Assembly (NCBI RefSeq): GCF_937910335.1
Contig: NZ_CALEMX010000224.1
Span: 1-33,968, forward strand
Source of the DNA: an uncultured Gimesia sp.
GTDB taxonomy: Bacteria > Planctomycetota > Planctomycetia > Planctomycetales > Planctomycetaceae
Reading direction: 5' to 3'
DNA: 33,968 bases
The translations under genes and the position numbers were made by a program. Positions 1-33,968 of this stretch are shown here, piece after piece (the first letter of the stretch is position 1; each line of letters starts with the position of its first letter). The notes beneath the pieces were generated by a model, which did no database searches, was not told where the DNA came from, and saw only the letters and a program-made list of their open reading frames with translations.

Positions 1-1
1 T

Positions 2-1912
2 GGCGCAAATCGCATGCCAAAGCGAAGGAAGTCATCTGGGAAATGCGGGTTTGAAAGACGAAACGCCTTTCGGCCTGCGATCGCCGTTGATTATTCGAGC
101 GACGTCAACCAACCTGCCAAGGTGTGGGTGGCCTGGGATCAATACAAGCAGAAACGATACAACGTCGTCGGGCGAAGCGTCTCACGGGAACTCGGTCCGA
201 TTGAATCGATCTCACCCGATGAAATGCATGCTTTACAACCTACAATTCTTTCAACAAAGCAGGGCCTGTTCGTCGCCTGGTTGCAAAAGCAGGATGTGAT
301 TGGCGGCCCGGGCGTGATCAGTCAGTGGCATACGCTGCACGTCGCAAAACGGGATCCGCAAGGCTGGAACCAGATCACAGACGCCGAGGGCAACAATGTC
401 GCGGCAGAATTAACTCAAGGTTTAGTAGCACAGATTGATCCCAAGCCGGTCGCCACCAGCGGCTATCTGGGCCGACGGACCACGCCGATGTTACTCGCCG
501 AGGGTGAAAATTTCTGGTTAATGTGGGAACGGAAATCCGATCATCGCGGCTCGACGGCCAAACCACGCGGAGATCTGGTAGGCCGGCGAATTCAACAGAA
601 CATACTGCAGCCGCCGACTGTGCTGTTGCAGGGAAAAGTTGAATACCATCTGGCACACCCCGAACAGGCAACAGACGGTAAGTTTGCTCTGTTAGCTTCG
701 AATGTCTTCGGCGGCGGGCGACGCGTCTATCATCGTCTCGTCGGAGATCTCAGTCAGCAGACTCCATTCAAGCAGGAGCAATGGACAGGTTGGCAGCCGA
801 CCGAACTTCCGATTCAGGAAGAAGTGAAACCGCGACGAGAAATTCATGTGGGCGACAAAACATTCAAGCTCTTCTGGGCGGACATGCATTGTCACAATAA
901 TCTCTCATCAGATGCAGAGGGAGAACCCGATGAACTCAATCACTATGCCCGTGATAAAGCCGCCCTGGATGTCGTCGTGTTTACGAATAACGATTTTTAT
1001 ATCGTGCCGCTGACACAATACGAATATGAACTGGGGAACTTCTTCGCCAACGCGTTTACGGAACAGAAAAAGTTCCTTTCGCTGCCCGGTTACGAATGGA
1101 CGTCCCGCATCCCCGGCGTCAGCACCGCGAAAGACTCCGATCCCGGCAACTGGACGCATCCTTACAAAAATCGTTCGTTCCCTAATCACCGCAGCGTTGT
1201 TTATCCGCCCGCAGGCGGTCCCGTGATTCGGTTTGTAGAAGTCGAAAATGATATCGCTCGCTTGAATTACGAAGTCCAGAAAACGGGCGGCATCACATTA
1301 ACCCAGCACCCCGCCTTCAAACCATCGGGGCATGAGGTGGAAGTCGGCATGGAATTGACGTCCGGCTGGAGCAATTACATTCAGAGCGTGCCCCAGCTGT
1401 TTCACGGCATCCTCAATCGCGGCGGCAACATGGCGTTCGTCGCGTGTGGCGATTCCCATCGTCGCGCACCCGGTTTGAGTGGCGCCCTGACAGGCATCTA
1501 CGCCGAAGAGCTAACTGCGGAAGCCATTTTCGACGCCTTGAAAAAACGCCGTTGCTTTGCCACGAACGGTTCACAGTTCTTTATCGACGCCCGCGCCAAT
1601 GACGCCTTGATGGGCGAAGAAATCGATTCACAAGACGGCACTGTCAATTTGTCGTTAAAGGCAATCGGAACACGACCCATCGTTTCAGCTGCGTTAATTC
1701 ACAACGGCAAAGAGATCAAAACAGTCAAAGGCAGCGAAACCAAAGAGTTCAAAGTCACTCATCGCCTGAAAAACTTACCCGCAGGCAGACACTGGTTCTA
1801 CTGGCGAATCGTGCAATCAAAAGACGCCCCCGTTCTCCCCGGAAACCTGATGGCAGCCCACGGCCACCTCGCCTGGTCCACGCCACATTATGTGAATGTC
1901 ACTGGTAAGTAG
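2..1912 (+). CDS. DUF3604 / PHP-like metal-dependent hydrolase family protein, 5'-partial
   Basis: The frame is open to the left edge, so the first visible ATG (base 14) is probably internal. No signal peptide is visible, which fits a missing N-terminus. The first ~270 residues have repeated W/V-rich strands (KVWVAWDQY, GLFVAWLQK, NFWLMWERK) like a beta-propeller or sialidase-type domain. From about residue 285 a PHP-type domain follows: DMHCHNNLSSDAEG, LPGYEW, TQHPAF and CGDSHR supply the expected His/Asp metal ligands, and AIFDALKKRRCFATNG is the usual closing motif of DUF3604 proteins. A short beta-sandwich ends the protein. The family is known as PHP-superfamily relatives with no assigned substrate. 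The first ~16 residues are oddly basic, and frame 1 reads more naturally up to base 48, so a 1-nt frameshift is possible. The 3' end overlaps the convergent downstream gene by 14 bp. Confidence 0.8.
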   Translation, partial: GANRMPKRRKSSGKCGFERRNAFRPAIAVDYSSDVNQPAKVWVAWDQYKQKRYNVVGRSVSRELGPIESISPDEMHALQPTILSTKQGLFVAWLQKQDVIGGPGVISQWHTLHVAKRDPQGWNQITDAEGNNVAAELTQGLVAQIDPKPVATSGYLGRRTTPMLLAEGENFWLMWERKSDHRGSTAKPRGDLVGRRIQQNILQPPTVLLQGKVEYHLAHPEQATDGKFALLASNVFGGGRRVYHRLVGDLSQQTPFKQEQWTGWQPTELPIQEEVKPRREIHVGDKTFKLFWADMHCHNNLSSDAEGEPDELNHYARDKAALDVVVFTNNDFYIVPLTQYEYELGNFFANAFTEQKKFLSLPGYEWTSRIPGVSTAKDSDPGNWTHPYKNRSFPNHRSVVYPPAGGPVIRFVEVENDIARLNYEVQKTGGITLTQHPAFKPSGHEVEVGMELTSGWSNYIQSVPQLFHGILNRGGNMAFVACGDSHRRAPGLSGALTGIYAEELTAEAIFDALKKRRCFATNGSQFFIDARANDALMGEEIDSQDGTVNLSLKAIGTRPIVSAALIHNGKEIKTVKGSETKEFKVTHRLKNLPAGRHWFYWRIVQSKDAPVLPGNLMAAHGHLAWSTPHYVNVTGK

Positions 1913-2336
1913 AGTGAGTTAAGGCAGCGTAACGGAGTTGATCCTTTATTTCTCTTCTTCCAAATGTTTCGGGAAGATACCTGCCAAAAAATGGCCATTC
2001 TGGATGATAACCCAGACACCAGAAAAAATAGAACCGCCTGCAATGATAATCAAAAACCTCTTCATTCTTTGTATCAACTTCAAAGCTCACGACGAAAGGT
2101 AAAGGTGCCCAAGGATCAGAAATTTGTTCCCATCTAGTACTCTTGTCAACACTTTTTCGATCTACGAAAACAGTAACACTTTCTGGTAATCCTTCCCGCT
2201 CAAGTTGGACATAATCTCGATGGACCTGTTTGGTTCCCCAAAAGATGGTCAGCAGCCAGAAGACAGCCAAAGTCCCACCAAGAGCGAGATAAAGACGTCG
2301 CCGTTTATATTTCTTGCCCTCTTTCTGGGAATTCAT
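1899..2336 (-). CDS. small single-pass membrane protein, unknown
   Basis: 145 residues if started at the inner ATG at 2336, which has a GAGG Shine-Dalgarno-like stretch about 9 nt upstream; an ATG five codons earlier (2351) is also possible. A basic N-terminus (KEGKKYKRRR) precedes one hydrophobic segment at about residues 16-34 (LALGGTLAVFWLLTIFW), suggesting a type II anchor with an exported domain of about 110 residues. That domain has Cys, Trp and aromatic residues (HCRRFYFFWCLGYHPEW). No family recognised. The gene converges on the DUF3604-like gene, and the two coding ends overlap by 14 bp, so transcription of each would run into the other. Confidence 0.6.
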   Translation of the reverse strand: MNSQKEGKKYKRRRLYLALGGTLAVFWLLTIFWGTKQVHRDYVQLEREGLPESVTVFVDRKSVDKSTRWEQISDPWAPLPFVVSFEVDTKNEEVFDYHCRRFYFFWCLGYHPEWPFFGRYLPETFGRREIKDQLRYAALTHSTYQ

Positions 2337-2530
2337 GAAATTCGACCTCATCTCTCAGTTCAATGAAAACGAACGATTCAGAACTTACGGTCTTCTCTAT
2401 CAGGTCTTCAGCTATTATAGCATGGCAGCCGCAGCAATACCTCATGCAAAATTGCTATCATCACAGCAAATCCAATCTGTTATACTCTATCAAACATAAT
2501 TTTCCATAATGATATAAGAGAATCGGGTGC

Positions 2531-2553
2531 CACTGTCGGCTGGTCCGACAGTG
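2531..2553. repeat. perfect 9-bp hairpin, REP-like or cruciform
   Basis: CACTGTCGG and CCGACAGTG flank a 5-nt loop (CTGGT). The hairpin lies about 40 nt upstream of the next gene's ATG and is not followed by a T-run on either strand, so it is not a convincing intrinsic terminator. It could be an extragenic palindrome of a dispersed family or a 5'-UTR structure. Confidence 0.5.
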
Positions 2554-2593
2554 CTGACAGTAAATGCGTCCTTTAACAAAATCAGCATAAAAA

Positions 2594-3703
2594 ATGAAAC
2601 ATTCCATTCCCCTTTATATCTTTTGTTTTCTACTACTTCTGATGGTCTCAGGAACTCATCACTTACAGGCACAGGTACAGTTCCCCAAAAACTCGAAACC
2701 AAAAGGCGCACCGATCAAAACGTCGGTCTCGGTCACACTGTTGACCGAAACCACCAGCTCGGCGTTGTATGCTCAACAATGGGGGCGGATCTTTCGGGAT
2801 CTGAAAATCTCCGTGCGAACGCGGCGATCTGTCCTGGACGATAAACCCAGCGTCGAGCAGAATGTAAGAGGCACGTTTCGGGAAGTCCGCCTGGTGGGTG
2901 TCCTGGACCGAAATGGAGAGATTCATTTCCCCGGTCATCGATTCGCACGCCGGGATCTGGGGAAACTCAAAGAGTGGCTGAACGAACTCAAAACCTATGG
3001 TGCCCAGGGATCGCCCGAAAGCAAACCGGTCTGGGGTCTCTCAGAAAAACAGTTTAAAACGGTGTTTGAAGCACTGGCTGAGCCAGCGCCCGCGAATGTA
3101 CAAGGGCTGACGCTCAAAGCAGCTATCACGAAACTGGACTTACCGCAGACACTGTCCGTAAGATTTGATGTCGATGCCGAAAAACGACTCGCTTCAGATT
3201 CTCAAATGACAGTCAAACCTGATCTGAAAAAGCTGGCGAAAGGTACCGTACTGGCAATTGCGTTGAAACAGTATGGCCTGGCCTTTCATCCTTCACGAAC
3301 GCCGTCCGGCTCGCTGGAACTGGCTGTCTCTCCCTGGGAATCGAAAACCGCTCCGTGGCCCATCGGCTGGGACCTGAAAAACTCGCGCCAGAAAACAGCG
3401 CCACGCTACTTTCAATTGATTCCCGTCGAATTAACCAACGTTCCCTTAAGAGACGTATTACTGGCAGCGTCGAAGGCTTCCGGGATTCCGATGATTACAG
3501 ACGAGTACGAAATTAAAAAGAAGAACGTCGATCTGGACAAAATCATGGTCACCATTCCCAACAAGCGAACCACTTGGGGAATTCTGATCGGTAACGCCAT
3601 CGGACGAGACGGACTAACGCGTAAGCTGGTAATCGATGAACGCGGGCAGCCCTTTATCTGGATCACTGTCTTCAAGCCGCGTCTCAGTCCCGTTACGCGA
3701 TAG
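2594..3703 (+). CDS. secreted protein with secretin/STN-like C-terminal segment, unknown
   Basis: 369 residues. The N-terminus is a clear Sec signal: basic start, hydrophobic core IPLYIFCFLLLLMVSG, and AQA-type cleavage near residue 27. The mature part is soluble. Residues ~60-145 and ~160-260 look like two alpha/beta domains. Residues ~275-345 (FQLIPVELTNVPLRDVLL followed by ASKASGIPMI) resemble the short N-terminal domain of secretins and TonB receptors, where 'PLRDVL..ia...g' is typical. That resemblance is weak and no secretin pore domain follows, so it is probably a periplasmic scaffold or binding protein. It converges on the next gene with only 6 bp between stop codons. The start has no strong ribosome site but is followed directly by the signal peptide. 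Confidence 0.75.
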   Translation: MKHSIPLYIFCFLLLLMVSGTHHLQAQVQFPKNSKPKGAPIKTSVSVTLLTETTSSALYAQQWGRIFRDLKISVRTRRSVLDDKPSVEQNVRGTFREVRLVGVLDRNGEIHFPGHRFARRDLGKLKEWLNELKTYGAQGSPESKPVWGLSEKQFKTVFEALAEPAPANVQGLTLKAAITKLDLPQTLSVRFDVDAEKRLASDSQMTVKPDLKKLAKGTVLAIALKQYGLAFHPSRTPSGSLELAVSPWESKTAPWPIGWDLKNSRQKTAPRYFQLIPVELTNVPLRDVLLAASKASGIPMITDEYEIKKKNVDLDKIMVTIPNKRTTWGILIGNAIGRDGLTRKLVIDERGQPFIWITVFKPRLSPVTR

Positions 3704-3709
3704 TAATCA

Positions 3710-4222
3710 TCAAGGCGCGGGCGGCGGAATGGGGGGGGCCAATGGTTGTGAAGAGACACCCGGTGTCGGCGGCGCGCCCGGCGGGGGAGGAATGAATTCC
3801 ACACCAGACGGGTTTCGTTTTCGATAAGGCTTTAGCTTCATTTGAGGACCGACTTGCATGCTTCCGTTGGGAATGACCGTCGGTTGGATGTTTCCCTCTA
3901 TCGCGCTGACATTCATCACGTTTTCATTGGGAACCTGATACGGCTGATCGCCGCCCCATAGATCAGGACGTTCATATCGGACATCTTTTCCGGGAGTCAC
4001 ACCGTATTGCCAGTGGAAAAACGCAACCTGACGTGCCCTATACGGGAAATGATCATGCTTTTCGAAGAAGAGGGCCGGCGCTCTGAGTGTGTTGTAATCA
4101 AACCACATGCTGCTCAGTGAGAAATGTTCTCGAAACACCATACAGCCCTGCTGACTGAGCGTTGCGGCGCAGAACAGTAACAGTAAAATTCGATGCTGAT
4201 TGAAAATCCGTTTTCGGTGCAT
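3710..4222 (-). CDS. small secreted/lipoprotein-like protein with Pro-rich tail, unknown
   Basis: 170 residues from the ATG at 4222, which has an AGG stretch 8 nt upstream; a TTG five codons earlier is open but less likely. The start MHRKRIF is followed by a hydrophobic stretch (ILLLLFCAATL) and QQGC, a non-canonical lipobox, so lipid attachment is possible but not secure. The middle is rich in aromatics (FYN-type segments around residues 40-75). The last 30 residues are dominated by proline (PPPPGAPPTPGV, PPIPPPAP), which is common in planctomycete envelope proteins. No domain recognised. Mature location is most likely periplasm or outer membrane. Confidence 0.6.
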   Translation of the reverse strand: MHRKRIFNQHRILLLLFCAATLSQQGCMVFREHFSLSSMWFDYNTLRAPALFFEKHDHFPYRARQVAFFHWQYGVTPGKDVRYERPDLWGGDQPYQVPNENVMNVSAIEGNIQPTVIPNGSMQVGPQMKLKPYRKRNPSGVEFIPPPPGAPPTPGVSSQPLAPPIPPPAP

Positions 4223-4422
4223 GAGCAGAACCTGCAAGAGTCGTTGATAACATCCATTTCCGGATCAAACAGAAAAGCTGACAATGATTGCGCAGCTTCT
4301 CTGATCGGATCTCTACTTTCATCGTCGAGAGAAAAGGCTGGGATTGAATCATTTCTCACTGAATGGAATCAGGCTTGGGAATTGATTCCGGTTTCGTAAA
4401 ACAGGTAGAATAGGAAGAGTTT

Positions 4423-4965
4423 TCATCGCCACATTTGCGCAAAGATTTTCCCCAGCGCGGGCAATTGATAGTGTGCATTCAGACCACTGGGATTGGGCAG
4501 CACCCAGACCTCAGCCTCACCAAGCGTACGTTCTTGCAGGCCGAGCATAGCCTGTTTTTCCTGAAACGCACTTCGATAGGAGGTGATTCCCAGAAAAACC
4601 ACTTTTTGTGGCCGGAACTTCAGCACCTTTCGCTTCAAAATTTCAGCACCCTCATAGAGTTCTGCTTTCGACAAATCGTCAGCCCGCTTGGACGCGCGGC
4701 TTACAATATTCGTCAACCCACCTCCCTGTTTGAGCAGCAGATGATCTTCGAAGGGGGAATATAACCGTTTGGTAATACCGGCGAGAGACAGGGCAGGCCA
4801 GAATCGGTTTCCCGGACGCGCGAAATGATGCCCCACCGCCGCCGAATACAAACCGGGATTCGTGCCTACGAACAGCGCCTTCAATCCGGTTTTGATTAAA
4901 TCGGGTAACAGCTTGTCCGTCGCTTGCGCAACTTCGATTGCAGTCGGCTTCCAGATTTCTTCCAC
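4423..4965 (-). CDS. mug: G/U mismatch-specific uracil-DNA glycosylase (Mug/TDG family)
   Basis: About 180 residues from a GTG start at 4965 (EEIWKPT...). This start has GGAG 10 nt upstream and puts the N-terminus where homologues begin; the open frame continues to a TTG at 5001 overlapping the upstream stop. Family motifs are clear: VGTNPGLYSA carries the catalytic-site Asn of motif I, HHFARPGNRFWPAL forms the next conserved block, and VLPNPSGLNAHY is the C-terminal motif that contacts the mismatch. The enzyme excises uracil and some damaged pyrimidines opposite guanine during base-excision repair. It is slightly longer than E. coli Mug (168 aa). It lies 32 nt downstream of the aminomutase-like gene on the same strand and may be co-transcribed, with no obvious functional link. 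Confidence 0.9.
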   Translation of the reverse strand: MEEIWKPTAIEVAQATDKLLPDLIKTGLKALFVGTNPGLYSAAVGHHFARPGNRFWPALSLAGITKRLYSPFEDHLLLKQGGGLTNIVSRASKRADDLSKAELYEGAEILKRKVLKFRPQKVVFLGITSYRSAFQEKQAMLGLQERTLGEAEVWVLPNPSGLNAHYQLPALGKIFAQMWR

Positions 4966-4997
4966 GACGCACAATCTCCAGTTTGCGGCTGCGCTTC

Positions 4998-6365
4998 TCA
5001 ATCGATAAATCCATCAGCGCGAAGGGCATCCATGGCACGCTCGAAGGCTTTGACTGTAAAATTGATATCCTCGTCGGTGTGAGCAGCCGTCGTCATGGCG
5101 CCCCAGCCAAACCAGTCAACACCATTCAGTAACAGTGCACAACGAAACGCATGACCCAACCGGGCATCATGCTTGCGGTCCAAACGATCAAAATCATTTT
5201 GATAAGGCACGAACGAATCATCAGTCGGTCGCGGCCCCTCGTATCCGGGGAAGACTTTGATTATGGAAAACTGGCCATAGACGACCCAATCCACATTTTT
5301 ACGCGTGAGAACTTCATTCAAACCCTGACGCAGTTTCGCACCACTTTCATTCGCTTTTCGACAAGGCGCTCCAGTGGCAACCTGCTTCAATACGGAAATT
5401 CCCGCTGCCGCCGAAAGGGGGTTCGCGTTGTAAGTGCCGGGATGTTTCATCTTCTGACCAAACGGGTTATCAAAGGCAATCGCCTGCATCAGATCGGCGC
5501 GACCCGCCAGGCAGCCGCCCGGCAATCCACCCGCGACAATTTTTGCCAGCGATGTCAAATCTGGCACAATGCCACAGACTTCCTGCATACCGCCCGGAGC
5601 AACGCGAAAACCGCTGATGACTTCATCCATAATCAGCAGTACGCCCTTGTCGGCGGTCAACTTTCTTAGTCCCTGCAGGAACCCTTCATTTAAAGGCACC
5701 ACACCCCAGCGACTACCCGTCGCTTCGACAATAATACAGGCAGGGTCATGCGCGTCGATCGCCCGTTCCACCAGTTCCAGATCGTTAGGGCGAATGATAA
5801 TCAATTCATCAGAAACACCTTCGGTTACGCCGGGCATGGCGTAGGTTTCGTCATCGTGCGGAGGTTCTGCCGCCTGTGCCAGCAGATCGTGCCAGCCATG
5901 AAAGTGACCTGCGAACTTCATGACCTTCGTTTTACCGGTGGCAATGCGGGCTACACGCAACGCCATCATCGTCGCTTCGGTGCCACTGCTGGTGAAACGT
6001 AACATCTCACAGGAAGGTACCAGTTGACGAACGAGTTCGCCCCACTCCAGTTCCAGTTCATGACAGGCACCGAAATGTGTGCCTTTCGCAACCTGATCTT
6101 GAACCGCTTTGACCATTTCGGGATGACTGTGACCCAGAATCAGCGCACCGTGGCCGCTCCAGTAATCAATAATATCATTGCCATCCACGTCATATTTATG
6201 ACCACCCAATGCATGGTCGACGTAAATCGGAAACGGCTTCATATACCGGCCATCGTGTGTCACCCCGCTGGGAAACAGGCTGCACGCACGCTGATACATT
6301 TGCGAAGAAGTCGGGAACTTTGCGAAAAAGTCGGCTTCAATCTGTTGTCCCACTGCCTGGCTCAT
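4998..6365 (-). CDS. glutamate-1-semialdehyde 2,1-aminomutase-like class III aminotransferase
   Basis: 455 residues, PLP fold-type I. Visible motifs: SSGTEATMMALRVAR (residues ~126-140, phosphate binding), GHFHGWHD (~153-160), the cofactor Asp in MDEVISGFR (D247) and the Schiff-base Lys in LTSLAKIVAGGLPGG (K275). The whole pattern is that of HemL-type aminomutases. True HemL (about 425-430 aa) makes 5-aminolevulinate for haem. This protein has a longer C-terminus and a divergent 'GPRPTDDSF' loop, so it may be a paralogue acting on another amino-ketone, and I leave the gene symbol blank. The start ATG has GTGAG about 9 nt upstream. It leads a possible two-gene unit with mug. Confidence 0.85.
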   Translation of the reverse strand: MSQAVGQQIEADFFAKFPTSSQMYQRACSLFPSGVTHDGRYMKPFPIYVDHALGGHKYDVDGNDIIDYWSGHGALILGHSHPEMVKAVQDQVAKGTHFGACHELELEWGELVRQLVPSCEMLRFTSSGTEATMMALRVARIATGKTKVMKFAGHFHGWHDLLAQAAEPPHDDETYAMPGVTEGVSDELIIIRPNDLELVERAIDAHDPACIIVEATGSRWGVVPLNEGFLQGLRKLTADKGVLLIMDEVISGFRVAPGGMQEVCGIVPDLTSLAKIVAGGLPGGCLAGRADLMQAIAFDNPFGQKMKHPGTYNANPLSAAAGISVLKQVATGAPCRKANESGAKLRQGLNEVLTRKNVDWVVYGQFSIIKVFPGYEGPRPTDDSFVPYQNDFDRLDRKHDARLGHAFRCALLLNGVDWFGWGAMTTAAHTDEDINFTVKAFERAMDALRADGFID

Positions 6366-6524
6366 AGTGTTTTACTCACAAATAGATGTAAGGAATCGTT
6401 CTGATGTATCATCAGATGTTGTTGCTGCCCATTGGATTCATTTTAGAAAGCAAAATGAAACTGACTACTGTAATTTATATCGGAACGTGGACCAAATATC
6501 AAAGAGTTCGGAGCTGGAACAATC

Positions 6525-8705
6525 TTAATACTCGTTCGATGCCTCAGTCTGCCCTTCAATGCCGGAAAAAGAACTTTCCGCCACTTGACGCACAAGCCGT
6601 TCCTCGGCTTCCTGTTTCAGTTTGGCAATCGCGTCAGCCAATGGCATTGGACCCAGATCACCGTCGATTCGATCGCGCACGGCAACCGCAGTCTGCTCGG
6701 CTTCTTTCGGACCAACAATGAACATATACGGAATCAATTCCAGTTGGGCATCGCGGATCTTCGCGTTGACTTTCGAACTCCGTGTATCAACTGAAATCCG
6801 GAAACCGTTCTTTCGCAGTTCGGCAGCCACTTCGTTCGCGTAATCGAGCGTTTTATCACTGACGGGCAGCACACGGATTTGCTCCGGTGCCAACCACAGT
6901 GGAAACGCGCCCGCGAAATGTTCGATCAACATACCGGTGAAACGTTCCATCGAGCCAAATGGGGCACGGTGAATCATCACCGGGCGGTGTGGCTGATTGT
7001 CGGAGCCAGTATATTCAAGTTTGAAGCGTTCGGGCAGGTTGTAATCCAGTTGCACGGTTCCCAATTGCCATTCACGGCCAATACAATCCGAAACCATAAA
7101 GTCAGCCTTAGGTCCGTAGAACGCGGCTTCCCCTTCACATTCGCTGAAGGGCATGCCAGAATCCGAGAGCACTTTTCGCAAGCTGTTTTCCGCTCGTTCC
7201 CAGTTTTCTTCACTGCCGACATATTTATCACTGCCGGGCTCGCGGAGAGAAAGTTGCACGCGGAAATTATCCAGACCCACCGCAGCCAGAATGAATTTTA
7301 CCAGATCCAATGTGATACGGAATTCCTCTTCCACCTGCTCGGGAGTGCAGAAAATGTGTGCATCATCCTGAGTCAAACCGCGCACACGCAGCATGCCGTT
7401 CAATTCCCCGGTTTGTTCATGACGATAAACGGTTCCAAATTCCGCCAGCCGCACAGGCAAATCCCGATAGCTGCGCGGCATCGCTTTATACATCTCTGCA
7501 TGATGCGGACAGTTCATCGGCTTCAGTAAATAACGTTCGTTTTTATGTTCCCAGGCTTTCAGGATTTCAATTTTTTCTTCCCGGCTCGCACCCGGTGGAA
7601 ATTCAAAATCGCAGTTCATGACCCGTGATGACTTGAAGAAGATCTCCTCATCCTCAGCCGACAGACTCTCTTCCTCCAGCTTTCGAACCCAGAAATCAAC
7701 CAGTTGCCCTGCATCATGGCTGAACAGTGGCGCAAATTGCGAATCGCGATAATAGGGGAAGTGGCCACTGGTTTCATACAGCTCCACGCGTCCGATATGG
7801 GGTGAATAAACGGGCTGATAGCCGAGCCGTGTCAGTTCGACCTTGATGAAGTCTTCAAGTACCGCGCGGATGGTGGCCCCTTTCGGCAGCCAGAGACAGA
7901 GCCCCTGTCCCACTTCCGGATTGATCTGAAACAGCCCCAGTTTTTTCCCCAGCACACGATGATCGCGGCGCTTGGCTTCCTCAATCTGTTCCAGATATTT
8001 TTTCAAATCCTTTTTACTGAAGAAGGCAGTTCCATACAGACGCTGAAGTGGTTTACTACCGGTGTCTCCCTTCCAGTAGGAACCGGCAATCGAGAGTAGT
8101 TTGAACGCTTTGACTTTTCCCGCATTCGGAATATGAGGACCACGACAGAGATCGACAAATTCGCCCTGACGATAAAAGCTCAGCTGCCCATGGTCGGCCA
8201 GACCTGTTTCGATATGCTCGGCTTTCGAATGCTGATCCATTTCATTCACAAACGAAACCGCTTCGGACCGGTCGAGAGAGAACCGTTCGAAGGGTTCTTC
8301 TTCTTTGATGATCTTTTTCATTTCCTCTTCGATTTTGGGGAAATCATCTTCGCTGATGGTATGTTCGAGTCCAAAATCGTAATAGAAGCCATGCGGCAGC
8401 GTCGGGCCAAACGCCAGTTGAATGCCCGGCCAGAGACGCATTACCGCCCGCGCCATAATATGGGCACATGAGTGGCGCATCACGCCAAGCGCTTCGGCAT
8501 CGCGGTCGGTCAGCAGGCGGAGTGAGAGTTCGGACGAGCCCGAAATTTCTTTCATCGGGCGGAACGCATCACATACGGTTCCATCCACTTCTGCGGCGAC
8601 CACCGCATTGGCCAGCCGCTCACCGATTGATTGGGCTACATCGATTGCAGTGCTGTTTTCGGAGTATTCCTTGACGGTTCCATCGGGGAGTTTGACTTGA
8701 ATCAT
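6525..8705 (-). CDS. thrS: threonine--tRNA ligase
   Basis: 726 residues, class II synthetase that charges tRNA-Thr in the cytoplasm. Domain order: N-terminal TGS (1-62), second editing/SAD domain (about residues 90-240, with [11 protein letters not shown] and CRGPHIP), catalytic core, C-terminal anticodon-binding domain (~600-710). Zinc ligands expected from E. coli ThrRS are present: Cys in MNCPHH (~398), His in DDAHIFC (~450) and His in IHRAPFG (~578). It is about 80 residues longer than E. coli ThrRS; the main extra piece is an acidic insertion of roughly 60 residues between the motif-1 region ([10 protein letters not shown]) and the MNCP zinc Cys. A short variable tail follows. The 275 bp upstream show no tRNA-like T-box element that I can recognise. 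Confidence 0.97.
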
Positions 8706-8980
8706 CTGAGTATCTGAACTTCATCTAAAGTCGGAACCACCACAGTCGCCGTTACAAAGGGCTCACCGCTCGGGCAGTTCGAAGGAGGTAGCGTCTTTAT
8801 ATTCGACAAGATATGTCTGCGTCAATGTTCGCTCGAAAGCGGGATATTCGCAGGAAACCATTCAAATTGGTATGATCGGTCAGACAGGACCAGAGATTCC
8901 AGCATTCGGCTGTTTTTTTGACAGATTTCAGTCTGGAACTTGACGATATACCAAACGATACGTAACCTTTTTAAACCTCA

Positions 8981-9054
8981 GGACGATTAGCTCAGTTGGT
9001 TAGAGCGCCACGTTGACATCGTGGAGGTCACCGGTTCGAATCCAGTATCGTCCA
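8981..9054 (+). tRNA. tRNA-Val (anticodon GAC)
   Basis: 74 nt fold into a cloverleaf: acceptor GGACGAT/ATCGTCC perfectly paired, D-arm GCTC...GAGC, anticodon stem CCACG/CGTGG around loop TTGACAT (anticodon GAC at positions 34-36), T-loop TTCGAAT, discriminator A. The T-stem ACCGG/CCAGT has one C-A mismatch. CCA is not encoded. A strong terminator follows directly. The gene marks the left edge of an AT-rich region closed by a decayed copy at 11613. Confidence 0.96.
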
Positions 9055-9059
9055 CTTCT

Positions 9060-9092
9060 AAGCCCTGTCTCAGTAACGAGATAGGGCTTTTT
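9060..9092 (+). terminator. intrinsic terminator of tRNA-Val
   Basis: A 12-bp stem (AAGCCCTGTCTC / GAGATAGGGCTT, one G-T pair) with a 6-nt loop AGTAAC is followed by a short T-run. It starts 6 nt after the tRNA. Confidence 0.9.
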
Positions 9093-9423
9093 GATTGGCT
9101 GGGGTTGAGGAGACAGAAAAGAACAGCCGGATGAAGCGACAACTGAAAACACGTATCTTTCTTGCTACGTAGAGAGGTCACTCAACTTTAAGGTACAGCT
9201 CGGGCTGTGAATTGCTTCGATTGTGGTTAAATAATTTTAAAGTGTTGTCGTTCGTTGTTTTCGATTTCGCTACATCATTTTGTTCATCTGTCAGAACACA
9301 AGAAAAATGATGGATGTTCTTAAGGACCATCTTTTTGGGTTTCGAAAGTGTTGTAATCGATTTATTTTTATATATGCTACGTTTGACAACTCAGCCCAAA
9401 TCTTGACAACAACCCAATTGTTA
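9093..9423. other. non-coding stretch between tRNA-Val and TIM-barrel gene
   Basis: The first ~40 nt match sequence that also follows the decayed tRNA copy (shared GAGGAGACAGAAAAGAACA-like block, compare about 11738-11755). The rest is AT-rich with no supported gene. A 62-codon plus-strand frame across it has no ribosome site and no recognisable motif. Confidence 0.5.
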
Positions 9424-10164
9424 TCAGTTACGAATTTGATGATTCTGGGGTTCTTCTTCAGTGTCTAAGTGGACCAATTCAAACACTTTTTTGGCTAACG
9501 AAATTTCCTCGACCACCTCATCTTGCTCCACAGGGGTCTCGAGTATGATGGGAATCGAGTTATCTATCCAATGAGCAACTCGCTGATATGCTAGAATACT
9601 CTCGTAATTCAGTCGTTCATGTTGACTTTGAGAGTTGACATAACTCATATGAACCTGTCGCAGACGGCCATGGAACTCTCGTAGCATAGTTTCTGCTTCT
9701 AGCATTGTCGGATCAATCTGCCGGGCGTGGCCAATATCAAAACAAAAAGTTGCTTCTGGCAACTGGTCGAAAAACGGCTTTAGTTGTGCGGCTGTACGAC
9801 CAGTAGCTTTTCGTTTGTCCATATTCTCGATGCAGACGGCTCTACCTAATGTTTTCCATAATTCAAAATTTTCAATGGCATCAGGGTGCACAATAATTGC
9901 CCATCCAAGATCAGCTACTTTTTTTAATTTGGAAACAATCGCCTCTTCAGATAGCTTTTCTCGCTTACTTGGGGCATGGAATGCAATATATTCAAATATA
10001 CTTAACTCATTCTGAAGCTTATCAATTAATCTCAAAAGGGGGACAAGTTCCTGTTCACGCAGTGCTGAGAGTTCAATCGCGTTTGTTTTTGTGTGCGTAG
10101 CTATGTCAATTCCTCGACGCACATCATTCAGTGCAACACTACCTGTCGAAAATCCAATTTTCAT
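9424..10164 (-). CDS. sugar-phosphate isomerase/epimerase-like TIM-barrel protein (AP-endonuclease-2 fold)
   Basis: 246 residues from the ATG at 10164 (MKIGFSTGS), chosen because GGAG lies 8 nt upstream and because it leaves a 1-nt gap after the upstream stop codon. The xylose-isomerase-like/EndoIV-like barrel pattern of metal ligands is complete: E31, H63 (FHAPS), H93 (VHPD), E113 (IENMD), D143 and H146 (CFDIGHA), H172 (QVHMS) and E209 (ILETP). The family includes sugar isomerases, epimerases and apurinic endonucleases, so a divalent-metal enzyme is well supported, but the substrate is unknown. It is translationally coupled to the nucleotidyltransferase upstream and the pair lies alone in the tRNA-bounded AT-rich region. 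Confidence 0.8.
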   Translation of the reverse strand: MKIGFSTGSVALNDVRRGIDIATHTKTNAIELSALREQELVPLLRLIDKLQNELSIFEYIAFHAPSKREKLSEEAIVSKLKKVADLGWAIIVHPDAIENFELWKTLGRAVCIENMDKRKATGRTAAQLKPFFDQLPEATFCFDIGHARQIDPTMLEAETMLREFHGRLRQVHMSYVNSQSQHERLNYESILAYQRVAHWIDNSIPIILETPVEQDEVVEEISLAKKVFELVHLDTEEEPQNHQIRN

Positions 10165-10165
10165 A

Positions 10166-11269
10166 TTAGAACACTCCATATTCACAAGTAAACTCCCTCA
10201 AAGGAGACTCTTCTTTAAAACATATATTCTGTAATACAATTTGCAGTTGATGGCTGATTTCCCGGCACGCCAAAAAAATTTCATCCTGATAAACGGTTTC
10301 CTGATTCAGTTCTTCTAAATGTTGACGCAGGGACTCATCGTTCATGGTTGCAAGAAACTTCTCGTAAATATCAAGAATTTTCAGGCAATCTTCATCACGT
10401 CCCATATTTTGTAGTGTCCACACAATAATATTCAGCGGGGTCGAATGTACATAGTTCAACAAGTGCTCTTGCAGCTTTAGTATATAGCCCTCAGGGGCGA
10501 CATCATGATTCAGTGATTCATTTTTAAAGCAGCTGAAAACAGTGAGCATACCAGCCACAAATAGTAGCTTACGTGACGTTCTCAACTTAATATTCCTGAG
10601 CGCCCATTTTCTGCCTGCCTGTTCCCAATCCTTATAGGCAAAGTCTACACACATCGTTCTCCAAAAGCGAACAATGTCATTCAGTAGAAATCTGGGAATG
10701 CGAGATTCTTCATTTGCCTGTGGATGAAAATTTGAATCCCCCTTGAGATAGCGATATAAGATTTGTCTAACGGTACGTTCGCAAGGCCCATCGCCACCTG
10801 CTTCCAGACCTCGCAACGATGTTGCTTCCAGCAGCAGTAATATTCGCTGTGTCATGTTACGATTTGTATCATCCTGACCTCCGATATGATGGACAATCTC
10901 ATGGCTGAAAGCCATGTTCCCAAAGATGCCTTCACCTCCAGGAGGATTTAGTCGCTTTCCTTTGAACTCCAATTCATCAAGAGTTAGACCAATTTCCCTG
11001 GCGTTACTTCTGTGGTCGATATTTGCCTGTCCGTCAATAAGCAAAGTCCAGTCCACATCACTACCAGTCGTCCATTCTTGACGAGCGAGAGAACCAAATA
11101 CAACAATGTCTACATCTTCTGATGGGAATTTTCGCAGTTTCTCAAAAAGAAATAGCTGAGCTTCAATAGCATCTCTTCGTGCAGTAATAATGTTTTTCCA
11201 TCGTCCAACACTATTTTTATCGAGTTGATCAATATAATCTTTACTCGGGATTATGGTATTATCAGGCAC
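10166..11269 (-). CDS. Pol-beta-superfamily nucleotidyltransferase, unknown target
   Basis: 367 residues from a GTG start with AGGA 7 nt upstream. The signature of the superfamily is present: FGSLARQEW (Gly-Ser at 59-60) followed by GSDVDWTLL with the two metal-binding Asp residues D71 and D73. A third acidic residue may be the Glu of MAFSHEIVHHIGG, followed by DDTNRNMTQRILLLLEA. The remainder, about residues 150-367, is helical with conserved-looking RQILYRYL and basic patches (RTSRKLLFVAG). The family transfers nucleotides to proteins, RNA, drugs or small molecules. The long C-terminal helical domain is not the minimal MNT antitoxin type nor recognisably a CD-NTase. It forms a two-gene unit with the TIM-barrel protein (1-nt gap). 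Confidence 0.8.
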   Translation of the reverse strand: MPDNTIIPSKDYIDQLDKNSVGRWKNIITARRDAIEAQLFLFEKLRKFPSEDVDIVVFGSLARQEWTTGSDVDWTLLIDGQANIDHRSNAREIGLTLDELEFKGKRLNPPGGEGIFGNMAFSHEIVHHIGGQDDTNRNMTQRILLLLEATSLRGLEAGGDGPCERTVRQILYRYLKGDSNFHPQANEESRIPRFLLNDIVRFWRTMCVDFAYKDWEQAGRKWALRNIKLRTSRKLLFVAGMLTVFSCFKNESLNHDVAPEGYILKLQEHLLNYVHSTPLNIIVWTLQNMGRDEDCLKILDIYEKFLATMNDESLRQHLEELNQETVYQDEIFLACREISHQLQIVLQNICFKEESPLREFTCEYGVF

Positions 11270-11612
11270 AATTGAATCCTGTTACGTAAACATAGTTATC
11301 ATTAAAAACAAAAAGTTCTTACTCTGATAATAATAGTCTGGTTACCTGTTGCAAAAAATATTGTGATCTTGGATGGTAGCCGATGTTGGTGATTTATTCT
11401 GCATTCTTACAACTACTACGAAATAAGAATTTCAAATCAATTAGAGGATATGAGTACAATAACTTCTTTCCTACAATTATCTCTCCAATCATAATAACAT
11501 CCTCATGCTCAAGACTAAGTTATCTATTGAGAAATACAGATTCACCTTAAATCTATCAATTATTTATATTCCGAAAAGTATAAAACAATTGAAAAGAGCT
11601 TATATCAAATAT
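11270..11612. other. AT-rich non-coding stretch upstream of the nucleotidyltransferase
   Basis: About 340 bp without a supported gene and with very low G+C by eye. It must hold the promoter of the minus-strand pair; TTTTTAATGATAAC-like AT-rich sequence within about 50 nt of the GTG is a candidate -10 region, but no clear -35/-10 pair can be defended. Confidence 0.4.
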
Positions 11613-11662
11613 GTTAGAACGTTGACATCGAGGAAGTCACCGTTCGGATCCAGTGTAGTCCG
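11613..11662 (+). pseudogene. decayed tRNA-Val 3' half
   Basis: Aligns with positions ~8998-9054 of intact tRNA-Val: GTTAGA, then GTTGACATCG (anticodon loop), GTCACCG, TTCGGATCCAGT (T-arm) and AGTCCGC (acceptor 3' strand). The 5' half is absent and the anticodon stem is shortened, so it cannot fold as a functional tRNA. The C-A T-stem mismatch partner (CCAGT) is shared with the intact gene, supporting common descent. Confidence 0.85.
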
Positions 11663-11667
11663 CTTTT

Positions 11668-11700
11668 AAGCCCTTTTTCAGTAATGAAATAGGGGTTTTT
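11668..11700 (+). terminator. decayed copy of the tRNA-Val terminator
   Basis: AAGCCCTTTTTCAGTAATGA followed by AATAGGGGTTTTT aligns base for base with the terminator at 9060-9092. The lower stem is still partly paired and a five-T run remains, so it may still work weakly. It sits 75 nt upstream of the zinc-ribbon gene. Confidence 0.6.
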
Positions 11701-11775
11701 GTTATACCTGATTTCAGTTTCGGAAAAATTTGACCTTGAGAGACTGAAAAGAACAACCTGCTGGAGAGGGTTACC

Positions 11776-12201
11776 ATGACGATTTCCGTTCAGTGTGACG
11801 AATGTTTCCAAAGCTACAAAGTGCGCGATGATCGAGCCGGCCAGACGCTCAAATGCAAATCGTGTGGCGCCAAAATACGAGTCCCTGCCGCGGATGACGA
11901 AATCGAAGATCTCAACGAAGACTACGAACCACCCGGCGCCACCACGCGAAAAAAAAAGAAACCCGCTCCCGCCAAAAAGAAAAAGAAGACCAAAAAGTCA
12001 ATCAGCATCAGTCCCGGAAAGGTCGTGAAAAGAACTTTTGGCGTCCTTTCATTGGTAATCGGTGGATTGATGGTAGCGGGGGCTATTTATATGTTGTTTG
12101 CCGGAGAGGCACCCGATGGCAAAAAAGCCAGACCTGTCTACGCGTTTCTTGTGGCATCCGGTTTTCTGGGAGTCGGTAAAAAGTGGCTGACTGAGGATTG
12201 A
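11776..12201 (+). CDS. zinc-ribbon, Lys-rich linker and membrane-helix protein
   Basis: 141 residues. The N-terminus (1-38) is an MJ0042-like zinc ribbon with CDEC...CKSC ligands and the common 'VRDDRAGQTLKCKSCG' block. It is followed by an acidic patch (DDEIEDLNEDYE) and then an extreme Lys/Pro-rich linker (KKKKPAPAKKKKKTKK). The C-terminal half has a hydrophobic segment at ~90-108 (VLSLVIGGLMVAGAIYMLF) and a second weaker one at ~121-133. This architecture recurs in planctomycetes, but the function is unknown; a nucleic-acid- or anionic-surface-binding membrane protein is an inference. ATG with GGAGAGGG about 7 nt upstream. Confidence 0.85.
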   Translation: MTISVQCDECFQSYKVRDDRAGQTLKCKSCGAKIRVPAADDEIEDLNEDYEPPGATTRKKKKPAPAKKKKKTKKSISISPGKVVKRTFGVLSLVIGGLMVAGAIYMLFAGEAPDGKKARPVYAFLVASGFLGVGKKWLTED

Positions 12202-12248
12202 CGACATCTGTTAAACCTGATTTCTGATCGAGCAATCGCAGGAAATTG

Positions 12249-12509
12249 TCAGACGATGATTTTCTTATAATATTCATCTGCAGCTTGTTCTATAACAGAG
12301 AAGTCCAATTCCGGGACAACGGACTCTCGAAACAGGTTCGCCATTTCAACCGATAGGGTAAAATCAAAGCGGCCGATCATTTCCTGACCTTCATCGTCCC
12401 ATGTCTCATAGAATCGCAAATACCAAGATGTATCCGGCGGTGCGATTCCTACATGAACATACTCATCACCCTGCATTGTACACATAAGAGCATGAGGTGT
12501 ATTGATCAA
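12249..12509 (-). CDS. small hypothetical protein
   Basis: Up to 86 residues. The frame opens at a TTG; ATG codons at residues 9 and 12 are alternative starts and none has a strong ribosome site. The sequence is acidic with WYLRFYETWDDEG and a C-terminal helix ending YYKKIIV. No family recognised. It follows the next upstream minus-strand gene by 12 bp, suggesting co-transcription. Confidence 0.5.
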   Translation of the reverse strand: MINTPHALMCTMQGDEYVHVGIAPPDTSWYLRFYETWDDEGQEMIGRFDFTLSVEMANLFRESVVPELDFSVIEQAADEYYKKIIV

Positions 12510-12521
12510 GGAAAAAAATCT

Positions 12522-12989
12522 CTAACACCCGATAATCATTTTAGATGACCTACTGATTTTGCCGTCTTCATCCCACGCTTCAAGGGACCAGTCGTTGATA
12601 ATATAGTGTTCTCTGTCTTTGGCGTTGGTGGGAGTCAATCGTTTCAAGTCATTCGAAGGAATCACTTGTTGAACGTACTTGCTTCGATTCTTCAGGTTAT
12701 GAATGAGCTGATATTTTTTACCTTGTTTCCAAAGCTCAATCGAATACACGATATCACTTCTGGGGACCCATCTATTTAACAGCTCACCTTTCAGTTGATT
12801 TGTCTCAGATTGATGCGTTGCACATTTACTCGCATCTGCTCTTGTTACCTCAGGAGTCCCATCTTTTAATTCGAGTGTCCCTGCATCGTTATCAAGACTG
12901 AAAATGAATCCGAGACTCGCAACAACGAAAAAACAAAACGAGACATTTTTAAATTCACGATTGTGTTTCTTAGAATTCAGGTTCGTCAT
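12522..12989 (-). CDS. small membrane-anchored or secreted hypothetical protein
   Basis: 155 residues. A basic N-terminus (KKHNREFK) precedes one hydrophobic segment at about residues 16-31 (VSFCFFVVASLGFIFSL), which could be an uncleaved signal anchor. The exported part is mixed charge with a few aromatic strands (YIINDWSLEAWDEDG). No domain recognised. It is the first gene of a probable two-gene unit with the 86-residue protein downstream. Confidence 0.55.
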   Translation of the reverse strand: MTNLNSKKHNREFKNVSFCFFVVASLGFIFSLDNDAGTLELKDGTPEVTRADASKCATHQSETNQLKGELLNRWVPRSDIVYSIELWKQGKKYQLIHNLKNRSKYVQQVIPSNDLKRLTPTNAKDREHYIINDWSLEAWDEDGKISRSSKMIIGC

Positions 12990-13126
12990 GGTTTTTCACT
13001 CCCGATGAGTATAAATTGAAGGCACCACTACAGGCTAAGCCGAGTGAGACGAAATAGCAAGCAAAATTGAGATCGCTTTATGGTCGCCCACCATTTCGAA
13101 ATTCACTCATGTCCCATCTCGCTCAA

Positions 13127-15001
13127 CTATTTCTTCGCATCCTTCAAATACACGGTCTTCTCGCCACCCCATTGATCAATATAAATCGGCGCGTTGTGAG
13201 GTTTGCCTTTTTCTCCGCCGCTTAAGGCCAGGGATGTCGTATGTGCCTGCATGAACTTTTCGAATTCTTTATCAGTGCGATAAAACGTGGACTGCTCCGG
13301 TTTCTTGATCAAAGCCGCTTGTCGCATGTGAAAATGTAACTGGATCAAATTATCGCCGAACATCTCCAGTCGTTTTTGTTGCGGGATCGTTTCAGTTTTT
13401 GCTTTTGCTTGCAGATAGAGTTGTTCGATCTGTGCGAACACAGGCACATACATCCGGCGGATTTTGTCGGCGTTGATTTCATACTGATCACCCCGATAGC
13501 CCAGTGGTTCCTGCAGCTTGTATGCTTTCATTCTTTCATCCAGCAGATCATAAACCTGTTCCATTGCCGGCCAGCCCGGACCATAAGCGCGACGCAGCCA
13601 TTCCTGTATCAGTGCATCTACGTCAATATCGGCGTTCCACATTTGCTCGCTCAAAACATAATTCGTCAGCGCACCATAACCCCATCCACTCTGTCCTACC
13701 ATGATCGCACCCCGGACCTTCTGGCGTTTGAGAGTCGGAAGTTCCAGTTTGAGTATTTCACGCGCAGGGGGCAGGGGGGCCCCGTTATACGAACGCATCC
13801 AGGTTGAGTAATTGTGATAGACAAAATTGTTGGTAATCGCCGTCCAGCCTTTGACCACATCAACAAATTCGCGCTGATAGGTGGGCTTATAGAGGCCATA
13901 GCCGTAATAGTTGAGAGGCGCCCAGACCAGCGATAAATTCTCTGAGATCGGCATCGGCTCTTTCGGCGGGTACATGTAATTGTAATACACCAGCGCGCCC
14001 ACCAGCCGATCCGGGTGCGCTTTGTGAACTTTTTGAGCGACCTGATGATAGAATTGCAATAACAGCCGCGTATTCGACCTCTTCCCATGCGGATCGTCGG
14101 TCACAAGTTGACTGCACTTTTCACAACTGCAAAACGCACCGCCATCGGAAGCGGAAATCGAAGCCGACTTTTGCCACGACCGTTTGTGGAGACTTTCGAT
14201 CACCCCTTTCGCAAACAGATCAACCAGTTCCGGGTTCGTGGTGCAGAGTTTATAATTTCGTCCGACAGGTAGAGTCCGTTTGCCACGCACCAGTGCCATG
14301 TATTCCGGATGCGCCTGCAGCGCTTTCACCGAAACATATTCATCCCAGGAATGTCCCGATCCAGTTTTGCGACCTTCAGCAACCGGCGGAATTTTTCGGC
14401 GTAACATCCATTCCTTTACCAGAGGCCGTTTGTCTTGCACATATTCCAATAGACGATCAGGGAAATCGGGCTGCTGGATTTCATTCCAGTCTGAGATCAG
14501 TAGTTCTTTCTTTGCAGGAATGTCTTCGCCCCATTCACCGGGCATCAACCAGCGCACTCCAACTTCGCGCTCCAGGAATTCATAGACTCCAAACAAAGTC
14601 CCTCTACTTTTATAACCACGCCAGATAAATTCTTTTTCGTGAGTATCACGGCCTGTGATATAAATATTGCCATCTTTTGTGAGAATCTGAAAACCATCTG
14701 CTGGTAGTTTCGAAACATGAAGTCCCGCGTCCAGAGACGCTGCATTCTCACCGATGCAGAGCATGGGAGCAGCAGGTTCTGTTTGAATCTTCAACGTAAC
14801 GCCGGTAGAGCTGGCAATAATCCGTTGCAACTCTTTCGTTGCCAGTTTGACAGAGTCAGGTACTTCCGGAGCATGATAGATCACATAAGCGGATTTACCC
14901 TGAGTCACGAGCGGAAGCGGTTTCTGATCGATGGCACGCAGGGGGAGTTGAGAGCAAGTCAACAATACTGCAATCAGTGAAACAACAAGGCGTAAATTCA
15001 T
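13127..15001 (-). CDS. secreted DUF4838 protein, glycoside-hydrolase-like
   Basis: 624 residues with a Sec signal peptide (VVSLIAVLLTCSQLPLRA, cleavage near residue 23). Residues ~30-160 form an alpha-glucuronidase-N-like domain (KLATKELQRII, RGTLFGVYEFLEREVGVRWL), which in many polysaccharide-active proteins precedes a barrel. From ~190 the DUF4838 core carries SGHSW (215-219), HPEYMALV, LCTTNPE (252-258), SDGG (285-288) and a Cys pattern CSCEKC (291-296). It is probably an extracytoplasmic glycosidase-type enzyme with unknown sugar specificity. It is a paralogue of the larger protein at 16443-19025, sharing each of these motifs in the same order. The 256-bp upstream gap with a 17-bp palindrome suggests its own promoter. 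Confidence 0.88.
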   Translation of the reverse strand: MNLRLVVSLIAVLLTCSQLPLRAIDQKPLPLVTQGKSAYVIYHAPEVPDSVKLATKELQRIIASSTGVTLKIQTEPAAPMLCIGENAASLDAGLHVSKLPADGFQILTKDGNIYITGRDTHEKEFIWRGYKSRGTLFGVYEFLEREVGVRWLMPGEWGEDIPAKKELLISDWNEIQQPDFPDRLLEYVQDKRPLVKEWMLRRKIPPVAEGRKTGSGHSWDEYVSVKALQAHPEYMALVRGKRTLPVGRNYKLCTTNPELVDLFAKGVIESLHKRSWQKSASISASDGGAFCSCEKCSQLVTDDPHGKRSNTRLLLQFYHQVAQKVHKAHPDRLVGALVYYNYMYPPKEPMPISENLSLVWAPLNYYGYGLYKPTYQREFVDVVKGWTAITNNFVYHNYSTWMRSYNGAPLPPAREILKLELPTLKRQKVRGAIMVGQSGWGYGALTNYVLSEQMWNADIDVDALIQEWLRRAYGPGWPAMEQVYDLLDERMKAYKLQEPLGYRGDQYEINADKIRRMYVPVFAQIEQLYLQAKAKTETIPQQKRLEMFGDNLIQLHFHMRQAALIKKPEQSTFYRTDKEFEKFMQAHTTSLALSGGEKGKPHNAPIYIDQWGGEKTVYLKDAKK

Positions 15002-15153
15002 TTCTGTTTCCTGTAGAGAGAAATCGCTATTTAACGAACAATTTAATCCAGCGGAGAGTTCCGGTCAATCAACGCTTGATTGCTTTGACACAACTTGTCT
15101 GATAACCGTTCGATTAACAAGGATTTCGGTGCTAAGTCGATTAGTACATAATG

Positions 15154-15170
15154 ATTCTCACAGTGAGAAT
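15154..15170. promoter_or_regulatory. perfect 17-bp palindrome, likely operator
   Basis: ATTCTCAC-A-GTGAGAAT lies about 150 bp upstream of the DUF4838 start on the minus strand. On that strand a TTGACC immediately precedes it, so the palindrome would fill the spacer after a possible -35 element. Half-sites resemble TGAGAAT-type repressor sites, but I cannot assign a regulator. Confidence 0.5.
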
Positions 15171-15257
15171 GTTGGTCAAATCTAGCCTGCAAGGAGACCG
15201 AGACATCATTGAGATATCTACGAATTACAAATTAAAATGTGCCAGGGAGTCATCGCT

Positions 15258-16388
15258 TCATTTACAAATTTGAGACCATTTTGCTTTCAGCGCATCCGGA
15301 TCAAGATCAGCCCTCCAATGTTGGTTCCAATTGATACCAGTTTCGGTCCGACTTTCAGACTGCAGGCCGAGATTCAGCGGCTCATAGATCGGGCTGGCGA
15401 TCAGATCGACCGGCGCTTGTCCCTCTGCAAGTGCCTGCAATGTGACGCTGATTGTGACAGATTGCCAACGGCTGGTATGTTTTTTCTTGAGCTGCTCTTG
15501 CAGAAAAGTAGCATGGTTTAGCACCGTTTCCACAGCAGCCGGATCCTGCGTCCGCGCCAGTGCCAGCAATGCAACGAGCCGCTGCTGGTCGGCCTTTTCT
15601 CCTTCAGCCGAATTCAGTAATTCCATCAGCGTCGGAACGGCCCGTTCCTGTGCGCACTCGGCATACAGACAACAGACTGCCGTTTCCCATTTACCATAGA
15701 AATCCTCATCGAATGTAATGTGTTTTTCAATCGTTCGCTTCAGTGCAGCTTCGGCCTTATCGCCACCAATCTGTCTGAGGCAATATGCGATCTGCGCGAT
15801 TCGGAAGGAATTGATATACTCTTTGTCTAAATCCTGTTTCAACGCAGCACTCAAAGGAGCGACGACTTCCGGCCCACGTTTGGTCAGTTGCGATATCTGG
15901 TATTGAATAGTTCCGGGGTAATGCGGCCCGATCTTGCCTAGCGAATCAATCAGTCCCGGCGTCGAATTTGCTTGTGTGGTTGTGATAGAGATGGAAATAA
16001 AAGCAACCGTCAATGTAAGGGCATTCACGCCGAACGGGATCAGGTTTTCCCGCAGCCACTCGTCTTTAATCGTCAGAAACTGAAAAACTCTAAACAGCAG
16101 ATAAAAAAACCAGCAAATCACAACAGGCAGATCCAAAGGAATCATCGTTACGGCGCTGAAAATAATTACAGGAATCCCCAGGTACAGAAATCGTTTGATT
16201 CCTTTGGGAACAGGCCTCCCGGTGAAAAATGAGACTACAACCCAAACAAGAAAAATGACGATGAGAGATCCGAGAAAGGGAAAGTTTACTTTCATCACGC
16301 TCTGCACGCAGCCCATACATGCTTCAGCCGTGTGGGGAAGCAGGATGAATAACAGAAATAGAATGATGTATTCCAGAAGTCTTTTCAT
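15258..16388 (-). CDS. polytopic membrane protein with HEAT-like C-terminal domain
   Basis: 376 residues. The N-terminus has a signal or first helix (YIILFLLFILLPHTAEA) followed by ACMGC, then about four more hydrophobic segments (LGSLIVIFLVWVVVSFF, FLYLGIPVIIFSAVTMI, PVVICWFFYLLFRVF, NALTLTVAFISISI) up to about residue 140. Residues ~150-330 are alpha-helical with repeated 'A...L..AL' spacing (VVAPLSAALKQ, QIAYCLRQIGGDKAEAAL, AVPTLMELLNSAEG, LVALLALARTQDPAAVE), as in HEAT/PBS-lyase repeats. A membrane-tethered scaffold is likely; no catalytic motif seen. It lies 54 nt downstream of the large DUF4838 gene in the same direction and is likely co-transcribed. Confidence 0.75.
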   Translation of the reverse strand: MKRLLEYIILFLLFILLPHTAEACMGCVQSVMKVNFPFLGSLIVIFLVWVVVSFFTGRPVPKGIKRFLYLGIPVIIFSAVTMIPLDLPVVICWFFYLLFRVFQFLTIKDEWLRENLIPFGVNALTLTVAFISISITTTQANSTPGLIDSLGKIGPHYPGTIQYQISQLTKRGPEVVAPLSAALKQDLDKEYINSFRIAQIAYCLRQIGGDKAEAALKRTIEKHITFDEDFYGKWETAVCCLYAECAQERAVPTLMELLNSAEGEKADQQRLVALLALARTQDPAAVETVLNHATFLQEQLKKKHTSRWQSVTISVTLQALAEGQAPVDLIASPIYEPLNLGLQSESRTETGINWNQHWRADLDPDALKAKWSQICK

Positions 16389-16442
16389 CGGCTCAGTTTT
16401 TCATGACGGAAAACTCTTCCAGGGGATTGAGGTTGAGAAATA

Positions 16443-19025
16443 TTAATCACGGTCAGCTTCGATCACTTCCCGCGGGAGCAATAATTCTTTTGCATTCCGC
16501 GCGAAATAGGGAGGCACAGTCAGCAGGCGAATTGCCCCGGATGCGTGATTTACCTTCCATAGTTTTCCATCGCTTCCTGCAGGAACTGGCAAGCTGTAGA
16601 ATCCCGCCTTTCGATTCTGTAACGTAAACTGCTCCTGGCCTTCCGGATCAAGTATGCTTCCGGTTCCTCCTCCATGTAAGCCGATGCGTTTGGTTCCTTC
16701 AGGGACATAAAAATAAAGTGACCAGCGACCTGAAGTAGCTATGGGTTGTTCCAAGCTGGATCTCATCACCATGGTCCTGTTTTGTTTCCATTGTACGCTC
16801 GTGCGATCGCCACCATCAGAAACAGTAATGCGATACATGCCCGGTTCCTGTATTGCCAGCCGCACAGTTCGTGGTTTCCCATCGGGGGGAACAGATTGAT
16901 CTTTGGTGATGAATGTTTCTCGGTCCCCTGTCTGGCTGGCGCCACCGATTTTCCAAACTTCGATCTTTACATTACCACGGTCACGGTAATGGGCAATCAA
17001 TCCGCCGGTGATTTGCAGTTCAACCGGAGTTGAAGGTGTCGAAACATACGTGTGAAAAGTTTGCGTCCCGCGACCACTGGAAAGGATTCCCGGTTTCACT
17101 TCCGCAAGGTTGAGTGAATTCACTGGCACCAGATCTTCACTGAAAGTAACTGGTTTAAAATCGAGTTCCGTCAAAGGATAGGCGGCAATTCCTGCTTTCA
17201 GAAAATCCTGCAATTCACTCTTCGAAAAGGGGGTACTCTCTTTCCAGGCGTTCTTTGCTTCGGGTACTGTCCAACGTGCATTTTCGGGAATACTCACACT
17301 TTTATCACGATTCACAGCGTCACGATAAACGGCTTTACTGTGTACGAGCATCGATTCACGCATGCGATAGGCGTGCCGAATCATTTGCTCGAATGCCTTT
17401 TGCCTCGGTTCACCTTTTGCTTGTCGATACTGCTCATAGAGATCCACGTAACGACAATACAGAGTCAGATCATCCAGTCGTACGTGAACTTCAGGCGACT
17501 TTGCCAGTTGTTTTGCTGCGGCCAAAGCTCGAAACATGCGACCGTACTGATCACTGACTACCAGATGAGAATGCGATCCATCAAGTTGCCTGTAGAATTC
17601 CGCCATGTGAGATTTGGCTTTGCCAAAACAGAGCTTCAAAAATTCGTCAGTCAACTTGTCGGTTTGTTGAATTTCGTCAAGGTTCCACATCATACGGGAG
17701 GCCAGGAAATACCCTAATCCATTTGGACCCCAGTTGTCGCTCGATTCAGCGGTTAGATATTGAGCACCCTGTTTGTGGAATTTGGGAAGCGTCCTTTTAA
17801 GATACTCAATGTTGCTCCCGCGCGCTTTGCCCGGCAGGTCATTATCCCAGGGATAAACGCTGTAATATTCACGGATACCAATTTTTGCCCCCTGTGTAGA
17901 CCAGCCTGTGATAATTTCATCAAGAGTATAACCTCCTCGCAGGAAACCGGTCGCTACGCTGATGATCACATTCGGGTGTACCTTGCCAGTGGGGGGAGGC
18001 GAATGGTAGGCATAGGCATACATGCCGACATACTTCTGACGCATTTTGCCATCTGATTGCGGTTTGTTAACTGCATCCGCGACACGATTCGCCAGGAATA
18101 AAGCACGATCACTGATACTACCCATTTTCTGACAGGCTTCACATTCACACCAGCCACCGCCATCACTGGGATCGAGTGAAATACTGTCCGCATCCTCATT
18201 CTCTTCAAAGTAACGGAGCGCCGATTGCTCGATCAGTTCCTGTACCTGGAGATTGCTGGTACAGAGTTTGGCATAGGGGCTAATTTTGCGACTGCCTTTT
18301 ACTAACGCATAGAATTCCGGATGGGTATCAAAGGCGGCCTGATTACTGCGAATGAAACCACCATAGGAGTGCCCGGTTTTTAATACCATGCCCGATGTCG
18401 CACGGTTGCGGGCACACCATCGCTGATAGGGCGCTTTCGCATAGTCCCAGGGACCATACCCATACCAGATCATCCGGTTCTGATAATCCGGTGATTCTGT
18501 GACATTAATATTGACCTTCAAATGATTCTGGCGTGGAATGACCTCCCAATGCGGTCCGGGAAAGTACTGTCGATATCCGACACGGTAAAGAAAATCCCAA
18601 ACGGCATGCTCAACTGCCAGTTCTGTCATGCCGAGCAAGTAAACACCGTCTGCATGGGAGCGAATGAGATACTTCTCGCGTTCTTTAATTTGTGGGTTAC
18701 TCCATTCGCTTTGATTGACGGCTCGTTGTTCCGGGAAATCAGAAACCAGACCAACAGTCAGGCCCTGTAAGCCGTTTCCGGTTTCGACCGAAAAGGGGGC
18801 GTTACTGATCTTCGTAAGGTAATGGGCAAGATCTTTGGCTGCTGTTTGCGTTCGTTCAGAAGCCTGTTTCGAGACCACTACCGAAACCCTGGCTTTGCCA
18901 GCTTGCGCGATCTGACAGGGAGCCAGTTCAAGTTCCGTTCCGAGAAGAGAACAGGGCAAGCAGGCCAGGCAGAGAAAGGGAATCAATTGCAGCTGAGAGC
19001 GTATGACATTCAAATAATGAATCAT
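16443..19025 (-). CDS. large secreted DUF4838 protein, glycoside-hydrolase-like
   Basis: 860 residues. The hydrophobic N-terminus (LQLIPFLCLACLPCSLLG) is a signal peptide, possibly lipoprotein-like. Residues ~50-170 are the alpha-glucuronidase-N-like domain (AAKDLAHYLTKIS, AVWDFLYRVGYRQYFPG). The DUF4838 core has TGHSYGG (217-223), HPEFYALV, LCTSN (254-258), SDGG (287-290) and CECEAC (293-298), the same set as the 624-residue paralogue. The extra ~230 residues at the C-terminus look like beta-sandwich or carbohydrate-binding domains (TFHTYVSTPSTPVELQITGG, WSLYFYVPEGTKRIGLHGGG). It is likely an extracellular polysaccharide-active enzyme; specificity unknown. Located 65 nt after the glycosidase-like gene at 19091-20905. 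Confidence 0.88.
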   Translation of the reverse strand: MIHYLNVIRSQLQLIPFLCLACLPCSLLGTELELAPCQIAQAGKARVSVVVSKQASERTQTAAKDLAHYLTKISNAPFSVETGNGLQGLTVGLVSDFPEQRAVNQSEWSNPQIKEREKYLIRSHADGVYLLGMTELAVEHAVWDFLYRVGYRQYFPGPHWEVIPRQNHLKVNINVTESPDYQNRMIWYGYGPWDYAKAPYQRWCARNRATSGMVLKTGHSYGGFIRSNQAAFDTHPEFYALVKGSRKISPYAKLCTSNLQVQELIEQSALRYFEENEDADSISLDPSDGGGWCECEACQKMGSISDRALFLANRVADAVNKPQSDGKMRQKYVGMYAYAYHSPPPTGKVHPNVIISVATGFLRGGYTLDEIITGWSTQGAKIGIREYYSVYPWDNDLPGKARGSNIEYLKRTLPKFHKQGAQYLTAESSDNWGPNGLGYFLASRMMWNLDEIQQTDKLTDEFLKLCFGKAKSHMAEFYRQLDGSHSHLVVSDQYGRMFRALAAAKQLAKSPEVHVRLDDLTLYCRYVDLYEQYRQAKGEPRQKAFEQMIRHAYRMRESMLVHSKAVYRDAVNRDKSVSIPENARWTVPEAKNAWKESTPFSKSELQDFLKAGIAAYPLTELDFKPVTFSEDLVPVNSLNLAEVKPGILSSGRGTQTFHTYVSTPSTPVELQITGGLIAHYRDRGNVKIEVWKIGGASQTGDRETFITKDQSVPPDGKPRTVRLAIQEPGMYRITVSDGGDRTSVQWKQNRTMVMRSSLEQPIATSGRWSLYFYVPEGTKRIGLHGGGTGSILDPEGQEQFTLQNRKAGFYSLPVPAGSDGKLWKVNHASGAIRLLTVPPYFARNAKELLLPREVIEADRD

Positions 19026-19090
19026 GGGAGAAAATGACCCTTTACAAATCGGCGTTCCATTTAAAGCGACTGTTTTCGTGCTGTGATAAA

Positions 19091-20905
19091 TTATTTATCC
19101 GGATCGATTTCCGAGCTGAGTGCAGTGCCGATGCCCGTTCTTCCGTAACCGTTGCCACAGTAAAACATACGCAGGCGATTGTTTTCACGAATGATGGATG
19201 GATACTCGACCATCTGACTGTCCCATCCACTCTTAGATGGTTCGAGCTGCAGATTCTCACCATACAACGCACCGCGCGTCCAGAAAATGCCGTCATCCGA
19301 TTCGGCGTAGCAGATACAATAATAACCCCATCGCGAACCGATGGCCGAATACCACATCTGAAACGTGCCATCCTCTCGTTGCAACACAACCGGCCCCGCA
19401 ACGCCCACATTTTCATAATCACGATTCGGATCGCGCTGCAAAATCGTGCCCCGTTTTTTCCAATGGATACCATCATCGGAAACCGCCAGGCAGATTGTTT
19501 TCTGCTGGTTGAGTAAATGTGGCTTGCCAATCGTAGGGCAACCCGTGTAATAAAATCGCCATTCGGAAACTCCGTCAGCGCGCGTTACCTGTATCACCGA
19601 GCCCCCAGCGATACCAATCGCATCCGGGCTACCGGCCTCACCACTGGGTGCCAGCACTGGTGTTTCCGCATGACGCTTCCAGTTTTGACCATCGTCGCTG
19701 ATTGCCAGGCCGATGCCGGGAAAGGCACTCAAGCCGGAACCTTTGCCACAGTTCCCCGTGTAGTAAAGATGCAGTCGATCGGATTTTGTCTGAACCACGT
19801 GCGGTAATACACACCAGCGCGCATCGAAGGAGCCTGGCTTACCGACATCCAACATCGGACCTTGTCGGCTCCATTGATTCAGATCATCAATGGCAGCCGT
19901 CGCCAAACCGATCCGATGTACCGAGCGGTCATCGCCACCGGCATAAAAGAGTCGGTACTGATTTTCGTTCCGTATCACCCAGGCATTCATGCAGCGTGTT
20001 GAATCGAAATTCCCGGCGGAGCGGGGTGGCAGGATCGGATTATTTTGATCACGGTCCCATTTAATATGAGATCGCAACTTTGCATATTCTTTCGAATGCG
20101 TGAGCCGCATCTTGATGACTTGTTTTTGTTGGCGATGAATGCCGTACAGCGTGCCGATATCACTCTGGTCCCACGCGATACCCTGACCGGCGAGCGGCGC
20201 TGACAGCGTTTCCACATGTTCCAGAGTTCCGTCTGTTTCAGGAATCCGCAAGACATAGAGCTCACCCCGGTCATGGCCCGTTGTGTAGAGCAGCCCATTC
20301 GGCCCCCACGCACCGCCGGAATTGCTGTTGGGTAAAAACCGTTTTAGCACGGTATCGGGAAACGTCCAGGTTCTCTCCGGTTTCCAATCGTCACTATAAC
20401 GAACGAGATAGGTCTTGCGCACATTTTCCAACTCGCCGTAAAACGCAAAGGCGATCCACCATTTTCCCTGCCGTCGATCTATCCAGTTGATGGCGCCTTT
20501 GGTCTCGGGGAATTTGAGCGTTTCCAGATGTTTCAGTTGTTTCGCATCGAAAACCTCCACCGTGTTCTTGAGCGGTTTTTGAGGCCAATTCGAATGTGCA
20601 CAATACAGCTTGCCTGCAATCACCACACCACTATTCAGGTGGCGAATATGTGAGTCTTTCGGCCCCGTCCATGTTTCGAGCAACTTGCCATCCGATTTTT
20701 GAAAACGGGAAATTTCACGACTGGATATGGCGAAGAACGAAGTCTCATCAACGGCAACCCCCTGATGCGCTGTCTTCGCCGAATGGCGTTCAAGCTCACG
20801 AAACCCACGTTGCGACGGTTCGCCTGCGATTCCCCATGGAACAAAGCAGAGCAGCACAAAAAACAAAAGCCAGAGACCAGAGAATTGGCTGTGATTTCTT
20901 TTCAT
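19091..20905 (-). CDS. secreted propeller protein with GH32/43-like C-terminal half
   Basis: 604 residues with a signal peptide (GLWLLFFVLLCFVPWGIAG, cleavage near residue 28). Residues ~40-290 resemble a six/seven-bladed propeller (FAISSREISRFQKSDGKLLE, KLYCAHSNWPQKP, LYTTGHDRGELYVLRIPETDG). Residues ~300-604 contain the repeated 'W..YYTG / aiSDDGxxW' pattern of five-bladed glycosidases (LHLYYTGNCGKG, ISDDGQNWKRH, WRFYYTGCPT, VSDDGIHWKKRG, ESDDGIFWTRG, LRMFYCGNG). Such modules occur in glycosyl hydrolase clans GH32/43/68/130 and in planctomycete sialidase-like proteins. It heads the minus-strand run leading to the large DUF4838 gene and is probably part of the same carbohydrate-processing function. 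Confidence 0.8.
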   Translation of the reverse strand: MKRNHSQFSGLWLLFFVLLCFVPWGIAGEPSQRGFRELERHSAKTAHQGVAVDETSFFAISSREISRFQKSDGKLLETWTGPKDSHIRHLNSGVVIAGKLYCAHSNWPQKPLKNTVEVFDAKQLKHLETLKFPETKGAINWIDRRQGKWWIAFAFYGELENVRKTYLVRYSDDWKPERTWTFPDTVLKRFLPNSNSGGAWGPNGLLYTTGHDRGELYVLRIPETDGTLEHVETLSAPLAGQGIAWDQSDIGTLYGIHRQQKQVIKMRLTHSKEYAKLRSHIKWDRDQNNPILPPRSAGNFDSTRCMNAWVIRNENQYRLFYAGGDDRSVHRIGLATAAIDDLNQWSRQGPMLDVGKPGSFDARWCVLPHVVQTKSDRLHLYYTGNCGKGSGLSAFPGIGLAISDDGQNWKRHAETPVLAPSGEAGSPDAIGIAGGSVIQVTRADGVSEWRFYYTGCPTIGKPHLLNQQKTICLAVSDDGIHWKKRGTILQRDPNRDYENVGVAGPVVLQREDGTFQMWYSAIGSRWGYYCICYAESDDGIFWTRGALYGENLQLEPSKSGWDSQMVEYPSIIRENNRLRMFYCGNGYGRTGIGTALSSEIDPDK

Positions 20906-21028
20906 ATCAATCTCGTGTAATCATGGTTTTGAATTCAGTTTCGAGTAGGTCATTATATCTTGCCCGAAAGGTGAAGTCTAACAGACCGTCAAAAGAAGTA
21001 TGCAGACTGGTTCAGCGATCTTGCAGAA

Positions 21029-21448
21029 CTAGTTCTGTTCGAGACAGGCTTCAATCTGATTCCATAAACCGGGCGATACATCGCACGGGCCGATTGCGGC
21101 GATCTGCTGGATTGCTTCTTCGAATGAAATCGCTTTGGTTTTCGACATGGCACCAGCCACAATCGCCGGCGAGCGGCTCATACCCGCGCTGCAAGCTACC
21201 AGTGTGGGCATCTCAGTCTGAATGAACCGGGCCACAGTCTCAATTGCCGTTGCTAATACCGGCTGATTATTTTCGTCGCCATCGAGCAAAGGCAGACGGC
21301 AGTAGACGATCTCTCGCGGAAAGGAAATCGGCGGTTCTTCCAACGCCAGATCAATGATGGCAGAAATTCCCAGATCCAGCACACCTTTTACGTCGCGTGC
21401 ATCACGCGCATTTCCGATCCAGAGCAATTGGGGAATGACTACGCGCAT
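21029..21448 (-). CDS. dual-specificity-phosphatase-like protein
   Basis: 139 residues from the ATG at 21448 (MRVVIPQLLWIGNARDARD), whose family-like N-terminus fits better than the open frame up to 21502. The P-loop is ACSAGMSRSP with nucleophile C86 and R92, and LLDGDEN (residues 54-60) supplies a candidate general-acid Asp. The overall order (WIGNARDA, IDLALEE, CRLPLLDG, C-X5-R, AI.GA) is that of DSP/tyrosine phosphatases. Oddity: the usual His before the catalytic Cys is Ala, which in related enzymes tunes the Cys pKa. It is probably an active or atypical protein/phosphoester phosphatase; substrate unknown. Confidence 0.8.
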   Translation of the reverse strand: MRVVIPQLLWIGNARDARDVKGVLDLGISAIIDLALEEPPISFPREIVYCRLPLLDGDENNQPVLATAIETVARFIQTEMPTLVACSAGMSRSPAIVAGAMSKTKAISFEEAIQQIAAIGPCDVSPGLWNQIEACLEQN

Positions 21449-21538
21449 GAGTAACATCTCACTCAAATATGATGAGATTCCTGACCGTTTCCTTGATATC
21501 ACATCCCGGATCGTTCTATCAGGAGGACGATTCAGTGA

Positions 21539-21760
21539 TCAGCCACCTGTTCGTCGTTGCGTAAAGGAACTTTTACTGTTGGTCACCACAGGTTTCGCCT
21601 TCGGAACGGCTGCACTCATGATTTGTGATCGCTGGGTAGCCGGCTTCAAGGATGCCTTGGCCGTTTTCTCCTGCGTACGCTTTTTCGCGCTCGCAGCATG
21701 TTTTTCCTTGGCGACTCGTTTTTCCCGTTCCTTCTTTTTCTGCTGTTTATTCTTGGCCAT
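21539..21760 (-). CDS. small, very basic Lys-rich protein
   Basis: 73 residues from the ATG at 21760, which has GGAG 9 nt upstream; the longer open frame to 21847 has no ribosome site. The N-terminal half is a run of Lys/Glu/Arg/Ala (MAKNKQQKKKEREKRVAK, AKKRTQEKTAK) predicted to form one charged helix. The C-terminal half has Ala/Pro/Lys (AAVPKAKPVV). The composition resembles histone-H1-tail or ribosome/nucleoid-associated proteins. A nucleic-acid-binding role is an inference from charge only. It is transcribed away from the region upstream of the NPCBM-type gene. Confidence 0.7.
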   Translation of the reverse strand: MAKNKQQKKKEREKRVAKEKHAASAKKRTQEKTAKASLKPATQRSQIMSAAVPKAKPVVTNSKSSFTQRRTGG

Positions 21761-21807
21761 CTGGCTATTCTCCGGTTTTTGTGTTGTTTTTCTAGGAATA
21801 AAATAAG

Positions 21808-22098
21808 TCAGACCAGCAAATCTGGTCCTTTCAACTGCAATGGGCATGATTCTAACACAGAGCAGAACCCCTGACTAGAAAGGCTTTTGAACTCTATAAT
21901 AACGCCATTTCCCAAAATTTGATAGAATGGATGCAATGGAGAATTCCATGTCAAAAAAAACATCACCCACAACACGCCAACCAGCAACGAAACTTCCCAC
22001 CTGCAAAAGCAGATGCAGAAGACTAAGAATAATGTAATAACAAACCAAAAAAGGCAAGCGATAAAAACAGATTTGAAACAGGACATCGTCCAAGGCAT
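21808..22098 (-). CDS. possible small membrane protein, reading frame uncertain
   Basis: A 96-codon frame (MPWTMSCFKSVFIACLFW...) has two or three very hydrophobic stretches. An overlapping frame at 21875-22093 (72 codons) is also hydrophobic, so the composition of the DNA alone could explain both. No clear ribosome site. The 3' end overlaps the longer open frame of the Lys-rich gene but not its preferred start. Otherwise the 480 bp from 21761 to 22244 contain no supported gene. Confidence 0.25.
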   Translation of the reverse strand: MPWTMSCFKSVFIACLFWFVITLFLVFCICFCRWEVSLLVGVLWVMFFLTWNSPLHPFYQILGNGVIIEFKSLSSQGFCSVLESCPLQLKGPDLLV

Positions 22099-22244
22099 GT
22101 CCTGAATAATTGTCTTAAAAAAGTAGGTTTGTGAAATAGGTTGAAAGAAAGCTTGGAAAGTCAGAACGGTTGACTTACGATAGAAACGGTATACTTTGTT
22201 TATCTTGCACAGACGTTCGACAAAACTCTCAATCGGATTCAGAA

Positions 22245-23393
22245 ATGTTAACTCTTAAAAGTCAGTTTATCGTTCACACGCTTTTTGTTGTCTTGTGTAC
22301 CTTGGTCCTTCACGGTGGGACTCAAGTTCTCCAAGCGTTTCCCCCTGCAGAGAACATCGATTTCTCTGAGAAATACAAGCAACTTTTACAGGAAGCCAAA
22401 TCAACATCTTCCAAAGGATATTTGAAAGAAGTGGCGTTTGACGCGATCGAAACAGGTCAGGCTGCGATCAAGGCAGGCGATTATTCTGCAGCAGTGAAGA
22501 TCGCAACTCTCGCCGTCAAAATTGGGAAATCATCAGGGAATAATCACGCATATACGCTAGCGAATAATTTTAAACAACGCAGTGGTATGTTGGCTCGAGA
22601 ATATCGCAAGGTAGAAAATTTTCATAAAAACCTGCAAAAGGATCCGAAAGACTCAAGGTCGGCATTTTTATATGGAAAGTTTGTCGCCTTAAAGTTGAAT
22701 CACTGGAAAGAGGGACTTGACTGGCTTTCCAAGGGGGATGATGCAGCATATCGAACTCTGGCCGAACAGGAACTTGCAATCTTAAAAGATGATGATTCTC
22801 TGCTGGAGGTTGCCAATGGCTGGTATCAATTAGGTGGCGAAGAGAAAGGTTTGACAAAACAGGAATTGGAACTGCATGCTTATGATTTATATAGTCGAGC
22901 GTGGACTCACTCAATCGAAGCAGATCGAACTACAATTAATGCTAGGTTAAGTGAGATGCCCCTCCGGTATCTAAATCACATGGAAGAACAGGATGTCATT
23001 CGAGGTCCGTGGGCTTTCGGAAAGAATGGTGACGCTGGAAATGGCGGAATATTTACGGTCAATAAGATTGAGTTCCCCAATGGTCTTGGGTTAGTTCCAC
23101 AAAGTAGAGGTTTAGCGGCGCGCGTGCGTTACCAACTGGACGGTCAATACAAAACTTTTGTGACCGGCATGGCCCTCATGGACCATTCATATCAATATCT
23201 CAGTACAATTACATTTACAGTATTGGGAGATGACAGAGTTCTCTGGAAATCACCACCCATCCGAGGTCGAGGGGACGCGGTATTCTGTAATGTTTCTGTC
23301 AAGAACATTAAAAGACTGGAAATTCGAACGGAAACGCCAGGGCGTAATCTGGGAGGACATGCCGTCTGGCTTGATCCACTTGTATTGAAATGA
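22245..23393 (+). CDS. secreted protein with NPCBM-type C-terminal domain
   Basis: 382 residues from the ATG at 22245, chosen because it starts a Sec signal peptide (FIVHTLFVVLCTLVLHGG, cleavage near residue 32 after LQA); the frame opens 25 codons earlier. Residues ~40-240 are helical and TPR-like (AIETGQAAIKAGDYSAAVKIA, WYQLGGEEKGL). From ~255 the NPCBM fold is recognisable: GLGLVPQSRG, VRYQLDGQYKTFVTGMALMD, ITFTVLGDDRVLWKSPPI, IKRLEIRTETPG and a closing WLDPLV. NPCBM domains bind carbohydrate in other proteins. The role here is unknown; planctomycetes have many such secreted multidomain proteins. Confidence 0.82.
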   Translation: MLTLKSQFIVHTLFVVLCTLVLHGGTQVLQAFPPAENIDFSEKYKQLLQEAKSTSSKGYLKEVAFDAIETGQAAIKAGDYSAAVKIATLAVKIGKSSGNNHAYTLANNFKQRSGMLAREYRKVENFHKNLQKDPKDSRSAFLYGKFVALKLNHWKEGLDWLSKGDDAAYRTLAEQELAILKDDDSLLEVANGWYQLGGEEKGLTKQELELHAYDLYSRAWTHSIEADRTTINARLSEMPLRYLNHMEEQDVIRGPWAFGKNGDAGNGGIFTVNKIEFPNGLGLVPQSRGLAARVRYQLDGQYKTFVTGMALMDHSYQYLSTITFTVLGDDRVLWKSPPIRGRGDAVFCNVSVKNIKRLEIRTETPGRNLGGHAVWLDPLVLK

Positions 23394-23437
23394 AATGAAT
23401 TCATATATGATAAGCATTATAGAGAGGGAGAAAAATC

Positions 23438-23620
23438 ATGCAGGAAGAAGCCAAGTATATTTGTGATTCCTGTGGCGAAGAAATCGTCGTTCCCATTGAT
23501 GTGACCGAAGGCAAAGAACAGGAGTATGTCGAAGACTGTCCCGTCTGTTGCCATCCGATTGTCATCCACGTGCATGTCGAACCCGATGGATCGGCGCAGA
23601 TACGAGCCGAGGAAGAATAG
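23438..23620 (+). CDS. CPXCG-motif Cys-rich small protein
   Basis: 60 residues with two Cys pairs: CDSCGEE (residues 9-15) and CPVCCHP (34-40), the layout of the CPXCG family of small metal-binding proteins (PF14255 type). Here the last Gly of CPXCG is Cys, giving a CPVCC site. The tail is acidic (AQIRAEEE). Probably binds zinc; function unknown. GAGAGGGAG lies about 6-14 nt upstream of the ATG. Confidence 0.85.
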   Translation: MQEEAKYICDSCGEEIVVPIDVTEGKEQEYVEDCPVCCHPIVIHVHVEPDGSAQIRAEEE

Positions 23621-23645
23621 CCAGGTTCAAGCGCGCATCGCACGT

Positions 23646-23861
23646 TTATTCTTCAACAGGGCCGATGAATTCGAATCGCGGCACTTCGCGTCCGTCGATG
23701 TTGACCGATTCCATAAACATCCCTTTCGGCCGCACCCACAGACCGCGCTCACCATAGTCCTGACGATAGACGACCATTTCTTCTTCTGTCTCACTGTGGC
23801 GCGCAATCTCGATCACAATATAATCATTGCCTTTATAATGGCGATAACGACCTGGTTTCAT
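23646..23861 (-). CDS. DUF1653 domain protein
   Basis: 71 residues that match the whole DUF1653 pattern: GRYRHYKGNDYIVIEIARHSET at the start, then MVVYRQDYGERGLWVRP, MFMESV and a final PRFEFIG. Uncharacterised small all-beta family, widespread in bacteria. Its ATG overlaps the TGA of the upstream DUF2293 gene by 4 bp, so translation is coupled. Confidence 0.92.
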   Translation of the reverse strand: MKPGRYRHYKGNDYIVIEIARHSETEEEMVVYRQDYGERGLWVRPKGMFMESVNIDGREVPRFEFIGPVEE

Positions 23862-24562
23862 GGGAGTTCTCTTTCTATCGCTGTTTTAGTAGCGGTTTCA
23901 GTCAATGCCCGCTGCAGTGGACAACCAGCGGCCGCGGTTACGCTGGTTCGATACTGATTTAATAGTTCTTTAGACCGCTGGGCGAGCATCCGCCGCACTT
24001 CCCGCCGTTTGCCTTTGACGCGAGGAATCGTCATTGAATCGTAGGCCGTTGTCTGATGTCGCATCCAGGCAATGACGGCGGCTTCCGCCCGTTGTTCTAC
24101 AGGAATCCGTTTGGTTCGCGCCACCGTACCACTGCCCACCGGCGTCGCATGTGTGGTAATCGCATGCGACATCTGCTCTGCCAGTGCTTGATGCGCGGGA
24201 TGAAAATCCAGAAAAGCGAGAACGGAACGATAGAAGTCATCCACGTACTCGGTTTGCGTTTTCTCACGCCGCCGTGCATCTGCTGCCTTGCGTTTGGCAT
24301 ACGCGTCCGTTGATCGCTCGGCTGTCAACTCTTCGCGAAGCCGTTCAATCGTATTCGTAGGCGCCCAGACCCCTTTGGAAAAGAGACGTCTTCCTTTTTT
24401 CTCCTGCACGATCCAGAATTCACCCACCGCCTTCACTCGCCGCGTCAAACCCGCATCGCCCGGAGGCAGTAACTCCCAGCCGGCAGGAACAGAATGCACG
24501 GATCCATCAGCAGCTTGTACCGTGTCTGGTGTAGGCCCCGGTGAGAAAGTTGAAGCGTTCAT
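23858..24562 (-). CDS. DUF2293 domain protein
   Basis: 234 residues from the ATG at 24562 (a GTG one codon upstream is also open). The C-terminal 90 residues carry the DUF2293 pattern: QRAEAAVIAWMRHQTTAYD, MTIPRVKGKRREVRRMLAQRS and LLNQYR. The N-terminal ~70 residues resemble a small beta domain (GWELLPPGDAGLTRRV, EFWIVQEKKGRRLFSKGVWAP). A basic helix in the middle (KRKAADARRREK) may bind nucleic acid; this is inference only. Translationally coupled to the DUF1653 gene. The pair converges on the CPXCG gene with 25 bp between stops. Confidence 0.88.
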   Translation of the reverse strand: MNASTFSPGPTPDTVQAADGSVHSVPAGWELLPPGDAGLTRRVKAVGEFWIVQEKKGRRLFSKGVWAPTNTIERLREELTAERSTDAYAKRKAADARRREKTQTEYVDDFYRSVLAFLDFHPAHQALAEQMSHAITTHATPVGSGTVARTKRIPVEQRAEAAVIAWMRHQTTAYDSMTIPRVKGKRREVRRMLAQRSKELLNQYRTSVTAAAGCPLQRALTETATKTAIERELP

Positions 24563-24839
24563 CACGTGTTAAATTTCTTTCAAAAATATCAGTAGTACGG
24601 GAGCGTTGTTATTTGAGGAATCATGAGACGACAATCATATGGGTAAACTGCTGATTGTTATTAACAAGAATGTGGATGTCTGACAACCCTCCTAATTGAT
24701 CTACCATTGGTTCGTGATCATCTATGGTTTAGCCTTGATTAGTCCAGAATATATTTGACCCGTAGAGGGGTAATGGGTTACCGTTAACTTTTCAACGATC
24801 TTGCATCGAACTTACTTCTGTTACATTGGGAATAGACTT

Positions 24840-25046
24840 ATGCTGCGTTACTTTCTGGCATCCAACTTTTGGCTCCTCTTCATTCTGATTATGTTATTGG
24901 CGCAAGGTAATAACAATTCCTACACGGCGCGGTATACGATCTTTGGGTATGGTATGATTCCCGCGACTTTGTTTTGGTTCGTGATTTGTGTCGCATTAGT
25001 TGCTTTGCTTGTCTGCTTGAGTAACTGGAAAAAGGGAGAAAGATGA
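24840..25046 (+). CDS. small two-helix membrane protein
   Basis: 68 residues from the ATG at 24840 with GGGA about 8 nt upstream; the frame extends 13 codons further but without a ribosome site. Two hydrophobic segments are visible: FWLLFILIMLLAQG (about residues 8-21) and MIPATLFWFVICVALVALLVCL (about 38-59), ending in a basic WKKGER. Family unknown. It ends 4 nt before the AAA ATPase ATG and was probably made to work with it. Confidence 0.65.
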   Translation: MLRYFLASNFWLLFILIMLLAQGNNNSYTARYTIFGYGMIPATLFWFVICVALVALLVCLSNWKKGER

Positions 25047-25050
25047 AGTA

Positions 25051-26490
25051 ATGACATTACTGGAATTCTTGTTAATAGAATTGATCATTGGTACTGGGAT
25101 CGCTGCGTTTGTGATCTGGACGTTGAGGAAAAAATCGGCCAGACAGAAAGCAGAAGCTCAACAGGTTGCACCCTTACTCAAGGCACACTTTGATCCCGTT
25201 CTCACCAGTGATATTACCATTTCGGAGCGGAAGTTTCCTTTTCGTGTTCGGGCCGATTTGCAACGGGCCATTGACCGGCTGTTTGATGAAGATACGAACG
25301 TGCTCCACTTTTGCGGTGTAAGCGCTGTGTACTCCCAAAAAGGTTTGTCCTTAACCAGTTGTTTCGTGCCAGACATTCATTCTCCTGCGGTTGCGATTCC
25401 TCCCGAATACGAAGAAGTGAACGTGGGTGGTGATGATTCAGTCCGTGTTTTAAAAATTGGACTCTGGCTGCTTGAAAAAAATGGAGTTCGATTTGCCGTT
25501 TTGCTCTCACCCATCGGAAATTTTGGGAGAATCACGGGCTTGCGGTTTCAGGTAGGTACGCCGAATTCTCCCGAAGGCACAGAGATTACTCAGCAGTTCT
25601 TCAGACATTTAGAAGCGGCAATCATCGAGGCAAAAACCTATCGCGGGAAAGTCCTGTCCTTAGAAAAGTTGGAACACTCCTATTCTGGAGAATCAAAGGG
25701 CATTAACGTTCATCAACTCAGAACGGTGACAAGAGACCAGGTTATCTTACCAGAACCGACAATAGAACTATTAGAACGAAATGTGATTCAGTTCGTTGCA
25801 CAACGCGCACAACTTGCGAAGTACAAGCAAGCCACAAAAAAAGGAATCCTGTTCTACGGCCCGCCGGGGACTGGTAAAACACATACGATTCATTACCTTG
25901 CAAACGAATTGGAAGCACACACGACTTTACTGATTTCCGCAGAACAGGTAGGCATGTTAGATGAATACATGAGTCTGGCACGCTTGCTGCAACCCAGCAT
26001 CGTGGTGCTGGAAGATGTCGATCTGATTGCCCGAGACCGCAGGGATATGAACAGTGCCTGTGAGGAAGTACTGTTGAATAAATTGCTCAATGAGATGGAT
26101 GGATTGAAGCAGGATTGCGAAGTTCTATTTATTCTTACAACGAATCGTCCTGAAACATTGGAAGCGGCTTTGGCCTCTCGTCCCGGTCGTGTTGATCAGG
26201 CCATCGAATTTCCCTTACCCGATGAAGCGGGAAGAAAGAAGCTGATTCAACTCTATGCAACAGGTGTCTCTGTGAGTGATGAAGTTGTGGAAGAGGTAAT
26301 TCGAAGAACAGAAAAAGTCTCTGCATCATTTATTAAAGAGCTGGTGCGACGCTCAGTTCAATTCCATCTAGAACGAAAGGGGACAGGCGATCTATCCAGC
26401 GAAGATGTAATCAATGCACTTGACGAAATGTTGGTCAGAGGTGGTTCACTCAACTTAAAACTCTTAGGTGCCGAAAAAATAGCAAAATGA
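25051..26490 (+). CDS. membrane-anchored AAA ATPase
   Basis: 479 residues. One N-terminal transmembrane segment (residues ~7-24) is followed by a ~200-residue alpha/beta N-domain and then an AAA module: Walker A GPPGTGKT (~270-277), Walker B IVVLEDVDL (~316-324), sensor-1 LTTNRPE (~361), and the arginine-finger/box VII SRPGRVDQAIEF (~376-387). The C-terminal lid follows (EVIRRTEKVSASFIKELVRR). It resembles FtsH/Bcs1-type AAA proteins but has no HExxH metalloprotease domain, so it is likely a membrane unfoldase or remodeller. It may assemble with the 68-residue membrane protein 4 bp upstream. A decayed copy of its 3' end lies at 28022-28144. Confidence 0.9.
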   Translation: MTLLEFLLIELIIGTGIAAFVIWTLRKKSARQKAEAQQVAPLLKAHFDPVLTSDITISERKFPFRVRADLQRAIDRLFDEDTNVLHFCGVSAVYSQKGLSLTSCFVPDIHSPAVAIPPEYEEVNVGGDDSVRVLKIGLWLLEKNGVRFAVLLSPIGNFGRITGLRFQVGTPNSPEGTEITQQFFRHLEAAIIEAKTYRGKVLSLEKLEHSYSGESKGINVHQLRTVTRDQVILPEPTIELLERNVIQFVAQRAQLAKYKQATKKGILFYGPPGTGKTHTIHYLANELEAHTTLLISAEQVGMLDEYMSLARLLQPSIVVLEDVDLIARDRRDMNSACEEVLLNKLLNEMDGLKQDCEVLFILTTNRPETLEAALASRPGRVDQAIEFPLPDEAGRKKLIQLYATGVSVSDEVVEEVIRRTEKVSASFIKELVRRSVQFHLERKGTGDLSSEDVINALDEMLVRGGSLNLKLLGAEKIAK

Positions 26491-26530
26491 GCATGGCTAA
26501 AATATTATTAAACTCAATGGTGAGAAATTG

Positions 26531-26578
26531 ATGACACGAATCTTTCTAGCGAGCTGTGTGAGCGACTTCATTTCCTAA
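26531..26578 (+). pseudogene. remnant start of the four-helix membrane gene
   Basis: ATGACACGAATCTTTCTAGC matches ATGACGCGAATCTTTCTGGC at 28149 except at two third-codon positions. Translation MTRIFLAS then diverges and stops after 15 codons. It lies 40 nt after the AAA stop codon, the same relative order as at 28144/28149. Confidence 0.7.
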
Positions 26579-26680
26579 GTCTTTAAAACATTAACCGGGT
26601 AATAACATGTCTGTCGGCTTTTCGCAACCAGATGAAGACGGCGGGGGAGAAGAAAAACGTTCTGTATTTGAAAAGTCAGT

Positions 26681-27937
26681 TTATGATTCTGTACCATGAT
26701 CAGTATAAGGTTTTTGTTTCTCAAAACATTTTAATTGTGCTTCGCATCTGTGTAATTCAAGTTCAGGTGCTTTTGTACTTGACTCATTGATCCAGCGAAT
26801 CGCTTCGTCGAATTGTCCTACTTCAGCATATGCGGCTGCCAATGTGCCCAGGTCATTCCATTCAGTCGTATCTGCTAACTCACAGTTACGTAGCGCCAAT
26901 TGAAGGGCTTTGTTGCCATCGCGGTATTCGGGTACAGGACAGGTCGCCAGCAGCCAGGCCAGACAATTAATGGCATTTCTTGCTTCTGCATCGGATTGTA
27001 TGGCATGTTCAAAATCTGCTTGCGCTTTTTCAAATGCTTCCATCTTCAGATAAGTGTAACCGCGAGTAGTGAGAAGCTCCGCAGACTGATCCCCCAGTTC
27101 AAAAGCACGTGTATAATCATCAATGGCCTTGGGATAGAGTCCAGCTCCTGTATAAAGAAATCCACGATCAAAATAATGAGATGCTTCATTCTGATTTTGC
27201 TGGATTAAATCATCATAAGGTTTTTGTAGAACCGCGTTTAGATAATCACACTTGGATTGTCGGGTATTGCCAATTCTTTCTAAAGCAAATCCTCGGGAAA
27301 CAAAAATATCCGCAGACTGATATCCGAGTTCCATTGCACGACTATAGTCATCAATGGCGTTTGTAAACTGTTTTATTTCGATATAGAGATTTCCCCGCTC
27401 AATGTAATTATAAATATCGGTAGGCGAGAGCTGGATTGCTTTAGCAAAGTCTGCGAGGGCTTCTTCGGTCTTACCTAATTTTGAATAAGAACAAGCGCGA
27501 TTAAAGAGACCATCAAGGAAAGTAGGCTGCAGTTCCAGGCCGTGTGTTGTTTCGACTACAGACTGCTGGTGATTTTCGTTTAACGCATAGATGGCACCCC
27601 GATTTAAGAATGCAAAGTGATTGTCAGGCTGTAAGAGGATGATGGTGTTACAGTCAGAGAGTGCTTTATCGAGTTCATTAACACGAATATAAGCGTGCGA
27701 ACGGCCGAGGTAGGCATCAACTTGTTTCGGATGTCTCGCAATCACTTGTGAATACTTGGCAATTGCAGAATCGTAATCACCACGATGTAATAACCGGTCT
27801 CCCTGTTTTACAATACGATTTGAGAAAAGGCGTGGTATTGAGAAGGAGCGTGGTAAGCGATAGATCCACCTCAATACCAGGAACAGATATCCTACTAGAA
27901 ATACTACACCGAAGATAATAAAGATCGAATCAACCAT
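26681..27937 (-). CDS. membrane-anchored TPR protein
   Basis: 418 residues from the ATG at 27937 (MVDSIFIIFGVVF); the frame opens 10 codons earlier. One transmembrane segment at ~4-23 (SIFIIFGVVFLVGYLFLVL). From ~55 to ~345 there are about nine tetratricopeptide repeats, recognisable as GDYDSAIAKYSQVIARHP, ELDKALSDCNTIILLQPDN, KTEEALADFAKAIQLSP, QFTNAIDDYSRAMELG, LYPKAIDDYTRAFELG, AFEKAQADFEHAI. A final Cys/His-containing segment (LAWLLATCPVPEYRDG) resembles the tail seen in planctomycete TPR proteins. Likely a protein-interaction scaffold facing cytoplasm or periplasm. It is inserted between the duplicated AAA/membrane-protein segments, on the opposite strand. Confidence 0.88.
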   Translation of the reverse strand: MVDSIFIIFGVVFLVGYLFLVLRWIYRLPRSFSIPRLFSNRIVKQGDRLLHRGDYDSAIAKYSQVIARHPKQVDAYLGRSHAYIRVNELDKALSDCNTIILLQPDNHFAFLNRGAIYALNENHQQSVVETTHGLELQPTFLDGLFNRACSYSKLGKTEEALADFAKAIQLSPTDIYNYIERGNLYIEIKQFTNAIDDYSRAMELGYQSADIFVSRGFALERIGNTRQSKCDYLNAVLQKPYDDLIQQNQNEASHYFDRGFLYTGAGLYPKAIDDYTRAFELGDQSAELLTTRGYTYLKMEAFEKAQADFEHAIQSDAEARNAINCLAWLLATCPVPEYRDGNKALQLALRNCELADTTEWNDLGTLAAAYAEVGQFDEAIRWINESSTKAPELELHRCEAQLKCFEKQKPYTDHGTES

Positions 27938-28021
27938 GAACAGTGTCCTCTTAACTTGGCATGCCATTTTCTGATTATACCTGTTCTCAAGTTGAACGCT
28001 ACCGTTTTGATATCTATGATC

Positions 28022-28144
28022 CAGGAGGCAGAAGCAGGTGAAATCTTCGATAGGGCTATCAGGAACGTTCTCGATGAAATTTTAAACAGTGACTGTTCGC
28101 TCAACTGAAAACTCTTCGGTGCAGAGAAAATGGGGAACGGATAA
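28022..28144 (+). pseudogene. decayed 3' end of a second AAA ATPase gene
   Basis: One frame reads AIRNVLDEILNSDCSLN*KL followed by FGAEKMGNG*. It aligns with the C-terminus of the intact AAA protein, VINALDEMLVRGGSLNLKL followed by LGAEKIAK*. A TGA stop replaces the Leu codon after SLN. No Walker motifs precede it; the rest of the gene is lost and replaced by the TPR gene's upstream region. The stop lies 4 nt before the four-helix gene's ATG. Confidence 0.75.
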
Positions 28145-28148
28145 TCAA

Positions 28149-28553
28149 ATGACGCGAATCTTTCTGGCGCTTATGGGAATCCTTTATGTTTTGCTGGCAC
28201 TCTGGTGTGCAATCGCACCTGAGTCCACTTCACAGTCTGTCGGATTCACACTGCAACCCGGCTCAGGTCAGTCTGAATTTCTGACAGTCTATGGAGGCCT
28301 GGAACTGGGGTTGGCATTGGTTTTCCTTTGGCCTCTATTACAAAGAGCAGTCACGCAGTTTTCGCTGGGAGTTTGTCTGATGGTTCATGGTTCACTGGTA
28401 TTATTTAGAACCGTCGGCTTCTTCTTGTTTACCGGTTTTGAATCAACAACCTTCTATCTGGCTGGCGGCGAATGGCTCATTTTTCTGATCAGCTTGACGC
28501 TCCTATATCGCCAGAGAGACTCAACGGCGCGAGATGTGGAATTTAAAAATTAG
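28149..28553 (+). CDS. four-helix membrane protein, DUF4345-like
   Basis: 134 residues from the ATG at 28149; the open frame 20 codons upstream only reflects the decayed AAA sequence read in another frame. Four hydrophobic segments: IFLALMGILYVLLALWCA, YGGLELGLALVFLWPLL, FSLGVCLMVHGSLVLFR and LAGGEWLIFLISLTLLY. The YGGLE.G motif and length fit the DUF4345/DoxX-like four-helix membrane proteins, but this is a weak assignment. Position directly after a decayed AAA 3' end suggests it was once the downstream partner of an AAA ATPase. Confidence 0.75.
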   Translation: MTRIFLALMGILYVLLALWCAIAPESTSQSVGFTLQPGSGQSEFLTVYGGLELGLALVFLWPLLQRAVTQFSLGVCLMVHGSLVLFRTVGFFLFTGFESTTFYLAGGEWLIFLISLTLLYRQRDSTARDVEFKN

Positions 28554-28635
28554 CTGGATCTTCCGAAGTTGATATCTGAGAACTTGAAATGAAGCGACGA
28601 AAATGAGGTAATGTGATCATCCAGAGCGATACGAT

Positions 28636-29151
28636 TTAGAGAATCGGTAAAACGTCAAACGCTAATGGCCGCTTCCCTTCTTCAACAAAAAATGCATATT
28701 GCCGCAGGTATTCAATAGCCGGTCCGAGTAGATATTGTTTCCACTCTTTCACATTCTCATTATGCTGACGCAACGACTCTACTTCGTCCAATAAATCATC
28801 ACAGGACTCCCACCATTCACGAATTAATCTTAATGTCCAATGCACGTCTCCATCCGCACCGTAGCCTTCGAATGGATCAAAGTTGGCCGCTTGCAGAATA
28901 CAATCCAATTCAAAGAGATCCGTTGGTTGACGAAAAATGAATTCTTGACCAACATCATCCACCATCACGTTGAATGGTGCTTCCTGTGGGCCTGTCAAGC
29001 AGGTGTCAGTCATCGCACCATAAAAAAGGCCCGGGATATTAAAGCGGTTGCATTCCGAAAAGTTGCCGTTGAAATAATTCGTTTCCTTGATCATTCGTTT
29101 CGGAACGAGATCGGCAATGTCTGAAAGGTCATACCAGGTCTTTTCGCTCAT
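28636..29151 (-). CDS. hypothetical protein
   Basis: 171 residues from the ATG at 29151 (MSEKTWYDLSDIADLVPKR); the frame extends 25 codons upstream without a better start. Soluble, acidic, rich in Trp/Tyr/Phe, with WTLRLIREWWESCDDLLDEVESL and WKQYLLGPAIEYLRQYAFFVEEG suggesting two long helices at the C-terminus. No family recognised. A terminator for the upstream minus-strand gene separates the two, so this gene has its own promoter. Confidence 0.65.
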   Translation of the reverse strand: MSEKTWYDLSDIADLVPKRMIKETNYFNGNFSECNRFNIPGLFYGAMTDTCLTGPQEAPFNVMVDDVGQEFIFRQPTDLFELDCILQAANFDPFEGYGADGDVHWTLRLIREWWESCDDLLDEVESLRQHNENVKEWKQYLLGPAIEYLRQYAFFVEEGKRPLAFDVLPIL

Positions 29152-29232
29152 TGTTGAATAATCCTCAATCGCAAGAGAGACCGTAGATCTTACATAAAAC
29201 TTTTCATGCTGGTAGAAAATATACAACGATGA

Positions 29233-29270
29233 TAAAAAATTGCCCCTTCCTTATTAGAATGAAAGGGGCA
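29233..29270 (-). terminator. intrinsic terminator of the 29297-30100 gene
   Basis: On the minus strand TGCCCCTT pairs with AAGGGGCA around a 14-nt loop and is followed by ATTTTTT. It begins 27 nt after the stop codon of the upstream gene. Confidence 0.85.
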
Positions 29271-29296
29271 GTGAAATAGTTTTCTGAATAGATAAT

Positions 29297-30100
29297 TCAA
29301 TCCAGAAATGCCACGTTTCGCATGGCCCGTGATTGATTTTCAGTATTCATCACAACCTGATGCCAATCATGCAGCTTGATGGTTTTATGATCGGGATGGC
29401 GAATACGTCCTCGTACATAAACAGCCGGATTACGCCGCATCGTTCTCCAGTTCCAATTCTTAGCGTTTCCGTTACGAGATATAATGCGATGATAATTTTC
29501 TGCGGTTACTCCATTCCGGTGATGAGAACAAACATAAACCGTTTCGCCGCCGATTCGATAACAATCGTCGGCCCAGTGTGGTTTGCCTCCGTTTCCGCGA
29601 ACTAAAGGCTCGTTCTGTAAAGTCAAGGCATCATCAATTTTAAAATCTCGAACAGGTAGAAAGAACCATTCCCCCTGTCGAACATAAGCGGCATTCTTTC
29701 GACGGTTTCGGGATCTTCCTGCAACGCGTTTTTGCGCCTGTGCAATCTGAACCTCGCGCGGCTTTAACGCTTCCTTTGCTTGACCGACTGTGCCAACCGA
29801 TGCGGATTCAGGAATTGCCGCCACAAACCAATGTCGCTCATCATGACCGCAAAGATACTTGTTTTTTTCATCGTTTTCACGAATCATTAACAGCAGATGA
29901 CGATCGCGTGGTTGAAGATTAAGGACTTGCAGCTCTGCGTTGTCTTGATGTTCAATTTCGAAGAACTCTCCTCGACGGTCGACACCAATATCAAGAGACA
30001 CTAGACGTTTTGAAGAGCGAGTACGGATATTCGATTCGTCTTTCGTTTTCAATCGTGCGCCGATTCGGTCAAACTGATTGTTTAATAATGTAGTATTCAT
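29297..30100 (-). CDS. conserved-looking hypothetical protein
   Basis: 267 residues from the ATG at 30100 (MNTTLLNNQFDRIGARLK); 29 more codons are open upstream but look like antisense noise. Visible parts: a beta-rich N-domain (SLDIGVDRRGEFFEI, LQVLNLQPRDRHLLLMIREN), CGHDERHWFVAAIP with Cys/His residues, a basic helix (REVQIAQAQKRVAGRSRNRR), and a C-domain with FFLPVRDF, CYRIGGETVYVCSHHRNGV and YVRGRIRHPDHKTIKLHDWH. It gives the impression of a stand-alone soluble domain protein carried by many bacteria, but I do not recognise a named family. It has its own terminator. Confidence 0.7.
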   Translation of the reverse strand: MNTTLLNNQFDRIGARLKTKDESNIRTRSSKRLVSLDIGVDRRGEFFEIEHQDNAELQVLNLQPRDRHLLLMIRENDEKNKYLCGHDERHWFVAAIPESASVGTVGQAKEALKPREVQIAQAQKRVAGRSRNRRKNAAYVRQGEWFFLPVRDFKIDDALTLQNEPLVRGNGGKPHWADDCYRIGGETVYVCSHHRNGVTAENYHRIISRNGNAKNWNWRTMRRNPAVYVRGRIRHPDHKTIKLHDWHQVVMNTENQSRAMRNVAFLD

Positions 30101-30214
30101 GACTCTAGGACATAACAATGTGCGAAAGGTTCGCATGGATATCATGGAATCTCTTACAGGAACTGCTGATTTCGACAGGCGCTGCAAAGATTATCGAAAT
30201 CACAATGAACGAAG

Positions 30215-30385
30215 CTAATTGGGGTGCTGGATGCAACAGTAGCATTGAAAATATGCGCGGTCGCATTCTGGTGGAAGTACGAGAATAGTTTCAGAAATTA
30301 TCAGTCCTGCAACGAAAATCACCAGCATCACTACACCCAGCCAGAAAATCGTATCGCCGGCCACACGCATCCAGCGCGTCTTCAT
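30215..30385 (-). CDS. possible 56-residue single-helix membrane peptide
   Basis: A short minus-strand frame reads MKTRWMRVAGDTIFWLGV followed by VMLVIFVAGLIISETILVL, giving one convincing transmembrane helix (about residues 11-36) after a basic start. A Cys-rich tail (CDRAYFQCYCC) ends the frame at 56 residues. It starts 65 bp from the divergent arsR ATG. There is no clear Shine-Dalgarno site, so it may be chance. If real, it would share the intergenic region with the arsenic promoter. Confidence 0.35.
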   Translation of the reverse strand: MKTRWMRVAGDTIFWLGVVMLVIFVAGLIISETILVLPPECDRAYFQCYCCIQHPN

Positions 30386-30408
30386 GTCAAACTGTTTTCA
30401 TGCTAAGC

Positions 30409-30438
30409 TTGACAGTTTCTGTTTGTACTTGGTAATAT
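30409..30438 (+). promoter_or_regulatory. sigma70-like promoter of the ars operon
   Basis: TTGACA (30409-30414), 18-nt spacer, TAATAT (30433-30438). The expected transcription start, about 7 nt later, is only ~6 nt before the arsR ATG, so the arsR mRNA should be nearly leaderless; no Shine-Dalgarno sequence precedes the ATG. Confidence 0.75.
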
Positions 30439-30452
30439 GGCAATATAGCCAT
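30437..30452. promoter_or_regulatory. inverted repeat, candidate ArsR operator
   Basis: ATGGC-AATATA-GCCAT overlaps the end of the -10 element, the predicted start point and the first bases of the arsR ATG. This position would let bound ArsR block initiation. Confidence 0.55.
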
Positions 30453-30771
30453 GAAAGAAAAACTACGAAAACAATATGAAGCAAGAGCAAAGATCGCCAA
30501 AGCGATGGCGCACCCCAGTCGTTTGCTGATGCTTGATCTACTGCAAAAACAGGAGATGTGTGTCGGCGAGTTGACCGAGCAGGTCGGCGCAGATCAATCG
30601 ACCGTATCGAAACATCTCGCCATTCTGAAAGAGGTCGGCTTGATTGATGTCCGCAAGGCGGGCGCCCTCAGTTACTACCGGGTTACCTGTGGTTGCCTCG
30701 ACGGTTTCTTTTCCTGCATGGAGACGGTTCTGCTGTCAGATGTCAAGGGGCGCCAAAAGTCGCTCAAGTAA
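30451..30771 (+). CDS. arsR: ArsR-family metalloid-responsive repressor
   Basis: 106 residues, winged-helix repressor. AMAHPSRLLMLDLLQ is the classic ArsR alpha-2 region; ELTEQVGADQSTVSKHLAILKEVGL is the recognition helix-turn-helix, followed by the wing (VRKAGALSYYRV). Cys residues fitting As(III) binding are C37 (in EMCVGEL) and the C-terminal cluster C80, C82, C89 (TCGC...SC). The E. coli-type ELCVCD motif is absent, so the site is of a different ArsR type. First gene of the operon, 28 nt upstream of acr3, with the operator/promoter directly in front and a near-leaderless start. Confidence 0.92.
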   Translation: MKEKLRKQYEARAKIAKAMAHPSRLLMLDLLQKQEMCVGELTEQVGADQSTVSKHLAILKEVGLIDVRKAGALSYYRVTCGCLDGFFSCMETVLLSDVKGRQKSLK

Positions 30772-30799
30772 TTAAAGAGCTTTGAAGGAAATGTATTTA

Positions 30800-32053
30800 A
30801 TGTCCGCAGAGGAGAGTTGTTCGGCTACTGGGAATCAGGGAATCAGTTTTTTTGAACGATACCTGACCGTGTGGGTTGCCCTGTGTATCGTTGCCGGAAT
30901 CATTCTGGGGAAATTGGCGCCGGGTTTTGCGCAAACACTCGATGGCATGGCCCTCTATGTCAACGATGCCCCCGTGATTTCAATTCCTATTGCGGTCTGC
31001 CTGTTCTTCATGATGTATCCCATCATGGTGAAAATTGATTTCGGTGAAGTTCTCAAAGCGGGCAAGGCCCTGCGCCCCGTAGGATTGACGCTCTTCATCA
31101 ATTGGGCGATTAAGCCGTTTACCATGTATGCGATTGCCAGCTTCTTCCTGGGCACGCTCTTCCTTGCATTCATCGGACCCGAAGCAGTCGATTATGTGAA
31201 AATGCCTTTTGGAGCGAATCTCGCGGTCGGAGCCGAATATGGATCGGGGAAAGTCGTGCTCGTCGAAGGTGTGAAGATGCTGGAAGTTCCCCTGTGGCGA
31301 AGTTATCTGGCAGGCTGCATCTTACTGGGAATTGCACCCTGTACGGCGATGGTGCTGGTATGGGGCTTTCTCGCAAAAGGAAACGATGGACACACGCTGG
31401 TGATGGTCGCCATCAATTCGCTGGCGATGTTAGTTCTCTACGGCGTCTTAGGCGGATACTTGCTCGGTGTGGGAAAACTTCCCGTTCCCTGGCAAGCCTT
31501 GCTGCTTTCGATAGGTGTCTATGTCGCACTTCCGCTGGTGGCGGGGTTCTTTTCGCGAAAGTGGCTGATTGCCAGTAAAGGCGAAACCTGGTTTCGTGAG
31601 AAATTTCTGCATGTTCTCACGCCGGTGACCATCGCAGCGCTGCTGGCGACTCTGGTTTTACTTTTTTCATTCAAAGGTGAAACCATTTTGAATAACCCGA
31701 TGACGATTCTCTGGATCGCCATTCCATTGTTTCTTCAGACCATTTTGATCTTTGCTATAGGGTACGTACTGGCGAAGGTCATGGGATTGACTTACGACAA
31801 CGCGGCTCCTACAGCAATGATCGGCGCTTCTAATCATTTCGAAGTTGCTATCGCTACCGCAACGATGCTCTACGGGTTATCTTCGGGGGCGGCACTCGCC
31901 ACGGTTGTGGGCGTGCTGATTGAGGTGCCGCTGATGTTGATGCTGGTTAAGTTCTGCTTGAAAACTCAAAACTGGTTTCCGCATCATACCTCTGCGGAAC
32001 CGACTGACTCACGAACATCTGATTCTGTGAGTGACGAAAAGAAAATAATATAA
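30800..32053 (+). CDS. acr3: ACR3-family arsenite efflux permease
   Basis: 417 residues from the ATG at 30800, preceded by AAGGA at 10 nt; TTG and ATG codons 18 and 9 nt earlier are open but sit on or too near the ribosome site. About ten transmembrane helices. Family hallmarks: [33 protein letters not shown] with the essential Cys near residue 181, and [19 protein letters not shown] with the conserved Glu. Exports As(OH)3 across the inner membrane using the proton gradient. An insertion of about 35 residues between helices (GPEAVDYVK...EYGSGKVV) is longer than in many ACR3 proteins but occurs in one ACR3 subgroup. The short C-terminal tail is Ser/Asp-rich. Confidence 0.95.
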
Positions 32054-32075
32054 AACAACATAAGGGAATCATAAA

Positions 32076-32480
32076 ATGAAACGCGTATTAATTCTATGTA
32101 CGGGAAACTCCTGCCGCTCTCAGATGGCGGAAGAATTATGGGAAACGCTGGGTGCAGGTGAATGGCAGGCAGAGTCGGCGGGATCAAAACCCTCCGGATA
32201 TGTGCATCCATTGGCAATCCAGGCGATGCAGGAACTGGAAATCGACCTCTCTACCAACACGAGCAAATCGCTCGACCAGTTCAAAGATCAGCCGTTCGAT
32301 CTGGTTGTGACCGTCTGTGATAATGCGAAAGAATCCTGTCCCGTCTTTTCCGGTGCCACAGAAACACTGCACTGGCCCTTCGATGATCCCGCAGACGCCA
32401 CCGGCTCCGATGACGAAAAGATGCACATGTTTCGTCGCGTCCGTGATGAAATCAAAGCCAAAATCGAGTCTTATCTATAA
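32076..32480 (+). CDS. arsC: arsenate reductase, thioredoxin-coupled LMW-PTP type
   Basis: 134 residues. Low-molecular-weight phosphatase fold with the P-loop CTGNSCRSQMAEE (nucleophile C8, R14) and the redox pair C81 and C88 in TVCDNAKESCPVF, the arrangement of S. aureus pI258/B. subtilis ArsC. It reduces As(V) to As(III) using a Cys relay recycled by thioredoxin, feeding the Acr3 pump. The HWPFDDPAD motif carries the general-acid Asp. AAGGGA lies about 9 nt upstream. Third gene of the operon, 22 nt after acr3. Confidence 0.96.
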   Translation: MKRVLILCTGNSCRSQMAEELWETLGAGEWQAESAGSKPSGYVHPLAIQAMQELEIDLSTNTSKSLDQFKDQPFDLVVTVCDNAKESCPVFSGATETLHWPFDDPADATGSDDEKMHMFRRVRDEIKAKIESYL

Positions 32481-32585
32481 CAGGACTCTGCTAGCAGCAG
32501 CTTCCGAGATAACTGGATTCCAGGCGTATTTCTGAGTTTTTATACCATGACCATGAGAGGAGAACGTGGAAAGTACAAATAATAA

Positions 32586-32612
32586 TTGACATATAAATAA
32601 TGAACATATAAA
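32586..32612 (+). promoter_or_regulatory. possible promoter of the pirin gene
   Basis: TTGACA and TATAAA are separated by 15 nt (shorter than ideal), about 80 nt before the ATG at 32693. Two direct copies of ACATATAAA overlap this region (from 32590 and 32605). Confidence 0.35.
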
Positions 32613-32692
32613 CTAAAGGAGATGGCCGAACAATAAGATATGTCAATCAATCAACGTGATCAGGATTAGAATCAGAAACAGGGAGTGAATCA

Positions 32693-33391
32693 ATGTTACA
32701 GGTTCGAAAAGCAAACGAGCGCGGGCACGCCCATCACGGTTGGCTCGAAGCGTATCACACTTTCTCGTTTTCATCCTATCAAGACCCTAATCATATGAAT
32801 TTTCGCGTTTTGAGAGTGATGAATGAAGATCGCGTCCAGCCCGGTCAGGGATTCGGAACGCACCCTCATCGAGATATGGAGATCGTCACTTATGTACTGG
32901 AAGGTGCGCTGGAACATAAAGACTCCATGGGCAACGGTGAAGTGCTGCACGCGGGCGAATTCCAACGCATGTCCGCAGGCACCGGTATCACACACAGTGA
33001 ATTCAATCCCTCCCCCACTGATCCCGTGCATCTGTATCAGATCTGGCTGTTACCTCAGAGTAAAGGAATTGAACCCAGCTACGAACAGAAACGATTTCCT
33101 GACGACGAGCAACACAACCAGTTACGACTCGTGGCATCATCCGAGGCTGAACAGGGATCATTACACATTCACCAGGATGCCCGGATCTTCCTCTCAAAAA
33201 TCGATGCAGAAGCAACAGTGACTCATGAACTGGTAAATGGCCGCCATGCCTGGTTACAGGTTCTACGCGGAGCTGTATCACTTAATGGAGAGAATCTCGC
33301 TACCAGCGATGGTGCTGCTGTGAGTGAAGAAAGCACACTGACCATTCAAGCCACCAGCGACGTCGAGATCATGCTCTTCGATTTGGCATAA
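32693..33391 (+). CDS. pirin-family bicupin protein
   Basis: 232 residues, two cupin domains. The first has the pirin metal site: H57 and H59 in GTHPHRDMEIVTYVLEG, and H101 and E103 in AGTGITHSEFNPS. The overall layout (HTFSFSSYQDPNHMNFRVLRVMN start, 'QIWLLP' at the domain border) is that of YhhW-type quercetin-dioxygenase-like pirins. Binds Fe or another divalent metal; physiological role uncertain. Good ribosome site GGGAG 7 nt upstream. It is 212 bp after arsC with its own possible promoter, so it is probably not part of the ars operon. Confidence 0.93.
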   Translation: MLQVRKANERGHAHHGWLEAYHTFSFSSYQDPNHMNFRVLRVMNEDRVQPGQGFGTHPHRDMEIVTYVLEGALEHKDSMGNGEVLHAGEFQRMSAGTGITHSEFNPSPTDPVHLYQIWLLPQSKGIEPSYEQKRFPDDEQHNQLRLVASSEAEQGSLHIHQDARIFLSKIDAEATVTHELVNGRHAWLQVLRGAVSLNGENLATSDGAAVSEESTLTIQATSDVEIMLFDLA

Positions 33392-33509
33392 ACGGACTTT
33401 CAAATTTGATCAAAGGAAATGAGAGACACAGGCTGGTACGAAAGTCTGTCTATTTCAGAATTATGATTTGTATCGTGCCCGTTTTGCTTTATGATAAAGA
33501 TGCTTTCAT

Positions 33510-33536
33510 GGGTCTCCAACAAAGAGACCCTCTTTC
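33510..33536 (+). terminator. hairpin between pirin and LRR genes, possible weak terminator
   Basis: GGGTCTC / GAGACCC with a 7-nt loop CAACAAA is followed by TCTTTC, a broken T-run. It lies 120 nt after the pirin stop and 33 nt before the next ATG. Confidence 0.4.
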
Positions 33537-33568
33537 GCAGCATTGCTCTCCCAAATTCGGGAAATCTG

Positions 33569-33968
33569 ATGGTAGAACAAACGGAAAAAACGGAAATAAA
33601 ACAAACACGAATTGCCTGGTTCCGGTGGATCTGTCGTGCAACCTTTTTAGTACTTCTCATTTTGCTTGTGCCCGTATATCAAAATGGCCGGGCGATTGTA
33701 AAGTTGAAATCACTCAATGAAGTCGATTTCTCTTCAGGACCTGGAGTTCTGCTGGAATCTTTACCCGTAAGTTGGAAAAGTTGGCTTTACACTACCCTCG
33801 GTAAAGATCATCTCATGCCCTTTGAAACGGTGACACACTTCGACTGTAGTAACAAGACTGATCTGAACGACACAGAACTCGCTCTCCTCTGTGATTTCAA
33901 AAATATTAAAAACCTCGATCTTAACAGCAGAGATATCACTGATGAGGGGCTGAGTCACCTCAAAGGAC
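33569..33968 (+). CDS. membrane-anchored leucine-rich-repeat protein, 3'-partial
   Basis: Open frame from the ATG at 33569 to the right edge (133 codons seen). A basic N-terminus (KQTRIAWFRWICRA) is followed by one transmembrane segment (TFLVLLILLVPVY, about residues 26-38). The end of the visible part starts planctomycete-type LRRs: HFDCSNKTDLNDTELALL, then NIKNLDLNSRDITDEGLSHL, matching the L..LdL..t.itD.gL..L consensus. Such proteins are abundant in planctomycetes, probably as surface or scaffold proteins. The remainder is outside the window. Confidence 0.8.
   Translation, partial: MVEQTEKTEIKQTRIAWFRWICRATFLVLLILLVPVYQNGRAIVKLKSLNEVDFSSGPGVLLESLPVSWKSWLYTTLGKDHLMPFETVTHFDCSNKTDLNDTELALLCDFKNIKNLDLNSRDITDEGLSHLKG

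Follow-up and report, generated by a model that had tools for sequence, protein, structure and literature searches.

A lineage-specific doubling of an AAA ATPase–DUF4345 gene junction in a Gimesia genome

Insertion-duplication is a single-crossover integration that leaves direct repeats. The locus described here resembles its outcome in that a block lies between direct repeats of a target junction, and differs from it in that the block appears to be an older resident and no vehicle is visible. A second point of comparison is the anti-phage system IetAS, which consists of an AAA protein with a neighbouring protease partner. A third is duplication-random loss, which shares with our locus direct junction repeats, complementary survival and short non-coding remnants. 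The papers found on this process, for example PMC5745709, are mostly mitochondrial, whereas here the setting is a bacterial chromosome; moreover, at this locus the second AAA copy may have been truncated from the outset and no full tandem intermediate was observed.

The window, that is, the whole stretch of DNA analysed (33,968 nt), is the entire contig C224 of a 6.5-Mb genome from an uncultured Gimesia sp. It was compared within a set of 17 genomes of the genus, one of which (G000) is that of the window. The window's genome is split into 635 contigs, a fragmentation that admits misassembly and that was counted against the account preferred below. A conserved flank gene (235-aa ORF, 23858-24565, minus strand; used for tblastn synteny and marker trees and called here the 23858 gene) is followed on the plus strand by a small hydrophobic ORF of 68 aa (24840-25046; 81 aa if started from the upstream TTG at 24801) and, downstream of it, by an intact AAA+ ATPase gene of 479 aa (25051-26490; PF00004, E 4.2e-24, and tree placement). 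Next come a TPR-repeat protein gene of 418 aa on the minus strand (26681-27937; Pfam TPR) and an intact four-helix gene of 134 aa on the plus strand (28149-28553). The four-helix protein matches PF14248 at E 8e-6 (residues 2-111 of the 119-position profile); because its score of 26.3 bits misses the Pfam gathering cutoff of 26.5, we call it DUF4345-like, shortened below to DUF4345.

Between these genes, the junction formed by the end of the AAA gene and the start of the DUF4345 gene is present twice. The 3' end of the intact AAA gene (26419-26480, plus strand) and a broken AAA tail downstream (28070-28131, plus strand) share 47 of 62 ungapped positions (76%), and the next best 62-mer match to the AAA tail on both strands of the window is 32. 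The intact end reads LDEMLVRGGSLNLKLLGAEK; the right-hand fragment, which carries an in-frame TGA, reads LDEILNSDCSLN*KLFGAEK. Similarly, a stub of the DUF4345 start (26531-26551, plus strand) is identical to 28149-28169 at 19 of 21 positions, the next best 21-mer in the window reaching 15. Local alignment of the two repeat regions scored 49, and the highest score among 2000 dinucleotide shuffles was 31. The doubled AAA–DUF4345 junction is thus confirmed as real, with both similarities above chance, and the two homologous segments lie in direct orientation, as expected of a tandem duplication with complementary loss. The initial annotation was right to report both the broken downstream copy of the AAA 3' end and the near-identical stub at 26531. 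The nucleotide alignment that it had proposed as a check finds similarity above chance, and secure DNA homology is limited to about 62 + 21 nt. The intact genes are AAA, TPR and DUF4345; the fragments themselves are most likely functionless.

Around the two blocks the resemblance fades. Directly 5' of the 62-nt block, 26368-26418 and 28019-28069 agree at 19 of 51 ungapped positions; tblastn joined 28019-28132 to AAA residues 440-477 at E 0.006. The blocks are separated by 50 nt in the left copy (26481-26530) and by 17 nt in the right copy (28132-28148), giving repeat lengths of 133 and 100 nt, and 26491-26530 shows no alignment above chance with 28132-28148 (840 of 1000 shuffles equal it).

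The closest relative, G004, whose flanks are 89-90% identical to those of the window, carries the junction once. Its order is 23858 gene, small ORF (90% identical and in the equivalent position), AAA remnant, 39 nt and intact DUF4345 (87% amino acid identity). The remnant consists of two DNA-recognisable blocks, homologous to 26230-26272 and 26410-26482; the single-copy arrangement in this relative comes with a decayed AAA gene. TPR was not found at the G004 locus, and no TPR homologue at E<=1e-40 was found in the G004 genome. The left copy in the window has the same layout, with a spacer of 40 nt from the AAA stop to the stub (26491-26530, plus strand) for the 39 nt of G004, and the two spacers gave no alignment above chance (947 of 1000 shuffles equal it). 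They share nothing beyond length and order, and the case for their common origin therefore lies in the homologous sequences on either side. The 39/40-nt agreement, being one of length alone, was also counted against the preferred account.

The initial annotation had the TPR gene coming to fill the middle of a doubled unit. Comparison with the rest of the genus does not support this. Neighbours of TPR were counted in the 14 genus genomes that had the 23858 gene in the fetched stretch; outside the count are G002 and G003, where that gene was not found at the locus, and G015, which was not fetched. TPR lies directly beside the 23858 gene, on the same strand, in 8 of the 14 (G001, G005, G006, G007, G008, G009, G012, G014). 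The AAA gene stands between the two in the window and G013 (2/14), and no TPR match was found beside the 23858 gene in G004, G010, G011 and G016 (4/14). G007 is sister to G000 plus G004 (tree support 95/89 from protein and 88/76 from DNA). Its 3' TPR spacer (3881-3923), which sits between the 23858 gene and TPR, matches window positions 26590-26631, on the 3' side of TPR, at 81% over 43 columns, a match that none of 500 shuffles equalled; the two TPR genes share two blocks at 70% nucleotide identity. None of the other loci scanned yielded this spacer block over its full length; G001 and G010 gave 15-nt partial matches that score 25, against 24 in 30 shuffles. This older spacer starts at 26590, leaving 38 nt between it and the DUF4345 stub. 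Because a 3' spacer shared with G007 begins at that point, TPR appears to be no late arrival and no late filler, but an older resident of the locus.

Two further candidates in this region were rejected. A second DUF4345 piece at 26605-26629 at first looked colinear with the gene (4 to 14 of 500 shuffles as good) and was dropped because the TPR-side spacer of G007 matches these positions better (score 44; 0/500 shuffles). Where a TPR spacer might have been lost, between the small ORF and the 23858 gene, no trace of one was found (348/500 shuffles as good).

The account that we tentatively place first explains the repeat pieces as what remains of a partial tandem duplication at this locus. The AAA-end/DUF4345-start junction flanks the spacer-TPR block twice, in direct orientation. 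In an ancestor, an AAA–DUF4345 pair would have had the 23858 gene on one side and the older spacer-TPR block on the other; tandem duplication would then have copied a stretch that started within the 3' end of AAA and extended across DUF4345 and TPR. Later deletions would have removed the second spacer-TPR and, except for about 7 codons, the first DUF4345, with the outcome AAA, DUF stub, TPR, AAA tail, DUF4345. The AAA tail at 28070 would have been born truncated and never have been a complete second gene. Indeed, a complete second gene is not needed, because no AAA-like DNA was found before the tail fragment (182 and 215 of 500 shuffles as good; on retest, 934/1000 for the near part and 304/1000 for the whole unit).

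Remnants over the bodies of both lost genes were not found: there is no DUF4345 signal in 26552-26589, the 38 nt past the stub, which show no likeness to that gene and matched nothing tested, and no AAA signal in 27943-28018, which has a weak colinear match to the region upstream of TPR in G007 (23/1000 shuffles as good). A second TPR match in the window was not found by tblastn (E<1e-3). Neither of the two stretches places the seam or the deletion points of the preferred duplication, whose deletions are each assumed. What survives of the proposal of duplication with complementary decay is the local doubling of the junction and the keeping of one gene per side; of a full second AAA gene no trace was found upstream of the tail.

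The main competitor, possible and to us only somewhat less probable, is insertion-duplication: a lost spacer-TPR block would have re-entered a single AAA–DUF4345 junction and left direct repeats on its flanks, either by a single crossover with a fragment that includes about 130 bp of junction sequence or by template switching, and neither fragment would ever have belonged to a full second gene. G004 resembles the empty site that this would require, with the junction present, no TPR at the locus and no homologue at E<=1e-40 in its genome, and the lengths (133 and 100 nt) and positions of the repeats fit one event. However, TPR usually adjoins the 23858 gene and its spacer is common to G007, which fits vertical descent, so that re-entry would require both loss and return of the spacer-TPR block.

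We consider it unlikely that the initial annotation's full model holds, in which a complete AAA plus DUF4345 tandem underwent opposite losses and TPR came in later. The order and orientation of the remnants fit it and G004 has a single unit, but AAA-like DNA is missing 5' of the tail, as is DUF4345-like DNA from the 38 nt past the stub, and the TPR 3' spacer shared with G007 makes TPR appear older than the doubling. A DNA search found no complete tandem among the 17 genus genomes (G006 and G015 being under 80% complete).

A shade more doubtful still is a doubling that predates the split of G000 from G004, with G004 as a pop-out by direct-repeat recombination followed by AAA decay. Recombination between the repeats would yield AAA, spacer and DUF4345 without TPR, as in G004, and in a three-way alignment the tail of G004 is closer to the left copy (10 sites vs 3), and its sequence nearer the DUF4345 start is closer to the right copy (7 vs 3, then 3 vs 0). 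Such a mosaic is, however, also expected if G004 retains the ancestral junction. Tail differences polarised with eight outgroup AAA genes also speak against the pop-out: at offsets 12, 44, 45 and 55 both copies in the window carry the same state, one absent from G004 and from at least six of the eight outgroups. Three of these four sites are codon positions 1 or 3, and no site of similar clarity was seen at which G004 and one of the copies have a derived state in common. These four sites, a thin basis, suggest that the doubling took place after the lineages of the window and G004 had separated.

The doubling was seen in the window alone. An AAA tail ahead of DUF4345 was not found by tblastn of 12 further genus loci, and inspection by eye of the locus in G005, G008, G012 and G013 revealed no DUF4345 stub, which is too short for tblastn. 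With no second copy found in these four genomes and with four sites suggesting a time after the G004 split, the initial annotation's description of the duplication as ancient is not supported.

The doubled pieces had also been taken to imply that AAA and the four-helix protein were functional neighbours. The N-terminus of the AAA protein is hydrophobic, and residues 266-389 form a classical AAA core (PF00004). Among the best 60 of 282 matches, the relatives of solved structure closest to it in sequence are mostly ATPases of the Cdc48/p97 type, aligned over the core, with the best stretches between about residues 239 and 450. The core is common to this protein, the Cdc48/PAN type and IetA; the hydrophobic N-terminus and a separate middle region set it apart from them, and its PAN-family score of 108 bits is far below the cutoff of 500. 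The PADLOC IetA profile matches it at E 1.8e-23 over residues 225-441, and it was not assigned to IetA, scoring 67 bits vs a cutoff of 510 for NF042959. No Pfam protease match was found among six window proteins scanned, with other ORFs, including 23858, outside the scan. A structure model from a two-sequence alignment was poor (mean pLDDT 57.2) and was discarded.

Across the 17 genus genomes, AAA (E<=1e-60) occurs in six (G000, G005, G008, G011, G012, G013) and DUF4345 (E<=1e-5) in 14, eight of which lack an intact AAA gene, G004 with its remnant among them. Five of the six AAA-bearing genomes have both genes at one locus, in varying order: the AAA gene comes after DUF4345 in three of them (G005, G008, G012) and before it in the other two (the window and G013). 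An old split into 'upstream' and 'downstream' AAA paralogue groups, named only after seeing the tree, was tested on trees; the former (window, G013) was rejected (p-AU 0.0155 and 0.0109) and the latter (G005, G008, G012) was borderline (p-AU 0.0484 and 0.0718). Because the five co-located AAAs form one clade (100/98), with that of the window outermost, their co-location would most simply be one inherited event. Outside the genus, DUF4345 (E<=1e-3) was near AAA at 0 of 16 loci, several of them on short contigs (the AAA matches of G017, G023, G038, G047, G056 and the second of G141 fall outside this count), and AAA was near DUF4345 at 0 of 3 loci (G034, G040, G057; G049 outside the count). Conserved adjacency across independent lineages was thus not found, and a functional partnership between AAA and DUF4345 is poorly supported.

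The operon of 68-aa protein, AAA and four-helix protein that had been envisaged fares no better, as the 68-aa protein occurs in 5 of 59 genomes and in three of the five, as distant copies in G008, G011 and G014, lies away from both genes. A link between AAA and TPR is at least as plausible as one between AAA and DUF4345, because AAA relatives at four loci (G011, G029, G050, G129) share one open frame of 716-784 aa with N-terminal TPR-like repeats, although TPR repeats are common and the similarity is low (22-30%). That AAA and DUF4345 form a loose membrane module in the genus, a pair held by selection while local duplications reshuffle its order relative to TPR, seems to us improbable. Misassembly or chance similarity is scarcely credible: the 635 contigs would allow the former, but the order AAA-TPR-DUF4345 is found in G013 too, the copies are not assembly duplicates because they differ at 15 of 62 tail sites, and the repeat match scores far exceed the rest of the window.

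Taken together, the doubled junction is a lineage-specific duplication scar, a real but ordinary event of genome evolution. It carries a caution, namely that one pair of gene fragments is poor ground for inferring functional partnership: the AAA–DUF4345 adjacency would be inherited inside one clade, and it was not found in the other genera examined. Through a sister species and an outgroup, the locus, a variable one, illustrates the rearrangement and loss of a patchy gene within one bacterial genus.

Beyond the AAA core, the AAA protein of the window (26419-26478) and its relatives have a conserved C-terminal motif, LDEML..GGSLNLKLLG. This motif is retained with minor changes in most of the 22 AAA sequences listed and is clearly diverged in that of the compared genome G029; we know of no role for it.

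Some relatives of the AAA protein carry TPR-like repeats, located N-terminally in the same open frame and resulting in proteins of 716-784 aa. Such single open frames are found at fetched loci L048 (7220-9427) and L052 (5907-8072), as well as at L120 and L054 (genomes G129 and G029, respectively). They include the AAA protein of genus member G011; in this genome, AAA and the DUF4345-like four-helix gene are on different contigs.

In the window, the DUF4345-like gene is followed by two minus-strand ORFs of 196 and 296 aa (28636-30187). This stretch is absent from the closest relative, G004, and the 296-aa ORF adjoins AAA in genus members G005 and G012.

The match to the TPR-repeat protein gene in G005 (G005:C6:102139-102888) contains one internal TAA, and the gene may therefore be decaying in this genome. 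One TAG is found inside the DUF4345 match of G040 (L029). In G004, the AAA gene consists of short blocks only (L041 9513-9641, minus strand), which still form one open frame through to a stop codon: the gene has decayed by internal deletions.
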